NCBI RefSeq assembly: GCF_000565075.1
Contig: NZ_JDFG01000047.1
Location: forward strand, 1-64,000
Reading direction: 5' to 3'
Length of the DNA: 64,000 bases
Origin: Atopobium sp. BS2
GTDB taxonomy: Bacteria; Actinomycetota; Coriobacteriia; Coriobacteriales; Atopobiaceae
Part shown: positions 1-64,000 of the stretch, in pieces
How the letters are laid out: each line of letters starts with the position of its first letter
Numbering within the stretch: position 1 is the stretch's first letter
Translations under genes and position numbers: made by a program
The notes under the pieces: generated by a model
Database searches by the model: none
Told to the model about the DNA's origin: nothing
What the model saw: the letters and a program-made list of their open reading frames with translations, nothing else

Positions 1-15
1 AATACCCCAATCATG

Positions 16-92
16 CAGATTATCGTCATTAGGTGTGTAAAATGCCCGCATCTGAGCAGAATATCCGACTTAGGTGTGTTCCTTAGGTGCGG
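16..92 (+). repeat. Short array of degenerate 22-bp repeats (family A)
   Basis: Two copies of a 22-bp unit start at 16 and 57 (41 bp apart); each begins CAGA(T/A)TATC and ends TTAGGTGTG. A third, partial copy of only the right end (TTAGGTGCGG) lies at 83-92. The same unit occurs eight more times at 32149-32473. The copies diverge from one another, there is no cas gene, and the spacing is irregular, so this is not a CRISPR array. More copies may lie left of the window. Function unknown. Confidence 0.7.
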
Positions 93-319
93 AATTTACC
101 TATAGTTAAATCTTTTATATGACGCTATTCATTTTCTAGCATATTAGGTTAAGTTTATGCATAGAGATGAATATCGGGTAGTACGACCGCCTAGCTGCCT
201 GGCTATCTTGATTAAGAATATGTCGATTCTTCAGCAGAACACAAGAAAGCTGCACTATTTTGTGCGCCAGGCCTAAAAGCCGACGCTAACACGCTACAGA
301 ATCATAATCACCCGCATAT

Positions 320-363
320 GAACTGCCTCCCATTTCTTATGTCCAAGAAATGGGAGGCAGTTC
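320..363. repeat. Perfect 19-bp inverted repeat (hairpin) beyond ftsH
   Basis: Arms 320-338 (GAACTGCCTCCCATTTCTT) and 345-363 are exact reverse complements with a 6-nt loop. On the minus strand the hairpin sits about 38 nt past the ftsH stop codon, so it may end or protect the ftsH transcript. It has no T-tract on either side, so it is not a textbook intrinsic terminator. The rest of 93-401 shows no gene. Confidence 0.7.
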
Positions 364-401
364 AGAATAGGCGGCCGTTTAATTTTACTTATGAGACAAA
401 G

Positions 402-2336
402 TTACTCTGCTGAAGAAGTAGAGGAGCCTTCCTCATTGGTGTTCTCAACTACCGGTGCAAAGGTATTCTCACGTTTAAGGATGTTCATGAACTCCTCGCC
501 GGTGATAGTTTCCTTCTTCTGCAGGTAGTGAGCAATTTCATGCAGCTTAAAGCGGTTCTCTTTAAGCGTCTGGAGTGCACGCTGGTGGCCCTCTTCAACA
601 ATGCGTCTAACTTCAGCATCGATCTCTTCAGCTGTTGCCTCAGAGCAGGTTAGGGAAGAGCCACCACCAAGGTAGCGACTTTGCTGCTGGCTGAGGGTAA
701 CCATGCCAAGTTTGTCAGACATGCCGTACTGCGTAACCATAGCGCGGGCAATTGCTGTTGCACGCTCAATATCGTTGGAAGCGCCATTGGTCATCTCGCC
801 AAAGATAAGTTCTTCAGCAGCACGACCACCACAGAGAACAGCAATCTCATCCATTGCTTGGCTTTTGCTCATGAGATAACGTTCATCATCCTCAACCTGC
901 ATGGTAAAGCCAAGAGCTCCGCCAGTACGAGGAACAATGGTGATCTTGGTAACAGGAGCATCGTTTTTCTGGATGGCACCAACAATTGCATGGCCGGTCT
1001 CGTGATAAGCCACAACGTCCTTCTCGTGCTCAGAAAGAACAGTGTTCTTCTTCTTAGCGCCGGCAATAACAACGTCAACGGACTCAGCAAGGTCTTCGGT
1101 GGTAACACGACGACGACCAAAGCGAACAGCACGAAGAGCTGCCTCATTGATGATGTTTGCAAGGTCTGCACCGGATGCGCCTGGTGTGGACTTAGCAATA
1201 ATAGAGAGGTCAACGCCTGGCTCCATCTTTACATCATTGGCGTGAATCTGAAGAACTGCCTCACGACCCTTAAGGTCTGGAAGCTCAACAGGAATACGGC
1301 GGTCAAAACGGCCAGGACGCAGAAGTGCCTTGTCCAAGGTCTCAGGGCGGTTAGTTGCTGCAAGAACAACAATACCCTTGTGGTTATCAAAGCCGTCCAT
1401 CTCAGAGAGCAGCTGGTTTAAGGTTTGCTCACGCTCATCGTTGGAGTTGAGAGAAGCATCACGGCGCTTACCAACCGCATCAATCTCGTCAATAAAAATG
1501 ATGCAAGGAGCCTTTTCATTTGCTTGCTTGAAGAGGTCACGGACTTTTGCAGCACCGCGTCCAACAAACATCTCAACAAACTCAGAGCCAGCAATCTGGA
1601 AGAAAGGAACGCCAGCCTCACCAGCAACTGCCTTAGCAATGAGGGTCTTACCAGTACCTGGAGGGCCTACAAGCAAGGCGCCACGAGGGCAGCGAGCACC
1701 AATCTCTTTGTACTTATCAGGAGTCTTAAGGAAGCTAACAATCTCTTGCATAGACTCTTTAGCCTCTTCTTGACCAGCTACGTCTTTAAACGTAATGCCT
1801 GTGTCTTCTCCCTTAATTTCTTTAGCGCTTGAGCGACCAAGATTGCCGCCAAGACCTCCAAAGCCGCCACCAAAGTTCATGGAAGGACCATCGTCACCCA
1901 TGGCGCGTTTAAGGGATCGGTTGATAAAGTAGCCAATGCCCAAGAAGATGACAAGAGGGATTCCATACTGAATAAGGGCATAGAGCAGCATATTTGTAGA
2001 GTTGTCAGGAATAGAAGCCGAGAAATCAACTTTGTGATCTCTAAGCGTCTGAACCAGTGTTGCATCATTAGGGAACTGTGTGGTCTCAAAGACCTTCTCG
2101 GAATCTCCAGAGCCAGTTGTGAACCTAATGTTTCTGCTGCCCGTATTAAGGTCTACCTTGGTAACTTCATTATTGTCAACCTTGTTAAGGAACTCACTGT
2201 ACGAGACAGTTTGTACCTGTTGACGCAGAAGTCCTGGTAATAATGTGTTGCTAAGCAGGAGATATACAAAGATGGCTACTGCAATATAGAGTAGCATCGA
2301 CATAGATCTACGGTGCTTGTTATCGTTATTTGCCAT
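402..2336 (-). CDS. ftsH: ATP-dependent zinc metalloprotease FtsH
   Basis: Membrane-bound AAA+ protease that degrades damaged or regulatory membrane and cytosolic proteins. The 644-residue product has an N-terminal transmembrane segment ([16 protein letters not shown]), an extracytoplasmic FtsH_ext region, a second membrane segment near residues 125-140, then the AAA module with Walker A GPPGTGKT (224-231), Walker B FIDEIDAV and the SRH region with RPGRFDR. The zinc site HETGH is at 445-449. Length and domain order are usual. The ATG at 2336 was chosen because AAAGGGA lies upstream at good spacing; an in-frame TTG at 2363 would add nine residues but is less likely. It is transcribed away from ileS. 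Confidence 0.97.
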
Positions 2337-2530
2337 ACACGTCCCTTTACCTGTTTGGCTCAAATGTGATATGAGCTCACTTAGATATTGGAATTGTTTT
2401 ACCCAATCTACATTTTTTATTTCTATAAAAATTTAAAATTTGGATTCCGCATAATTTGTTAAAAACGGTTTAAGCGTGTGTATTACTTAGTTCAATGAGT
2501 GCAAGACGTGGTAGTATTACTTACACAAGC

Positions 2531-2780
2531 TGTGATGAGGACAGTAGCTGGGTAGCGCAAATCTCAAGCGAGCGGAGTTGGTGGAAGTCCGCATTTGCGT
2601 CCGTGTGAACATCACCTCGGAGCTGCAGTTCAAACGTACAGGTTTTTGTACTAGTAGATGCTGCCGGAAATGGTCGCCGTGACAGGCCAGCCGAGTAAAC
2701 GGACATATCCGTCGCTGGGTGGTTACAACGAAGTGTATTGTGGCGCTTCGTCCCAGCTGTGAGGGACGGGCGCTTTATTT
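2531..2780 (+). promoter_or_regulatory. T-box riboswitch (tRNA-Ile sensing) with transcription attenuator upstream of ileS
   Basis: The leader starts with the Stem I signature GATGAGGACAGTAG near 2534. A specifier loop GAAC-ATC-A follows, with the isoleucine codon ATC at 2611-2613. The T-box core is GGGTGGTTACAACG at 2717-2730. The antiterminator pairs 2717-2719 (GGG) plus 2728-2733 (ACGAAG) with 2746-2754 (CTTCGTCCC), leaving the tRNA-end bulge TGGT exposed. A mutually exclusive terminator hairpin spans 2743-2773 and is followed by TTTATTT. T-boxes let uncharged tRNA stabilise the antiterminator; here that would raise ileS transcription when isoleucine is short. No convincing promoter was identified in 2364-2530. 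Confidence 0.92.
2743..2780 (+). terminator. Conditional intrinsic terminator of the ileS T-box
   Basis: GCGCTTCGTCCC at 2743-2754 pairs with GGGACGGGCGC at 2763-2773 (one bulge, one G-T pair) and is followed by TTTATTT. Its 5' arm overlaps the antiterminator arm 2746-2754, which is the expected switch. Confidence 0.85.
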
Positions 2781-2802
2781 GTGCCCAGAAAGGTTGTGCT
2801 TG

Positions 2803-5601
2803 ATGGCAAACGAGTACAAAAAGACCACCAACCTGCCAAACACAGGTTTTCCTATGCGCGCATCACTTGCGCAGAACGAGCCTCAGCGTTTGGCTGATTG
2901 GGACCAAAACAACGTCTATGAGCTCCTGATGAAGAAGAATGAGGGACATGACAAGTTTGTCCTTCATGATGGACCTCCTTATGCAAACGGTCCAATTCAC
3001 CTGGGTCACGCACAGAATAAGATTTCCAAGGACATCATCAACCGCTATAAGGCTATGCAGGGCTTCCAGACTCCTTATGTTCCTGGTTGGGACTGCCATG
3101 GTCAGCCAATCGAGCACAAGGTTGAGCAGATGCTTGGCACAGAGAAGTTCAATCAGTTATCTACCGAGAAGATCCGTGAGCTCTGCCGCAAGATGGCGGT
3201 TGAGCAGGTAGATACCCAGCGTCAGGGTTTTAAGCGCCTTGGTGTTTTGGGCGAGTGGGATAACCCTTATCTCACTTACGTCAACGATTACGACGCAACT
3301 GATGTTGAGATCTTCAAGGCAATCTACGACAAGGGCTCTGTGTATAGAGGTACCAAGCCTGTTCACTGGTGTACTCATGACCACACTGCTCTCTCTGAGG
3401 CAGAGATTGAGTATCACGATGTCACCTCTACTGCAATCTTTGTTCGCTTTGAGCTAACTACGGTTCCTGAGGGTCTTGAGGCTTACGCAGGTAAGACTTG
3501 GGTAGACATCTGGACTACAACTCCATGGACATTGCCTGCTGACGAGGCAGTTATTCTGCACCCTGAGGCTAACTATGTTGCTCTTGAGCTTCCTGATGGA
3601 CACGTAGAGATTGTTGCTGAGGCTCTTGCAGAGAAGGCTGCTGCCAAGTTTGGCTATACCGATTGGAAGCTTGCTCAGGACTCAGAGGGCAACACCTGGA
3701 AGAGAACTGGTGTTGAGCTTGCAGGCAATGAGTATAAGCAGCCAATCTTTGGTGACCTTGGTAACACTGGTAAATTTATCTATGCAGAGTACGTTACCCT
3801 TGACGACGGTACTGGTGTTGTTCACTCTGCACCTGGTCATGGCGTAGACGACTATAACGCTGGTGTTCGCTTTGATATTCCACAGACTATGCCTGTTGAT
3901 GATGACGGCCACTTCTTCAAAGGTGACGGTCAGGGCACTGGTGGCCCCTTCTCTGGTATGGAGGTCAATGAGGCTAACCCTGTCATTGTTCAGTGGCTCA
4001 AAGACCGTGGAACGCTCATTCTTGCAGAAGAGATTACCCACAGCTATCCACACTGCTGGCGTTGTAAAGAGCCCGTTATCTTCCGTGCAACAAGCCAGTG
4101 GTTTGTCTCCATGGATAAGACCGGCCTGCGTCAGCAGGCAGCAGAGGAGCTTACAAAGGTTAAGTTCTATCCTGCAAATGCGGTTAAGCGTATTGGCTCC
4201 ATGGTTGAAGGTCGTCCTGACTGGTGCATTTCCAGGCAGCGTAACTGGGGTGTTCCAATCCCTGCTTTCACCTGCGAGGATTGCGGTGAAACCGTTATCA
4301 ATGACCAGACACTTGACGCTGTCATCAAGCTTTTCCGCGAGAAGGGCTCTGATGCTTGGTTCACCGACGATCCTAAGACCTATTTAGGCGACGCTTGCGT
4401 CTGCCCTAAGTGTGGCGGCCACAATCTCAAGGCAAACAAGGATATTTTGGACGTTTGGTGGGATTCTGGTGTTTCTCACACTGCTGTCTGCAAACACCGT
4501 CCAAACCTTAAGTTCCCAGCTGATATGTATCTTGAGGGCTCCGACCAGCACCGTGGTTGGTTCATGAGTTCTCTCATGACTTCTGTTGGAGCTTACGGAG
4601 TTGCTCCTTACAAGTCCGTTGTCTCACAGGGCTTTACGCTTGATGGCCAGGGACGAAAGATGAGTAAGTCTTTGGGCAATGTCATTGATCCAAATGCAGT
4701 TTGTGCTGAGCGTGGCGCAGACGTCCTACGCCTTTGGGTTGCTTCTGTTGACACTTCAACTGACGTTCCTTGCGATGACGCCATTCTTTCCCAGGTAGGC
4801 GATGCATACCGTAGGTTCAGAAATACCCTGCGCTTCCTTCTTGGCGAGCTCGAGGGCCAGTTTGATCCTGCTACCGATGCAGTTGCTGTAGCGGACCTTG
4901 AAGAGTACGACCGTCTTGTTCTTGCACGTATGTGCGAGGTTCATGCTGCAGTCACTGAGGCTTACGAGGGATATCGCTTTAATAACGTCTTCCGTACCCT
5001 CTACGATTACATCATTGAGCTTTCCAACGGTTATTTGAACGCAACTAAGGACCGTATGTACTGTGATGCTGCAGATTCTGCAACACGCAGAAGCGCTCAG
5101 ACTGTTTGGGCAGAGATTCTCTCCATGCTTGTTCATGACCTGCAGCCAATTCTGGTTTACACCACCGACGAGGCTATGCAGTTCCTGCCAGAGTCTATGC
5201 GTGACGGTCAGAAGTACGCAGCTCTTCTCGACTGGTATAAGGCTCCTATGAGCACTGACGAGTACACTGCACTGCTTCCTGCATATCAGGTACTGGTTGA
5301 TGCTCGCGCCGCATACACTAAGGCATACGAGACCGCTCTTGAGGCAGGTGTTGTTACCGAGAAGACCACGCAGGCTACTCGTGCAGAGGTTACCCTTACC
5401 GCTGAGCAGGCTGCATCCATTTCTCATGCTGGCCTTGACTTTGCTGAGGCATTTGTCTGCTCTGAGGTTACTGTTTCTGAGGGCTCTGAGCTGAGCGTAA
5501 GCGTCTATCCTGCAAACGGCGAGCGCTGCGACCGTTGCTGGAACTATCGCGAGCTTGGTGAGGATCACCTTTGCCACCGCTGCCACGACGTTGTTGCGTA
5601 A
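2803..5601 (+). CDS. ileS: Isoleucyl-tRNA synthetase
   Basis: Class I aminoacyl-tRNA synthetase that attaches isoleucine to tRNA-Ile in the cytosol. The 932-residue protein has the HIGH motif as HLGH at 66-69, the editing domain in the middle, and the KMSKS loop at 619-623. The C-terminus carries a Cys-rich zinc site (CDRCWNY then CHRCH), as in bacterial IleRS of the IleS1 type. The ATG at 2803 follows AGAAAGG and gives the normal N-terminus; an upstream in-frame extension to 2719 would overlap the T-box and is rejected. It is controlled by the T-box leader and followed directly by lspA. Confidence 0.97.
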   Translation: MANEYKKTTNLPNTGFPMRASLAQNEPQRLADWDQNNVYELLMKKNEGHDKFVLHDGPPYANGPIHLGHAQNKISKDIINRYKAMQGFQTPYVPGWDCHGQPIEHKVEQMLGTEKFNQLSTEKIRELCRKMAVEQVDTQRQGFKRLGVLGEWDNPYLTYVNDYDATDVEIFKAIYDKGSVYRGTKPVHWCTHDHTALSEAEIEYHDVTSTAIFVRFELTTVPEGLEAYAGKTWVDIWTTTPWTLPADEAVILHPEANYVALELPDGHVEIVAEALAEKAAAKFGYTDWKLAQDSEGNTWKRTGVELAGNEYKQPIFGDLGNTGKFIYAEYVTLDDGTGVVHSAPGHGVDDYNAGVRFDIPQTMPVDDDGHFFKGDGQGTGGPFSGMEVNEANPVIVQWLKDRGTLILAEEITHSYPHCWRCKEPVIFRATSQWFVSMDKTGLRQQAAEELTKVKFYPANAVKRIGSMVEGRPDWCISRQRNWGVPIPAFTCEDCGETVINDQTLDAVIKLFREKGSDAWFTDDPKTYLGDACVCPKCGGHNLKANKDILDVWWDSGVSHTAVCKHRPNLKFPADMYLEGSDQHRGWFMSSLMTSVGAYGVAPYKSVVSQGFTLDGQGRKMSKSLGNVIDPNAVCAERGADVLRLWVASVDTSTDVPCDDAILSQVGDAYRRFRNTLRFLLGELEGQFDPATDAVAVADLEEYDRLVLARMCEVHAAVTEAYEGYRFNNVFRTLYDYIIELSNGYLNATKDRMYCDAADSATRRSAQTVWAEILSMLVHDLQPILVYTTDEAMQFLPESMRDGQKYAALLDWYKAPMSTDEYTALLPAYQVLVDARAAYTKAYETALEAGVVTEKTTQATRAEVTLTAEQAASISHAGLDFAEAFVCSEVTVSEGSELSVSVYPANGERCDRCWNYRELGEDHLCHRCHDVVA

Positions 5602-6120
5602 ATGAACACTGATCAGCAGCAACATACAACTCACACACTAGTGACCCGCCTTGCAGTTCTCTGCGGGGCGGGCGCTGTTGCCTGTGTGCTTGACCAGGTA
5701 ACCAAGCTCTGGGTACGAACCTCAATTCCAGAGGGAACCGCAGTACCTTTTATCCCAGGTGTTATGGAGCTCTTCCACGTAAGTAACACCGGAGCGGCAT
5801 TTTCTGTGGGCTCTGGAAACGCCCTCTTTTTTGTGGTTCTCACTGCCGTGGTTATCGCCGCACTTGTGGGCTTTGTAGTTCGCGAGAAGAACCTCCCGCT
5901 GCCGCTTATTGCGCTTTTGGGAGGCGTCGCAGGTGGCGGAATTGGTAACGCTATTGACCGTGTTTTGTATGGTCAGGTTACTGATTTCTTTGCTACAACG
6001 TTTGTTAATTTTGCAGTGTTTAATGTGGCGGATATCTTTGTAACCTGCGGCATTCTTATTGCTTTTGTGTACTGGATAATCTGGGACAAAAAGCAACAAC
6101 AGGGTAGTGGCAATGAATGA
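5602..6120 (+). CDS. lspA: Lipoprotein signal peptidase II
   Basis: Membrane aspartyl protease that removes signal peptides from diacylglyceryl-modified prolipoproteins. The 172 residues form about four membrane helices and show the family boxes VSNTGAAF, GGGIGNAIDR (first catalytic Asp) and FAVFNVADIFVTCG (second catalytic Asp). The ATG follows the ileS stop with no gap, so translation is probably coupled. The gene end overlaps the start of rluD. One likely client in this window is the lipoprotein MglB. Confidence 0.95.
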   Translation: MNTDQQQHTTHTLVTRLAVLCGAGAVACVLDQVTKLWVRTSIPEGTAVPFIPGVMELFHVSNTGAAFSVGSGNALFFVVLTAVVIAALVGFVVREKNLPLPLIALLGGVAGGGIGNAIDRVLYGQVTDFFATTFVNFAVFNVADIFVTCGILIAFVYWIIWDKKQQQGSGNE

Positions 6121-7123
6121 GCGTATCGTTGACATACTAGTTGGACCAGAAGGGGACGGCGTCAGATTAGATGCGTTCCTTTCTGCCCAAGATACACTTC
6201 CCTCAAGAAGTGCCTGCGCAAAGCTGGTAGAAGAGGGAAGAGTAACCATCAACGCTACGCTGGCTACCTCTAAGTCAGAAAAACTCATGTTGGGCGATAG
6301 GCTCTTAGTGTCTCTTCCAGACGCACAGCCTCAAACGGGACTTTTACGTCCAAACCCAGACATTCCCCTTGATATTCGCTTTGAGGACCAGTACCTCATA
6401 GTGCTCTCCAAGCAGATTGGCCTTGTTTGCCATCCATCACCTGGCCACGTTGATGACACCCTGGCAAATGCCCTGGTAGCCCACTGTGGCTACGAACACC
6501 TAGGAATGCTTCAGGGAGAAGAACGTCCTGGTATTGTGCATCGCCTTGATATGGATACGTCTGGTCTTATGCTGGCAGCAAAGTCAGACGAGGCGCAAAA
6601 GGCTCTTCAAGACCTCATTAGGCTGCGCGTGCTTGATCGACGCTACATTGTGTTGGTGCAAGGCTATGTTGCCCACGATTCTGGCACCATTGAAACGGGC
6701 ATTGCTCGCTCAACGCGAGACCGTCTCAAAATGACCGTATCAAACGCGCCTGGCGCACGAGAGGCCATTACCACCTTTAGAACGCTTGAGCGCTTTGAAG
6801 CGGGCAGAAAAGGCGAGGGCTACTCGCTTCTTGAGTGCCATCTCTATACAGGTCGTACACATCAGATTAGAGTTCACATGCGCCACATTGGCCATCCTGT
6901 TGTTGGCGATCAGCTTTATGGCAAAAAAGATACAAGCCTTAACCTTGGACTTAACAGACAGTTTTTACACTCCTGGCATGTTCAGTTTGAGCACCCTTTT
7001 ACGGGCGAGAATATCGTGGTAGCAGACACACTACCAAAAGACCTGCAAGAAGCCCTACTCTCTCAGAGCACTATGTCTATGGGAAGGACTTCTGTAGGAG
7101 ATGAGATTTGTCCACAGTTGTAA
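6113..7123 (+). CDS. rluD: Ribosomal large-subunit pseudouridine synthase, RluD/RluA family
   Basis: Isomerises uridines to pseudouridine in 23S rRNA. The N-terminus is an S4-type RNA-binding domain (VRLDAFLSAQ), followed by the RluA catalytic domain with HRLDMDTSG; the catalytic Asp is about residue 146. The conserved GRTHQIRVHM motif follows. At 336 residues it matches RluD-type enzymes. ATG 6113 is favoured over GTG 6107 because the AGGG at 6101-6104 fits it better. The gene overlaps lspA by 8 nt; lspA-rluD adjacency is common in many bacteria. The exact target uridines cannot be read from the sequence. Confidence 0.92.
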   Translation: MNERIVDILVGPEGDGVRLDAFLSAQDTLPSRSACAKLVEEGRVTINATLATSKSEKLMLGDRLLVSLPDAQPQTGLLRPNPDIPLDIRFEDQYLIVLSKQIGLVCHPSPGHVDDTLANALVAHCGYEHLGMLQGEERPGIVHRLDMDTSGLMLAAKSDEAQKALQDLIRLRVLDRRYIVLVQGYVAHDSGTIETGIARSTRDRLKMTVSNAPGAREAITTFRTLERFEAGRKGEGYSLLECHLYTGRTHQIRVHMRHIGHPVVGDQLYGKKDTSLNLGLNRQFLHSWHVQFEHPFTGENIVVADTLPKDLQEALLSQSTMSMGRTSVGDEICPQL

Positions 7124-7128
7124 TATGA

Positions 7129-7950
7129 CTAAAAAGTTTCGCTTCTCATTTCACGTGGTGTAAGAGAAAAGTAGCCCTTAAATTTCCTATAAAACTCTGT
7201 TGTTCCACCATAGCCAATCATTGAAGAAATAGTAGAGACAGGCAATTTGGTATGAATTAACAGCGTTTTTGCTCGTTCCATTCTTTGTTCTAAAACAAGT
7301 TCAGAAAAAGTCTTGCCACATTTTTGTCTGAGAAGTTCAGAGAGATAAGTTGGTGTATATGAGTATTTTCCTGAAAGTTTAGCAAGTGTAATACTTTCTG
7401 AATGAGCAGTAATTTCATTAAGGATAAGAGCAACCGTCTCATTAGTGTTACCTGGAGTGAACGTATAGTGAGCATCAGGAGAAAGGCAGGTAATAAGCGC
7501 TATAAGTAAGGAAGTAACAATAGCTTCCCAATTTGGTTTTCTCTCGGAATAGGTAATGATTATCTGAGTATAAAGTGCATAAATTTGTTCAATATCAGCT
7601 GGATGAATATTTTGCGGCAGTGTATTTTTATTTGATATAAGGTTTGTAGTAAAAGTAAAGAAATCTTCTGATGAAGGCATTAGAAAGAAAAGAAAACTTC
7701 CAAAATAGTTTTTACGAGCAAGTATTGAGAGACTCACAATGTCGTCTCCATAAGGTTTTGTAGAAAATTGACCTAAATTTGCTAAATCAAAAGCAGAAGT
7801 GAGTGTAAAAAATCCTCTGATATGAGGGTTAGCAGACTCTTCTGTTTCGTAGTGTGCACTCAAAATGACATTTGAAGCGTCACCTTGAGCAAGAGAATTC
7901 CCATTGGCAAGTATATTTTGAAGTGCTTGAGTTAGTCGCTTTTCGCTCAT
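7129..7950 (-). CDS. AraC-family transcriptional regulator
   Basis: 273 residues. The C-terminal ~95 residues form an AraC/XylS double helix-turn-helix domain: YSYTPTYLSELLRQKCG, then ISSMIGYGGTTEFYRKFKG and SLTPREMR. The N-terminal ~170 residues match no domain I can name and presumably sense a ligand. An in-frame TTG at 7983 lies just downstream of a TATAAT box on the minus strand (7984-7989), so it would fall at or before the transcript start; ATG 7950 is preferred. The gene is convergent with rluD and divergent from the ABC transporter at 8143, its likely target. Coding is visibly more AT-rich than its neighbours, which suggests acquisition. Confidence 0.85.
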   Translation of the reverse strand: MSEKRLTQALQNILANGNSLAQGDASNVILSAHYETEESANPHIRGFFTLTSAFDLANLGQFSTKPYGDDIVSLSILARKNYFGSFLFFLMPSSEDFFTFTTNLISNKNTLPQNIHPADIEQIYALYTQIIITYSERKPNWEAIVTSLLIALITCLSPDAHYTFTPGNTNETVALILNEITAHSESITLAKLSGKYSYTPTYLSELLRQKCGKTFSELVLEQRMERAKTLLIHTKLPVSTISSMIGYGGTTEFYRKFKGYFSLTPREMRSETF

Positions 7951-7983
7951 AATCAGTCTTTCAACGATGTTTTCCTGCGTCAA

Positions 7984-7989
7984 ATTATA
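7984..7989 (-). promoter_or_regulatory. Probable -10 box of the AraC-family gene
   Basis: Minus-strand TATAAT about 34 nt upstream of the chosen ATG. No good -35 hexamer is seen, which would fit a promoter needing an activator. The whole divergent region 7951-8142 is the natural place for the regulator to bind. Confidence 0.4.
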
Positions 7990-8142
7990 GGGTGATAACG
8001 CGATTTTATACGAGAAACCCGCCTTTAACCTTAAAGAATCTATTAAGTTCTTATTCTACAAGTGCAGGTAATTACTGTTTTGGAAAGGAGACTGAATTAC
8101 TTACTGCGTTTTTAAGCTAATGATGTTTTGGGAATGATGAGT

Positions 8143-9726
8143 ATGAATAAACGTCTCTCTCACTTATTTGTTATACGAAAACATATGCTTCTATCTGCCC
8201 TTGGTTTGGCAATTGGATATATTGCTGTTGCGATGCTGGGTATTTTTACAGGCGATTTAATTGATAGTATGCTTAATGTGCAAGCTGTTGACGGTGTTTG
8301 GCAAAAGCTAGGGCTGTTGTTGTTCCTTTCGCTTGTAACGCTTTGCTTAAGCTTTTTTCTCACTGTTTGGATTCCACAAAAGCTCAATTTAGAAGCTGCG
8401 GTTGCTAGTTCTGAGGTAGCGATATCGGAATTCTTAAAGATGTCTCTTCGTGTTTTTTCAAAAAAGAAAACCGGACACTATCTTAATGTAGTTACTATGG
8501 CGGCTTTTGTCTTCAGTGGTGTTCAAATTGCAGTAAGCGTTGAATTTCTAGGTGGTCTTTTAGCAGTTATTGTTTTGGCAATTGTGGCGTTTACGGTAAA
8601 TCCATGGATTGGTTTGCTTGTCTTGCTTTATATCCCTTTTTACTTGGTGATTATTGATTATCCGAGCAAGAAAACAAATGAGATTTTGACTGAGTCAATG
8701 AAAAACCGAGAAGGCTGGCTGGATATCGGCAGGCGCATAATTGAGGAAAAACTCTCGATTAATGTGCTACGAGCAGAGAACTATTTTGAAAATGCTTATG
8801 AGGCGGCTAACGATGAGTATTTCCTCTATGTAAAAAGAAGTAGTTTTTTCAGTGCTTTATCAAAGAATCTTCCATCGGCGCTTTCAAATTTCACGCAAGT
8901 CGTAGCCATAATTACAGGCGTTATGCTGCTTTCTATAGGTCAGATGAGTGTTGGAGAGATTTTATCTGCCTATCTGATTTTGTCAGTATTGAGCGAACCG
9001 CTTGATACGGTTTGTTCTGTTAAAAGCTCATATCTTGCTGCAAAAGCGGATATTGATGTTTATCTTGAGCACGAGAAAGAATCCCAAGAGCCTTCAGGTT
9101 ATGAGAAGCTTTGGAACTCTTCACTTAAACCAGCTGTAAAGATAGGAGAGGGAACTCTTTTAGCTACTCCAGAAGGACCAGAACTTTTCCATACACAAGC
9201 TCTCAGCATTCCACAAGGATCTCTCGTGGTGGTAAGAGGTTCCAATGGCTCAGGCAAGTCTTCTTTCGTAGATCTTTTGGCAGGCTGCTCTGATCCATCG
9301 CTATTCAGTGGTGATATAGAGCTTTCGGATGATCTTAAAGACTGTTCTCGTTTTGCTCGTCCGGTACCTCTTGTAGAAGGAAGCCTTGCTGACAATATGT
9401 TTGGAGAAAAGATCGATCGTACGGTTTACAACTTGCTCAATTTTTCCTCTCTTGAGACGCATGCTTTTGACGGAAAAGAGGAGTCCGTTTCTTTGGGTGA
9501 GCGACAAAAAATTGGTCTTTTGAGAGCTCTATCCAGAAAACAAGGGGCACTTGTTTTGGATGAACCTCTACAGAATTTAGATGCGCCAACAGCTCAGAGG
9601 CTTTGTAGATATCTCGCAAACCTCAAAGGTAGGCGGACTGTCGTGGTGATTATACACTCCGATGAACTAGATCAAGAAGCGGACGTTCTTCTCGATATCC
9701 AAGACGGTCAATTGCATGTGCGTTGA
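8143..9726 (+). CDS. ABC transporter, fused membrane and ATPase domains (exporter half)
   Basis: 527 residues. Residues ~1-320 hold about six membrane helices of an exporter-type transmembrane domain. The ATPase domain follows, with Walker A GSNGSGKSS, signature VSLGERQ, Walker B ALVLDEP and an H-loop His in VVIIHSDE. Where a Q-loop glutamine is expected (FARPVPLVEGSL) none is present, and the ATPase domain looks shorter than usual. A half-exporter normally works as a dimer; no partner half is adjacent, so a homodimer is likely. The substrate is unknown; the divergent AraC regulator suggests inducible export. Start: ATG 8143 with GGGA at 8130-8133; ATGs at 8134 and 8137 are alternatives. Confidence 0.88.
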   Translation: MNKRLSHLFVIRKHMLLSALGLAIGYIAVAMLGIFTGDLIDSMLNVQAVDGVWQKLGLLLFLSLVTLCLSFFLTVWIPQKLNLEAAVASSEVAISEFLKMSLRVFSKKKTGHYLNVVTMAAFVFSGVQIAVSVEFLGGLLAVIVLAIVAFTVNPWIGLLVLLYIPFYLVIIDYPSKKTNEILTESMKNREGWLDIGRRIIEEKLSINVLRAENYFENAYEAANDEYFLYVKRSSFFSALSKNLPSALSNFTQVVAIITGVMLLSIGQMSVGEILSAYLILSVLSEPLDTVCSVKSSYLAAKADIDVYLEHEKESQEPSGYEKLWNSSLKPAVKIGEGTLLATPEGPELFHTQALSIPQGSLVVVRGSNGSGKSSFVDLLAGCSDPSLFSGDIELSDDLKDCSRFARPVPLVEGSLADNMFGEKIDRTVYNLLNFSSLETHAFDGKEESVSLGERQKIGLLRALSRKQGALVLDEPLQNLDAPTAQRLCRYLANLKGRRTVVVIIHSDELDQEADVLLDIQDGQLHVR

Positions 9727-9762
9727 TGTGGGAGAAAAAATGGATTCAAAGGCATGGGCGCT

Positions 9763-9791
9763 TTGACCCTTTCGTTGCGCTAAGATTATAA
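9763..9791 (+). promoter_or_regulatory. Promoter for the glycosyltransferase gene
   Basis: TTGACC at 9763-9768, a 17-nt spacer, then TTATAA at 9786-9791, about 69 nt upstream of the start codon. Close to the vegetative sigma consensus. Confidence 0.6.
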
Positions 9792-9859
9792 GGTAATTGT
9801 TTATCGAGAGGTTTTGGCTGATAAAACATATTTGCCTTGAGTTTGGAGCGTAGGGATAT

Positions 9860-11167
9860 ATGCCATTGCAATTTAACAGACTCGGTATCACTCCAATCGT
9901 TGTTTTTAACTTTATTATCTGGCTTTTCTTTACGCTCGCATACTTTTATCAGATTGTGTACATTCTTCGTGTCTTAGTTAAAGGCGAGGTAAAACTTCCA
10001 GAGGCAAAAAAGCAGCACCGCTATGCCTTCTTTATTGCCGCCCACAATGAAGAGCCAGTTATTGGCAATCTTGTCAGATCCATTCTTTCTCAGGATTATC
10101 CTCGAGAGCTGATGGATGTCTTTGTTGTTGCAGATGCTTGTACCGATAAAACAGCTGAAGAAGCAAGAAAAGCCGGAGCAATTACTTGGGAGCGTAATGA
10201 TCTTGCTCGTAAAGGCAAGAGCTGGGTTATGGATTACGGATTTGACCGCATTCTTAATGAGTACGGCGACAAATACGAGGCCTTCATTATTATGGACGCT
10301 GATAATCTGGTTTCTCCAAGCTACCTGAAGATTATGAACCAGGCTTTTGATGCAGGATATCTTGTCTGTACTAGCTATAGAAACTCAAAGAATTTTGATT
10401 CCAGCTGGGTAAGCTCTGCATACGCAACCTGGTTTATGCGCGAGGCAAAGTTCTTGAATAACGCCCGTATGATGATGGGTACTAGCTGCGCTGTTTCTGG
10501 TTCCGGCTGGATGGTTTCTTCTCGCATTATTAAAGGTATGCATGGATGGGATTTCCACACCCTCACCGAGGATATTCAATTCTCCACCTTCTGCAGTGCT
10601 CACAATATTCAAATTGGCTATGCACCTGCAGAATTCTTTGATGAGCAGCCTTTGACCTTCAAGGCATCGTGGACACAGCGTATGCGTTGGACAAAAGGCT
10701 TTTATCAGGTGTTCTTCTCGTATGGTTTTGATCTTATTAAGGGTATTTTTAAGGGTCAGTTTGCTTCATACGATATGCTCATGACTATTGCGCCAGGCAT
10801 GATTTTGACACTGCTTTCAGCCTTTATTAATGGTACTTACATGCTAGTTGGCTATTTGAGCCACGGCTTCGTTGCTACTGACGCAGAGATTGCTATGAGT
10901 GTGGGATCTTTGGTCATGACGGTCTTCTCGATGTATGTGGTCTTCTTTATTCTGGCGCTTATTACCACCATCTCGGAGTACAAGCATTTCCATGTAAAGA
11001 AGAAATGGCGTATTTTTACCAATCTCTTCACGTTCCCTATTTTTATGATGACGTATATCCCAATTACCGTTGCGGCTTTGTTTAAAAAGGTTGAGTGGGT
11101 TCCTACAAAACATGACATTGCTGTTAACTTTGAGGATGTTATTGCTTCAAGTGGGAGTTCAAATTAA
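9860..11167 (+). CDS. Membrane family 2 glycosyltransferase (processive-type)
   Basis: 435 residues. An N-terminal membrane helix (residues ~12-35) is followed by a GT-A catalytic domain and three or four C-terminal membrane helices. Visible catalytic elements are the DAD metal-binding motif at 146-148, the TED general-base motif (LTEDIQF) and QRMRWTKG, equivalent to the QxxRW signature of cellulose, hyaluronan and poly-GlcNAc synthases. It probably builds or modifies a surface polysaccharide or glycolipid from a nucleotide sugar; the sugar cannot be deduced. It stands alone, with its own promoter and no other polysaccharide gene beside it. Confidence 0.88.
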   Translation: MPLQFNRLGITPIVVFNFIIWLFFTLAYFYQIVYILRVLVKGEVKLPEAKKQHRYAFFIAAHNEEPVIGNLVRSILSQDYPRELMDVFVVADACTDKTAEEARKAGAITWERNDLARKGKSWVMDYGFDRILNEYGDKYEAFIIMDADNLVSPSYLKIMNQAFDAGYLVCTSYRNSKNFDSSWVSSAYATWFMREAKFLNNARMMMGTSCAVSGSGWMVSSRIIKGMHGWDFHTLTEDIQFSTFCSAHNIQIGYAPAEFFDEQPLTFKASWTQRMRWTKGFYQVFFSYGFDLIKGIFKGQFASYDMLMTIAPGMILTLLSAFINGTYMLVGYLSHGFVATDAEIAMSVGSLVMTVFSMYVVFFILALITTISEYKHFHVKKKWRIFTNLFTFPIFMMTYIPITVAALFKKVEWVPTKHDIAVNFEDVIASSGSSN

Positions 11168-11184
11168 ATAATTAACTCCACTGG

Positions 11185-11193
11185 TGGTACAAT
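11185..11193 (+). promoter_or_regulatory. Extended -10 promoter of guaB
   Basis: TGGTACAAT (TG-n-TACAAT) at 11185-11193, 50 nt upstream of the guaB ATG. No good -35 is present, which is usual for extended -10 promoters. Confidence 0.45.
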
Positions 11194-11242
11194 GCCAAAA
11201 CACGTTGAGCATGACCGGTAGGTCAGGAGGGAGCCAAAAACA

Positions 11243-12766
11243 ATGGCAAAGTTCTTCGAAGGCGAATCACACACATTTTCTGAGTACCTTTTGGTTCCTG
11301 GCTATTCATCAGCTGAGAATATCCCTGCAAATGTTTCTTTGAAGACTCCTCTGGTAAAGTTTAAACGTGGCGAGAAAAGCGCAATTGAGCTCAACATTCC
11401 TATGGTATCTGCAGTAATGCAGTCAGTTTCTGGTCCTCGTCTGGCAATTGCCTTGGCCCAGCAGGGCGGCATTGCCTTTATTTATGGTTCTCAGTCCGCT
11501 GAGGATGAGGCTCAGATGGTTCGTGAGGTTAAGAGCTACAAGGCAGGCTTTGTAGTCTCCGATTCAACCCTTACTCCAGAAATGACCCTTGGTGAGGTGC
11601 TTGACCTTAAAGAGAAGACTGGTCACTCTACCATGCCTGTCACCGATGACGGCACTTCTCGCGGTAAGCTCGTGGGTATTGTTACCTCTCGTGATTATCG
11701 TCCTTCTCGCGATGATCGCTCTAAGCTTGTTTCTGAGTTTATGACCCCAGCTGATAAGCTTATTACGGCAGCTGAGGATACGACCCTTAAAGAGGCAAAT
11801 GACATTATCTGGGACAACAAGCTCAACACCCTTCCAATTGTCGATAAGAACGGCCACCTGGTTAGCCTTGTATTCCGCAAGGATTATGATTCCCACAAGT
11901 CTGCTCCAGATGAGCTCCTTGATGACTCTAAGCGTTACATGGTTGGCGCTGGTATTAATACTCGTGACTATGAGACTCGTGTTCCTCTGCTTGTTGAGGC
12001 TGGTGCTGATGTTTTGTGCATCGACTCATCTGAGGGTTACTCCGAGTGGCAGAAGCGCACGCTTGAGTGGGTTCGTGCGACCTATGGTGATTCCGTCAAG
12101 ATTGGCGCTGGTAACGTTGTAGACGCTGAGGGCTTCCGCTTCCTGGCAGAGGCTGGCGCTGACTTTATCAAGATTGGTATCGGCGGTGGTTCTATCTGCA
12201 TTACTCGTGAACAGAAGGGTATTGGCCGTGGTCAGGCTACTTCTGTTATTGATGTTGCTCGCGCTCGCGATCAGTACTTTGAGGAGACAGGCGTCTATAT
12301 TCCAATCTGCTCTGACGGCGGAATTGTCTACGATTACCACATGACCCTTGCTCTTGCTATGGGCTCTGACTTTATGATGCTTGGTCGCTACTTTGCTCGT
12401 TTTGATGAGAGCCCATCAGATCGCGTTATTGTCAACGGCTCCTACATGAAGGAGTACTGGGGCGAAGGCTCTGCTCGTGCTCGTAACTGGCAGCGCTACG
12501 ACCTTGGAGGCAATAAGCGCGGTCTTTCCTTTGTTGAGGGCGTTGATTCCTACGTTCCATACGCGGGTCCTTTGAAGGACGGCGTTGAGGCTTCGCTTCT
12601 GAAGGTCAAGTCCACCATGTGCAACTGCGGCGCTCTTGACATCCCTGAGCTCCGCGATAAGGCAAAGATTACACTTGTCTCTTCAACTTCAATTGTTGAG
12701 GGTGGCGCACACGACGTCTTGCTGAAAGACTCAAACCAGCAGGTCAGTTACAATTTCCGTTCGTAG
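11243..12766 (+). CDS. guaB: Inosine-5'-monophosphate dehydrogenase
   Basis: Oxidises IMP to XMP with NAD, the committed step to guanine nucleotides. The 507-residue product is a TIM barrel interrupted by two CBS domains (roughly residues 95-215). The catalytic Cys is in the loop [18 protein letters not shown]; the flap with Arg-Tyr is seen as RNWQRYD. The active-site loop differs from the common GPGSICTTR form, but all key residues are present. RBS GGAGGG lies just upstream of the ATG. It appears to be monocistronic, ending before a hairpin at 12790-12818. Confidence 0.95.
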
Positions 12767-12789
12767 CTCACAGGATTTATGGACTACTG

Positions 12790-12818
12790 GCGTCACCAAG
12801 TATTTTGCTTGGTGACGC
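12790..12818 (+). terminator. Hairpin between guaB and leuS
   Basis: GCGTCACCAAG (12790-12800) and CTTGGTGACGC (12808-12818) form a perfect 11-bp stem with a 7-nt loop. There is no T-tract after it, so it may be a weak or factor-assisted terminator or a 3'-stability element rather than a classical terminator. Confidence 0.45.
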
Positions 12819-12841
12819 ATCGCTATAAGAAAGGGGAACTC

Positions 12842-15415
12842 GTGGAAAACGAGGAAGTACAGAACGTAACCGATACAGGTGATTTTCCTGCCTACGACGC
12901 TGAGGCCATTGAAACTAAGTGGCAGCGCGTCTGGGAAGAGCAGAATCTTTACAAGACAGAAGAGGACAGCTCAAGGCCTAAAAAATACGTTCTAGAGATG
13001 TTCCCTTATCCTTCGGGCGATCTTCACATGGGTCATGCTCGTAACTACACCATTGGCGATGCTATGGCTCGTCAGGCTCGTATGCGTGGTTTTGATGTCT
13101 TGCATCCAATGGGCTTTGACGCCTTTGGTCTTCCTGCAGAAAACGCTGCTATTAAGCACAATACTCAGCCTTCTGTGTGGACCCATAAGAATATTGACCA
13201 GGCTGTAAAGACCATGTTCCGCATGGGCTTTGCCTACGATAAAGACCGCATGTTTAACACCTGCGACCCTGAGTACTACAAGTGGGGTCAGTGGATCTTC
13301 CTTAAGATGCTTGAGAAGGGCCTGGTATATCGCGCAACAAGCCCTGTTAACTGGTGCCCTAACGATAAGACCGTTCTTGCAAACGAGCAGGTAGTTAACG
13401 GTAAATGCTGGCGTTGTGGTGCAGTTCCAGAGAAGCGCGAGCTCTCCCAGTGGTACCTGCGCATCACTGATTACGCTCAGGAGCTCCTTGATGACCTTGA
13501 TCAGCTTGAGGGCTGGCCAGAGCGTGTTCGCGCCATGCAGGCAAACTGGATTGGTCGCTCTGAGGGCGCAGAGATTGACTTTACCTTGGCAGATACTGAC
13601 GGTGTCACACCAACTGATACCAAGATGACTGTCTTTACCACTCGCGCAGATACCATCTATGGCTGCACCTTCATGCTGCTTCCACCGGAGTCTAAGCTTG
13701 CTGCTGAGCTGGTAGGGGATTCAGAGTATAAGGCTGCTTTTGATGCTCTTCACGAGGAAGCCGTAAAGGTTTCTTCCATTGATCGCCAGGGCACAGATCG
13801 CGAGAAACACGGTGTATTCACCGGCCGTTACGCAATTAACCCTGTCACCGGACAGACCGTACCAATTTGGGTTGCCGACTACGTCCTTCTCGACTATGGT
13901 ACTGGCGCTGTTATGGGTGTTCCATCAGGCGATAAACGCGACTTTGACTTTGCAAAGAAGTACGACCTGCCTATTGTTCCTATCATCTGTGAAGAGGGAA
14001 CTGATATCTATGAGGAGCTCAAGGGAGTTTCTGATTACAAGGTAACCTCTGTTGACTGGGACGGACCAATGGATACCGTTGGTATTCTTGTTCAGTCTGG
14101 TCCTTTCACTGGACTTCGTGGCGGTAAGCATTCCGAGGCAGAAGAGGCAGTTGTTGCCTATCTGACCGAGCACAACGTTGGACGTAGAACTGTTCAGTTC
14201 CGCCTTCGTGACTGGCTCATCTCAAGGCAGCGTTACTGGGGCAATCCAATTCCAATGATTCATTGCGATTGCTGTGGTGACGTCCCAGTTCCTTATGATC
14301 AGCTCCCTGTTACGCTTCCAGACAATCTTGACCTGGCAGCAGGAGATACTCTTGCTGAGTGCAAGGAGTTTGTAGAGACCACCTGTCCTCAGTGCGGCAA
14401 GCCCGCCAAGCGTATCACTGATACCATGGACACTTTCACTTGCTCTAGCTGGTATTATCTGCGCTATTGCGATCCACACAACACCGAGCTTCCTTTCTCT
14501 AAGGAGTCAGTGGATCGCTGGATGCCGGTAGATAACTACATTGGCGGCATTGAGCACGCAATTCTGCACCTTCTGTATTCTCGTTTCTTTACTAAGGTCC
14601 TTCGTGACCTGGGCATGATTGCTATTGACGAGCCATTTAAGAACCTGATGACCCAGGGCATGGTCAAGGATGAGCACGGCGACACCATGTCAAAGTCAAA
14701 GGGCAACGTTGTACCTCCAAGCTCTGTCATTGAGCCTTACGGTGCAGATACGATGCGCCTTGCCATTCTCTTTGTTGCTCCACCAGAGAAGGATTTTGAC
14801 TGGGACGAGAAGGTCGTTGCAGGTGCAAACCGCTTTATCAAGCGTGCTTGGCGTGTGGTTTGGGAACTCTCTCGCACCGCTGATGCTTCTGCCGTACTCG
14901 ACCACACAGCTTTGGATGCAAAGTCGCTTGAGCTCAACCGCGTCCTCAATGCTATGGGAATCCGCTGCACCACTGAGTTTGACAAGGGTCAGTTCAACAC
15001 TGCTATTTCTGCAGTCATGGAGCTGGTTAATGCGGCAAGCGCCTATATCAACGAGGTTCCTGCAGAGTCTAGAGATGCTGCACTTTGCTACAAGGTTGCA
15101 AATGATGTTGTTGCCATGCTGGCTCCAATTATTCCTCACTGGGCTGAGGAGCTTAGCCACGAGGCTCTGGGTAAAGACACGCCTGTCTATCACCAGCCTT
15201 GGCCAGAGTTTGACCCAGAGCAGGCAAAGAGCAATACCGTTGAAATTGCTGTTCAGCTTAAGGGTAAGGTCCGCGCTCGCATTGAGGTCTCTGCCGATGC
15301 TTCTGAGGAAGAGCTCACTGCAGCTGCAACTGAGGCTATTGCCGATCAGCTTGAGGGTAAAGAGATTAGAAAAGTCATTGTTGTTAAGGGCCGACTTGTG
15401 AATATCGTTGCCTAA
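12842..15415 (+). CDS. leuS: Leucyl-tRNA synthetase
   Basis: Charges tRNA-Leu. The 857-residue class I enzyme shows HIGH as HMGH (within [15 protein letters not shown]), the CP1 editing domain with the Thr-rich TTRADT segment, a leucine-specific insertion with Cys pairs (CDCCGD, CPQCGK) and KMSKS as TMSKSKG. GTG 12842 was chosen because AAAGGGG precedes it by five bases; an in-frame ATG at 12779 lies before the intergenic hairpin, and its extra residues lack family features. No T-box is visible in the short leader. Confidence 0.96.
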
Positions 15416-15427
15416 CAGCAAAAACAC

Positions 15428-15456
15428 TTGACGAGAAGCCCTTTATCTCGTAAGAT
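15428..15456 (+). promoter_or_regulatory. Promoter of the rimP-nusA-infB cluster
   Basis: TTGACG (15428-15433), 17-nt spacer, TAAGAT (15451-15456). Predicted start near 15463, leaving a leader of about 77 nt with the hairpin at 15483-15513. Confidence 0.7.
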
Positions 15457-15482
15457 ATCTCTAAACGTAGTTGTTATTAGTT

Positions 15483-15513
15483 GGAAGTGGGGTTGAGTTT
15501 TGACCCCGCTTCC
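15483..15513 (+). terminator. Leader hairpin before rimP, possible attenuator
   Basis: GGAAGTGGGGT (15483-15493) pairs with ACCCCGCTTCC (15503-15513), an 11-bp stem with one G-T pair, followed by the pyrimidine-rich TTTCTGT. It lies between the promoter and the rimP RBS, so it could stop part of the transcripts. It could equally be the terminator of leuS. Confidence 0.5.
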
Positions 15514-15539
15514 TTTCTGTATGTAGATGAGGAGGTCAA

Positions 15540-16034
15540 ATGCAAAACGAAGGTGCAACACAGAAAATCTTGTCCGCACTAGAGCAGGCTGCACTCAATC
15601 ACCACATTGATATTGTTGATGTTGAGATTGTTGGTTCTTCTAAGAATCCTGTGGTCAGAGTAAGAATTGACCATGATGATGAGACAGCAGAGACCATTTC
15701 TCTTGATGAAGTTGCTCAAGAAACATCATGGATCTCAGAGACCATAGATGAGCTTGATCCATTCCCAGCATCATTTACCTTGGAGGTTTCTTCTCCAGGA
15801 ATGGCACGTCCACTTCGTCGTGCAAAAGACTTTGAGCGCTTTGCGGGAGAAGAGATTCAGCTTCAGACTACTGCCACAGAGGGACGCCGTAAATTTACTG
15901 GTAAGCTCTTGGGCATTGAGGGTACAACCATCTCAATTCAGACAGAAGATGAGGTCTGTACTGTTGATTTGTCTGAGTTAAAGAAGTGCGTTATTAAACC
16001 AGTTTTTGATTTCTCGGCCTCAGCCAAGAAGTAG
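15540..16034 (+). CDS. rimP: Ribosome maturation factor RimP
   Basis: Cytosolic factor needed for assembly of the 30S subunit. 164 residues with the N-terminal RimP domain (VVRVRIDHDDETAETISLDEV) and the conserved FTLEVSSPGMARPLRRAKDFERF segment, followed by the SH3-like C-terminal domain. RBS GAGGAGG precedes the ATG. First gene of a cluster whose order rimP-nusA-infB-rbfA is widely conserved. Confidence 0.93.
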   Translation: MQNEGATQKILSALEQAALNHHIDIVDVEIVGSSKNPVVRVRIDHDDETAETISLDEVAQETSWISETIDELDPFPASFTLEVSSPGMARPLRRAKDFERFAGEEIQLQTTATEGRRKFTGKLLGIEGTTISIQTEDEVCTVDLSELKKCVIKPVFDFSASAKK

Positions 16035-16050
16035 ATAGAGAGGATTATTC

Positions 16051-17292
16051 ATGGCATCTGAAATGATGGAAGCTTTGATGTTGCTTTGCCAGGAGAAGCA
16101 CATCGATGAGTTGTATCTGCTGGATCGTTTGGAGCAGTCTCTGGCAAAAAGCTATGCTGACGTCCTCCACCTTGATTTTGGCGCTCGTGTCACCATTGAT
16201 AGGGCAACTGGCCGTGTTTACGTCTATGAGCTTGTTCCTAAGGGTGAGCCAGACGAGGAGACTGGTGAGTACACAGAGTTTGATGAGGTAGACGTAACTC
16301 CTCCAGACACAAGCCGTATTGCCGCTCAGCATGCTAAGGCAGAGATCAAGACACTTGTACGCAATGCCGCCCGTGCACAGATTTATGATGAGTTCCGCGG
16401 TCGTATTGGTGACATCATCACTGGTACTGTTCTTCAGTCCACTCCTGATTTCACTATCATTAAGATTCGTGAGGGTGTTGAGGCAGAGCTTCCACACTTT
16501 GACCAGCGTCGTTTCCCTGATGAGCGCGATGAGCGTCCAGCAGGCGAGCGCTACCTTCACAACCAGCGCATCAAGGCAATTATCGTTGACGTCCGCGATC
16601 CTAATGCAACTCAGCCAGCAGTTCGTGGTGAGCGTCAGCGTCCACCAATTGTTGTTTCTCGTACTCATCCAGATCTTATCCGTCGCCTTTTTGAGCTTGA
16701 GGTTCCAGAAGTTTATGACGGTGTTGTAAGCATTCGCTCCATTGCTCGCGAGGCTGGCGTCCGTTCTAAGATTGCTGTCTCTTCCGTTGATGAGCGCCTT
16801 GATCCAGTTGGTGCTTGTGTTGGTCCTAAGGGCAGCCGTGTTCGCACCGTAGTCTCTGAGCTCCGTGGAGAGCGCGTTGACGTTGTGCCTTGGTTTGACG
16901 ATGCTGCTCGTTGCGTTGCATCTGCGCTTTCACCTGCACGTGTTTCTCGCGTTATTGTCGATGGCGCTACGGGACACGCAACCGTTATTGTCCCTGATGA
17001 CCAGCTGTCTTTGGCTATTGGTAAAGAGGGCCAGAACGCTCGCCTTGCCGCTCGTCTGACTGGCCTTCACATTGACATCAAGAACGAGTCCCTTGCTGCA
17101 AGCATTTTGAACAACCTTCCTGAGGTTGTTGAAGAGACTGTTGACGAGGAAGAGATTGCTCATCGTTGCAAGTATGTGAGCCCTAACGGAACTCCTTGCC
17201 GCAATATGGCAAGACCTGGTTCTGATTTCTGTGGCATTCATGATGACATGGAGAATGCAGAGATTTCTTCCGATCCAGACTCACTGATCTAG
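16051..17292 (+). CDS. nusA: Transcription elongation/antitermination factor NusA with extra Cys/His tail
   Basis: Binds RNA polymerase and nascent RNA, controlling pausing, termination and antitermination. The 413 residues contain the N-terminal polymerase-binding domain, an S1 domain (GDIITGTVLQS), and KH1 and KH2 domains (VGPKGSRVR; AIGKEGQNARLAARLTG). After the KH domains there is no acidic repeat; instead residues 373-397 show Cys-X9-Cys-X10-Cys-X2-His with GTPC and DFCGIH, which looks like a small zinc-binding knuckle. The ylxR and ribosomal L7Ae-like genes often found between nusA and infB are absent. Confidence 0.94.
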   Translation: MASEMMEALMLLCQEKHIDELYLLDRLEQSLAKSYADVLHLDFGARVTIDRATGRVYVYELVPKGEPDEETGEYTEFDEVDVTPPDTSRIAAQHAKAEIKTLVRNAARAQIYDEFRGRIGDIITGTVLQSTPDFTIIKIREGVEAELPHFDQRRFPDERDERPAGERYLHNQRIKAIIVDVRDPNATQPAVRGERQRPPIVVSRTHPDLIRRLFELEVPEVYDGVVSIRSIAREAGVRSKIAVSSVDERLDPVGACVGPKGSRVRTVVSELRGERVDVVPWFDDAARCVASALSPARVSRVIVDGATGHATVIVPDDQLSLAIGKEGQNARLAARLTGLHIDIKNESLAASILNNLPEVVEETVDEEEIAHRCKYVSPNGTPCRNMARPGSDFCGIHDDMENAEISSDPDSLI

Positions 17293-17335
17293 GCAACTAC
17301 CTGTAACTATCCCGTCAACCGGAAGGTTTTCATAT

Positions 17336-19975
17336 ATGGCAAAAATGCGTGTACATGACCTTGCCAAAGAATATGGTATGCAGAGCAAAGAATTGCTCGA
17401 GCACCTTGCGGACATGAAGATTCCTGCAAAGTCTGCTTCTTCTACGCTTGAAGATGCATATATTTCTATTGTTCGTAAGAAACTCCAGCCTATTATGGAG
17501 GCTCGTGCCGCTGAAATCGCAGCTCAGAAGGCTGCTGAGGAAGAGGCTGCTGCCAAAGAGGCAAAGGCTGCTGCAGAGGCAGCAGAGGCTGAGCGTCTTG
17601 CTGCAGAGGCAAGGCGTGAAGCTGAGCGTGCAGAGGAAGAGAAGAAGCGCGCAAAAGAAGAGGCTGCTCGTAAGAAAGAAGAGGAGCGCCGCCGCGCTGA
17701 GGAAGAGAAGAAGCGTCTTGAGGCCGAAGAGGCTGAGCGTAATCGCGTAAAAGACACTGCTCCTAAGGCTGCTCCTTCCTTCAATAACCTGCTTGATCAG
17801 ATTGCTCAGCAGGAAGAGGTTTTGAAACAGCAGGCTGCAGAGTCCGCTGCTCAGAAGAAGGCCGAGAAGGGACCAAGAAATCACGCTCGCGCTAATGCAA
17901 GCGAGGCAAGTGGTGCTCCTTCTCGTCATAACTTCAAGAATGAGCGCGATGACGCCTCCATGTCTGACGAGCGTCCAAATGGTAAGCGCAAGAAGAACCG
18001 TCGTGGCGGAGATGACGGAGAAGACCGTTATAGCCGTATGGCGCGTGAGGCTGAGGCTTACAACAGAAGCCGCGTTTTGGATGAGGCTCGCGTTGCTATT
18101 GAAGAGGCAAGCCGTGAGTCCACTGGTCGCCGTAAAAAGCGTAAAGAGCGTCGTCAGAAGCAGGCTGCAGAGGCTGCTATGGAGCAGCGTATTGAGGAAG
18201 CACTCGCAAACGACCAGGATATTTCCCAGCTTGATACTGTAAAGGTTCCTCAGGGCTCTACTGTCTCTGAACTTGCTGAGCTTCTTGGCGTTCCTGCAAA
18301 TGACATCATTAAGCGCCTGTTCCTGCTTGGCAATCCTTTGACGCTTACAGAGACTATGTCTGATGAGCTTATTGAGATTGTTGCTGATGACCTTGGCCGC
18401 CAGATTAAGATCATGTCCAAGGAGGAGGAGAATTCCTTCACCTTCTACGATGATCCTAAGGACTTGAAGCCACGTCCTCCAGTAGTTACCGTCATGGGTC
18501 ACGTTGACCACGGTAAGACATCGCTTCTGGACGCAATCCGTCACACTGGCGTTGCAGCTGGCGAGGCTGGTGGTATTACACAGGCAATCGGTGCTTCTCA
18601 GGTCACCATTAACGGCCGTGAGATTACCTTCATCGATACCCCAGGTCACGAGACCTTTACCGCAATGCGTGCTCGTGGTGCAAAGGTTACCGATATTGTC
18701 ATCTTGATTGTTGCTGCAGACGACGGTGTTATGCCTCAGACCATTGAGTCTATCAACCACGCAAAGGCTGCTGGTGTTCCAATTGTTGTTGCAGTCAACA
18801 AGATTGATAAGCCAGGCGCAGATCCTACCCGTGTCCGTCAGGAGCTCACCGAGTACGGTGTTATTCCTGAGGAGTGGGGCGGACAGAACATGTTTGTTGA
18901 CATCTCCGCTAAGCAGAATTTGGGCATCGACGATCTTCTCGAGACCATTCTTTTGCAGGCAGATGTCCTTGAGCTGAAGGCAAACCCAGACACCTTTGCT
19001 TCTGGTAACGTTCTTGAGGCTAAGCTTGACCGCGGTCGCGGTTCTGTTGCTACTGTTTTGGTTACACGCGGTACACTCCACATCGGCGATGCTCTTGTTG
19101 CTGGTATGGCCTTTGGTCGCGTCCGTGCAATGCTTGATCCTAAGGGCAACGCAGTCACTACCGCAGGTCCTTCTGACGCAGTTGAGATTCTTGGTCTGCA
19201 GACCGTTCCTGGCGCAGGCGATGAGTTCCGTGTCTTCCAGGAGGAGCGCGACGCTCGTGAGCTTGCTGATCAGCGTGCTCTTAAGGCTCGTATTGAGGAG
19301 CAGAACCGTGTTAAGCACGTTACCCTTGAGAACCTCTTTGACACCATGGCTGACCGTGACGTCAAGGAACTCAACCTCATCATCAAGGCTGATGTTCAGG
19401 GCTCCATCGAGGCTCTCCAGGACTCCTTGGATAAGATGGACCAGTCTGAGGTTCGTATCAGCACCATCCACTCCGCTGTTGGTGGAATCACCGAGACTGA
19501 CGTTGTTCTCGCTGATGCATCCAACGCAATCATCATTGGCTTTGGTGTCCGTCCAGATGCAAAAGCCAAGCTTGCTGCAGAGCGCGTAGGCGTTGAGATT
19601 AGAACCTATAGCGTTATCTACAAGGCAATCGAAGAGATTGATGCTGCTCGTATTGGTATGCTTAAGCCAACTGAGCAGGAAGTTCAGACCGGCGTTGCTG
19701 AGGTCCGCGATACCTTCAAGGTTCCTAAGGTTGGTATTGCTGCAGGCTGCATGATTTCTGAGGGCGAGATTTCTCGCGACGATAACATCCGCCTCATTCG
19801 TGACGGCTTTGTTGTCTATGATGGAAAGATTGCATCGCTCAGGCGCTTTAAAGACGACGTTAAGAGCGTTAAATCCGGCTACGAATGCGGTATTGGCCTT
19901 GAGAACTTCCAGGACATCAAGCCTGGCGACCAGCTTGAGGGCTATCGCATTGAGCAGGTGGCTCGTACCGAGTAA
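17336..19975 (+). CDS. infB: Translation initiation factor IF-2
   Basis: GTPase that brings fMet-tRNA to the 30S subunit and promotes subunit joining. 879 residues. An N-terminal IF2_N domain (residues ~3-52) is followed by a long Ala/Glu/Lys/Arg-rich charged helix (~60-150), a basic linker, a second IF2_N domain (~297-350) and the G domain with GHVDHGKT at 388-395, DTPGHE and NKID. Two beta-barrel domains and the C-terminal tRNA-binding domain complete it. RBS GGAAGG lies nine bases before the ATG. Long antisense open frames here are by-products of the biased Ala/Glu codons. Confidence 0.96.
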   Translation: MAKMRVHDLAKEYGMQSKELLEHLADMKIPAKSASSTLEDAYISIVRKKLQPIMEARAAEIAAQKAAEEEAAAKEAKAAAEAAEAERLAAEARREAERAEEEKKRAKEEAARKKEEERRRAEEEKKRLEAEEAERNRVKDTAPKAAPSFNNLLDQIAQQEEVLKQQAAESAAQKKAEKGPRNHARANASEASGAPSRHNFKNERDDASMSDERPNGKRKKNRRGGDDGEDRYSRMAREAEAYNRSRVLDEARVAIEEASRESTGRRKKRKERRQKQAAEAAMEQRIEEALANDQDISQLDTVKVPQGSTVSELAELLGVPANDIIKRLFLLGNPLTLTETMSDELIEIVADDLGRQIKIMSKEEENSFTFYDDPKDLKPRPPVVTVMGHVDHGKTSLLDAIRHTGVAAGEAGGITQAIGASQVTINGREITFIDTPGHETFTAMRARGAKVTDIVILIVAADDGVMPQTIESINHAKAAGVPIVVAVNKIDKPGADPTRVRQELTEYGVIPEEWGGQNMFVDISAKQNLGIDDLLETILLQADVLELKANPDTFASGNVLEAKLDRGRGSVATVLVTRGTLHIGDALVAGMAFGRVRAMLDPKGNAVTTAGPSDAVEILGLQTVPGAGDEFRVFQEERDARELADQRALKARIEEQNRVKHVTLENLFDTMADRDVKELNLIIKADVQGSIEALQDSLDKMDQSEVRISTIHSAVGGITETDVVLADASNAIIIGFGVRPDAKAKLAAERVGVEIRTYSVIYKAIEEIDAARIGMLKPTEQEVQTGVAEVRDTFKVPKVGIAAGCMISEGEISRDDNIRLIRDGFVVYDGKIASLRRFKDDVKSVKSGYECGIGLENFQDIKPGDQLEGYRIEQVARTE

Positions 19976-19986
19976 GAAGGGACAGC

Positions 19987-20397
19987 ATGAAACAGAATCA
20001 GTTTTCTCGTCGTACTAATGAGATTGCTCGAGAAAAGCTCAGCTGGATCCTTTTGTTTGAAATTTCTGACCCTGATCTCCAGCTTGTGACCGTCACAAGC
20101 TGTGAGGTCTCGGTTGATAAGTCCTTTATGCGCGCCTATGTAAGCTGTGAGCCTGATCGCTACGAGAAGGTCCTCGCAGCTCTCAAGCGTGCTAAGGGTA
20201 GGATTCGCTCGCTTTTGGGTCATGCGCTGAACTGGCGTGTAACCCCTGAGCTTGATTTCAAAATTGATACTACTACCGATGAGGCTGAGCGTATTGCTCA
20301 AGCCCTTGAGGTAGTTCCACCAACTCTTGGTGTCGAGAAAGACGAGTTTGGATACCCTCTAGCTTCTGATGAAGAGAATTCTGGCGAGGAGGCGTAA
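19987..20397 (+). CDS. rbfA: 30S ribosome-binding factor RbfA
   Basis: Small KH-like protein needed for 16S rRNA 5'-end maturation and cold adaptation. 136 residues; the N-terminus RTNEIAREKLSWILLFEISDPDLQLVTVT and the C-terminal RVTPELDFKIDTTTDEAERI are typical. It starts 11 nt after infB with AGAAGGGAC as RBS and ends 4 nt before nrnA. Confidence 0.93.
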   Translation: MKQNQFSRRTNEIAREKLSWILLFEISDPDLQLVTVTSCEVSVDKSFMRAYVSCEPDRYEKVLAALKRAKGRIRSLLGHALNWRVTPELDFKIDTTTDEAERIAQALEVVPPTLGVEKDEFGYPLASDEENSGEEA

Positions 20398-20401
20398 GTA
20401 A

Positions 20402-21421
20402 GTGACGTCACTGAATACAAAAGTCAGTCGTCCAGAGTTTGACGAGGTTATTGCTCTTATCGAGCAGGCCTCGTCAATCGTCGTTTGTGCGCATACTTCT
20501 CCTGATGGAGATGCTATTGGCTCTGGATTAGCACTTTCTTCCATTATTCAGAGAAGATGGCCTAGCAAAACTGTCACTAATCTTTTGGCAGATGCTGATG
20601 GGGAAGTACCACGTATTTACAAGTTTCTTGATGGTACTGACAGCTTTGTTCCTGCAAATAAGTACGAGGGTACTCCAGACCTTTTTATCTGCGTAGACCT
20701 ATCTACTGCAGGACGTTTGGCTGATGCAGAAGCACTGATGAACCGTTCTAAGACGGTGGCAGTGCTTGACCATCACCCCTATAACAACGTGTATTGGAAT
20801 GCAGGACTTGTGCGTCCTGATGCGGCGGCAACCGGTGTCATTATCACCGAGTTTGCATGTCATTTGGGTGCAGAACTTGTTCCCTCAGAGGCACAATGTC
20901 TTATGTGCGCTCTGGTAACTGATACCGGTCGTTTCCAGTACCAAAACGCTGACGGAGAGGCTTTTGAGGTTGCAAGTTTGCTGGTAGAAGCAGGCGCATC
21001 TCCTTCTCAGATTGCACTTCATGTCTATCAGAGTGACCGCTTGGCCTATCTTCACCTTGCCGCAAAGGTTATGGGCCGCATTCGCACTTTTGGTGAGGGT
21101 CGCGTTGCTTACAGCTACGTCACCACCGCAGATCTTTCTGCATCAGGAGTTCCTCTTGCCGAGATGGATGGCCTGGTAGACATTGTGCGCTGCGTTGAGG
21201 GAACAGAAATTGCCCTCTTCCTCAAAGAGGTAGCTGGTGGAAAGGTTCGCGGCAATCTGCGTTCCAAATCTCAGCTTGATATCTCTGGTGTTGCACGTCA
21301 AATGGGTGGCGGTGGCCACACTGCCGCTGCAGGCTTTACCGCTGAAGGCACCATTGACGACGTATTTACTCAGATAGTTCCTCTGCTCATTGATCTTCTC
21401 GCACTTGACAAGGAGTCATAG
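20402..21421 (+). CDS. nrnA: DHH/DHHA1 phosphoesterase, NrnA-like oligoribonuclease/pAp phosphatase
   Basis: Probably degrades short RNA oligomers to mononucleotides and dephosphorylates 3',5'-pAp. 339 residues with the metal-binding motifs SPDGDAIGS and DHHPYNN and the DHHA1-domain substrate motif GGGGHTAAAG. The GTG start follows GGAGG. The position between rbfA and truB is common for this family in actinobacteria and Firmicutes. The assignment to the NrnA subfamily rests on length and context. Confidence 0.88.
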   Translation: MTSLNTKVSRPEFDEVIALIEQASSIVVCAHTSPDGDAIGSGLALSSIIQRRWPSKTVTNLLADADGEVPRIYKFLDGTDSFVPANKYEGTPDLFICVDLSTAGRLADAEALMNRSKTVAVLDHHPYNNVYWNAGLVRPDAAATGVIITEFACHLGAELVPSEAQCLMCALVTDTGRFQYQNADGEAFEVASLLVEAGASPSQIALHVYQSDRLAYLHLAAKVMGRIRTFGEGRVAYSYVTTADLSASGVPLAEMDGLVDIVRCVEGTEIALFLKEVAGGKVRGNLRSKSQLDISGVARQMGGGGHTAAAGFTAEGTIDDVFTQIVPLLIDLLALDKES

Positions 21422-22363
21422 GTGAAGCGAGGAGCAAGTGGAATTAACGCACTTATTGCAGTTGACAAGCCGCTTGGCTTAACCAGTCATGACGTGGTTT
21501 CTTGCGTTCGTCGCGCATTTGGCGAGAAACGCGTGGGACACGCGGGCACTTTGGATCCTAATGCAAGCGGCGTGCTGGTAGTGGGTATTGGCCTTGCCAC
21601 AAAGCTGTTGGGGCTTCTGACGCTTGACCGCAAGGGATATGTAGCCGACATTTCGTTTGGAGCTCGCACCTCAACTGATGACGCAGACGGTGAGGTTGTG
21701 GCCACAGCCCCTGTACCTGCAGAGTTGCGTGAGGAAGAGTTTGCTCGTGCGGCCTGCGCAAAGTTGGTGGGCACCATAGATCAGCTGCCACCAGCGGTTT
21801 CCGCAATCTCTGTTGATGGCAAACGTGCCTATCAGCTTGTTCGTGAAGGTAAAATGCCAGAACTCACAGCACGTAGAGTCTCTATTTACGACGCTACGCT
21901 TTTAGCGGTGCATGTGCCTTCTGCTGAGGATGACTCACTGGTGTGGACGGTTGCTTTTAATGTTTCTAAAGGCACCTATATCAGAAGTATTGCTCGAGAC
22001 CTGGGTCAATCTCTTGGCACAGAGGCTCATATTAGTGGCCTAAGAAGGACATTCTCTGGTCCCATTACGCTTGGTAGCTGCGCTTTATTAGAAGAGCTTG
22101 AACAAAGCCCAGATCAAGTGCTTGAAGCCAAACGCCTTAATCCAACTGAGGTTCTTGGTTATCCGGTGCACAGGCTGACTGGAGCAGAATACAAATGTGT
22201 TGAGGTTGGAAAGCGTTTTGGTATTCCAGAAGATCTTTCTGAGGTTGCCAATAACTCGCTGGTCAGCCTTGTGTGGAATGATGCTCTTGTGGGAATTTGG
22301 ACTAGGCAAGGTTCCTGCCTAGTCTGCCAGACCAACTTCTCTCAAGGTATTTTGTGTAAGTAA
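21422..22363 (+). CDS. truB: tRNA pseudouridine(55) synthase TruB
   Basis: Makes pseudouridine 55 in the T-loop of tRNAs. 313 residues, with the catalytic motif GHAGTLDPNASG (Asp nucleophile), the RAYQLVREG segment and GTYIRSIARDLG. A C-terminal PUA-like region follows. GTG start abuts the nrnA stop codon; AAGGAG in the end of nrnA serves as RBS. Confidence 0.94.
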   Translation: MKRGASGINALIAVDKPLGLTSHDVVSCVRRAFGEKRVGHAGTLDPNASGVLVVGIGLATKLLGLLTLDRKGYVADISFGARTSTDDADGEVVATAPVPAELREEEFARAACAKLVGTIDQLPPAVSAISVDGKRAYQLVREGKMPELTARRVSIYDATLLAVHVPSAEDDSLVWTVAFNVSKGTYIRSIARDLGQSLGTEAHISGLRRTFSGPITLGSCALLEELEQSPDQVLEAKRLNPTEVLGYPVHRLTGAEYKCVEVGKRFGIPEDLSEVANNSLVSLVWNDALVGIWTRQGSCLVCQTNFSQGILCK

Positions 22364-22371
22364 GGACGCAC

Positions 22372-23409
22372 GTGAACAAGGTAGAGCGCATAAGAGAATC
22401 CGTTTTGTATGGAAGTCATCTGCCGGCTCCGCTTGAGCTTGGTGACGCTGACTTCTATACACTGCGTTCTGACTGCTACAGGCAGCCTTGCGTGTGCGTG
22501 CTTGGTGTCTTTGACGGTCTCCATGAGGGCCACCAGGGGCTTCTCGCCAGCGCAAAGAAAGACGCTGAAGCTCGCAATGTGCCACTTGTTGCTGTGACGT
22601 TTCTGCCCGATCCTGTTGAGGTGCTGTTTGATGGTTCTCCTCGACGTTTGCTCTCGGGAGAAGACAGGCTTCGCGCGCTTGCCGCATGGGGAGTCGACGG
22701 CATTCTGGTGCATCACTTTACCCGCGAGTTTGCGGCATTGAGTGCCACACAATACGTTGAGGATCAGTTGCTTCCAAGCGTCTCGGCTGTGTCTGTTCAT
22801 GTGGGTTCTGACTTTGGTCTGGGAGCTCAAGGCGCTGAAGGAAGCGCTTTGCTCACCTCGCTTGGACACAAACACGGTTTTGAAGTTCATGCTCACGAGC
22901 TTTTTTGTTCGGGTGGACAGAAAATTTCTGCCACTCGTATTAGGGGCTTGCTTGAGCAGGGCAAAGTTGAGGAGGCAGCAAGCCTGCTCGGCCGCTGGCA
23001 CTTTTTAAGCGGTGTGGTCAAGCATGGTCGTGGTCAGGGCACTGGCTTTGGTTTTCCTACGGCAAACGTCGCGCTTGACCTGCATGATTGCATTCCTCAA
23101 GACGGTGTGTATGCGTGCTATGTGGTCCATGGCGCAACAGCATGGCCTGCTGCGGTTAATGTGGGAAAAGCTCCTTCATTTGAGTCTCAAACAGGACCTT
23201 TGCTTGAGGCTAATCTTCTAGGTTTTAGCGGTAACTTATATGATTCAGAGGTTCAGACGGTATTTGTGAAGAGACTGAGGGAATCTAAAAAATTTGATTC
23301 GCTGGAAGACCTCAAGCAAGCCGTTCGTGGAAATATAGATTGGGTAGCCCAGAATCTGGGTACGACTTCATATAACTTGGAAAGCGGGGAGGTGGAAGAT
23401 GATAACTGA
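22372..23409 (+). CDS. ribF: Bifunctional riboflavin kinase/FAD synthetase
   Basis: Converts riboflavin to FMN and then FAD. 345 residues. The N-terminal FAD synthetase domain shows VFDGLHEGHQGLL and the KISATRIR motif (ISSTRIR-like); the C-terminal riboflavin kinase domain shows GRGQGTGFGFPTANV. GTG start with AAGGA upstream. The last 11 nt overlap dnaG. truB-ribF adjacency is widely conserved. Confidence 0.94.
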   Translation: MNKVERIRESVLYGSHLPAPLELGDADFYTLRSDCYRQPCVCVLGVFDGLHEGHQGLLASAKKDAEARNVPLVAVTFLPDPVEVLFDGSPRRLLSGEDRLRALAAWGVDGILVHHFTREFAALSATQYVEDQLLPSVSAVSVHVGSDFGLGAQGAEGSALLTSLGHKHGFEVHAHELFCSGGQKISATRIRGLLEQGKVEEAASLLGRWHFLSGVVKHGRGQGTGFGFPTANVALDLHDCIPQDGVYACYVVHGATAWPAAVNVGKAPSFESQTGPLLEANLLGFSGNLYDSEVQTVFVKRLRESKKFDSLEDLKQAVRGNIDWVAQNLGTTSYNLESGEVEDDN

Positions 23410-25381
23410 TGAAGATAAAGAGCGTGTAAGACAGGCAACGGACTTTGTCACGCTTGTTTCAGAGACAGTTGAGCTTAAACCTCGAGGTCAGGACTATTGG
23501 GGATGCTGTCCCTTCCACCAAGAAAAAAGTCCCTCATTCAAGATAAACCCCTCCACGGGTCTTTGGCACTGCTTTGGCGCTTGCTCCGAAGGCGGAGACG
23601 TCTTCAGTTATGTCATGAAGCGAGAAAACCTGGATTTTCCTGATGCCATTAGATACCTTGCTGATAAAGCAGGCATTACACTTTCAGAAGAGGCTCATGT
23701 TTCTAAAGGTCCTCGCAAGAATCGTTTAATCGAGTGCCTTACCGAGGCCGAGAATTACTTCCACTCCATGCTTATGCGCGGAAGGGGAGAAGGTCCTGAG
23801 GCGGCGCGTGCATATCTCTCTGGTCGCGGATTTGGAGCGACTGTCTGTAAGCGCTGGAAGCTGGGATACGCACCTGGCAGAGGCGCGCTTGTAGCGCACC
23901 TGCGTAAATGTGGCTATACCACGCAAGAGATGATTGCTGCAAACCTTGCTGTCGAGCGTAACGGTCGCATCAGCGACTGGTTCTATGATCGCGTGATGTT
24001 TCCTATTCATGATGAGCAGGGAAGAACTATTGCTTTTGGCGGTCGAATTACTAAAAAGGTAGAAAACGCTCCTAAGTACCTTAATACCAGGGACACTTCT
24101 GTCTTTAATAAAGGTAAACATCTCTTTGCCTACGATGTTGCAAAAGAGACTATTGCAGCCCAGTCCGAGGCCATTATTTGCGAGGGCTACACTGACGTTA
24201 TTGCCATGCATGAGGCTGGTTTTACCAACACTGTGGCAGCTCTAGGCACTGCATTTACGTCTGAGCACGTCAAACTCATCGATCGCCAGCGTGCACGCAA
24301 AATCATTTGCATGTTTGACGGTGATGCTGCAGGTCAACACGCTGCTGCTCGTGCCATTAAATTTATCGATAAAACAACCGCTGCGTTTCTCTGTGTTGTT
24401 TTGCCAAATAACCAGGATCCCATGGAGTTTCTCGCCGAATCAGGTGCAGATAAGCTACGTCCTATCTTAGATGCAGCTCGTCCGCTTATGGACTTTGTCT
24501 TTGATGCCACAACAGCTCAGTTTGACTTATCTGTACCCGGTGGTCGAGTCAAAGCGCTTGAGGCTTTAGCGTCTCTGTTGGCCCCGCTCAAGACATCGGT
24601 GCTGCTGAGCGAGTATGCACTTCGGGTGTCCGATTTGCTTCATATTGATGTCGAGGAAGCAAAGCGCGCAATTAAGGCCGCACCTATTCAAGACGACGTG
24701 GCAGATTCGCGCACGTCAAAGATGGCGCGCAAACAGCCTCAGAAGAATGCCCACACCTCTTCATATAACTCAGCTGCTAAAACTCCAGCTTATGCCGAGG
24801 ATCCTTCATACGATGATGTTCCACCGTATGACGAGGTGTCTCCGTATGATGACCCATCATCGTATAGCATTTCTGCTGATACGTATGAGCCACGAGGCTC
24901 ACAGGGTCTCTCCGCAGAAGATCGCAGGCAGGTTAACTCAGAGCTTGAGCTCTTAAGTGCTATGGCAACAAACTTGTCCTTAGTGCGAGAGTATCAAGAC
25001 CGTATTGCAGACTTTGTCTGGGCCGATGCTCGTCATCAAACCATGGCATGGGCCATGCTTGCTACTCCAGAGGGCGCTACGCCAGCGCAGGTTGTTGCCG
25101 CTGCTGCGGCTGTTGAGCCAAATGCGGCAGCTATTCTTTCTTCTGGTCGCGTGATATCTGAGGGCAACTCCGATACACGTCGCTCGCTTGAGTTTATTGT
25201 GGACACTGTTGACTACTACTCGGTACAGCGTAAATTGCGAGAAATTCGATCAAATTTGCGCTCCAGTTCTTATGCAGGGGAGTCTTCAAGCGGAACACTT
25301 GCTGAAGAGCAACTTGCTGCTGCGCAGGAGCTTCAGACACGAGCGCTTGAGCTAGGCAAGAGGCTTACTTCGGGGCAGTAG
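23399..25381 (+). CDS. dnaG: DNA primase
   Basis: Makes RNA primers at the replication fork. 660 residues: N-terminal CHC2 zinc finger (GCCPFHQEKSPS then WHCFGAC), the polymerase core with the TOPRIM motif EGYTDVIA and FDGDAAGQ, and a C-terminal helicase-interaction region from about 490. Between them lies a linker rich in Tyr-Asp-Asp/Pro repeats (PSYDDVPPYDEVSPYDDPSSY). The ATG at 23399 lies within the end of ribF, suggesting coupling. dnaG followed by rpoD is the classic macromolecular-synthesis pairing. Confidence 0.95.
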   Translation: MITDEDKERVRQATDFVTLVSETVELKPRGQDYWGCCPFHQEKSPSFKINPSTGLWHCFGACSEGGDVFSYVMKRENLDFPDAIRYLADKAGITLSEEAHVSKGPRKNRLIECLTEAENYFHSMLMRGRGEGPEAARAYLSGRGFGATVCKRWKLGYAPGRGALVAHLRKCGYTTQEMIAANLAVERNGRISDWFYDRVMFPIHDEQGRTIAFGGRITKKVENAPKYLNTRDTSVFNKGKHLFAYDVAKETIAAQSEAIICEGYTDVIAMHEAGFTNTVAALGTAFTSEHVKLIDRQRARKIICMFDGDAAGQHAAARAIKFIDKTTAAFLCVVLPNNQDPMEFLAESGADKLRPILDAARPLMDFVFDATTAQFDLSVPGGRVKALEALASLLAPLKTSVLLSEYALRVSDLLHIDVEEAKRAIKAAPIQDDVADSRTSKMARKQPQKNAHTSSYNSAAKTPAYAEDPSYDDVPPYDEVSPYDDPSSYSISADTYEPRGSQGLSAEDRRQVNSELELLSAMATNLSLVREYQDRIADFVWADARHQTMAWAMLATPEGATPAQVVAAAAAVEPNAAAILSSGRVISEGNSDTRRSLEFIVDTVDYYSVQRKLREIRSNLRSSSYAGESSSGTLAEEQLAAAQELQTRALELGKRLTSGQ

Positions 25382-25385
25382 AAAA

Positions 25386-25440
25386 TACTCATTTTATGGG
25401 GATGCTACTCATCTGATTTTTTATAAATTAAAATGAGTAG
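25386..25440 (+). promoter_or_regulatory. dnaG-rpoD intergenic element with two competing hairpins
   Basis: The segment 25429-25440 (TAAAATGAGTAG) can pair with 25386-25396 (TACTCATTTTA, 11 bp) or with 25405-25412 (CTACTCAT, 8 bp). Only one pairing can form at a time. It could be a processing or weak termination site between dnaG and rpoD. A poor promoter candidate (TTGATT, 19-nt spacer, TATAAA) follows. Confidence 0.35.
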
Positions 25441-25502
25441 TTTGATTAGGTAGAGAAACTTTTGGGTATAAAGACTTGCGCTAATCTATCGAAAGGATAT
25501 TT

Positions 25503-26870
25503 GTGGCTGCAAAAAAGGCAAATGAAGAGGTCAAACTCTCAGATGAGCTTACTAAAATTGTTGATGATCTGGTAAGTTCTTCAAAGTCTAACGGTAGTAT
25601 CAGCGAAGACGATATTCAGGTTGCCATTCGTGACGTTGACGTTAACGATGATGAGCTTTCTGATCTGTATGATTCGCTGCGCGTTAAAGGTGTAGAGATT
25701 ACTACCGCATCTGAAGCAACCGTTTCTTTCGCCATTGAAGATGACGCCGTAGAGGATGATTTTTCATCCGATGATGACTTGGATGACTCATCTGATTTTG
25801 AAGATGAAGATGATGAAGATTTTGATGCCGTAAATGAGGCGCGTGAGGTCAAAGAGGCTCTCCGCTCCGTTTCTAAGGCAAAAGTCTCTAAGCCAAAACG
25901 TTCTTCTCGCGCTCGTGCTCGTCGCTCAGATACCACCACGGTTATGCTAACCGGCGATCCTGTCCGCATGTATCTTAAAGAGATTGGTAAGGTAGACCTG
26001 CTTACTGCATCAGAAGAGGTACACCTTGCTATGAAGATTGAGGCAGGTACTGCGGCTTCCCAGAAGCTGGAGGACTTTGAGGATGGCCTCATCGAGCTCA
26101 ACCGTGCAGAGCAGCGCCGCCTCATGCGTATTGAGTCCGTAGGACTTGACGCTAAGCAGCAGCTTATCTCTGCAAACCTTCGTCTTGTCGTCTCAATTGC
26201 TAAGCGCTATGTTGGCCGTGGCATGCTGTTCCTCGATCTTATCCAGGAAGGTAACCTGGGTCTTATTCGTGCTGTCGAGAAGTTCGACTACACCAAGGGC
26301 TTTAAGTTCTCAACATATGCTACATGGTGGATTCGCCAGGCAATTACCCGTGCTATTGCGGACCAAGCTCGTACCATTCGTATTCCTGTTCACATGGTAG
26401 AGACTATCAATAAGCTCATCCGTGTTCAGCGTCAGCTTCTGCAAGATCTTGGTAGAGATCCTTCTCCAGAAGAAATTGGCGCAGAAATGGGTATGTCTCC
26501 TGATCGCGTCCGCGAGATTCAGAAGATTAGCCAGGAGCCTGTCTCTCTTGAGACGCCTATTGGTGAAGAAGAAGATTCCCAGCTTGGAGACTTTATTGAG
26601 GACTCTTCAGCTGTTGCTCCACCAGATGCAGCTTCTGATTCAATGCTTCGTGAGCAGCTTGAGCAGGTTCTTGACGGCCTTGCCGATCGTGAGCGTAAGG
26701 TTATTAAGTTCCGCTTTGGTCTTGAGGACGGTCATCCTCGTACCCTTGAAGAGGTAGGCAAGGAGTTTGGCGTTACGCGTGAGCGTATTCGTCAGATTGA
26801 GTCCAAGACCTTGGCAAAGCTTCGTCATCCTTCTAGGTCCGGTCGTCTTAAGGACTACATGGAGGAGTAG
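25503..26870 (+). CDS. rpoD: Primary RNA polymerase sigma factor (RpoD/HrdB type)
   Basis: Housekeeping sigma-70 factor. 455 residues with an acidic low-complexity stretch at about 80-105, region 1.2 ([18 protein letters not shown]), region 2 ([30 protein letters not shown] and [14 protein letters not shown] for -10 recognition), region 3, and region 4 with the helix-turn-helix [19 protein letters not shown] for -35 binding. The GTG at 25503 follows GAAAGGA. Promoters recognised in this window (TTGACG-17-TAAGAT and similar) match what such a sigma factor reads. Confidence 0.95.
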
Positions 26871-26934
26871 CTTCTTGGTTTAGGTGTGTGAGATTGTGCA
26901 AGAGGAATTTGAATAAATTTTTTCTAAATAATGC

Positions 26935-26963
26935 TTGCATGGTTTGGAATGTCTCTCTATACT
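26935..26963 (+). promoter_or_regulatory. Promoter of tRNA-Asn
   Basis: TTGCAT (26935-26940), 17-nt spacer, TATACT (26958-26963); 26 nt before the mature tRNA 5' end. Confidence 0.75.
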
Positions 26964-26989
26964 TAAACACCGCTGAGAAGCACACATAT

Positions 26990-27064
26990 TCCCCGATGGC
27001 GCAGCGGTAGCGCAGCTGACTGTTAATCAGCGTGTCGCAGGTTCAAATCCTGCTCGGGGAGCCA
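26990..27064 (+). tRNA. tRNA-Asn (GTT)
   Basis: Acceptor arms TCCCCGA (26990-26996) and TCGGGGA (27054-27060), discriminator G and encoded CCA (27062-27064). D-loop segment AGCGGTAG, anticodon stem GCTGA/TCAGC around loop CTGTTAA with anticodon GTT at 27022-27024, and T-loop GTTCAAATCC. All four arms fold. It is flanked by its own promoter and terminator. Confidence 0.97.
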
Positions 27065-27072
27065 GAATTTTC

Positions 27073-27099
27073 AAGACCGGGCATTGCCTGGTCTTTTTT
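27073..27099 (+). terminator. Intrinsic terminator of tRNA-Asn
   Basis: AAGACCGGGC (27073-27082) pairs with GCCTGGTCTT (27086-27095), one G-T pair, ending in TTTTTT. Confidence 0.9.
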
Positions 27100-27313
27100 G
27101 TTTAAAGAACCGTTCTGCTTTTTTCGTATTAGGCAGATTTTTATTCACAAATTTGAAGAGGACGTTTTTCTCGACAATTTGGTCATTTGACCGATTTTTC
27201 TTTATTTATCCTCAAAAACTTCAAAATTGACACCGTAAAAGGTACAAAACATAACGCTTACGGTATTTCTGCAACCGTTGAGCGACATCTCACAAAGAGC
27301 TGTGATGAGATTT

Positions 27314-27329
27314 GTTAACGTACTCATTA
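27314..27329 (+). promoter_or_regulatory. Putative operator of the galactose regulator upstream of mglB
   Basis: GTTAACGTACTCATTA, 63 nt before the mglB start. The core GTT(A/T)ACGTACTCAT recurs in the promoters of galM (36646-36661) and of the LacI-family gene (36832-36845, other strand). It may overlap the mglB -35 region. Otherwise 27100-27376 shows no gene. Confidence 0.6.
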
Positions 27330-27376
27330 AGGTCAGTGTTATGTAAAAGGCATAACAAATGAGAAAGGTCACTACT

Positions 27377-28660
27377 ATGGATGTGTCTCGTCGCAGTTTT
27401 CTAAAGTTCTGTGGTCTAGGCGTTCTTAGCGTTGGTGGATCTAGCGTTCTTGCAGCTTGCGCACCTAGCGAGAAAAAAGAGGAAGGCGCTAAAGATGCAA
27501 AGGTAGAGAACAAGGATAAGCCTGTTGTCTTCTTTAATCGCCAGCCTTCCAACAGCTCCACTGGTGAGCTTGATACAAACACTCTTAACTTCAACAAAGA
27601 CACCTATTATGTTGGCTTTGATGCAGTTCAGGGTGCAGAGCTCCAGGGCCAGATGGTTCTTGATTACATCAAGGCTCACGCAGCTGAGCTTGATCGCAAC
27701 AAGGACGGCATTATTGGTTACGTTCTTGCAATTGGTGACATTGGTCACAACGACTCTATCGCTCGTACTCGTGGTGTCCGTAAGGCACTTGGTACTGGCA
27801 TCGAGAAGGACGGCAAGATTATTTCCGATCCAGTAGGCACCAACACCGATGGCTCCGCTTCTGTTGTTCAGGACGGCAAGCTTGAGGTCGGCGGCAAGTC
27901 CTATACCATCCGTGAGCTTGCTTCTCAGGAGATGAAGAACACCGCTGGTGCAACATGGGATGCTGCAACCGCTGGTAACGCAATTGCTGCTTGGTCTTCT
28001 TCCTTCGGCGATCAGATTGATGTTGTTGTTTCTAACAACGACGGTATGGGCATGTCCATCTTCAACGCATGGTCAAAGGCTCAGAAGGTCCCAACCTTTG
28101 GTTACGACGCTAACTCTGACGCTGTTGCAGCTATTGCTGACGGCTATGCAGGCACCATTTCCCAGCACCCAGATGTTCAGGCTTACCTGACTCTCCGTCT
28201 GCTCCGCAACGCTCTTGACGGCGTTGACATCAACACCGGCATTGAGTCCGCAGACGACGCTGGCAACAAGATTGACTCCAAGGACTACAAGTATGTTGCA
28301 GAGCAGCGTTCTTACTACGCTCTCAACCTTGCAGTTACCGCTGAGAACTACAAGGACAACCTTGACGCAACCACTACTTATCCAGAGGCTTCTAAGCAGC
28401 TGAGCGCAGACAAGCACCCAGAGAAGAAGGTTTGGCTCAACACCTACAACTCTGGCGACAACTTCCTTGGTTCAACCTATGTACCACTGCTCAAGAAGTA
28501 TGCTCCACTGCTCAACCTCAACGTTGAGTTCATCGCAGGCGACGGCCAGACTGAGTCCAACATTACCAACCGTCTTGGCAACCCTGACGAGTACGATGCA
28601 TTTGCATTCAACATGGTTAAGACCGACAACGGTTCTTCCTATACCCAGCTGCTTAAGTAA
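27377..28660 (+). CDS. mglB: Galactose/methylgalactoside-binding lipoprotein (MglB-like)
   Basis: Extracytoplasmic sugar-binding subunit of an ABC importer. 427 residues. The N-terminus has a perfect twin-arginine motif SRRSFLK followed by a lipobox LAAC (Cys ~26), so it is predicted to be a Tat-exported, lipid-anchored protein. The mature part is a type I periplasmic-binding (PBP1) sugar domain with the DVVVSNNDGMGM ligand-region segment. ATG 27377 is preferred to 27359 because AAAGG then stands nine bases away and the Tat motif is at the N-terminus. Galactose specificity is inferred from the gal genes nearby and from the family. Confidence 0.88.
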   Translation: MDVSRRSFLKFCGLGVLSVGGSSVLAACAPSEKKEEGAKDAKVENKDKPVVFFNRQPSNSSTGELDTNTLNFNKDTYYVGFDAVQGAELQGQMVLDYIKAHAAELDRNKDGIIGYVLAIGDIGHNDSIARTRGVRKALGTGIEKDGKIISDPVGTNTDGSASVVQDGKLEVGGKSYTIRELASQEMKNTAGATWDAATAGNAIAAWSSSFGDQIDVVVSNNDGMGMSIFNAWSKAQKVPTFGYDANSDAVAAIADGYAGTISQHPDVQAYLTLRLLRNALDGVDINTGIESADDAGNKIDSKDYKYVAEQRSYYALNLAVTAENYKDNLDATTTYPEASKQLSADKHPEKKVWLNTYNSGDNFLGSTYVPLLKKYAPLLNLNVEFIAGDGQTESNITNRLGNPDEYDAFAFNMVKTDNGSSYTQLLK

Positions 28661-28686
28661 TTAAGTAGTCGATAGCACGAAACAAT

Positions 28687-28717
28687 ACCGGAGGGGAGAC
28701 ACCTGCTCTCCTCCGGT
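28687..28717 (+). promoter_or_regulatory. Stable hairpin between mglB and mglA
   Basis: ACCGGAGGGGAG (28687-28698) pairs with CTCTCCTCCGGT (28706-28717), 12 bp with one G-T pair and a 7-nt loop, without a T-tract. Such hairpins after a binding-protein gene usually protect its mRNA and lower expression of the downstream transporter genes. Confidence 0.6.
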
Positions 28718-28764
28718 GTTCTCGCGAATAAGCGCAATAACTTAGCGAGATAAGGGGTGATTAC

Positions 28765-30273
28765 ATGGCAGATACAGAAAACGATATCGTTCTAACAATT
28801 GATGGAATGAGCAAGTCCTTTGGACGTAACCGCGTTCTGGATCACATTTCAATGAACGTACGCCGTGGAACCGTTATGGGTCTTATGGGAGAGAACGGCG
28901 CAGGCAAATCTACCATGATGAAGTGCCTGTTTGGTACGTATCAAAAAGATGAAGGCAAGATATTTCTTGACGGCAAAGAGGTTAATTTCTCTGGACCAAA
29001 AGACGCACTTGAGAATGGCGTCGCAATGGTTCACCAGGAGCTTAACCAGTGCCTTGATAGAAATGTTGTAGATAACTTGTTCCTTGGTCGCTATCCCGTT
29101 AATGCAATGGGTGTTGTCGACGAGGGACGCATGAAAAAAGAGGCTAACGAGCTCTTCAGGCGTCTTGGTATGACCGTAGACCTGACACAGCCTATGAAGA
29201 ACATGTCAGTATCTCAGCGTCAGATGGTCGAGATTGCCAAGGCAATTTCCTACAACGCTAAGATTATTGTTCTGGATGAGCCTACTTCTTCACTTATGAC
29301 CCAAGAGGTCGAGAAACTCTTTGAGATGATTCGTATGCTCAAAGAGCAGGGAATTTCACTGGTCTACATCTCTCACAAGATGGATGAGATCTTTGAGATT
29401 TGCGACGACATTTCAGTTCTTCGTGACGGTAAGCTTGTTATGACCAAGCGCTCTGATGAGACCAACATGAATGAACTTATCTCTGCAATGGTTGGCCGCT
29501 CACTTGAAAATCGCTTCCCAGATGTTACTAATACACCTGGTAAGACGTATCTTTCTATTCAGCACCTTTCAACTAAATATGAGCCATACCTTCAGGACGT
29601 CACCTTTGATGTAAAGAAGGGCGAGATTTTTGGCCTGTATGGTCTTGTCGGTGCTGGTAGAACAGAGCTTCTTGAAACAATCTTTGGTGTAAGAACCAGA
29701 GCTGCTGGTCGTGTCTACGTCAACGAACATCTTATGAACTTCTCGACAGCTGCAGAGGCAATGGATCACGGTTTTGCCATGATTACCGAGGAGCGCAAGG
29801 CAAACGGCCTGTTCCTTAAGGGTGACCTGACGTTTAACACAACCATTGCAAACTTGAACCAGTACAAGGCTGGTCCAATTCTTTCTGATCCTAAGATGAC
29901 TAAGGCTACCGTCAACGAGCTCAAGGTTATGAACACCAAGGCTCAGGGTCCATCAGACTTGATTTCAAGTCTTTCTGGCGGCAACCAGCAGAAGGTCATT
30001 TTTGGTAAATGGCTCGAGCGCTATCCACAGGTTTTCCTGATGGACGAGCCTACTCGTGGTATTGATGTTGGTGCTAAATATGAGATCTACCAGCTCATTA
30101 TTGATATGGCTAAGAGCGGTACCACTATTATCGTAGTCTCTTCGGAGATGCCAGAGATTTTGGGAATTACCAACCGTATTGGTGTTATGTCCAACGGTAG
30201 GCTCTCGGGTATCGTAAATACCAACGAGACAAATCAAGAAGAACTCCTGCGCCTCAGCGCAAAGTACCTGTAG
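28765..30273 (+). CDS. mglA: Galactose/methylgalactoside ABC importer ATPase (MglA-like)
   Basis: Tandem ATPase subunit of a monosaccharide ABC importer. 502 residues holding two nucleotide-binding domains. The first has Walker A GENGAGKST, signature VSQRQ and Walker B IIVLDEPTSSL. The second has a degenerate Walker A (GLVGAGRTELL), signature SLSGGNQQK and Walker B LMDEPTRGIDVG. This asymmetry is typical of the RbsA/MglA family. RBS AAGGGG precedes the ATG. It ends 15 nt before mglC. Confidence 0.93.
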   Translation: MADTENDIVLTIDGMSKSFGRNRVLDHISMNVRRGTVMGLMGENGAGKSTMMKCLFGTYQKDEGKIFLDGKEVNFSGPKDALENGVAMVHQELNQCLDRNVVDNLFLGRYPVNAMGVVDEGRMKKEANELFRRLGMTVDLTQPMKNMSVSQRQMVEIAKAISYNAKIIVLDEPTSSLMTQEVEKLFEMIRMLKEQGISLVYISHKMDEIFEICDDISVLRDGKLVMTKRSDETNMNELISAMVGRSLENRFPDVTNTPGKTYLSIQHLSTKYEPYLQDVTFDVKKGEIFGLYGLVGAGRTELLETIFGVRTRAAGRVYVNEHLMNFSTAAEAMDHGFAMITEERKANGLFLKGDLTFNTTIANLNQYKAGPILSDPKMTKATVNELKVMNTKAQGPSDLISSLSGGNQQKVIFGKWLERYPQVFLMDEPTRGIDVGAKYEIYQLIIDMAKSGTTIIVVSSEMPEILGITNRIGVMSNGRLSGIVNTNETNQEELLRLSAKYL

Positions 30274-30288
30274 GAGAGGATGATACAA

Positions 30289-31944
30289 ATGCCAAAAACA
30301 GGTGGATCTGTTCTGACGGCCGAGCAGGAAAAAGAGCTGCTAAAGCCTATTGATCAGAAGATTGGTTCCATTCAGGCTCAGATTGATGAGCTTCGCGCAA
30401 ATGGTACCAACAAAGTAATTTCAACACTGAGCGCTATTGAATCAACAAAGCGCGATAAATCTATCTCTGCTGAAGAGCGCAACACGCTTATTGAGGGCTA
30501 CAAGGCTGAGCTGGAGCTTGCAAAGAAGGTTGAGTCCGAGAACAGTGCTCAGGTCTCCAAGCTTATTGCAGAGGCCGAGGCTTATCTCAAGGAGCACTAC
30601 AAGAGCGAGTATCTTGAGCCAGTTAAGGCAAGCTGTGCCGTAGAGAAGGAGCAGGCTAAGCAGAATTACGCTGCTGCTCTTGAGCGCCTCAAGAAGGAGC
30701 ACGAAGAGGCTGTCAGCAAGACTTCTGATGCTCAGGAAATCAAGGACGAGAAGTACGTCTATAAGAACCGTCAGTTTGATGCTAAGGTCAACTATCAGAA
30801 GGATCTTCAGCGCATCAAAGACCGCGCTCATAATGCGTTCAGTCATGAGTATCACCTCATCGACCTTCTCAGGATGTCTAAGTTTACTCCACTGGAGTCT
30901 CAGGCTCAGAAGTGGGAGAACTACAAGTACACCTTCAACACCCGTTCATTCTTGCTTCAGAACGGTCTGTACATTGTTATTCTCCTGGTATTTATTGCCC
31001 TTTGTATCATTACCCCAGCAGTCAAGGGCACTCAGCTTCTGACATACTCCAATGTCATCAACATTCTTCAGCAGGCATCACCTCGAATGTTCCTGGCTCT
31101 TGGTGTAGCTGGATTGATTCTGCTTACTGGTACTGACCTGTCTATTGGTCGTATGGTTGGTATGGGCATGACTGCTTCAACCATCATCATGCACCAGGGC
31201 ATCAATACTGGCCAGGTCTTTGGAATCACTTTTGATTTTACTGGTGTTCCAATTCCTGTCAGAATCATCATGGCTCTGGTTACCTGTATTGTCCTGTGCA
31301 CCTGCTTTACCAGTATCGCTGGCTTCTTTACCGCTAAGTTTAAGATGCACCCATTCATCTCGACCATGGCTAACATGCTGATCATCTTTGGTATTGTTAC
31401 CTATGCAACAAAGGGTGTTTCGTTTGGCGCTATCGAGCCATCCATTCCAGACATGGTTATTCCACGAATTGGTAAATTCCCATCCATCATTTTGTGGGCA
31501 ATCGCAGCTATCGCCATTGTTTGGTTCATCTGGAACAAGACCACCTTTGGTAAGAATCTCTATGCAGTAGGTGGAAACCCTGAGGCAGCAGCTGTTTCCG
31601 GTATCTCTGTCTTTAGAGTTATGGTTGGCGCTTTTGTTATGGCTGGTATCCTCTACGGATTTGGTTCATGGCTCGAGTGCATGCGTATGGTCGGCTCTGG
31701 TTCCGCAGCTTACGGCCAGGGTTGGGACATGGACGCAATCGCAGCCTGCGTTGTTGGTGGCGTCTCGTTCACCGGTGGTATTGGTAAGATCTCCGGTGTT
31801 ACCGTGGGTGTTCTTATCTTCACCGCACTGACTTACGCACTGACCATTCTTGGTATCGACACCAACCTGCAGTTTGTCTTCTCGGGCGTCATTATTCTGA
31901 CCGCTGTCACCCTTGACTGCTTGAAGTACGTCCAGAAGAAGTAA
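30289..31944 (+). CDS. mglC: Galactose ABC importer permease (MglC-like) with long coiled-coil N-terminus
   Basis: Membrane subunit of the sugar importer. 551 residues, about 200 more than the ~330 usual for MglC. Residues ~1-215 are highly charged, Glu/Lys/Ala-rich and predicted helical coiled coil; the permease domain follows from the helix LYIVILLVFIALCI (~222) with the family motif GTDLSIGRMVGMG. The extension is in frame with no stop and uses the same codons as its neighbours, so it is not a sequencing artefact on its face. ATG 30280 is an alternative start, but AGGAGAGG fits 30289 better. Confidence 0.9.
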   Translation: MPKTGGSVLTAEQEKELLKPIDQKIGSIQAQIDELRANGTNKVISTLSAIESTKRDKSISAEERNTLIEGYKAELELAKKVESENSAQVSKLIAEAEAYLKEHYKSEYLEPVKASCAVEKEQAKQNYAAALERLKKEHEEAVSKTSDAQEIKDEKYVYKNRQFDAKVNYQKDLQRIKDRAHNAFSHEYHLIDLLRMSKFTPLESQAQKWENYKYTFNTRSFLLQNGLYIVILLVFIALCIITPAVKGTQLLTYSNVINILQQASPRMFLALGVAGLILLTGTDLSIGRMVGMGMTASTIIMHQGINTGQVFGITFDFTGVPIPVRIIMALVTCIVLCTCFTSIAGFFTAKFKMHPFISTMANMLIIFGIVTYATKGVSFGAIEPSIPDMVIPRIGKFPSIILWAIAAIAIVWFIWNKTTFGKNLYAVGGNPEAAAVSGISVFRVMVGAFVMAGILYGFGSWLECMRMVGSGSAAYGQGWDMDAIAACVVGGVSFTGGIGKISGVTVGVLIFTALTYALTILGIDTNLQFVFSGVIILTAVTLDCLKYVQKK

Positions 31945-32003
31945 CTGGTGCTCACGCGCCGCGCGCGGCAAGTGCGGAAAGCGTGCTATTACGTGCAAGT
32001 TTC

Positions 32004-32036
32004 GAGGCGTCTACTCACGTAGACGCCTCTTTTTTT
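32004..32036 (+). terminator. Intrinsic terminator of the mglBAC operon
   Basis: GAGGCGTCTAC (32004-32014), loop TCAC, GTAGACGCCTC (32019-32029), then seven T. Perfect 11-bp stem. Confidence 0.93.
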
Positions 32037-32148
32037 GGCGAAAGACAGCGCTTGCACGTTAAGGAAAAGTGGCTTTACGGGAAATTTGCAAACCAGCTGG
32101 TAAGACGCGGTATTAATTTAGACATATGTCCTTTTAGAATTTTTGTAC

Positions 32149-32473
32149 CACACCTATGTCAGATAATCTGCAATTTTTGACCCTGAGAGCACACCTATGG
32201 CTGATATTCTGCAGTTTTAAAGAGAAATAACACACCAATGTCAAAAAATATGTTAACTATCGACAGATTATCTGACTTTACTGTGGTCGGGCTTCTCGAT
32301 ACATGCAGATTATCCGACTTTACTGTGGTCGGGCTTCTCGATACATGCAGATTATCTGACGTAGGCGTGGTCAGGGCGTTGAGTAGAGCTATCTGCGACA
32401 GATTATCCGACATAGGTGTGTTAGAAGGGTCAAATCAGACCCCACATCCAACAGAATATCTGACTTTGCTGTG
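32149..32473. repeat. Array of eight degenerate 22-bp repeats (family A), two orientations
   Basis: Units on the minus strand lie at 32149-32170, 32190-32211 and (degenerate) 32231-32252. Units on the plus strand start at 32264, 32306, 32348, 32399 and 32452. The unit begins CAGA(T/A)TATC(C/T)GAC and ends (T)AGGTGTG or variants such as CTGTG. Units 32264-32305 and 32306-32347 are near-identical 42-bp tandem copies. The rest of the gap 31945-32662 holds only the two terminators. The array lies between convergent operons; function unknown. Confidence 0.75.
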
Positions 32474-32514
32474 CTTGCGCGTTGTTTAACTGTCGTGGCT
32501 GATGGTTTGGCGGT

Positions 32515-32549
32515 AAAAAACAAGAGAGCCGATTTTCTCGGCCCTCTTG
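32515..32549 (-). terminator. Intrinsic terminator of the galMKT operon
   Basis: Read on the minus strand: CAAGAGGGCCGA, loop, TCGGCTCTCTTG, then TTTTTT at 32520-32515. One mismatch in the stem. It lies 114 nt beyond the galT stop. Confidence 0.88.
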
Positions 32550-32662
32550 CTGGGTGATTTTGCGATTGTATAGTACGTTGAAGCTCGTGGAACTACGTGT
32601 ATCGCAGACGTTTTTGCTCGTGAAGCATCGTGAGCTGCGCGCGAACCTGTGGACGGCAGCAG

Positions 32663-34300
32663 CTACAGAGACTCGAGGAAGCGATGCTGTGCTGCTCGTC
32701 CTTCTTCGTCCCACTTGAATACGCCGGCGTCCTCTAAAACGTGCGAGAAGACAATCCCGACTTCGTCGTAGATGTACTTCTTAAGCTGCTCGGACGAGAG
32801 GGAAGAGCTGCCCTTCTTTGAAGCAGCATCCTTGCTGGATCCGTCACCCTGTTCAAGCAACTTGGCGTAAATCTGGCGCGCCCAGTCGGCGTGGGAGATT
32901 GTAGTAGAGTCCGTGGTCAACTGACCGTAGACGGCATTGGCTTTCTTGTCATTTGCTAGGCACTGCTCCATAACTGACTGAACTTTGTTGAGTTCTGGCA
33001 CAAGGCGAGGAGGAAGTACGGCAAGGCCCATAACCTCGATGAGGCCGATATTCTCTTTCTTGATGTGGTGATACTCGGCATGTGGATGGAAGATGCCAAG
33101 CGGATGTTTTTCGCTGGTAATGTTGCAGCGCAATGCAAGGAAGACCTCGTAGATGCCATCTTCCAGCTTGCGAACAACAGGGGTAACCGTGTTGTGGGGC
33201 TCGCCGTTAGTTTCTGCATAAACAGAGACGGACTCGTCGGTATAGGAGCGCCATGCAGTGATGATAAATTCCGCTGCTTTGAGCGCTTCTTCTCGACTGG
33301 TGGAGGAGAGGCGGAGAACAGAGAGCGGCCACTTGAGGATCGCGCCCGCTACCTCGGGGAACTGCCTGAGTTCAAACTCTTCCGCAACTTCCGCGCGCAT
33401 CATAGGAAACTCGTAACATCCGCCCTGGTAGTGATCGTGCGAGAGGATCGATCCACCCACAATAGGCAGGTCGGCATTAGAGCCAATAAAGTAGTGGGGG
33501 AATCTATCCACAAAGTCAAAGAGATTGACGAGCGCCTCGTGATCAATGTGCATAGGAATGTGATCCGAGTTCATAGCAATGCAATGCTCATTGAAGTACG
33601 CGTATGGACTGTACTGGAATCCCCAACGATGCTGATTGAGTTCAATGGGGATGATGCGCAGGTTTTGCCTAGCAGGATGAGCACCCGCGCCAGACGAAGC
33701 GCCGCGTCCGGAGTAGCCCTCGTTATCCAGGCAGAGTTGGCATGCGGGGTACTTCTCGCCAGAAGTGTTTTGAGCTGTTTTAGCTGCTGCAATCTCACGA
33801 GGGTCTTTTTCTGGCTTGGAGAGGTTGATGGTGATCTCAAGGTCTCCCCAGGTAGTTGGCGTAGTCCAGGTAATGTTTCTGGCAATGGCGCTTCTTCTGA
33901 CATAGCCTGAATCGCAGCAGAGCGCGTAGAACCAGTCAGTTGCGGCGCGAGGTCCCTCGGCAACGTACAGCTCATTGAAATGGCGTGCCACCTCGGAAGG
34001 CTTTGGCAGCAAAAGACCCATGACGCGCATGGCAAAAGAGTCTTCGCCGCTCTGGGTGTTCTCGGCCAGACCATGAGCAACAGCCAGACGGGCAAGCTCG
34101 GCAAGCGTCTGGTCAAGATCAAACGACTCCAGTTCAATCTTCTCCCAAGGCTTAACGGGAGCGGGACCCTCGTACGAAAGCATGTCCAACAGCGCGTTAT
34201 AGCACCAGGTCAGATCCTCGGTTTGAATGAGACCACGCTCACAGGCATATACAACAAGCTGTTGAATGCAAAGAGCACTTTCATTGTCTGCTACAGCCAT
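32663..34300 (-). CDS. galT: Galactose-1-phosphate uridylyltransferase, class II
   Basis: Exchanges UMP between UDP-glucose and galactose-1-phosphate in the Leloir pathway. 545 residues, the size of the Firmicutes-type class II enzyme rather than the ~350-residue GalT of E. coli. Recognisable segments are IVGGSILSHDHYQGG and GIFHPHAEYHHIKKENIGLIEVMGLAVLP, which carry the active-site His cluster. ATG 34300 overlaps the end of galK by 10 nt; a TTG at 34309 is a weaker alternative because AGGGAG would be too close. Confidence 0.93.
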   Translation of the reverse strand: MAVADNESALCIQQLVVYACERGLIQTEDLTWCYNALLDMLSYEGPAPVKPWEKIELESFDLDQTLAELARLAVAHGLAENTQSGEDSFAMRVMGLLLPKPSEVARHFNELYVAEGPRAATDWFYALCCDSGYVRRSAIARNITWTTPTTWGDLEITINLSKPEKDPREIAAAKTAQNTSGEKYPACQLCLDNEGYSGRGASSGAGAHPARQNLRIIPIELNQHRWGFQYSPYAYFNEHCIAMNSDHIPMHIDHEALVNLFDFVDRFPHYFIGSNADLPIVGGSILSHDHYQGGCYEFPMMRAEVAEEFELRQFPEVAGAILKWPLSVLRLSSTSREEALKAAEFIITAWRSYTDESVSVYAETNGEPHNTVTPVVRKLEDGIYEVFLALRCNITSEKHPLGIFHPHAEYHHIKKENIGLIEVMGLAVLPPRLVPELNKVQSVMEQCLANDKKANAVYGQLTTDSTTISHADWARQIYAKLLEQGDGSSKDAASKKGSSSLSSEQLKKYIYDEVGIVFSHVLEDAGVFKWDEEGRAAQHRFLESL

Positions 34301-35502
34301 TGTGCACAAGCTCCCTGGTCAGAGATGGCGTAGTGGCGGCAGGCACCTTCGCCAAACCACTGGTTCATCTGTGCGATGAAGGTCTCGACTAGAGCGAGAG
34401 GAACAAAGCACTGGATAGAGCCACCAAAACCGCCACCGTGAATGCGAACGGCACCAGAACCTTTTAAGATGCTCTCGGCCAAACCGAGGGCAAGCATTGC
34501 TGGCTGATACGAGCCAGAAGTAGAAACGTTCTGCAGGTACATGCCGGAGCTTGCGCCAGAAGCGTTAGTGAGTGCAATAAAGGACTCAATATCGGAATTC
34601 TGAAGGTCTACCCATCTCTTGTCTACCAGGTCATTCTCATACCAGTAGTGAATAGCGCGGAGAAGAGCGCGGTCTCCAAGATCTTCTCGCAGCTCATTGA
34701 CGCGGGCTTGGAAGTCTTCAACCGGAACCTCAGAGAGGCGAGTCTTGCCAAAAGCCGCGGCAACTTTCTGCATCTCAACAGGTACCGCGGCATACTCATC
34801 GGTGAAGGCAACGTGATCACAGCCAACATCAACAAGGCAGAGAGCATAGCCGTAATCCTCAAAGTTGAGGTCTAGCTTTTCTGCCTGTGGCTCTGCGGGA
34901 TCTTCAAAGTTCATAAAGGCAAGGCCGCCAAGGCAAACAGCGAGCTGATCCATAAGACCGCACGGCTTACCAAAGTAAACGTTTTCTGTGTTCTGGCTCA
35001 TTTGGGCAAGTTTAACAGCAGAAATCTCGCTGCCACCTTCCCAGAGAGCTTCCATTGCACGGCCGGCTGCAGCCTCAAACGCAGCAGAGGAAGAAAGTCC
35101 GCCGCCGCCAGGAACATTGCTTACTACAGCCATGTCAAAGCCGGATGGCTCAAAACCAAGTTTGACCAGGTTTGCTGCCATGCCACGAACAATAGCCTTA
35201 GTGCTCAGATACTCAGCCTCGGAGGGCTCAAGGTTTGTGTAGTCAACCTCAAAAGGATCATATCCCACACTGGCTACACGAATAACGCCCAGGTTGTTAG
35301 GGGCGCAAATTGCATCAATAGCAACATCCAGGGCACCAGCGATGACATGACCGCCCTCGTGATCAGTGTGATTACCAGCAATCTCGGAGCGACCAGGCGC
35401 ATGTACTGCAAGATAGCGGTCAGCTTTTCCGAACATTTGCTCAAAGTGCTCTTTTGCGCGATTGAGCTGAGCTGTGGTTTTCTCGTCAAACGTGTGAGCC
35501 AT
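34291..35502 (-). CDS. galK: Galactokinase
   Basis: Phosphorylates galactose at C1 with ATP. 403 residues of the GHMP kinase family. Visible motifs are the galactokinase signature GRSEIAGNHTDHEGG, the ATP-binding GGGLSSSAAFE loop and the C-terminal GGGFGGSIQCF motif. ATG 35502 has AAAGGAA upstream. It is the middle gene of galM-galK-galT and overlaps galT. Confidence 0.95.
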   Translation of the reverse strand: MAHTFDEKTTAQLNRAKEHFEQMFGKADRYLAVHAPGRSEIAGNHTDHEGGHVIAGALDVAIDAICAPNNLGVIRVASVGYDPFEVDYTNLEPSEAEYLSTKAIVRGMAANLVKLGFEPSGFDMAVVSNVPGGGGLSSSAAFEAAAGRAMEALWEGGSEISAVKLAQMSQNTENVYFGKPCGLMDQLAVCLGGLAFMNFEDPAEPQAEKLDLNFEDYGYALCLVDVGCDHVAFTDEYAAVPVEMQKVAAAFGKTRLSEVPVEDFQARVNELREDLGDRALLRAIHYWYENDLVDKRWVDLQNSDIESFIALTNASGASSGMYLQNVSTSGSYQPAMLALGLAESILKGSGAVRIHGGGFGGSIQCFVPLALVETFIAQMNQWFGEGACRHYAISDQGACAQWL

Positions 35503-35542
35503 GGTGTTCCTTTCCCTTTAGTGCTGTGAAGCTACAGGTATC

Positions 35543-36601
35543 TTAAAAGAATCGATAAACAATCTGTGAGCTGTATGGCTGCTCAGGCGTGCAGGTGGGC
35601 TGAGGCCACTCTGCATGGTGAGCACAATCTGGATAAAACTCGCTCTCAAATGCAAAACCAGCCTGAGGCTTGTAAATAGCGCCGTCTTTTGCACGTGCCT
35701 CATCAAGCCAGTTGCCGGTATACAGATGGGCGCCAGGAGCGGTAATTTGAATTTCTAGTGAGCGTCCGCTTTCTGATGTGGCGAGAAGAGCGTGGCGTAG
35801 CTGGCCATTTTCATAGTTATTAATGGCAAAGCAGTGATCATAACCGCGAGCAATTTTGAGCTGCTCATTATCTGCGTCAAGATCTTTGCCAATAGTCTTA
35901 GGTGTGCGGAAATCAAAAGGAGTTCCTGCGACAGAATCTATGGTTCCTGCAGAAACTGAGTCATCTCGTAGAGGCAGATATGAATCTGCCTGGATTGTAA
36001 GCTGGTGACCAAGAACATCACCAGAATCATGACCGTTGAGGTTAAAGTAGACATGGTTGGTCATGTTTACAAAAGTTGCAGCATCAGTTGTGCAGGTATA
36101 CGTAAGATTTAGCGTTGACTGTGAGGCTTCTTCAACAAGCGTATAGGCCGCGGTAATATGACGGTTTCCTGGCAGTCCATATTCTCCATCTACCAGGTCA
36201 ATGCTAAAGGTTACCGTATTACGCGCTTCATCGATTTCTGCCTGCCAAATGCGCTTATGGATACCAGCAACAAGATCAGTGTGCAGGTTATTTTGATTGT
36301 CTGGACCGTTGTTTTTAGGAAGGTGATAGACAACTCCATTTAATGGGATTTCTGCTTTATCTACTCGATTTGCAGAAGGTCCAATGGAAGCGCCAAAACA
36401 AGCTGGGTTATCTAAATACAAGTCAAACAAGCCATAGCCAAGAACGACATCTGCTTGCGTGCCATAGATATCTGGTACTGAAATACCAAGAATGGTTGCA
36501 CCAAAATTACTCAATTTAACTGCTGAATGAGCGCCGCGAATAGTATAGGTAAGCGCAGCAGGGGAGTTAACAAAACTATCAAAAGGTCGAACATCAATCA
36601 T
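35543..36601 (-). CDS. galM: Aldose 1-epimerase (galactose mutarotase)
   Basis: Interconverts beta- and alpha-galactose so that GalK can use it. 352 residues; the beta-sandwich family features NHVYFNLNGH (catalytic His) and FAFESEFYPDC (catalytic Glu region) are present. ATG 36601 follows GGAGGT at seven bases; an upstream in-frame start at 36622 lies before the RBS and is rejected. First gene of galMKT and divergent from the LacI-family regulator. Confidence 0.92.
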   Translation of the reverse strand: MIDVRPFDSFVNSPAALTYTIRGAHSAVKLSNFGATILGISVPDIYGTQADVVLGYGLFDLYLDNPACFGASIGPSANRVDKAEIPLNGVVYHLPKNNGPDNQNNLHTDLVAGIHKRIWQAEIDEARNTVTFSIDLVDGEYGLPGNRHITAAYTLVEEASQSTLNLTYTCTTDAATFVNMTNHVYFNLNGHDSGDVLGHQLTIQADSYLPLRDDSVSAGTIDSVAGTPFDFRTPKTIGKDLDADNEQLKIARGYDHCFAINNYENGQLRHALLATSESGRSLEIQITAPGAHLYTGNWLDEARAKDGAIYKPQAGFAFESEFYPDCAHHAEWPQPTCTPEQPYSSQIVYRFF

Positions 36602-36645
36602 CGGATACCTCCGAGATACCACTCATAATACATTACCCCTACTAT

Positions 36646-36661
36646 GTTAACGTACTCATAA
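36646..36661. promoter_or_regulatory. Putative galactose-regulator operator upstream of galM
   Basis: GTTAACGTACTCATAA, 45 nt upstream of the galM start. Same 14-bp core as at 27314 (mglB) and 36832 (regulator). The divergent region 36602-36867 holds no gene. Confidence 0.6.
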
Positions 36662-36831
36662 CGAACTAACAGGAAATTATTAAGTTTTCAGTCAGTGGTA
36701 TTTTTGCGGGGGCAAACGGTTAGAGCGCAGGTCAAAAGTCCTTCTCGCCGAACGGTTCTTTTTTTACCGTGAGCGTTTAATTTGCTGATAAATATGCAAT
36801 TTTATCGCGTTATGTCAATCTGCCTGTTAGT

Positions 36832-36845
36832 ATGAGTACGTAAAC
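36832..36845 (-). promoter_or_regulatory. Putative operator upstream of the LacI-family gene
   Basis: On the minus strand GTTTACGTACTCAT, one base from the mglB and galM sites; 23 nt before the regulator start codon, consistent with autorepression. Confidence 0.55.
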
Positions 36846-36867
36846 AAGCAGATAATCGGAGGAATTC

Positions 36868-37896
36868 GTGACTCGCTCGCATAGTTCTAGCTCAAATAAG
36901 CGCTCTGTTTCAATGGCTGATGTTGCACAGGTTGCTGGTGTTTCTCAGCAGACCGTTTCTCGTGTTGCTAATGGCGCTCAGAACGTCAGTAAGGCCACGC
37001 GAGAAAAAGTCCAGGCTGCAATGGAGTCTATGGGCTTTAGGCCAAGCTTTGCGGGTAGGTCGTTGAGGTCTGGCTCGTATCAATCGGTGGGACTTTGCTT
37101 GTACGACATTCGCGAGTTTGGTAACTTAGCCACGCTTGATGGCATTGTTTCTGCAGCTCGTGAACACGAATATGCAATTACGATGATTGAGAAAGGCTCC
37201 GACGACGGCTTGTGCCTGCAGGATATTTCTAATCGTATGTCCAATCTTCCTGTTGACGGCATGATTATCAGCATGAGCCTTATGGCATCAGACTTTGAAT
37301 CATTTGTGCCGCAGCCAGGCCTTGGAACAGTGCTTCTTACCATGCACGAGCACCCTTACTGCACAACCGTTGACTCAGATCAGTACGGCTGCTCAAAGCT
37401 TGTCATTGATCACCTCTATGAGCTTGGTCATCGCAAGATCCGTTTTGTTGCAGGCCCTTCATACTCTATTGACTCGCAATTTCGCGAGAAGGGCTGGCGA
37501 GATGCCATGTCTGAATATGGGCTAGAAACTGTTGAGCCTTTAGCTGGCGATTGGACCGCCAATAGTGGCTATGAAATTGGTAAAAAACTGCGAGAAGACC
37601 GTGATTTTACTGCAGTGTATGCAGCAAATGACCAGATGGCGCTAGGTATCATTGCGGCATTTGAAGAAGTGGGACTGAGCGTACCGGAAGACGTGAGCGT
37701 TGTTGGTGTTGACGACTCTCTTGAAGACTATCTACCAAACTTCTCGCTGACAACCGTTCGCTTTAACCTGCTGGAGCGTGGCCGCGTAGCCCTTGAGCAT
37801 GCAATACGTGCATCTGAGGCGGGGTATGAGCCTGAAGCAATTAGAATTGCTCCAAAGCTTATTGTTCGTACCACCACAGCGGCACCACAGAAGTAG
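36868..37896 (+). CDS. LacI/GalR-family transcriptional regulator, probable galactose regulator
   Basis: 342 residues. The N-terminal LacI helix-turn-helix reads MADVAQVAGVSQQTVSRVANG, with the hinge helix near RPSFAGRSLRSG, followed by a periplasmic-binding-like effector domain ending with the VGVDDSLEDYLPNFSLTTV segment typical of the family. GTG start with GGAGGAATTC. Divergent from galMKT, and the shared operator core suggests it controls itself, galMKT and mglBAC. The effector is likely galactose or a derivative; this is inference. Confidence 0.9.
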   Translation: MTRSHSSSSNKRSVSMADVAQVAGVSQQTVSRVANGAQNVSKATREKVQAAMESMGFRPSFAGRSLRSGSYQSVGLCLYDIREFGNLATLDGIVSAAREHEYAITMIEKGSDDGLCLQDISNRMSNLPVDGMIISMSLMASDFESFVPQPGLGTVLLTMHEHPYCTTVDSDQYGCSKLVIDHLYELGHRKIRFVAGPSYSIDSQFREKGWRDAMSEYGLETVEPLAGDWTANSGYEIGKKLREDRDFTAVYAANDQMALGIIAAFEEVGLSVPEDVSVVGVDDSLEDYLPNFSLTTVRFNLLERGRVALEHAIRASEAGYEPEAIRIAPKLIVRTTTAAPQK

Positions 37897-37972
37897 AGAA
37901 GTCTCTTAAAAAGTCGGGTTTCTCGCCATAATCAGCTATACTGTTCAGGCAATAGTTGATTAGAGGAGTTGT

Positions 37973-39076
37973 ATGTCTGAGTCACCAAATAAAGAGTTAG
38001 GCTGGTCAGTTCAGGTTTCCTTAGATACGCACGAGATTCGTGCAGGAGAAACTGTAACTGCTACTCCTAAGATTATTGGTGCAGACCCTGAAGGCTTTAA
38101 ATTCCACTATGTGTGGAGTTTGAACGACCGTTGGGATGAGGGTTTTTGGGATACCACAGAGCATCAATTTGGTGATTCAATTCCTAATACGTCGTGGACA
38201 TATACCTTCCCAGAGCCTGGTCGCTATCATCTCTACATTGATGCATTTGACACACACAACAACCCTCAGACAGTAACTGCCTGGGTAGTTGTTGCAGGCG
38301 ATGACGATTTTATGCGTCCACCGCTTCCATCTGAAGACGCAGAGACCGTTGTTGCGGTAAACGGCGTTTCGGAGATCTTTAACATTGCCTCTGAGCAGTT
38401 CAACTCGCTGAAAGAGTACTTTATTGCCTTTGCACGCGGCGAGGTAGCCTTTAAAGAGTTCAAGGCTCTTGATGACATCTCGTTTGAAGTAAAGCGTGGC
38501 GAGGCTTTTGGCCTGGTGGGCACCAACGGTTCCGGCAAGTCTACCATGCTCAAAATCATTGCGGGCGTACTTGAGCCTTCTAAGGGAACTTGCGAGGTCA
38601 AGGGTACTATTGCACCGCTTATTGAGCTTGGTGCTGGCTTTGACATGGAGCTTACCGCTAAAGAGAATATCTACCTCAATGGCGCTCTTCTTGGTTACAA
38701 GAAGGAGTTTATTGACTCGCACTTTGACCAGATTGTAGAGTTTGCTGAGCTTGAGGGCTTTATGGACATGCCACTCAAGAACTACTCCTCTGGTATGGTG
38801 GCACGTATTGCCTTTGCAATTGCAACCGTTACAGAGCCTGACCTGCTCATTGTTGATGAGACACTTTCGGTAGGAGACTTCCTCTTCCAGCAAAAGTGCG
38901 AGAACCGCATCAAAGAGCTGGTTGCTTCTAATAATGTTACGGTTCTTCTGGTTTCTCACTCCATTGACCTGGTCCAGCGCATTTGTGACCGTGCCATTTG
39001 GATTGAGAAGGGCAAGCAGCGCATGCTTGGTCCTGTGGATGAAGTTTGTGAAGCTTACGAGCACCTCAAGAGATAA
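37973..39076 (+). CDS. Wzt/TagH-like ABC ATPase with N-terminal beta-sandwich domain
   Basis: 367 residues. Residues ~10-110 look like an Ig-like/PKD-like beta domain (VSLDTHEIRAGETVTATPKI, then GRYHLYIDAFD). The ATPase follows, with Walker A GTNGSGKST near 186, signature YSSGMVARIAF, Walker B LLIVDETLSVGD and H-loop SHS. The ATPase resembles those exporting teichoic acids, O-antigen or rhamnan (TagH, RfbE, Wzt). In Wzt the carbohydrate-binding domain is C-terminal; here the extra domain is N-terminal. No permease partner lies next to it, so it must pair with one elsewhere. Confidence 0.87.
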   Translation: MSESPNKELGWSVQVSLDTHEIRAGETVTATPKIIGADPEGFKFHYVWSLNDRWDEGFWDTTEHQFGDSIPNTSWTYTFPEPGRYHLYIDAFDTHNNPQTVTAWVVVAGDDDFMRPPLPSEDAETVVAVNGVSEIFNIASEQFNSLKEYFIAFARGEVAFKEFKALDDISFEVKRGEAFGLVGTNGSGKSTMLKIIAGVLEPSKGTCEVKGTIAPLIELGAGFDMELTAKENIYLNGALLGYKKEFIDSHFDQIVEFAELEGFMDMPLKNYSSGMVARIAFAIATVTEPDLLIVDETLSVGDFLFQQKCENRIKELVASNNVTVLLVSHSIDLVQRICDRAIWIEKGKQRMLGPVDEVCEAYEHLKR

Positions 39077-39141
39077 TTAAAATTCCTAACCAAAAGTTAG
39101 GGTCTGTACGAGTACAATATGTGTGTCTTTAAATGTGGTAC

Positions 39142-39217
39142 GAGATACCCGTAAGGCTCATAGTCATAGTTTTGCCTTTTGGATACCTTGTGCCTGGTCA
39201 GGTGAGGTATCTTTTTT
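39142..39217 (+). promoter_or_regulatory. pyr leader attenuator, probably PyrR-controlled
   Basis: The leader contains GAGATACCCGTAAGGCTC at 39142-39159, reminiscent of PyrR-binding loops, and an upstream pairing AAGGC (39153-39157) with GCCTT (39174-39178). A terminator follows: GATACCT (39182-39188) with AGGTATC (39205-39211), then TTTTTT. The sequence GATACC is duplicated at 39144-39149, so the 3' arm has two possible partners. PyrR is encoded directly downstream and would favour termination when UMP is high. The PyrR site is inferred from family knowledge. Confidence 0.7.
39182..39217 (+). terminator. Conditional terminator before pyrR
   Basis: GATACCT/AGGTATC stem with internal CCTG-GT-CAGG pairing and a six-T tract ending just before the pyrR RBS GGAGG. 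Confidence 0.8.
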
Positions 39218-39229
39218 ATTGGAGGCGCT

Positions 39230-39805
39230 ATGGCTCAAGAAGGTTCGCACTCTCTCATTGTGGACGATCAGTCCCTTGACCGCATGCTTACACGAATTGC
39301 TCACGAAATTGTCGAGAATAACGATTCAATTGAAAACGTTGCTTTGGTGGGCATTATTCGCCGTGGAGAGGTTTTGGCTTCTCGTCTTGCGGAAAAGATT
39401 TTGAGTTTTACCGGATTTAAGCCAAAAGTTGGCTCACTTGATATCAGTTTTTATCGCGATGATTTTAGAAGAAACACCGCACCGGTTCTCCACGCAACTA
39501 ATATCGATTTTGATATTACGGGTACAAGCGTTGTGCTGGTAGACGATGTTCTTCAGACCGGAAGAACTATCAGAGCAGCACTTGATGCCCTCATTGACTA
39601 TGGCCGTCCTGAGCGCGTTCAGCTAGCAGTTGTTGTTGATCGTGGTCATCGCGAGCTTCCCATTAGACCTGACTATGTGGGAAAGAATGTTCCTTCATCA
39701 AAGAGCCAGGTAGTCAGCTTAAATGTTAAAGAAATTGATGGTCAGGACTGCGTCTTGCTGTACGAAGCTGACTATTCTGACCCCTTTATTGAGGGAGGAA
39801 ACTAA
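39230..39805 (+). CDS. pyrR: Bifunctional pyr operon regulator/uracil phosphoribosyltransferase PyrR
   Basis: RNA-binding attenuation protein that also makes UMP from uracil and PRPP. 191 residues with the PRPP-binding motif VVLVDDVLQTGRTIRAALDAL and the N-terminal VGIIRRGEVLASRLA segment. ATG with GGAGG seven bases upstream. First gene of the pyr operon, right after the attenuator it probably binds. Confidence 0.95.
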   Translation: MAQEGSHSLIVDDQSLDRMLTRIAHEIVENNDSIENVALVGIIRRGEVLASRLAEKILSFTGFKPKVGSLDISFYRDDFRRNTAPVLHATNIDFDITGTSVVLVDDVLQTGRTIRAALDALIDYGRPERVQLAVVVDRGHRELPIRPDYVGKNVPSSKSQVVSLNVKEIDGQDCVLLYEADYSDPFIEGGN

Positions 39806-40740
39806 TGCTTTCAGTTAAACATTTGATTGATACAAACAGCCTGACGCGTGACGATATCCAGCAGATTCTTGATACAGCTCAGTCGTTTGAAGCTGTAAAT
39901 AACAGAGACATTAAAAAGGTGCCGGCACTTCGTGGGCGCACCATTGTTAACCTGTTCTTAGAGCCTTCTACCAGGACTCGCTCTTCATTTGAGCTTGCCG
40001 AGAAACGCCTCTCGGCTGACGCTTTAAATATGGGAGGATCTACTTCATCTGTGGTTAAGGGAGAGTCTCTGGCAGATACCATTCAGACTATCGACGCTAT
40101 GAACGTTGATATGTTTATCTGCCGTGCAAGACTTGCAGGTACACCGCAGAAGATTACTGAGCACACTGATGCCGTTGTCATCAACGCTGGTGACGGCAAG
40201 CATCAGCACCCCACTCAGGCCATGCTTGACCTCTATACCATTCGCAAGAACTTTGGGCATCTTGATGGCCTTAAAGTTGCCATTGTTGGCGACCTTTCTC
40301 ACAGTCGCGTTGTTGGTTCTTTGGTGCCAGCACTCAAGACTATGGGTGCAGAGGTTGTTCTCGTTGGACCTCCAACATTCCACGTAGACGATCCAAGCTG
40401 GTTTGGCTGCTATCAGACCTCACATTTTGATGAGGTCATTGGTGATGTTGACGTCGTGTACATGCTCCGCGTGCAGCTGGAGCGTATGGAAGGAGCTCCT
40501 ATTCCTTCTCGCCGTGAGTACAACAGGCTTTGGGGCCTTGACGAGCGCCGCAGCAAGCTGATGAAGCCTGAAGCAATTATCTGCCACCCAGGTCCTATGA
40601 ACCGTGGCATGGAAATTAACAGCGAGGTGGCCGATTGCGCTCGCTCTCGTATTCTTGACCAGGTCAATGCAGGCGTTTTGACGCGCATGGCCGCAATGTA
40701 TTTGCTTCTGGGAGGAGACTCTGATGGCATTTCTGCTTAA
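39805..40740 (+). CDS. pyrB: Aspartate carbamoyltransferase catalytic subunit
   Basis: Makes carbamoyl-aspartate, the first committed step of pyrimidine synthesis. 311 residues, with the carbamoyl-phosphate motif EPSTRTRSSFELAEKRL, HPTQAMLDLYTI and HPGPMNRGMEI. ATG overlaps the pyrR stop (TAATG). No pyrI regulatory subunit is present, as is normal in Gram-positive pyr operons with PyrR. Confidence 0.96.
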   Translation: MLSVKHLIDTNSLTRDDIQQILDTAQSFEAVNNRDIKKVPALRGRTIVNLFLEPSTRTRSSFELAEKRLSADALNMGGSTSSVVKGESLADTIQTIDAMNVDMFICRARLAGTPQKITEHTDAVVINAGDGKHQHPTQAMLDLYTIRKNFGHLDGLKVAIVGDLSHSRVVGSLVPALKTMGAEVVLVGPPTFHVDDPSWFGCYQTSHFDEVIGDVDVVYMLRVQLERMEGAPIPSRREYNRLWGLDERRSKLMKPEAIICHPGPMNRGMEINSEVADCARSRILDQVNAGVLTRMAAMYLLLGGDSDGISA

Positions 40741-42031
40741 GGGCGCGCGTGTTGTAGACCCGCAGCTTAATCTTGACGCGGTAATGGACGTCCGTATTGA
40801 GGGAGAAACCATTGCTGAAGTTGCAGCTACGGTTAAGCCTCAAGAGGGCGATACTGTTATTGACGCAAAAGGCAAGGTGTTGACCCCTGGCCTTGTTGAT
40901 ATGCATGTTCACTTCAGAGATCCAGGCTTTGAGTACAAGGAGACCATTGAGACGGGCTCTAGAGCTGCAGTTCATGGTGGCTTTACTGACGTTGCTACCA
41001 TGCCAAACACCAACCCTGTTACTGATAACGGTCCTGCTGTTCGCTTCCAGATTGATCGTGGCAATGAGGTTGGTCTCATTCACGTTCGTCCTATGGGTGC
41101 TCTAACCAAGGGTTCTAAGGGACAGGAGCTTGCTGAGATTGGCAACATGGTTGATGAGGGAGCATCCGCATTCTCTGACGACGGCCACGGCGTTCAAAGC
41201 GCTGGTATGATGCGCACCGTTATGGAGTATGTCTCCCAGTTTGACCGCGTTGTTGCTGCTCACTGTGAGATTGAGTCCATCAGTGCTGGTGGCGTTGTTA
41301 ACGAGGGTCGTGCAAGTACGCGCCTTGGCATGTTTGGCTGGCCAGCACTTGGCGAGGAGCTGGAGATTTCCAGAGACATTGATCTTTGCCGCCTTACCGG
41401 CTGTCCTCTGCACATTTGCCACATTTCAACGGGCAGGGGAGCAGAGCTGGTACGTGCAGCTAAGAAGGAAGGCTTGCCGGTTACCGCTGAGGTTTGCCCT
41501 CACCATCTCTTCTTGTCTGAGGATGACATCACCGATACGTATAACACCAATCTTAAGATGAATCCACCACTCAGAACTGCTGAGGATGCGCTTGCTCTTC
41601 AGGCTGCAGTCGCAGACGGTACAGTTGACTGTATTGTTACCGACCATGCACCTCATGCAGCTCACGAGAAGGACTGTGAGTGGGAAATCTCTTACTTTGG
41701 CTGCATTGGCCTTGAGACCTCGCTGCCTTTGATGGTCACTAATATGGTGCGCACCAATAAGCTTTCTTACACTGGTCTTGTTCGCGCAATGGCCGTTAAT
41801 CCTCGTCGTATTCTGCGTCTTGAGCCTGTTAAGATTGCTGCAGGTTACAAGGCTGACCTGACCCTTTTTGACCCAGAAAAGAAGGTTCAGATTACGACAG
41901 AGTATTTTGAGAGCAAGTCCAAGAACTCCGCCTTCATTGGCGCTGAGCTCTATGGTGTTGCAACAGATGTGTTTGTTGATGGTAAGCGAGTTCTTGCCAA
42001 TGAAGTAATTGTTCCTGGAGGGGAAAAGTAA
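40724..42031 (+). CDS. pyrC: Dihydroorotase
   Basis: Cyclises carbamoyl-aspartate to dihydroorotate. 435 residues, type I (long) amidohydrolase with the metal motif DMHVHFRDPG, further metal ligands in HCEIES and HICHIST, and the catalytic Asp in TDHAPHA. Overlaps pyrB by 17 nt and pyrK by 1 nt. Confidence 0.95.
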   Translation: MAFLLKGARVVDPQLNLDAVMDVRIEGETIAEVAATVKPQEGDTVIDAKGKVLTPGLVDMHVHFRDPGFEYKETIETGSRAAVHGGFTDVATMPNTNPVTDNGPAVRFQIDRGNEVGLIHVRPMGALTKGSKGQELAEIGNMVDEGASAFSDDGHGVQSAGMMRTVMEYVSQFDRVVAAHCEIESISAGGVVNEGRASTRLGMFGWPALGEELEISRDIDLCRLTGCPLHICHISTGRGAELVRAAKKEGLPVTAEVCPHHLFLSEDDITDTYNTNLKMNPPLRTAEDALALQAAVADGTVDCIVTDHAPHAAHEKDCEWEISYFGCIGLETSLPLMVTNMVRTNKLSYTGLVRAMAVNPRRILRLEPVKIAAGYKADLTLFDPEKKVQITTEYFESKSKNSAFIGAELYGVATDVFVDGKRVLANEVIVPGGEK

Positions 42032-42825
42032 TGCCACTACGTGGAAATGTACAGGTATTTGACTTTACGGTTCTGAGTAATACCCAGGTTGCCCAGAATC
42101 TGTATAGAGCCCAGCTCAAGGTGCCAGGTCTCTGTAAGTCTCTAGCGCCTGGTCAGTTTGTAAACGTTAATGTTCCAGGCGATAAGCGCCATATTCTTCG
42201 CATTCCGCTGTCCTTCTCGCTAGCTGATAAAGCAACCGATACGCTCGAGCTTATCTACGCAACGGTAGGCGAGGGTACACGCAGGCTTTCTCAGATGAAG
42301 CCTGGTGACGCCAGTGACATGACTGCTCCTTGTGGTCGTCCCTGGCGCCTCAACGCTTCCAGTAAAAGAAGCGTCCTGGTAGCGGGAGGTGTGGGTATCA
42401 CACCAATTATCGCGGCAGCTCGTAAGCTTACCGAGCTAGGTGTTGAGTTTGACGCGGTCATTGGCGCACAAACTGCCGAGAAACTCTTTGGAGAAGAAGA
42501 TCTTCTCGCCTTGGGCGCACAGAACGTGTACGTCACAACTGATGACGGTTCTAAGGGTACTAAGGGCTTTGTAACAGCAGCTTTGGAGGAACCTCTAAGT
42601 CAAGGTGTTTGGGACGCTGTGTATACCTGCGGTCCTGAGCCTATGATGAGAAGCGTGGCCAAGCTTGCAATTGCCAACAACGTTGCCTGCCAGGTTTCTA
42701 TGGAGCGTATGATGAGCTGCGCCTTTGGCGCATGCAACACCTGCAATGTCCCACTTGCTAAGGGCGGCTATGCGTCTGCTTGCATGGTTGGACCTGTCTT
42801 TGAGGCAAAGGAGATCGCATGGTAG
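42031..42825 (+). CDS. pyrK: Dihydroorotate dehydrogenase electron transfer subunit
   Basis: FAD and [2Fe-2S] subunit that passes electrons from PyrD to NAD. 264 residues: FAD-binding RIPLSFSLAD, NAD-binding VLVAGGVGITPI, and a C-terminal iron-sulfur cluster with CAFGACNTC and SACMVGP. ATG overlaps the pyrC stop; the end overlaps pyrD by 7 nt. Its presence shows that PyrD is the NAD-dependent class 1B enzyme. Confidence 0.95.
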   Translation: MPLRGNVQVFDFTVLSNTQVAQNLYRAQLKVPGLCKSLAPGQFVNVNVPGDKRHILRIPLSFSLADKATDTLELIYATVGEGTRRLSQMKPGDASDMTAPCGRPWRLNASSKRSVLVAGGVGITPIIAAARKLTELGVEFDAVIGAQTAEKLFGEEDLLALGAQNVYVTTDDGSKGTKGFVTAALEEPLSQGVWDAVYTCGPEPMMRSVAKLAIANNVACQVSMERMMSCAFGACNTCNVPLAKGGYASACMVGPVFEAKEIAW

Positions 42826-43745
42826 ATCAGGTAAAAATGGCCGTCAATCTTGGCGGTATCCAGATGAAAAATCCTATCAATACCGCTGCGGGTACCTTTG
42901 GTTACGGTTGGCAGTTTGAGGGTTTCTACGACGTTTCTCTGCTTGGCGCCATCACTATGAAGGGTGTTGCTCGCGTTCCTTGGGAAGGAAACCCAGCTCC
43001 TCGTATGTGCGAGCTCAACGGCGGCATGATGAACAGCGTTGGCCTTGCCAATCCTGGAGTGGACGATTTTATCGCCCATACTGATGACTACATGAAAGAT
43101 CTTGAAGGCCGTGGTACGCGCGTCATCATGCAGATGGCGGCACACTCCGTTCAGGAGATGATTGACGTTGTCGAGCGCCTTGAAGAGCTTAATCCACACA
43201 TCTCAGCTATTGAGCTTAACGTGAGTTGTCCAAATCTCGAGAAGGGCGGTAAGCCCCTCGGTGGTACTCCAGACCAGGCTACAGAGATCATGAAGGCAGT
43301 TCGTCCTCTGACAAAGCTGCCCATTCTGGTTAAGATGGCCCCCGTCAACGTTGCCGAGATTGGTAAAGCTTTTGAGGCCGCAGGCGCTGACGGTCTAACG
43401 CTCATCAACTCCATCCCTGGTATGTCAATTAACGTCCACACCAGAAAGAGCAGGCTCTCTAAGCCAACAGGTGGCCTGAGTGGTCCTCTCTGCCATAACG
43501 CTGCAGTTCGCATGGTTTGGGAGTGTGCAAGTGCGGTCTCCATTCCTATCTGCGGCGTTGGCGGCGTAGAAACGGGCGAGGATGCTGCAGAGTTTATCCT
43601 TGCGGGCGCTACGGCTGTCTCGGTGGGTTCTGCAAACCTTTACGACCCATTGTGTGCTCCACGTATTCTAAATGAGCTTACTGACTGGGCAAAGTCTCAG
43701 GGAGTATCTGACATCCACGAGCTGATTGGAGCTGTTGAATGCTAA
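42819..43745 (+). CDS. pyrD: Dihydroorotate dehydrogenase, class 1B catalytic subunit
   Basis: FMN enzyme that oxidises dihydroorotate to orotate. 308 residues; typical segments are NPINTAAGTFGYGWQFEGFYD and ELNVSCPN, with the catalytic Cys. Works as a heterotetramer with PyrK. Overlaps pyrK by 7 nt and pyrF by 7 nt. The orotate phosphoribosyltransferase gene pyrE is not in this window. Confidence 0.95.
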   Translation: MVDQVKMAVNLGGIQMKNPINTAAGTFGYGWQFEGFYDVSLLGAITMKGVARVPWEGNPAPRMCELNGGMMNSVGLANPGVDDFIAHTDDYMKDLEGRGTRVIMQMAAHSVQEMIDVVERLEELNPHISAIELNVSCPNLEKGGKPLGGTPDQATEIMKAVRPLTKLPILVKMAPVNVAEIGKAFEAAGADGLTLINSIPGMSINVHTRKSRLSKPTGGLSGPLCHNAAVRMVWECASAVSIPICGVGGVETGEDAAEFILAGATAVSVGSANLYDPLCAPRILNELTDWAKSQGVSDIHELIGAVEC

Positions 43746-44470
43746 CAGACGAGCAGGCACGCGACGCCGTTATTGTTGCGCTTGATTGCACAAGAGAAAG
43801 AGCTCTGGAGCTCACCGATCTTCTCGCCGGCCACGCACGTTGGGTCAAAGTTGGCATGACGCTCTTTTATCGCTACGGACCCTCGATGGTAGACGAGATG
43901 CATGCTCGCGGCTTCAAGGTGTTCTTGGACCTCAAGGTGCATGACATTCCATTCCAGGTTAAGGGCGCTGTCCACTCTGCATCGCTTTCTGGCGCAGACA
44001 TTCTTTCTATTCACGGCCTGGGAACCGCTCAGATGATTTCTGCTGGTCGTGAGGGTTCAGAAGAGGCTGCCGTAGAGCGTGGCGTTGATGAGTCCGGCCG
44101 TACCAAGCTAGTGGCTATTTCTGTCCTCACCAGTATGGACGAGGATGCGCTCCATTCTATTGGTGTTGATGGTTCCATTAAGGACGAGGTTGCTCGTTTG
44201 GCTTCTCTTTCTTACAGCGCTGGTGCTGACGGAATTGTCTGCTCGCCTCAGGAAGCACAGGAAATGAGAGAGCTTTTAGGACCAAATGCACTCATTGTGA
44301 CCCCAGGAGTACGTCCAGAGGGTGCCGAGAAGGGCGATCAAGTCAGAATCTCCACACCTTCTGCAGCAATTAAGGCCGGAGCAAGCAAATTGGTAGTTGG
44401 TAGGCCAATTACCTGCGCAAACGATCCAGTTGAAGCATTTGAAGCCATCATTTCTGAGCTTAAAAATTAG
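43739..44470 (+). CDS. pyrF: Orotidine-5'-phosphate decarboxylase
   Basis: Final step to UMP. 243 residues; the active-site motif DLKVHDIP, with VALD at the N-terminus and TPGVRPEG near the end, are the class I bacterial features. Last gene of the pyr cluster. No strong terminator follows; only a weak A/T stem (44501-44529) is visible. Confidence 0.95.
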   Translation: MLTDEQARDAVIVALDCTRERALELTDLLAGHARWVKVGMTLFYRYGPSMVDEMHARGFKVFLDLKVHDIPFQVKGAVHSASLSGADILSIHGLGTAQMISAGREGSEEAAVERGVDESGRTKLVAISVLTSMDEDALHSIGVDGSIKDEVARLASLSYSAGADGIVCSPQEAQEMRELLGPNALIVTPGVRPEGAEKGDQVRISTPSAAIKAGASKLVVGRPITCANDPVEAFEAIISELKN

Positions 44471-44594
44471 CAAAAGTTTTTGGAATTATGGTGAACAGGT
44501 GGTTTTTGATGCGTAAATATTAAAAAACCCCTTGTAAATAACGTGTTATGTGGCAAACTATTTTGCTGAAGTGCAAAAGGCACATTAAATTGAG

Positions 44595-44615
44595 TTTCGT
44601 ATATGACGTACGAAA
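44595..44615. promoter_or_regulatory. Palindrome upstream of mihF
   Basis: TTTCGTA (44595-44601) and TACGAAA (44609-44615) are perfect inverted arms with a 7-nt centre, 18 nt before the mihF start codon. It could be a protein-binding site or an mRNA hairpin near the RBS. Confidence 0.4.
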
Positions 44616-44633
44616 ACGATGTTTGGAGGAACA

Positions 44634-44942
44634 ATGGCTCTACCTACACTTACCGATGAGCAGCGCAAGGCAGCACTTGAGAAGGCAGCTCAGGCTCGTC
44701 ACGCTCGCGCAGAGCTTCGCGAGAAGGTTAAGACTGGTAAGGTCTCCCTTAAAGAGGTCCTTGATTCTACCGATCCTATTGCTGAGCGTATGAAGGTTTC
44801 CGCTCTTATCGAGTCCCTTCCTGGCTATGGCAAGGCAAAGGCAGCAAAGATTATGGACGAGCTCGGAATTTCCGCAACTCGCCGCGTTAAGGGCCTTGGC
44901 GCTCGTCAGCGTGAGCAGCTCCTCGAGGCACTGACCAAGTAG
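44634..44942 (+). CDS. mihF: Actinobacterial integration host factor (mIHF)
   Basis: Small nucleoid-associated DNA-binding protein. 102 residues; the segment LIESLPGYGKAKAAKIMDELGISATRRVKGLGARQREQLLEAL carries the helix-two-turn-helix fold of mycobacterial IHF. ATG 44634 has GGAGG five bases upstream; the longer frame to 44619 runs through the RBS. The mihF-gmk-rpoZ order is characteristic of actinobacteria and is one of the best taxonomic signals here. Confidence 0.94.
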   Translation: MALPTLTDEQRKAALEKAAQARHARAELREKVKTGKVSLKEVLDSTDPIAERMKVSALIESLPGYGKAKAAKIMDELGISATRRVKGLGARQREQLLEALTK

Positions 44943-45520
44943 TGGCTCGTTCAGCCAAACTTTTTGTAGTATCTGGACCGTCAGGTGTAGGAAAAGGAAC
45001 GCTTGTCTCTCTGTTGAGGGACAAGCGCCCAAACCTAGGCCTGACGGTTTCGGCTACTACGCGCTCTCCACGACCAGGAGAAGTCGATGGAGTTGCGTAT
45101 TATTTTCTCTCCGATGAAGAATTTAAAAAGCGCGTTGATGCTGGTGAATTCCTTGAGTGGGCTCATGTTCATGGCCATTGCTATGGCACGCTCAAATCCG
45201 AGGTTGATCGCCTGATTTCTGCAGGTCAGTCTGTTGTTCTAGAGATTGACGTTCAGGGTGGACTTATGGTCCACAAACAATATCCCAACGCCATTCTCGT
45301 CTTTATTAAGCCACCTTCATTTGAAGAGCTTGAACAGCGTCTTAGAGGTCGCGGTACAGAAGACGAGAAGACCATTTCTACGAGACTTTCTAATGCCTCG
45401 CGTGAAATGGAGCATGCAAACGACTATACTGTTTGCATTGTGAACGACAACCTTGAGACTGCTCTGAGCAAGCTTGAGGAAGTTTTTGATGACTATGAAT
45501 CAGACGGAGGTCAGCTTTAA
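44942..45520 (+). CDS. gmk: Guanylate kinase
   Basis: Phosphorylates GMP to GDP. 192 residues, with P-loop GPSGVGKGTL, GMP-binding TTRSPRPGEVDGVAYYFLS and the lid RGRGTEDEKTISTRL. GTG start overlaps the last base of the mihF stop codon. It continues the guanine nucleotide path that starts with GuaB. Confidence 0.96.
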   Translation: MARSAKLFVVSGPSGVGKGTLVSLLRDKRPNLGLTVSATTRSPRPGEVDGVAYYFLSDEEFKKRVDAGEFLEWAHVHGHCYGTLKSEVDRLISAGQSVVLEIDVQGGLMVHKQYPNAILVFIKPPSFEELEQRLRGRGTEDEKTISTRLSNASREMEHANDYTVCIVNDNLETALSKLEEVFDDYESDGGQL

Positions 45521-45804
45521 TGTCTGTTATTAAGCCTGAGATTGACAGCCTGCTTCAGAAGACTGAGCAGAATCCATTCTTGCTTTGCTCACTTGCTTCT
45601 AAGCGTGCTTGCGATATTAACAATATGCTTCACGGTCAGCACCTGCGTGTAACCGCTGTTCAGGATTTTGATGACATTACTACTGTTGCAAGTGGTAAAG
45701 ATTCTGTCTCTATTGCTATGAAAGAGATTAACGACGGTACCCTTGGCTTTGTTAAAGATTCTTTTGACGAGGCAATTAAGGGCGAGAACACCATCGTTTA
45801 CTAA
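45520..45804 (+). CDS. rpoZ: RNA polymerase omega subunit
   Basis: Small subunit that helps assemble RNA polymerase. 94 residues; the conserved LLCSLASKRACDINNML helix is present. ATG overlaps the gmk stop. gmk-rpoZ adjacency supports the call. Confidence 0.92.
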   Translation: MSVIKPEIDSLLQKTEQNPFLLCSLASKRACDINNMLHGQHLRVTAVQDFDDITTVASGKDSVSIAMKEINDGTLGFVKDSFDEAIKGENTIVY

Positions 45805-45809
45805 GAGTT

Positions 45810-47054
45810 ATGACTGAAAGAGTATGTCTGGTTCACTACCACGAAATTGGTTTAAAGGGTAAGAACCGATCCACTTTTGAAAATCAGTTGGTAACAAATT
45901 TGCGACGAGCCCTCCGACACTTTCTAGTGGCGGGGGTTTCTCGCATTTCTGGCTACCTTCTTGTAGAAACCACTGACAAACAAGCAACTGAAGAGCTGCA
46001 ACATGCTGTGGCCCAGGTTCCTGGCGTTGCACGTGCTTCTTTGGCGTATCGTTGTGGCTTAGATGAGCAGGAGTTTTGTCACGCCGCCGTGAAGGCGCTG
46101 GGGGAGTCCGGTGACTTTACTACGTTTAAAGTGCATGCTCGTCGTTCCTCAACGGTCTATCCAAAGCATTCCATTGAGATTAACCAGCTTGTAGGCGCAG
46201 TCCTTTGCGAGAATTTCCCTGATAAAAAAGTTCAGATGCATAATCCGGATATGACGGTTTATGTACACGTTGTTCAGGGTAACGCATACGTTTACGCTGC
46301 ATCTATTCACGGCGTTGGTGGTCTTCCTGTTGGTACTGCGGGCAAAGTAGTATCGCTTCTTTCAAGCGGTATTGATTCTCCTGTTGCCACATGGATGGTT
46401 GGTCGTAGGGGAGCTACGGTAATTCCAGTTCACTTCTCTGGTCGTCCTATGACTTCCGATACCAGCGAATATCTGTGTCAGGATATCATTGAGGCTCTTG
46501 AACCTGCTGGTCTTATTGGCAGAATGTATGTTGTGCCCTTTGGCGAGCACCAGCGTGAGATTTCCCTTGCTGTTCCACAGGCTCTTCGTGTCATTATGTA
46601 TCGTCGCGTAATGTACATCATTGCACAGAAGATTGCAGAGCTTGAGGGTGCTAAAGCCCTGGTAACTGGTGAGTCACTTGGTCAAGTTGCTTCTCAGACG
46701 CTTGATAACATTGCTGCTGTCAACGAGGCGGTCACCATACCTGTTTTGAGGCCTCTGATTGGCTCTGATAAGCAAGAAATCATCCGTCGCGCCCAAGATA
46801 TCAACACGTTTGATATCTCAACGCAGACGGCTCCAGATTGCTGCACATTGTTTATGCCTCGCCGTCCTGAGACTCATGCAAGAATGCGAGAAGTTCTTGA
46901 AGCATGGAATTCCTTTGATCATGAAGCAATGATCGATGACCTTATGCAGCATATTGAGTACATTGACTTTAGTCAGTGTCCTTCATATAAGCCACCTAAA
47001 AAGCTTGCTGCTCGTCATAAAGAACTTGCTCCTGCAGAGTTTATTGCTGACTAG
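45810..47054 (+). CDS. thiI: tRNA 4-thiouridine synthetase ThiI (no rhodanese domain)
   Basis: Uses ATP and a sulfur donor to make s4U8 in tRNA, and in some bacteria the thiazole of thiamine. 414 residues: NFLD/THUMP domain in the N-terminal ~170, then a PP-loop pyrophosphatase domain with LLSSGIDSPVATW. The C-terminal rhodanese domain of the E. coli enzyme is absent, as in most Gram-positive ThiI proteins. No cysteine desulfurase gene is adjacent, so the sulfur source lies elsewhere. Confidence 0.92.
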   Translation: MTERVCLVHYHEIGLKGKNRSTFENQLVTNLRRALRHFLVAGVSRISGYLLVETTDKQATEELQHAVAQVPGVARASLAYRCGLDEQEFCHAAVKALGESGDFTTFKVHARRSSTVYPKHSIEINQLVGAVLCENFPDKKVQMHNPDMTVYVHVVQGNAYVYAASIHGVGGLPVGTAGKVVSLLSSGIDSPVATWMVGRRGATVIPVHFSGRPMTSDTSEYLCQDIIEALEPAGLIGRMYVVPFGEHQREISLAVPQALRVIMYRRVMYIIAQKIAELEGAKALVTGESLGQVASQTLDNIAAVNEAVTIPVLRPLIGSDKQEIIRRAQDINTFDISTQTAPDCCTLFMPRRPETHARMREVLEAWNSFDHEAMIDDLMQHIEYIDFSQCPSYKPPKKLAARHKELAPAEFIAD

Positions 47055-47106
47055 GATATTTTCACTGCTCAAAACTTTTGATCGCTTTGCTCAGATGCAT
47101 TTTTAG

Positions 47107-47135
47107 AATCCGCCCCGTAAAAGGGCGGATTTTTT
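47107..47135 (+). terminator. Intrinsic terminator after thiI
   Basis: AATCCGCCC (47107-47115), 7-nt loop, GGGCGGATT (47123-47131), followed by T residues to 47135. Between here and comEA (47136-47318) nothing else is clear. Confidence 0.92.
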
Positions 47136-47318
47136 ATGCGAGTGGTTTGATAGTCTTATTTAGAGCAATTCTGTTCTTGTTAGTTTGTGCAATATATCTG
47201 GCAATTGTTGATAACTGTGTCAGATTACCAGCAGTTTTAGGACAAAGCTATTAGATGAATCTTTAAAAGTAGTGCTTCTCATTAACCTAATAGTTGAATA
47301 TAAATCTGAGGTGATTGT

Positions 47319-48071
47319 ATGGCTCAGATTTCAAATAACCGCACTCAAGTAATTAATAAATTGATGAGAAGATTTAATCTATCTCAGCAACAACTCATAG
47401 CGGTTGCCGCTGTGGTTGTCCTAGCTGTTGTGTCAGGAGTTGTATTAATTGGAATAATTTCTGCTGGAACATCAGAGTCTTTTGACAGATCGCATAATCA
47501 GGCAAACTCTACACAGAGCGCGATTGTTGCGGAAAATCCACAGCACTCCCAAGAGGATAAGTCTACAGAGCAGCCAGGAGATGACCATAAGATTAAAGAA
47601 GCATCTCCTCAAATGATGGTTCATGTTGATGGAGCCGTTAAATCACCCGGTCTGTATGCACTTCAGATGGTAAATCCACGTGTAAACGATGCAATTCAAA
47701 TAGCAGGTGGCTTGACTGAAGATGCCAACAGTCAAAGCATTAATCTAGCGTCTCCTGTTGAAGATGGTCAAAAAATTTATATTCCTCGAAAGGGAGAAGA
47801 AGCGCCGCCAGAGTTTTCGCAGCCAGATCAGAATAAAGCTACAAGTAATAAACAGACGGATAAGAAGAGTGACAAAAAGACAGTTGTAGATATTAATCGA
47901 GCAACCGTAGAAGAATTTACCAAGCTTCATGGTGTTGGAGAAGGCTTGGCTAAACGAATTGTTGCAGATAGACAAAAGAACGGACCCTTTAAGACCACTG
48001 AAGATTTGATGCGCGTTTCTGGTATTGGTCAGAAAAAGTTTGATCAGCTCAAGGACAATATTCGTGTCTAA
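47319..48071 (+). CDS. comEA: Competence protein ComEA (DNA receptor)
   Basis: Membrane-anchored DNA-binding protein of the natural transformation machine. 250 residues: one N-terminal membrane helix (about 30-50), a Ser/Gln/Glu-rich linker, an SLBB domain (MVHVDGAVKSPGLYAL...), a Lys-rich linker and the paired helix-hairpin-helix domain (VDINRATVEEFTKLHGVG, then LMRVSGIGQKKFDQL). GAGGTG precedes the ATG. Followed by comEC with an 8-nt overlap. Confidence 0.94.
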   Translation: MAQISNNRTQVINKLMRRFNLSQQQLIAVAAVVVLAVVSGVVLIGIISAGTSESFDRSHNQANSTQSAIVAENPQHSQEDKSTEQPGDDHKIKEASPQMMVHVDGAVKSPGLYALQMVNPRVNDAIQIAGGLTEDANSQSINLASPVEDGQKIYIPRKGEEAPPEFSQPDQNKATSNKQTDKKSDKKTVVDINRATVEEFTKLHGVGEGLAKRIVADRQKNGPFKTTEDLMRVSGIGQKKFDQLKDNIRV

Positions 48072-50451
48072 GGTGATAGAACAACCCTCTAGGCCTTTTA
48101 TTCCGTATAGCCTTTGTATCTTGCTATTTGTTTGCGTATGGCTGCATGTTTTTATCGCAAGAAACGCAACGCTTGATACTATTTTGCTTCAGATTTTAGG
48201 AAGTTGCATGGCGGCGGCATTAGGACTTTGGTATGTAAAGCATGCGCATACTAGCCTTATGACTGTTGGGGTAGTTTTACTCTTACTTGTAATTATTCTT
48301 ATCAGGTCTTCCTTTATATACGACAGTCAAATGGCGTCAGTGAATCTTTTAGAGTCAACTTCCGTACATGATTTTGAACTAGTTGTATCAAGAGATTTAG
48401 TTTACAAAAATCATGCATGGACTGGTCAGGCGTCTGTCTTTTACCAAGGTGGCTGTATCGGGTCTGTTGGCATACATGCCAAAGAACCATTCTTACGAGA
48501 AACACATCTGTGCTGCGAAGGGAGGTTTACACAATATAAAGATAAGGAGTTTTCAGAAGAACAATTTAAGAGAGGAGTACTTGGTTCAATTCAGATAACC
48601 AAGGTAAATTCCACATCTTATGATGAGGGGATTGTTGGAGAAGTTGCTCAATTTAGAGAAAGCTGCATTTCTCAACTTCAGCCAGAGGTGAGCTTTGGTC
48701 GAGCATTAGCAGCATGTGGCCTTTGTGCCTATAGGCCTAGCTTGTATAGCTTTAACATTCCTAGGATATTTATGCGTTGTGGTCTTATGCACCTTATAGC
48801 AATTTCTAGTTGTCACATGGTAATTCTCTCTACCTTTATTGATGCATTACTTAAAAAGTTGACGTTAAAACCACTTTTGAGAGGAGTATTAAATTTATTT
48901 CTACTCAGTAGTTACGCACTTTTCTGCGGATTACCTGCGTCTGCAATAAGGGCAATATTTCTTGTTGAACAAAAATACGTTATGCAATGTGTTGGCAGGA
49001 AAAAACACACATTATCTGCTGTTTCTACTCTGGCTCTACTCATGCTCTGTGTTGATCCACAGCTGAGCGTAAACATTGCTTTTACCTTGTCACTAGCTTG
49101 TATTTTTGGAATGAATATATACGGCAGCCTTGCTCAGTACTATGCAAAAATTGCCTTTCACGTATCTGGCTATGGAAAAGTGCAGAAGGTTTTGAGAAAA
49201 CCGTTTTCTCATGTACGTAACACTATGTGTGCGACAACAGTTGCTCAGCTCTCATGCCTTCCAATTTCATGTGTGTATTTTGGTCACTTTTCGTTACTTG
49301 CACCTCTCTCAAGTGCCTTAATTACAAGCTTGTTTTCTCTTCTGAGCTTATTTGGAATTGGGGTAATAGTTTTTAGTGGCTTTAAGCCAGTTCAAGATAT
49401 TGCTCTTTTTCTCGTAGATTCTCTTGGTCAGCTTATAGAGATTCTCGCTTCTTTTTTATCTGAAAGATCTTTTGCAAGCGTGTCGTTAACTGACATGAGC
49501 TGGATAGTTTCATTGCTTGTGTTTGCAGCAATGGTGGCTCTTTACGTGTTTTGGCCAAAAGGGAAAAGAGTAGTTTTATCTGGCATTTGTTTGATGGTGT
49601 TTATGCTTATTTTGGGTTTAAGTATCTACTGGAAGTTTTTCTCGCCAACAAGAATTTGTGTGATGGATATTGGCCAAGGAGATGCCATATTGCTCAGTGA
49701 CGGCGCGCATTCTCTGCTCGTAGACACGAGTGTGGGAGATGTGGTTAATGACGCTCTAGAGCGACAACACATCTCATATCTTGATGCTATTTTGCTCACA
49801 CACCTTGATGAGGATCATGCTGGTGGCGTGAGGTATATGGTTGGTTCGGTGAAAGCAGGTCGGGTATTAGTTGGAGAAGGAATAGCAAAACAAGAAAAAC
49901 CTGAGCTTCAGAGAGCTATTCAGAGGATTTCCGGCAGCAGCTCCTATGAAGTTTTATATGGTGATGAATTTGATGTCGGCCGCTTTCATATCCGCGTTGT
50001 GTGGCCACATAGGGGATACAAAGCTAAAGAAGCTAATAATGCGTCGGTTGAGCTCTATGTGACGTATAACGATGGGCAAAATACCTTAACTACGCTTTTA
50101 ACGGGAGACGCTGAAAGAGATCAGACAAAAGAGACGGTGGATTCAGGCGATGTAGGCGATATAGATTTCTTAAAAGTTGGACATCATGGTGCAGCAAAGT
50201 CGCTTTATCCAGAAACTGCTCGTGTGCTAAAACCCGAGGTAGCAATTGCAAGTGCTGGAAAAAATAATCGTTATGGTCATCCTAAACAGGAAGCGGTGGA
50301 TATCTTAGAGGGTGTTGGCGCAAGGTTTTATTGCACAAAAGATTATGGAGACGTCACCGTATTTCCCGGAGAACATGGACCTAGGGTAAGTGTGCAACAT
50401 GCTAAAGTAGATACAGATTTAGAGGAGGAAAAAGATGGCGGAGCAGGCTAA
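48064..50451 (+). CDS. comEC: ComEC/Rec2 DNA uptake channel
   Basis: Polytopic membrane channel that carries single-stranded DNA into the cell during transformation. 795 residues: N-terminal membrane and OB-like region, the Competence domain with many helices (from LMHLIAISSCHMV), and a C-terminal metallo-beta-lactamase-like domain with THLDEDHAGG and GHHGAAKS. GTG 48064 follows AAGGA and overlaps comEA by 8 nt. A longer frame to 48025 lies inside comEA and is rejected. AT-richer than the housekeeping genes. Confidence 0.93.
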   Translation: MSKVIEQPSRPFIPYSLCILLFVCVWLHVFIARNATLDTILLQILGSCMAAALGLWYVKHAHTSLMTVGVVLLLLVIILIRSSFIYDSQMASVNLLESTSVHDFELVVSRDLVYKNHAWTGQASVFYQGGCIGSVGIHAKEPFLRETHLCCEGRFTQYKDKEFSEEQFKRGVLGSIQITKVNSTSYDEGIVGEVAQFRESCISQLQPEVSFGRALAACGLCAYRPSLYSFNIPRIFMRCGLMHLIAISSCHMVILSTFIDALLKKLTLKPLLRGVLNLFLLSSYALFCGLPASAIRAIFLVEQKYVMQCVGRKKHTLSAVSTLALLMLCVDPQLSVNIAFTLSLACIFGMNIYGSLAQYYAKIAFHVSGYGKVQKVLRKPFSHVRNTMCATTVAQLSCLPISCVYFGHFSLLAPLSSALITSLFSLLSLFGIGVIVFSGFKPVQDIALFLVDSLGQLIEILASFLSERSFASVSLTDMSWIVSLLVFAAMVALYVFWPKGKRVVLSGICLMVFMLILGLSIYWKFFSPTRICVMDIGQGDAILLSDGAHSLLVDTSVGDVVNDALERQHISYLDAILLTHLDEDHAGGVRYMVGSVKAGRVLVGEGIAKQEKPELQRAIQRISGSSSYEVLYGDEFDVGRFHIRVVWPHRGYKAKEANNASVELYVTYNDGQNTLTTLLTGDAERDQTKETVDSGDVGDIDFLKVGHHGAAKSLYPETARVLKPEVAIASAGKNNRYGHPKQEAVDILEGVGARFYCTKDYGDVTVFPGEHGPRVSVQHAKVDTDLEEEKDGGAG

Positions 50452-51406
50452 GCTACTAGCTGCATATTTGGCTGTTGGCCCTGACGAGATGAAGCGCGCG
50501 AGGGCTATTGACAAACTTAAAAGCCGTCTTAACCAGAGTTTTATTACGTTTAACCTTGATGAGATTTCTGTAAGCGCTGAGCTGACTCCAGAATCTGTTC
50601 TGTCATCCGCTCAAACACTTCCTATGGGTGATTCTAGACGAATTGTTGTCATTGATGATGCAGGTAAATTGCCTAAGTCTGTGTCCGAGGCTCTTGTTGA
50701 GTATCTAAAGAACCCCAATCCAACTACCACGCTGATGCTTTCTGCAAAGACGCTTGCAAAAACAACAAGGCTCTACAAAGCAGTTGATGCTTTAGGTAAG
50801 CTCGCAGTTATTAATTGTGGTGCAATGACCAGAAGTGAATTGCCTAAATATATAGGAGATCTTGGAAGAAAGTATGGGCTACAAATTCCAGCAAATGTGG
50901 CCAACGAGCTTGTAAGTCGTGTTGGCGATAATACCACCATGCTCGATTCTCAGATTAAATCTCTAGCAGCTCTGTTGGGTCGTCCTGGTGCAATTGACGT
51001 TCAATTTGTAGAAACTCATGTTGCACGAGTGGTTGAGGTCAAGCCGTGGGATTTTCTCGACAGTTTATCAGCGAGAAATGCTCAAAAGGCTTTGGAGCTT
51101 TACAGTCAGATGGATGAATCGGGAGCTATTGGAAATCTGTCACTTATGACTGGACGCGTAAGAGAGCTTATTTGCGCCAGGTCTATGGTTAAGCGTGGTA
51201 CAGAACGGGAAATTGCTCCAGTTTTGGGCAAGCAGGACTGGCAAGTAAGAAATTATGCACGATGGGCGCGTCAATTTGCAGATGGCGAGCTTGAACATAT
51301 TCTGGGCCTCTGTGCAGATGCAGAACGTGGTCTTAAGAGTGGAGAAGATAAAACAACCACAATGACCAAGCTTATCTTTGCTCTGTGCGGCGTCGCAAAT
51401 GTGTAG
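50435..51406 (+). CDS. holA: DNA polymerase III delta subunit
   Basis: Opens the beta sliding clamp within the clamp loader. 323 residues with the family layout of a RecA-like N-terminal part (LAVGPDEMKRARAIDKL, TLPMGDSRRIVVIDDA) and a C-terminal collar domain. ATG lies 17 nt inside the end of comEC with GAGGAGG upstream. The comEC-holA-rpsT neighbourhood is common. Confidence 0.88.
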   Translation: MAEQAKLLAAYLAVGPDEMKRARAIDKLKSRLNQSFITFNLDEISVSAELTPESVLSSAQTLPMGDSRRIVVIDDAGKLPKSVSEALVEYLKNPNPTTTLMLSAKTLAKTTRLYKAVDALGKLAVINCGAMTRSELPKYIGDLGRKYGLQIPANVANELVSRVGDNTTMLDSQIKSLAALLGRPGAIDVQFVETHVARVVEVKPWDFLDSLSARNAQKALELYSQMDESGAIGNLSLMTGRVRELICARSMVKRGTEREIAPVLGKQDWQVRNYARWARQFADGELEHILGLCADAERGLKSGEDKTTTMTKLIFALCGVANV

Positions 51407-51426
51407 ATTCAAAGAATTCAGGTAAG

Positions 51427-51454
51427 AAAAAACGGACTCCAAGGAGTCCGTTTT
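51427..51454. terminator. Bidirectional terminator between holA and rpsT
   Basis: AAAACGGACTCC (51429-51440) pairs with GGAGTCCGTTTT (51443-51454). On the minus strand it continues with TTTTTT, a strong terminator for rpsT; on the plus strand TTTT follows for holA. Confidence 0.88.
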
Positions 51455-51478
51455 AAAAAGTTTAAAAGTAGATAAGAA

Positions 51479-51742
51479 CTACTTAAGGGTGTTAACAAGC
51501 TTCTGAACGCCGCTCTTACGCTGAGCAGCCTGATTCTTGTGTACGATGCCCTTAGAAGCAGCCTTGTCAAGAAGGCGGGATGCCTTGTTAGCTGCAATCT
51601 GTGCGTCCTCAAGCTGGCCTGCCTCAACAGCAGTGCGAACTGCCTTAATAGCAGTCTTAAGCTCGGAACGGACAGCCTTGTTGCGCTGGCGTGCCTTCTC
51701 AGCGGTGAGAATACGCTTCTTCTGAGACTTGATGTTAGCCAC
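51479..51742 (-). CDS. rpsT: 30S ribosomal protein S20
   Basis: Basic 16S rRNA-binding protein. 87 residues; [30 protein letters not shown]-like start and the C-terminal [16 protein letters not shown] are typical. ATG with GAAAGGAACC upstream. Convergent with holA and divergent from lepA. Confidence 0.96.
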
Positions 51743-51837
51743 GTGCGGTTCCTTTCGGTGTTTACTATGTGAGGCCTCTTCGCTGAGACACGTTTGAGGC
51801 AGCTGTTGAAGTATAGCACGAAGGGGGTAGTTTACGC

Positions 51838-51843
51838 TATTAT
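51838..51843 (+). promoter_or_regulatory. Possible -10 box placing the lepA start at or near the mRNA 5' end
   Basis: TATTAT ends only 7 nt before the lepA ATG, and no ribosome-binding site is visible. A second option is TTGAAG (51806-51811), 16-nt spacer, TAGTTT (51828-51833), giving a leader of about 11 nt. Either way the leader would be very short. Confidence 0.4.
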
Positions 51844-51850
51844 TTTCCTT

Positions 51851-53662
51851 ATGAATACACAGGATACTTCACATATTCGCAACTTCTCTATTGTTGCGCA
51901 CATTGATCACGGTAAATCTACCATCAGTGACCGCATTTTGGAGCTTACTCATACCGTTGAAGAACGCGATATGGAGTCACAGCTCTTGGACACTATGGAC
52001 ATTGAACGTGAGCGTGGAATTACCATCAAATCAAACGCCGTCCGCGTCATGTATGACGCAGATGATGGAGAACGCTATCAGTTCAATCTGATTGACACTC
52101 CAGGCCACGTCGACTTTACCTATGAGGTTTCAAGGTCTTTGGCTGCCTGCGAAGGAGCGGTGCTGGTTGTTGATGCAACGCAAGGCGTGGAGGCTCAAAC
52201 AGTCTCAAACGCCATGCTGGCCATGAACGCTAACCTGGATATTGTTCCTGCAATCAATAAGATTGACCTTCCATCTGCTCGACCTGAAGAGGTACGTGTA
52301 GAAATTGAAGATGTCCTTGCTATCCCGGCTGATGATGCGGTATGTGTCTCCGGTAAAACAGGTGAGGGTATTCACGAGCTTCTTGAGGCTTTGGTGTATT
52401 TGGTTTCTCCTCCAAAGGGAGACCCTACAGCTCCACTTAAGGCGCTTATTCTGGACTCGTATTTTGACCAGTTCAGAGGCGTCGTTGCAACGGTGCGTGT
52501 TTTTGATGGTTCAATCAAGGCTGGCGACCAGCTTCTTATGATGCAGGGATCTGTGCCTTTTCTTGTTGAAGAAGTTGGCGCTAAGAGACCTCTTGAGATG
52601 GCTGTTGACCAGCTTTCTGTTGGTGAAGTTGGCTATGTGGTCACTGGCCTCAAAGACCCTGAAGCTGTTCGCGTTGGAGATACGCTTACCTACAAGCAAA
52701 ATCCTTGTTCAGAACCACTACCAGGTTACCGCGAGGCAAAACCAATGGTATTTACCGGTCTTTTCCCGGTTGATAACAAACAGTACGAGAATCTCCGTGA
52801 TGCACTTGATAAGTTGCACGTTAATGATCCATCTCTTACGTGGTCTCCAGAGACGTCTGTTGCTTTGGGATTTGGCTTCAGAGTAGGCTTTTTGGGTCTT
52901 CTCCACATGGAGGTTGTCAAAGAACGTCTTGAGCGTGAGTTTGACCTGGACTTGATTGCTACCAGTCCCTCTGTTGACTATCACGTCTATAAGACCGATG
53001 GAACTATGATTGAGATTACCAGTCCTCAAGATCTTCCAGAGGTTACCAAGATTGACCGCATTGATGAGCCATACCTAAAGGCAAAGATTATTGTGCCTCC
53101 TGAGTTTGTTGGTACGGTTATGCAGCTTGTTGTTGATCATCGTGGCGTATCTGAAGACATGGTGTATCTGTCTGATAAGTCCGTCGAGATGATCTTTAGC
53201 ATTCCTTTGGCCGAGCTTATTCTGGACTTCTTTGACCAGCTTAAGAGTAGAACCAAAGGTTATGCCTCACTTGACTATGAGTTTGATTCGTATCGCACTT
53301 CTGACCTGGTTAAGCTTGATATCTTGCTTGCTGGAGACGTTGTTGATGCGCTTTCGTTTATTGTTCACAAAGACAAAGCATATGATCTTGCTCGTGGTCT
53401 TTGCGACAGACTAAAAGGCATCATTCCTCAGCAGCTCTTTGAGGTTCCTATTCAGGGTGCTATTGGCAATAAAATCATTTCTCGTTCTACCGTTCGCGCA
53501 CGTAGAAAGGACGTCTTGGCTAAATGCTACGGCGGCGACATTTCCAGAAAGCGCAAGCTGCTTGAAAAGCAAAAAGAGGGCAAGAAGCGCATGAAGCAGA
53601 TTGGCTCAGTCGAAGTACCTCAAGAGGCGTTCTTGGCTGTTCTCAAGGTTGATGACGAGTAG
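51851..53662 (+). CDS. lepA: Elongation factor 4 (LepA)
   Basis: Ribosome-associated GTPase. 603 residues. The G domain begins almost at once ([15 protein letters not shown]), with DTPGHVDF and NKIDLP; the EF-G-like domains and the LepA-specific C-terminal domain ([23 protein letters not shown]) follow. ATG 51851 gives the exact family N-terminus, so the start is secure although no Shine-Dalgarno sequence is visible. An upstream in-frame ATG at 51794 would add 19 residues that look like intergenic translation. Confidence 0.95.
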
Positions 53663-53671
53663 AAGGTATCT

Positions 53672-54763
53672 GTGGAATCGCTTCAAACTATTATTGCAAC
53701 CTGTGCTCCTGAAGCTGGTCTTTCTTCTCGCATTATTCCTTTTGCGTTAGGCACTTCACTCAAGGAGCGCCTGTCTGCAAATCCCGTGCTTATGGCCCCT
53801 ATGGCCGGTGTCAGCGATGGCGTGTATCGCACTATGGCTCGAGCTGGCGGAGCAGGTCTTGCGTATTCAGAAATGGTTTCTGTTGCAGGAATTCATTATG
53901 GTGGCGAGAAAACCTGGGAGCTTGTAGAGCCTCTTGCAACAGAGCCTGATATTGCTGTTCAGCTCTTTGGTTCAAAGCCAGATCAGTTTAAAGAAGCAGC
54001 AGCTCAGATTAGTGAGCGTTTAGGGGATAAGCTGGCTCTTATCGATATCAATATGGCTTGTCCTGTTCCTAAGGTGGTTAAAAAAGGGGAGGGTTCAGCC
54101 CTTCTCGATACCCCAGAGCTTGCTGCAGATTTGGTTAAGGCTTGTCTGTCTGAGGTTAGCGTACCTGTCACTGTCAAGATTAGGCGTGGTAGACGTCAGG
54201 ATGAGGAAGTGGCACCTGAGTTTGCTCGCGCCATGGAGGCTGCTGGAGCGTCTGCTGTTGCTATTCATGGCCGCTTTGCCACCCAGATGTATCGAGGTCA
54301 GGCGGAATGGGAGACCGTTAATAGAGTTTGCGATGCTGTTTCAATTCCGGTTATAGGCTCTGGCGATATGCTCTCTGCTGAAGCAGCAGCTCATGCTCTT
54401 ACAGAGACAGGTGTAACGGCTGTAATGATTGCTCGCGGAACGTACGGAAATCCGTGGATTTTTAAAAACACTCAAGCTTTAGTTGAGGGTCAACCTGTGC
54501 TTGTTCCAACGCTTGACCAAATGCTTGCATCTTTTATGATGCATGTAAGGTTGCTTGACGCTGCGGATATTCATATTGCTCGCGCTAGAAGCCTTTCTAC
54601 CTGGTATTTTAGAGGTATTCCAAACGCAGCCTATTGGCGTGGAAAGTCAGTAAAGTGCGTTACGGCCCAGGATTTTATTGATCTTGCACTAGAGATTAAA
54701 GAAACCGTCAAGCGGCTTGAGGGTGAGCAAGAATTTCCTGAGCATAATCTACCTATGAGCTAG
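53672..54763 (+). CDS. dusB: tRNA-dihydrouridine synthase
   Basis: FMN enzyme that reduces uridines in the tRNA D-loop. 363 residues; LMAPMAGVSDGVYRTMARAGGAGLAYSEMV and NMACPVPKVVKKGEGSALL (catalytic Cys) are Dus hallmarks. The first ~35 residues are an extra N-terminal segment. GTG start with GAAGG upstream. DusB is favoured by overall length and motifs, but subfamily assignment is uncertain. Confidence 0.9.
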   Translation: MESLQTIIATCAPEAGLSSRIIPFALGTSLKERLSANPVLMAPMAGVSDGVYRTMARAGGAGLAYSEMVSVAGIHYGGEKTWELVEPLATEPDIAVQLFGSKPDQFKEAAAQISERLGDKLALIDINMACPVPKVVKKGEGSALLDTPELAADLVKACLSEVSVPVTVKIRRGRRQDEEVAPEFARAMEAAGASAVAIHGRFATQMYRGQAEWETVNRVCDAVSIPVIGSGDMLSAEAAAHALTETGVTAVMIARGTYGNPWIFKNTQALVEGQPVLVPTLDQMLASFMMHVRLLDAADIHIARARSLSTWYFRGIPNAAYWRGKSVKCVTAQDFIDLALEIKETVKRLEGEQEFPEHNLPMS

Positions 54764-54772
54764 TGATTTGTT

Positions 54773-56020
54773 GTGGATTCCTGGCAGTCTAAATACAACC
54801 AAACGGCCACTCCTGCACTTTACCTGCATATTCCGTTTTGCGCACAAAAATGCTTCTATTGCGATTTTTCTTCTTGGTCCACAAGACAAGACGATAATCG
54901 CATGAAAGATTACGTAAAAGCACTAAAACATCAGCTAGATGAAGCCGCTCAGCTTGGGTTGTTAGCTGCTACTAAAACGGTCTATATGGGAGGCGGAACT
55001 CCCAGCTTGCTCGGTCAAGATGCGGTAGATTTGGCGCAGAACGTCTCAGCTCTTACGCAGCCTAGTGAGTTCAGCATGGAAGCAAATCCAGACTCACTAT
55101 CTGACGATTTTCTCGCCAATCTCTCTAAAGGTGGGGTAACGAGAATTTCTTTGGGAGTTCAAAGCTTTAACGATAATGAGCTTAAGAGGCTTGGCAGAAT
55201 TCACTCGGCAGACCTCGCGTATGACAGGGTTTTAGCCGCAAAAGAGCATGCTTACGATGTGTCGGTTGATCTTATGTGTGCAATTCCTGAGCAAACAGAG
55301 CGTTCCTGGGAGTATTCGCTCTCAAGGTTTGTCTCGCTTGGAGTAGATCATGTGAGCGTTTATCCACTTACTATTGAAGACGGCACGGCGTTGGCCAAAC
55401 AAACCCAAGATAAAGACACTCCTTGGAACGCCTACGACGTGCAGGCAGATCGAATGCAAGCGGCCTCAAAGATGCTTCAAGCGGCGGGGTTCGAACGCTA
55501 CGAGGTAGCAAGTTATGCTCGCAATCAGAAGAGCTGTAAGCACAATAAGATGTACTGGACAGGCGAGTCGTACCTTGGTCTTGGTACGAGCGCTGCAAGC
55601 ATGCTCACCGCACCTGAGTACGATATGCTTGCAGAGAAGAACACCTCTTTACCTGCGCGTCCACAAGACGCTGCTCGCGCACGGCTGGTAGTTCTTGATT
55701 CTCCAAAAAAAATTGCTGAAGGCGCATCGCTCTTCTCGACAGAGTTTGATGTTGAATTTTTAACCCATAGAGAAGCTGTGGCAGAAGATTTGATGCTGCA
55801 TGCTCGCCTTATGGAACCAATTTCGCCTGCGCTATTGAATGAGTCTGAACGAGTATTTGGAGCGCCATCGATGCAAAAAGTGCTTGACTCCTGTTTGCAT
55901 GATGAGCTGCTAGAATGCGTCAATAACGAAGATTCTAAGGATAAAACTACGTACAGGCCTACCGAGAAGGGCTGGCTGCTTGGAAACGAGCTCTATGGAC
56001 GTCTTTGGGATTTAAGATAA
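54773..56020 (+). CDS. hemW: Radical SAM heme chaperone HemW-like protein
   Basis: Formerly annotated as oxygen-independent coproporphyrinogen oxidase. 415 residues with the radical SAM motif CAQKCFYCDF near the N-terminus, MGGGTPSLL, the SAM-binding region and a C-terminal HemN-type domain. GTG start 9 nt after dusB. The CX3CX2C motif continues as CDF rather than the extra Cys of true HemN, which supports HemW. lepA followed by hemW is a widespread arrangement. Confidence 0.9.
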   Translation: MDSWQSKYNQTATPALYLHIPFCAQKCFYCDFSSWSTRQDDNRMKDYVKALKHQLDEAAQLGLLAATKTVYMGGGTPSLLGQDAVDLAQNVSALTQPSEFSMEANPDSLSDDFLANLSKGGVTRISLGVQSFNDNELKRLGRIHSADLAYDRVLAAKEHAYDVSVDLMCAIPEQTERSWEYSLSRFVSLGVDHVSVYPLTIEDGTALAKQTQDKDTPWNAYDVQADRMQAASKMLQAAGFERYEVASYARNQKSCKHNKMYWTGESYLGLGTSAASMLTAPEYDMLAEKNTSLPARPQDAARARLVVLDSPKKIAEGASLFSTEFDVEFLTHREAVAEDLMLHARLMEPISPALLNESERVFGAPSMQKVLDSCLHDELLECVNNEDSKDKTTYRPTEKGWLLGNELYGRLWDLR

Positions 56021-56030
56021 TGTTAGAAAA

Positions 56031-56063
56031 ATTTATTTGATGTAGTTAGTATTTACTTGATGT
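56031..56063 (+). repeat. Two direct repeats upstream of the AT-rich orphan gene
   Basis: ATTTATTTGATGT (56031-56043) and ATTTACTTGATGT (56051-56063), one mismatch, 20 bp apart centre to centre, about two helical turns. Possibly a regulator-binding site or a remnant of insertion. Confidence 0.45.
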
Positions 56064-56099
56064 TTCAAAATAATTGAAAAATAAGAAAAGGATTGAAGA

Positions 56100-56717
56100 A
56101 TGGGAGAAAAAAGACCTAATTTTGATGATATTACATCTTTTGATGAGTTTATTAAGTATTACTGGTATCGTGAAGAACTTATGCAAATATGTAAGTCTTT
56201 AGGTTTGGAATATAGAGGTACAAAACAAGAGCTCAATAATATTATTGAGCAGTATTTTAAAGGTAATTTGATTAAGAAAAGACTTACAAAGAATAAAAAA
56301 GTCAATAAAAAAATTGTTACTTTAAATTCGTCATTGCTTGAGTGTGGCTTCTCATTTAATTCAAAGTTTAGAGAATATTTTTCTTCTTTAACAAAAGTTT
56401 CACCATTTAAATTTACTGCTGATATGGCTGCTGCTTGGAGAAAAGTTAAGAGAGAGAACAATAGTGCATTTACAATCAGGGATTTGTTAAATGTATATTA
56501 TGGTGATTTAGATTATGCGAAATACGATAATTCGGCTTGTCAGTGGAATCAATTTTTAAAAGATTTTTGTGCAGATAAAAATAGCTATAACTATTCTAAT
56601 AAATTAAAGGTGGCTTCTGTTCTTTGGAAAGAAGTTAGAGATTCAAAAGGTAAAAAAATCTATTCGAAAGATTTATTAACTAAGTATGCATTTAAAATAC
56701 GGGAATATCATAAGTAA
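56100..56717 (+). CDS. SAP-domain hypothetical protein
   Basis: 205 residues, not assigned a function. Residues ~24-60 (YREELMQICKSLGLEYRGTKQELNNIIEQYF) fit a SAP-type helix-turn-helix that often binds nucleic acid. The C-terminal part (FKFTADMAAAWRKVKRENNSAFTIRDLLNVYYGD) resembles a domain that I recall accompanying SAP motifs in Firmicutes proteins of unknown function. Very Lys/Tyr/Asn-rich and AT-rich, unlike both neighbours, so likely acquired. RBS AAAAGGA is present. It interrupts the otherwise housekeeping hemW-dnaJ interval. Confidence 0.75.
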   Translation: MGEKRPNFDDITSFDEFIKYYWYREELMQICKSLGLEYRGTKQELNNIIEQYFKGNLIKKRLTKNKKVNKKIVTLNSSLLECGFSFNSKFREYFSSLTKVSPFKFTADMAAAWRKVKRENNSAFTIRDLLNVYYGDLDYAKYDNSACQWNQFLKDFCADKNSYNYSNKLKVASVLWKEVRDSKGKKIYSKDLLTKYAFKIREYHK

Positions 56718-56867
56718 ACATTTGATAATTTTCTTCATTTGCAGTTTGAAAAAGTCATGAACACATTCGATAGTATGTCGATTTTTCATGTATGTAGTTA
56801 ACGAATATTCTTAATGGGATTTGGTTGCATTAAGTTAAAAACATGTGGGTACACTTTCAACTGTTCT

Positions 56868-56873
56868 TATAAT
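56868..56873 (+). promoter_or_regulatory. -10 box upstream of the first dnaJ
   Basis: TATAAT 35 nt before the start codon, inside a small palindrome CTTATAATCATAAG. No good -35 and no CIRCE or HAIR element is evident. Confidence 0.45.
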
Positions 56874-56907
56874 CATAAGTTGTAACGGGTTGAATCGGAG
56901 AGATTTC

Positions 56908-58014
56908 ATGGCTGCAATGAACGAGAAGGACTATTACGCCATCCTTGGTGTCTCTGAGTCCGCGACAGCTGAAGAAATTAGAAAAGCTTTTCAAACTAAA
57001 GCTCGTAAGCTTCATCCAGACATCAATAAAGAGCCCGATGCTGAAGAGCGTTTTAAAGAGGTTTCTGAGGCATATGCTGTTCTGTCAGATGCCGAGAAAC
57101 GCCGTCGTTATGACGCAATGAGAAGCGGTTCTTTCTATGGCGGCGGCTATGGTCCTTCTGGTTATCCAGGCGGATCTGCCTATGGAGGTTCTCCTTTTGA
57201 GGGAGGCTTCCCGTTTGGTGATATCAACTTTACTAATTGGACCACTGGATCTCAAAAACGCTCTCGTGCATACAAGCCTCAGACTGGCGCAGATATTGTC
57301 TACGACTTAACACTGAATGATACAGACGCTAAAAATGGCGTTAAGAAAGGCATCACGTATCAGCGCTTTGTTACTTGTGATGCTTGTGCTGGTAAGGGAT
57401 CTCAGCATAAAGCTGAGGCAACTACCTGTCCTACCTGCCATGGAACGGGACACATTGATATTGATCTTTCTTCCATTTTTGGAGTAGGAAAGTTTAGAGT
57501 TGATTGTCCAGAGTGTGATGGTGCTGGACACGTTGTGCAGGATCCCTGCGACGTTTGTGGTGGTTCTGGACGTGTTTTGTCTGCAAGTGAAATTATGGTT
57601 GATGTACCAGCTAACTCGCATGATGGCGATCAGATCAGAGTTCCTGGAATGGGAAATGCAGGAACAAATGGTTCTGCAACTGGCGACTTTATCGTAAATA
57701 TTAAGGTTCCTTCAGAGCAGTTGACGTTCCGTCAGCGCGCGGGAGCTCGTATAACGGGTATTACCTCAATGCTTTTAGTATTTGTGGCACTTAATTTGAG
57801 GTCACCACTTTTTGCTATTGTTTTGATTCCGCTTTTGATTTTTGGCATTAGAAATGTTCTTGCAGATGGCGTAAAGATGAACGCTGGTTGGTGGAGAAGC
57901 TTTGCGAATGCATTTGTTTCGGGAATCATCAATGGTGCCTTCTACTCAATTATTATTATGACTTTGTATGCTTGTACGGCCGGTTTGGGCCATGTTGGCT
58001 ATATGGGAATTTAA
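56908..58014 (+). CDS. Membrane-anchored DnaJ-like co-chaperone
   Basis: 368 residues. A normal J domain ([24 protein letters not shown] motif as LHPDINKE) is followed by a Gly/Tyr/Pro-rich linker and a Cys-rich zinc domain with four CxxCxG-like pairs ([32 protein letters not shown]). Only part of the first C-terminal substrate domain follows. From about residue 285 the protein has hydrophobic membrane segments (~285-318 and ~340-362) in place of the second substrate and dimerisation domains. Start ATG 56908 with GGAGAG upstream. It probably recruits DnaK to the membrane; that is inference. Confidence 0.85.
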
Positions 58015-58047
58015 GTTTTAGGTTTTACAAGGGGAGAGTTAGTAAGC

Positions 58048-59241
58048 GTGGCAGAGAAGAAAGACTTCTACGAGCTCTTAGGTGTTGCTCGTGATGCAGA
58101 CCAAAAAACTATCAAGCGAGCTTTTTTAAAGCTTGCAAGAAAACTGCACCCTGATGTTTCTGATGACCCTCATGCAGAAGAAAAATTCAAAGAGGTAAAC
58201 GAAGCTTATTCTGTGCTTTCAGATGAGCAAAAGCGAGCCAACTATGACCGTTATGGTGATCCTAATGGTCCATCTGGTTTTGGCGGTGGCTATGTGGATA
58301 TGTCAGATATCTTTGGCGGCGGTTTTGGTGGCTTTGGAGATATCTTTGATTCCTTCTTTGGTGGCAGCCATGGTGGTCGAGGCGCTGCTCAACGCACTCG
58401 TGGTAGTGATATGGGTATCAGGTTGTCCATTACGTTGGAAGAAGCTGCAGCCGGAGTTACTAAAACTATCTCGTATAACAGACTTTCTACCTGCGATGAC
58501 TGTAACGGCACTGGTCTTGGTGAGGGCGGAAAAATTGAAGACTGTCCACACTGTCATGGAACGGGTACGGTAGTCCAGGTTCAAAATACCGTCTTTGGTC
58601 AAATGCAGTCTCAGACAGTTTGTCCAGAGTGCCAAGGAACAGGTAAGAAGGTCGAGCATGCCTGCGAGACCTGTGGAGGTCAGGGAAGAACTCCTGATCA
58701 CGAGCGTGTTTCTGTAGAAATTCCTGCAGGTGTTCATTCTGGCCAGTCAATTTCCATTGCAGGTAAAGGTGAAGCAGGCGTTAGAGGTGATACCTCTGGT
58801 GACCTTATCGTAACCATTGAAGTTTCCCAGCATAAAGATTTTGAGCGCAGGGGAGACGACCTCTTTACCTCAGTGAGCGTTGATTCCCTTGAGGCAATTG
58901 TTGGTACTACCGTGACCATTGACGGTATTATCAAAGATGAAACTATTGAGATTGCTATTCCGGCCGGATGTAAATACGGTCAGCAGCTAAGTGTAGCTGG
59001 TAAAGGTATGCCTCGTTTGCACACTAAGGCCCGTGGCAACCTTTACGTTCTGGTTCACATTGAGACTTCAACTGGGTTGACTAAAGATCAGTTAAAGACG
59101 CTAACCTCCCTTATTGATGAGCGCAAACAAAGTGGCGCTCAAGAAACTCAAGATGAGCAGCATGATCAGCGTTCTGCAGCAGAAGATTCCTCTAATCATA
59201 AAGACAAGAAAGCCAAAAAGGCTTCCAAGAAGAGGCGCTAA
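58048..59241 (+). CDS. dnaJ: Chaperone protein DnaJ
   Basis: Canonical Hsp40 that delivers substrates to DnaK. 397 residues: J domain with HPD (KLHPDVSDD), Gly/Phe-rich region, four zinc motifs (CDDCNGTG, CPHCHGTG, CPECQGTG, CETCGGQG), both C-terminal substrate domains, and a Lys/Asp/Glu-rich tail. GTG start with GGGGAG upstream. It directly follows the membrane paralogue, from which it differs mainly in its intact C-terminal half. hrcA and grpE are not in the window. Confidence 0.95.
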   Translation: MAEKKDFYELLGVARDADQKTIKRAFLKLARKLHPDVSDDPHAEEKFKEVNEAYSVLSDEQKRANYDRYGDPNGPSGFGGGYVDMSDIFGGGFGGFGDIFDSFFGGSHGGRGAAQRTRGSDMGIRLSITLEEAAAGVTKTISYNRLSTCDDCNGTGLGEGGKIEDCPHCHGTGTVVQVQNTVFGQMQSQTVCPECQGTGKKVEHACETCGGQGRTPDHERVSVEIPAGVHSGQSISIAGKGEAGVRGDTSGDLIVTIEVSQHKDFERRGDDLFTSVSVDSLEAIVGTTVTIDGIIKDETIEIAIPAGCKYGQQLSVAGKGMPRLHTKARGNLYVLVHIETSTGLTKDQLKTLTSLIDERKQSGAQETQDEQHDQRSAAEDSSNHKDKKAKKASKKRR

Positions 59242-60512
59242 TGGCTCATGGAATTGCGCTCATAAATCTTGGATGTAGGGTAAATCGCGTTGAGCTTGAT
59301 TTAATGGCGGATTCTCTGCTTCGCATGGGATGTCGCATTGTTGAAGAAGATGAAGCTCGGGCAATTGTTATCAACACGTGCGCTGTCACTGCAGAAGCTG
59401 AGGCTAAGACGAGAAAAGCCGTTCGTAAAGCAGCGCTTATGCCAGGAGCTCCTCTTGTAGTTGCAACGGGTTGTGTTGCAAGTCTTTTTGCTGACGAGCT
59501 TGCCTCTCTTGCTCCTAACGTTGTGGTAGAAGCCGAGAAAGACAAAGTTGCAGATAGAGTTCTTGAAGAGCTAGGCTTTGCTCCAGAATCCGTAAGCGAC
59601 GACGGACTTGTTATCTCCAAGCCAACTCCAACAGGTCGCACACGCCCTGGTATCAAGATTCAAGACGGTTGCGATAATCGTTGTACCTTCTGCATTGTCT
59701 GGAAGGCACGCGGTGCGGGAAAATCCCTTGATCCTCGCGAAGTTGTTTCGCAGGTAAAAGATGCTATGAGCAGAGGAGCTCAAGAGGTTGTTCTTACAGG
59801 AATCAACCTTGGCAGCTATAAGGCTCAACTTGAGGATGAAGGTGGAAGAATTCTACGTCTTCCTGATCTTCTCGAGTATGTGCTTGAAAAAACTGAGGTC
59901 GGACGCTTGAGACTATCGTCCCTTGAGCCACCAGATGTAAATACTCGTTTGGTGGAGGTAATTGCTGCCTCCAACGGAAGAATTGCACCTTTCTTGCATA
60001 TCTGTCTTCAGTCCGGCTGCGATGCTACGCTTGCTCGTATGGGCAGGGTGTATAGGACAGAGCTTTATCGTAAGGCTGTTGAGGAAGCACGTTTGGTACT
60101 GCCAACCATTGCTTTGGGAACGGACCTTATCGTTGGCTTTCCTGGAGAAACCGATAAAGAATTTGACGAGTCGTATGAGTTTTGTCGTCAGATGGGCTTT
60201 TCTAAGATGCATGTATTTAGGTATTCCAAGCGTCCTGGAACGCCTGCGGCTACTGCTCCAAATCAGGTAGATCCAAAAGTGATGGCTGAGCGCGCAAAGA
60301 AAATGCGTGATCTGGGTAATGCTATGCGCTTTGATGCTGCTAAGAAGCTAGTTGGTACCTGCGATAATGTGGTGGTACAGTATCCTGGTAGGGGGATTTC
60401 TGGCGGTCTTTTTGATGTCCAGGTTGATCCTACTATTGAACTTGATGAACTTATCGCTATGCGCTTTGATGAAGTTTTACCTAATGGAACGCTAAAAGCC
60501 ATTCGTTTGTAA
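59241..60512 (+). CDS. mtaB: tRNA t6A37 methylthiotransferase MtaB
   Basis: Radical SAM enzyme that makes ms2t6A at position 37 of ANN-decoding tRNAs. 423 residues: UPF0004 domain with INLGCRVNRVE and NTCAVTAEAE cluster cysteines, radical SAM motif QDGCDNRCTFCIVWKARG, and a C-terminal TRAM-like part. The N-terminal sequence is of the MtaB rather than MiaB branch. ATG overlaps the dnaJ stop codon. Confidence 0.92.
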   Translation: MAHGIALINLGCRVNRVELDLMADSLLRMGCRIVEEDEARAIVINTCAVTAEAEAKTRKAVRKAALMPGAPLVVATGCVASLFADELASLAPNVVVEAEKDKVADRVLEELGFAPESVSDDGLVISKPTPTGRTRPGIKIQDGCDNRCTFCIVWKARGAGKSLDPREVVSQVKDAMSRGAQEVVLTGINLGSYKAQLEDEGGRILRLPDLLEYVLEKTEVGRLRLSSLEPPDVNTRLVEVIAASNGRIAPFLHICLQSGCDATLARMGRVYRTELYRKAVEEARLVLPTIALGTDLIVGFPGETDKEFDESYEFCRQMGFSKMHVFRYSKRPGTPAATAPNQVDPKVMAERAKKMRDLGNAMRFDAAKKLVGTCDNVVVQYPGRGISGGLFDVQVDPTIELDELIAMRFDEVLPNGTLKAIRL

Positions 60513-60523
60513 ATTGGGGGAAC

Positions 60524-61483
60524 ATGGAGCCAACACAGATTCGCTTAACTATTCCTGATTCAGTGGATCCTCTATATCTGACAGGTCCAGCTGATAGTTT
60601 GCTCAGAGAAATTGAAGCGTCATGCGCGGCTCTTATTTCAGTCAGAGGCAAAGCAATCTTTTTGTCGGGAACTTCTCAAGAAATTGAGCAGTTAACGCTT
60701 ATTTTTTCTCACCTAATTCAAATGGTCGAATCAGGCTCAAGGCCCACGCTTGAAGACGTAAAGTTGCTGCTTGATAGTACAAAAAGAAATGCCAACTTAG
60801 AGCAAACGGGAACACGTACCCTGTTTGTAACTCATAAAGGCAAAGCAATTCAGCCTAAAACACAAGGTCAAATAGCGTATGCCAAGGCAATAGCAAACAA
60901 TTCCATTACGTTTGGTATTGGTCCTGCGGGTACCGGCAAAACCTATTTGGCAGTTGCCATGGCACTTGCCGCCTTAACTTCTCAGCAAATTAGCAGAATT
61001 GTGCTAGTAAGACCTGTTGTAGAAGCAGGAGAGTCTCTTGGTTTTCTTCCAGGCACGCTTCAAGAAAAGCTGGATCCCTACATTAGGCCGCTCTACGACG
61101 CTCTCTTTGATATGACCTCAATGGAGTATGCAAATAATCTCATTGAACAGGGAATTGTTGAAATTGCTCCGCTTGCATTTATGCGTGGTCGTACCATGAA
61201 TGACGCGTTTGTCATTTTGGATGAGGCACAAAATACCACCCCTGAGCAGATGAAAATGTTTCTGACTCGCCTGGGTTTCTCGTCAAAGTTTGTAATTACG
61301 GGCGATGCAACACAGCGAGACCTTGTGGGCAGAAGTGGTTTGGATGTTGCTCGGCAGGTGCTTGGCAACCTTGAAGACGTTGCTTTTGTTGATTTAGATA
61401 GAAATGATATTGTTCGCCACACGTTGGTTGGTAAGATAGTTGATGCATACACTGCGTATGAGAAAAAACAGCTAGGGGAGTAA
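60524..61483 (+). CDS. phoH: PhoH-like ATPase
   Basis: Cytosolic P-loop ATPase with a proposed RNA-related role. 319 residues; an N-terminal ~110 residues with KH-like character, then Walker A GPAGTGKTYLA and Walker B FVILDEAQNTT. RBS GGGGAA, ATG. Position before ybeY and era is strongly conserved and points to a role in ribosome or RNA metabolism. Confidence 0.93.
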   Translation: MEPTQIRLTIPDSVDPLYLTGPADSLLREIEASCAALISVRGKAIFLSGTSQEIEQLTLIFSHLIQMVESGSRPTLEDVKLLLDSTKRNANLEQTGTRTLFVTHKGKAIQPKTQGQIAYAKAIANNSITFGIGPAGTGKTYLAVAMALAALTSQQISRIVLVRPVVEAGESLGFLPGTLQEKLDPYIRPLYDALFDMTSMEYANNLIEQGIVEIAPLAFMRGRTMNDAFVILDEAQNTTPEQMKMFLTRLGFSSKFVITGDATQRDLVGRSGLDVARQVLGNLEDVAFVDLDRNDIVRHTLVGKIVDAYTAYEKKQLGE

Positions 61484-61484
61484 C

Positions 61485-61994
61485 GTGGTTAACGAGTACG
61501 ACATTGTGATCGAAGAGGGCGTCGAGTCGCCAATTTCTGTGGAAGAGATTGAAGCCGATTGCAATCTTGTACTCTTAGAAGAGGGCGTGGAGCGCCCCTG
61601 TACCGTCTCCATTTCTATTGTTAGTGATGCAGAGATTCAGCAGGTAAACCTTGAGTGGCGAGAAAAAAATGCACCTACTGACGTTATTTCACTTGAGGTA
61701 GAGCGCCCTGATGATCCAGATTTGGCTCCTGGTGAGATGTGTGAGTTGGGCGATATTATTCTGGCTCCTCATTTTATTGCTCGCCAGGCAAAAGAATATG
61801 GCACTACAGAGGCGGATGAGTTTAGGCTTATGCTTGTTCACGCCATGCTCCACCTGCTTGGATATGACCATATTGAAGATGATGAGGCAGAGATTATGGA
61901 AGCTCGTGAAGACTCCCTTGTTGCTCTGCTTTCAACGGATAGGACTATTGAGCCAGTTGTATTGACTCGCCACCGTGAGGGGATTGACGAGTAA
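61485..61994 (+). CDS. ybeY: Endoribonuclease YbeY
   Basis: Zinc-dependent rRNA maturation factor. 169 residues; zinc motif HAMLHLLGYDH near residue 122, with NAPTDVISLEVE upstream. GTG start 1 nt after phoH stop with AGGGGAG as RBS; the stop overlaps dgkA (TAATG). Confidence 0.93.
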   Translation: MVNEYDIVIEEGVESPISVEEIEADCNLVLLEEGVERPCTVSISIVSDAEIQQVNLEWREKNAPTDVISLEVERPDDPDLAPGEMCELGDIILAPHFIARQAKEYGTTEADEFRLMLVHAMLHLLGYDHIEDDEAEIMEAREDSLVALLSTDRTIEPVVLTRHREGIDE

Positions 61995-62371
61995 TGATTC
62001 CGGGATCTAAAGGCAGACATCCAAGCTTTAAGCGCGGCCTTCTCTTTGCACTACAGGGCGCTCGCCAAGCATTTGCTCAGGAAGCAAACTTGCGTCGTAT
62101 GGCCGTTGCTGCTGCAGTAACCGTGGTGGTGGGATTGTTTGTTGGTTTAGACGCTGTGAGCTGGGCACTTGTTCTTGCTTGTATTGGTGCGGTTTTAACC
62201 ACAGAACTTCTCAATACAGCAATAGAAACTGTAGTGGACCTGGTTTCTCCAGAGTTTCATCCTATGGCTGGTAAAGCCAAAGATATTGCTGCGGCAGCCT
62301 CATGCTGTATTAGCATTACCGCAGCTCTTATAGGACTTTTGATTTTCTCGCGTGCAATTTTTCATTGGTAA
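61994..62371 (+). CDS. dgkA: Diacylglycerol/undecaprenol kinase
   Basis: Small integral membrane lipid kinase. 125 residues, three membrane helices, with the signature ELLNTAIETVVDL that carries the metal-binding Glu. In Gram-positive bacteria this family acts mainly on undecaprenol, recycling the carrier for cell-wall synthesis. ATG overlaps the ybeY stop. Confidence 0.9.
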   Translation: MIPGSKGRHPSFKRGLLFALQGARQAFAQEANLRRMAVAAAVTVVVGLFVGLDAVSWALVLACIGAVLTTELLNTAIETVVDLVSPEFHPMAGKAKDIAAAASCCISITAALIGLLIFSRAIFHW

Positions 62372-62383
62372 GTTGGAGGACAT

Positions 62384-63322
62384 ATGACCGCCAATTCAGT
62401 TTCTGAAAACACTTCATCTGAGACCACTCCCTTTAGGAGCGGTTTTGTTGCCTTAGTTGGTCGTCCAAGTGTTGGTAAGTCCACGCTGTTAAACGCATGT
62501 ATGGGGCAGAAGGTGGCCATTGCAAGCCCTGTTGCCCAGACAACGCGTCGTCGTTTTAGAGCAGTGGTAAACGGTGAGAACTCTCAGCTGGTCATTGTAG
62601 ATACCCCAGGCCTCCACAAGCCCAAAGACGCTCTTGGAAAAGAGCTCAACAAGGCAGCGCTCGGAGAGCTTAATGACGCTGATGTCATTGCTTTTTTGAT
62701 TGACGCTACTAAGCCTGTTGGTCGTGGAGATGAATGGGTTGCCAATCATGTTGAGCAGGCGCATGCCGCCTTTAAGCTGCTGGTTATTACCAAGGCCGAC
62801 ATTGCAACTCCAGAGCAAGTAACAGAGCAGCTTGAGGCCGCACAGACTCTTGCGCACTTTGATGACGTGCTTGTTGTTTCTGCTCCAGAAGACTTCAATA
62901 TCCAGGCATTTATTGCGCTTGTTTCAGAGCATCTTCCTGAGGGTCCTATGTGGTTTCCAGAGGATATGGAGACTGACGCATTGCCAGAAGACCTGGTAGC
63001 AGAGTTTGTTCGCGAGAAGCTCTTGTTGAATCTTCGTCAGGAAGTTCCCCATTCCGTTGCCGTTGTTTGCGATTCTTACGAGGTTGCAACGGATGGACAC
63101 CTCTCTATTTCTGCCACCATTTTGGTTGAGCGAGAAGGACAAAAGGGCATCGTAGTTGGCCAGGGCGGCTCCATGATTAAACGCGTTGGCGTTGAGGCTA
63201 GAAAAGATCTAGAGAAACTGTTTGGTCGCAAGGTTTATCTTGACCTGCAGGTGCGCGTTCAGCCTCTCTGGAGACGTGATGCCAATGAGATTAAGCGCCT
63301 GGGCTACTCAACTGAGGACTAG
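62384..63322 (+). CDS. era: GTPase Era
   Basis: Essential GTPase in 30S ribosome assembly. 312 residues: G1 GRPSVGKSTLLN, G3 DTPGLHKPKDALGKEL, G4 as TKAD, and a C-terminal KH domain (EGQKGIVVGQGGSMIKRVGVEARKDLE). ATG with TTGGAGG upstream. Followed after 2 nt by recO. Confidence 0.96.
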   Translation: MTANSVSENTSSETTPFRSGFVALVGRPSVGKSTLLNACMGQKVAIASPVAQTTRRRFRAVVNGENSQLVIVDTPGLHKPKDALGKELNKAALGELNDADVIAFLIDATKPVGRGDEWVANHVEQAHAAFKLLVITKADIATPEQVTEQLEAAQTLAHFDDVLVVSAPEDFNIQAFIALVSEHLPEGPMWFPEDMETDALPEDLVAEFVREKLLLNLRQEVPHSVAVVCDSYEVATDGHLSISATILVEREGQKGIVVGQGGSMIKRVGVEARKDLEKLFGRKVYLDLQVRVQPLWRRDANEIKRLGYSTED

Positions 63323-63324
63323 TT

Positions 63325-64000
63325 GTGCCTGGTAGAAAGACAACGCGTCTTAAAGCAATTGTGCTTGATAGAACAAAACTCGCTGAGCAAGACCTCATCT
63401 TAACCATGCTCTCCGATTCAGGAGAAGAGCGTCGCGCTGTCGCAAAGGGTGCTAGAAAGCCAGGCGGCCGATTTGCAGCCCGTGTTGAACTGTTTTGCGA
63501 GTTAGACGTGCTACTAGCAGAAGGTCGCTCGCTTGACATCTTGTCCGAGGCAACCTTGCTTGAGCCGCATGCCACACTTCGCGGAGATCTCTCTAAGGTA
63601 GCAGCTGCATCAGCTATCTGCGAGGTCGCACGCCTTTCGTGTATTGACGGCATTGAGGACGCGTTTCTCTATCCACTGCTTTCTCGTGCTCTCAGAGCCT
63701 GCGAAGAAGTAGATGACGAGAAACACCTAGATCTTGTTGTTGCTGCTTACGTGTTTAAGGTTTTGGCACACGAAGGCTGGCGCCCAGAGCTGGAATCGTG
63801 CATTGCCTGTGGAGATGAAGCCCTGACGTACTTCTCGCCAGCTGCTGGTGGTGCATTGTGTGGAAGTTGTGCGCATGAGATTGAGGGCGCTATTGAGGTA
63901 GACTCGCTTGAGCTCTCGTGGTTGTCATCGCTTCTCAAACTTACCTTTTACCAGCTTGTCATTGCAGAAATTGCTCCAGAAACTGCGCTCTTTTTGCTCA
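63325..64000 (+). CDS. recO: DNA repair protein RecO, 5' part (runs off the window)
   Basis: GTG at 63325, two bases after the era stop; the frame stays open to the window end (225 codons). The N-terminus PGRKTTRLKAIVLDRTKLAEQDLILTML is the RecO OB-fold start, and the zinc site CIACG...CGSC follows near residues 160-185. RecO anneals single strands and loads RecA in gap repair. The C-terminus is not visible. Confidence 0.9.
   Translation, partial: MPGRKTTRLKAIVLDRTKLAEQDLILTMLSDSGEERRAVAKGARKPGGRFAARVELFCELDVLLAEGRSLDILSEATLLEPHATLRGDLSKVAAASAICEVARLSCIDGIEDAFLYPLLSRALRACEEVDDEKHLDLVVAAYVFKVLAHEGWRPELESCIACGDEALTYFSPAAGGALCGSCAHEIEGAIEVDSLELSWLSSLLKLTFYQLVIAEIAPETALFLL

Follow-up and report, generated by a model that had tools for sequence, protein, structure and literature searches.

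A short element with IS3-type ends that carries an array of 22-bp units and interrupts terminator hairpins in an Atopobium genome

The window analysed here, a stretch of 64,000 bp (C47:1-64000) from the 1.60-Mb, 49-contig genome of Atopobium sp. BS2 (G000), begins with part of a 462-bp gene-less mobile element that has the ends of an IS3-family insertion sequence (IS) and a body containing repeated 22-bp units. The account that we consider likely has two layers, in which IS3 ends dispersed an older array of helically phased units. The dispersal layer is largely established, with the discrete insertion, its target, its ends and its partner IS all directly observed, and the layer concerning the cargo is established in part.

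The element at the contig start and its insertion sites

The following features were assigned at the start of the window:
1-364, reverse strand: 462-bp IS3-derived gene-less element, truncated here, its modules matching those of full 462-bp copies
16-37, forward strand: middle-type (M) unit CAGATTATCGTCATTAGGTGTG, with a GTCATT centre
57-78, forward strand: outer-type unit CAGAATATCCGACTTAGGTGTG
79-318, reverse strand: left module, consisting of an AT-rich arm and about 140 bp ending at CTGCAGCG
83-92, forward strand: part of the left module, read earlier as a partial unit
319-364, no strand: 46-bp terminal palindrome TGAACTGCCTCCCATTTC...GAAATGGGAGGCAGTTCA, the outer half of which is the IS left terminal repeat
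365-383, no strand: half of the interrupted ftsH terminator (gaataggcggccgtttaat)
402-2363, reverse strand: ftsH (TIGR01241 above cut-off), the neighbour whose terminator is interrupted

The window copy lies in reverse orientation and is truncated by the assembly, since the window starts at the start of contig C47 and the remainder of the element falls beyond it. A BLAST query taken from another copy (L041:400-800) matched C47:3-295 and the palindrome at C47:319-364. The AT-rich arm of the left module contains the motifs TATGCATAAA, ATGAATAG, TATATAA and TTTAACTAT, and the final ~20 bp of the module, next to the palindrome, are similar to the left end of the IS (ATGCGgg). The first-pass annotation had confined this feature to positions 1-92, with two full units and a partial one; the array is indeed there and both full units were recovered at 16-37 and 57-78, but the feature extends from position 1 to 364, and 83-92 holds no unit, the stretch belonging to the left module and reading AAATTCCGCACCTAAGGAA in the window and AAATTCTGTATCTACGGAA in other copies.

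The other half of the ftsH terminator was found, together with the other palindrome, at the end of contig C34 (L107). In the congener G002 the corresponding site is empty: ftsH is followed by an intact terminator (AAACGGCCATCTAC...GTAGATGGCCGTTT), and the C34 end matches the gene that lies beyond this terminator. Window positions 1-97 and L107 border one site by synteny, yet they differ in their units; the C34 tail is without units 1 and M and joins TTACGC to TACCTATAG, while the window has both units, a mismatch that reflects either assembly ambiguity or a polymorphic copy.

By the count of right-hand junctions the own genome holds about 19 copies of the element, many of them cut by contig ends. 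Full copies are 461-462 bp long and 87-91% identical (five measured), no conserved open reading frame was noted in them, and in this genome the 46-bp palindrome TGAACTGCCTCC...GGAGGCAGTTCA stands at either end of most copies. The terminal repeat TGAACTGCCTCCCATTTCTTGGAC is identical to the left end of an IS in the same genome. Target duplications of 3 bp were present at 10 of 11 element insertions, the eleventh being the window pair with flanks TTC/CTC, and also at IS copies of G000 and G002. Joining the flanks re-formed a hairpin at all 11 insertions examined, five of which were rebuilt by pairing contig ends on stem complementarity, so that there the duplication is the only independent evidence. 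Two empty sites were compared directly, namely G002 430151-432352 with G000 C46:29k, where a clean 462-bp insertion with a 3-bp duplication lies in a terminator hairpin, and G002 518.4k with C12:169k; in both cases G002 has an intact bidirectional terminator hairpin and G000 has the element inside it. The insertions thus lie in hairpins of intrinsic terminators, nearly always in the loop.

Short, multi-copy, bounded by IS terminal repeats and with target duplications and empty sites, the element belongs, as a new member, to the IS-derived MITEs and has a marked preference in its target. The empty sites, the duplications and the autonomous IS described below bear out, for positions 1-92, the earlier suggestion of a dispersed element or the footprint of a mobile unit, and all elements examined were located in gene gaps, as had been proposed. 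Two irregular loci were also recorded: a lone terminal palindrome at the start of contig C3 (L144, 1-130), probably an assembly chimera, shares its left flank with the C22 end and carries the right-hand partner of the C1 end, and the left flank at the end of contig C48 (L042) carries a tandem run of GGTATTC type in place of the left module of the element.

The partner insertion sequence and its preference for terminator hairpins

The autonomous IS is intact in the own genome (contig C37; 1454 bp) and encodes OrfA, with HTH domains, and OrfB, which has an HTH_21 and an rve domain; the two frames overlap, as in the IS3 family, OrfA and OrfB are predicted to be joined by a frameshift, and the right end of the IS is GTCCAAGTTTTGGGACGCAGTTCA. 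Insertion sequences with the palindrome of the element as their left end also occur in G002 and G003. From its end sequence the IS may tentatively be placed in the IS150 subgroup. It shares with IS150-type members of the IS3 family a two-HTH OrfA, an OrfB with HTH_21 and rve (DDE) domains, an A-run in the overlap, TG..CA ends and a 3-bp duplication; unlike them, it inserts in the loops of terminator hairpins and has a left end in which a T-run follows a subterminal palindrome. The gene-less element has two such left ends and no right end, which is an unusual pair for IS3 transposition. Given the identity of the ends and the target duplications, the element is presumably mobilised in trans by the IS transposase, which would pick intrinsic-terminator hairpins, mostly the loop, and leave 3-bp duplications.

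The target preference was assessed with 39 IS copies whose ends were found and the 11 element sites. The insertion point was enclosed by a helix of 8 bp or more at 26 of the IS sites and 10 of the element sites, compared with 18% of random nearby points (Mann-Whitney p=2e-16). Of 140 genomes of the family, 29 contain close relatives of OrfB. The IS copies of other genera of the family (L204-L243) show that the wider clade also resides in loops of terminator-like hairpins, and at L143 (G002:1083054) an isolated IS left end with its T-run stands without adjacent transposase or units. A captured host terminator was considered as the origin of the terminal palindrome and dropped, the palindrome being the IS left end.

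The IS3-family elements IS1397 and ISKpn1 enter intergenic REP palindromes specifically (PMC1525189); the target here differs in consisting of structurally similar terminators of unrelated sequence and not of one repeat family. In the part of the literature covered, no paper on IS3 elements choosing terminators was found.

The array of 22-bp units

A second array in the window lies about 32 kb from the element, between convergent genes, and has no IS ends:
30280-31944, forward strand: sugar ABC permease (galactose-type), neighbour of the array
32149-32473, no strand: old array without IS ends
32149-32170, reverse strand: unit 1
32190-32211, reverse strand: unit 2
32231-32252, reverse strand: unit 3 (degenerate)
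32264-32285, forward strand: unit 4
32306-32327, forward strand: unit 5 (tandem duplicate, 42 bp, of the unit 4 region)
32348-32369, forward strand: unit 6
32399-32420, forward strand: unit 7
32452-32473, forward strand: unit 8
32663-34309, reverse strand: galT-like gene, neighbour of the array

All eight units that the first-pass annotation had placed at 32149-32473 are present. Same-strand spacing is 41-42 bp at first and then 51-53 bp. Several loci without IS ends, this array included, are common to G000 and G002 at orthologous gene gaps; its orthologue is G002:903787-903923, the number of units differs between the two species, and at the same locus the congener G004 has no array, just a short gap with a terminator. 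Were the units independent operators of a regulator of neighbouring genes, which we regard as very improbable, the galactose-type permease and the galT-like gene beside this array would fit such a role, but most array sites stand apart from promoters, where convergent genes have their 3' ends.

The units of the window differ from the 22-bp consensus by 1-5 mismatches; when the window was shuffled under a dinucleotide model, about 0.2 matches appeared at 6 mismatches and none better. Genome-wide, 75 unit sites, split 36 to 39 between the strands, were found at up to 3 mismatches and none for the reversed control pattern; the frequency check proposed in the first-pass annotation thus speaks for the motif. 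Among 120 relatives searched at 2 mismatches, units occurred only in the own genome and in G002, and at a looser setting the counts in G001, G003 and G004 were no higher than the control. Across 84,980 species genomes (own and near records excluded) the unit pattern gave three single, chance-like matches. No named repeat with this 22-bp unit was found, in agreement with the earlier reading, and an Rfam scan returned no match above gathering score. REP/BIME elements require palindromic units, and the present unit is asymmetric as a whole; a CRISPR array needs near-identical direct repeats separated by unique spacers of even length, whereas these units are degenerate and occur in both orientations with related spacers.

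The units are arranged in a fixed core of 127 bp, with a unit on the reverse strand at 0, typically a variant unit with a GTCATT centre on the reverse strand at 41, and an inverted unit on the forward strand at 105. About 28 core loci were counted in the own genome and 11 in G002, with none found elsewhere. To the left of the core lies an AT-rich arm with fixed motifs, in which single-base indels occur. The outer units are 105 bp apart, and the sole alternative seen, 115 bp at three further G002 loci, is longer by about one helical turn; the spacings between units on one strand (41, 42, 51 and 53 bp) agree with whole turns of the helix (R=0.91, p~0.007; few independent values). At locus L010, GC-rich tandem repeats of CGCACCCTCGCG type follow the core beside an old array. 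On the G002 chromosome, 6 of the 11 arrays are no more than 124 kb away from the replication origin, the origin bias of the 11 loci being weak (one-sided KS p=0.03, post hoc).

In eight ortholog pairs the units were 90% and the spacers 82% identical (p=2e-4). This difference comes mainly from the oldest pairs, three of which have the 127-bp core and show 91% identity in units and 72% in spacers (p=6e-7); in the other five pairs, which are newer and longer, units were hardly or no more conserved than spacers. Between paralogous groups, units were 79-94% identical and spacers as little as 48%, with zero gaps, this comparison having used copies of the 127-bp type, so that other lengths may occur. 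Conserved units, diverged spacers, the lack of gaps in the cores compared and the one-turn-longer alternative spacing together suggest a phased multi-site protein-DNA complex on the units. The protein-binding array proposed in the first-pass annotation gains accordingly at the old loci, where unit type and spacing are conserved as would be expected of protein sites.

A long transcript stem formed by the inverted outer units, so that the array would act as RNA (a small RNA or a terminator-like structure), appears improbable to us. Units 1 and 3 can form a 22-bp stem, some changes are two-sided (17 cells, against 10 in shuffles) and a T-run is frequent after unit 3; several column pairs vary independently, which disfavours such a stem, columns 18/110 being unpaired in 13 of 24 copies and columns 13/115 in 6. 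The covariation term of the consensus fold is just -0.2, pairing between the middle unit and unit 3 is poor (79% of cells), and there is, as noted, no Rfam match. An RNA fold of the left module came out weak.

Rather unlikely, in our judgement, is a wholly selfish origin, in which the array would be the decayed ends of an older, extinct transposon with multi-site ends of the Mu or Tn7 kind and would serve no host function. The repeated and inverted units of about 22 bp do resemble multi-site transposase ends, and no common host gene context was noticed. The enrichment in convergent gaps would also fit mobile DNA that avoids damage, as has been argued for BOX, RUP and SPRITE (PMC3049150). Against it, old orthologous loci have kept their units and geometry better than their spacers, which is unexpected for dead ends, and the outer ends read 5'-CACA..TGTG-3' and not TG..CA. 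Moreover, no gene-bearing element with units was found in the two genomes, blastn against phages and plasmids gave no match, and the viral contigs searched contained no unit pattern.

Under the two-layer account, a module consisting of the AT-rich arm and three 22-bp units stood at several convergent gene ends before the two species split, and IS ends later captured one such module and spread it. In the mechanism that we regard as most likely, a lineage-specific DNA-binding protein would occupy the units on one helix face and draw the inverted outer pair together across 10 or 11 turns, giving a compact loop at gene ends. For this bridged loop a role as roadblock or insulator, or as nucleoid (chromosome) anchor, is proposed on the basis of its position at convergent gene ends.

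Relation to known systems and implications

Arrays bound by proteins at multiple sites, such as the transposase ends of Mu and Tn7 and phage stoperators, consist of repeated asymmetric sites in a set geometry. The present array is alike in its geometry and differs in that its protein partner is putative and its unit was detected in just two species. The RUP and BOX MITEs are short, gene-less and intergenic, with inverted terminal repeats, a target duplication and a bias to convergent gaps (PMC3049150, PMC10969869), traits shared by the element. Unlike them, it has two IS left ends as its ends and a body formed by a conserved, phased array that predates its mobile form, and this conserved internal array makes it a departure from known MITEs.

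We put forward only tentatively, and at somewhat less than even chance, that the array represents a new, lineage-specific class of host nucleoprotein complex, with at least three 22-bp sites at helical-turn spacing forming a loop of 10 or 11 turns where convergent genes end, which was captured by IS3 ends and is still being seeded into terminator loops throughout the chromosome.

The findings identify an IS3-type clade, with relatives in the 29 family genomes mentioned above, that inserts largely in the loops of terminator hairpins, a ubiquitous target where insertion does little damage. They also show clearly that an IS-derived element can carry an array which is under constraint and existed beforehand. 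The conserved array inside the element is the part most worth experiment; if it is truly a protein complex, this lineage would have in it a new, testable participant at the ends of convergent genes.
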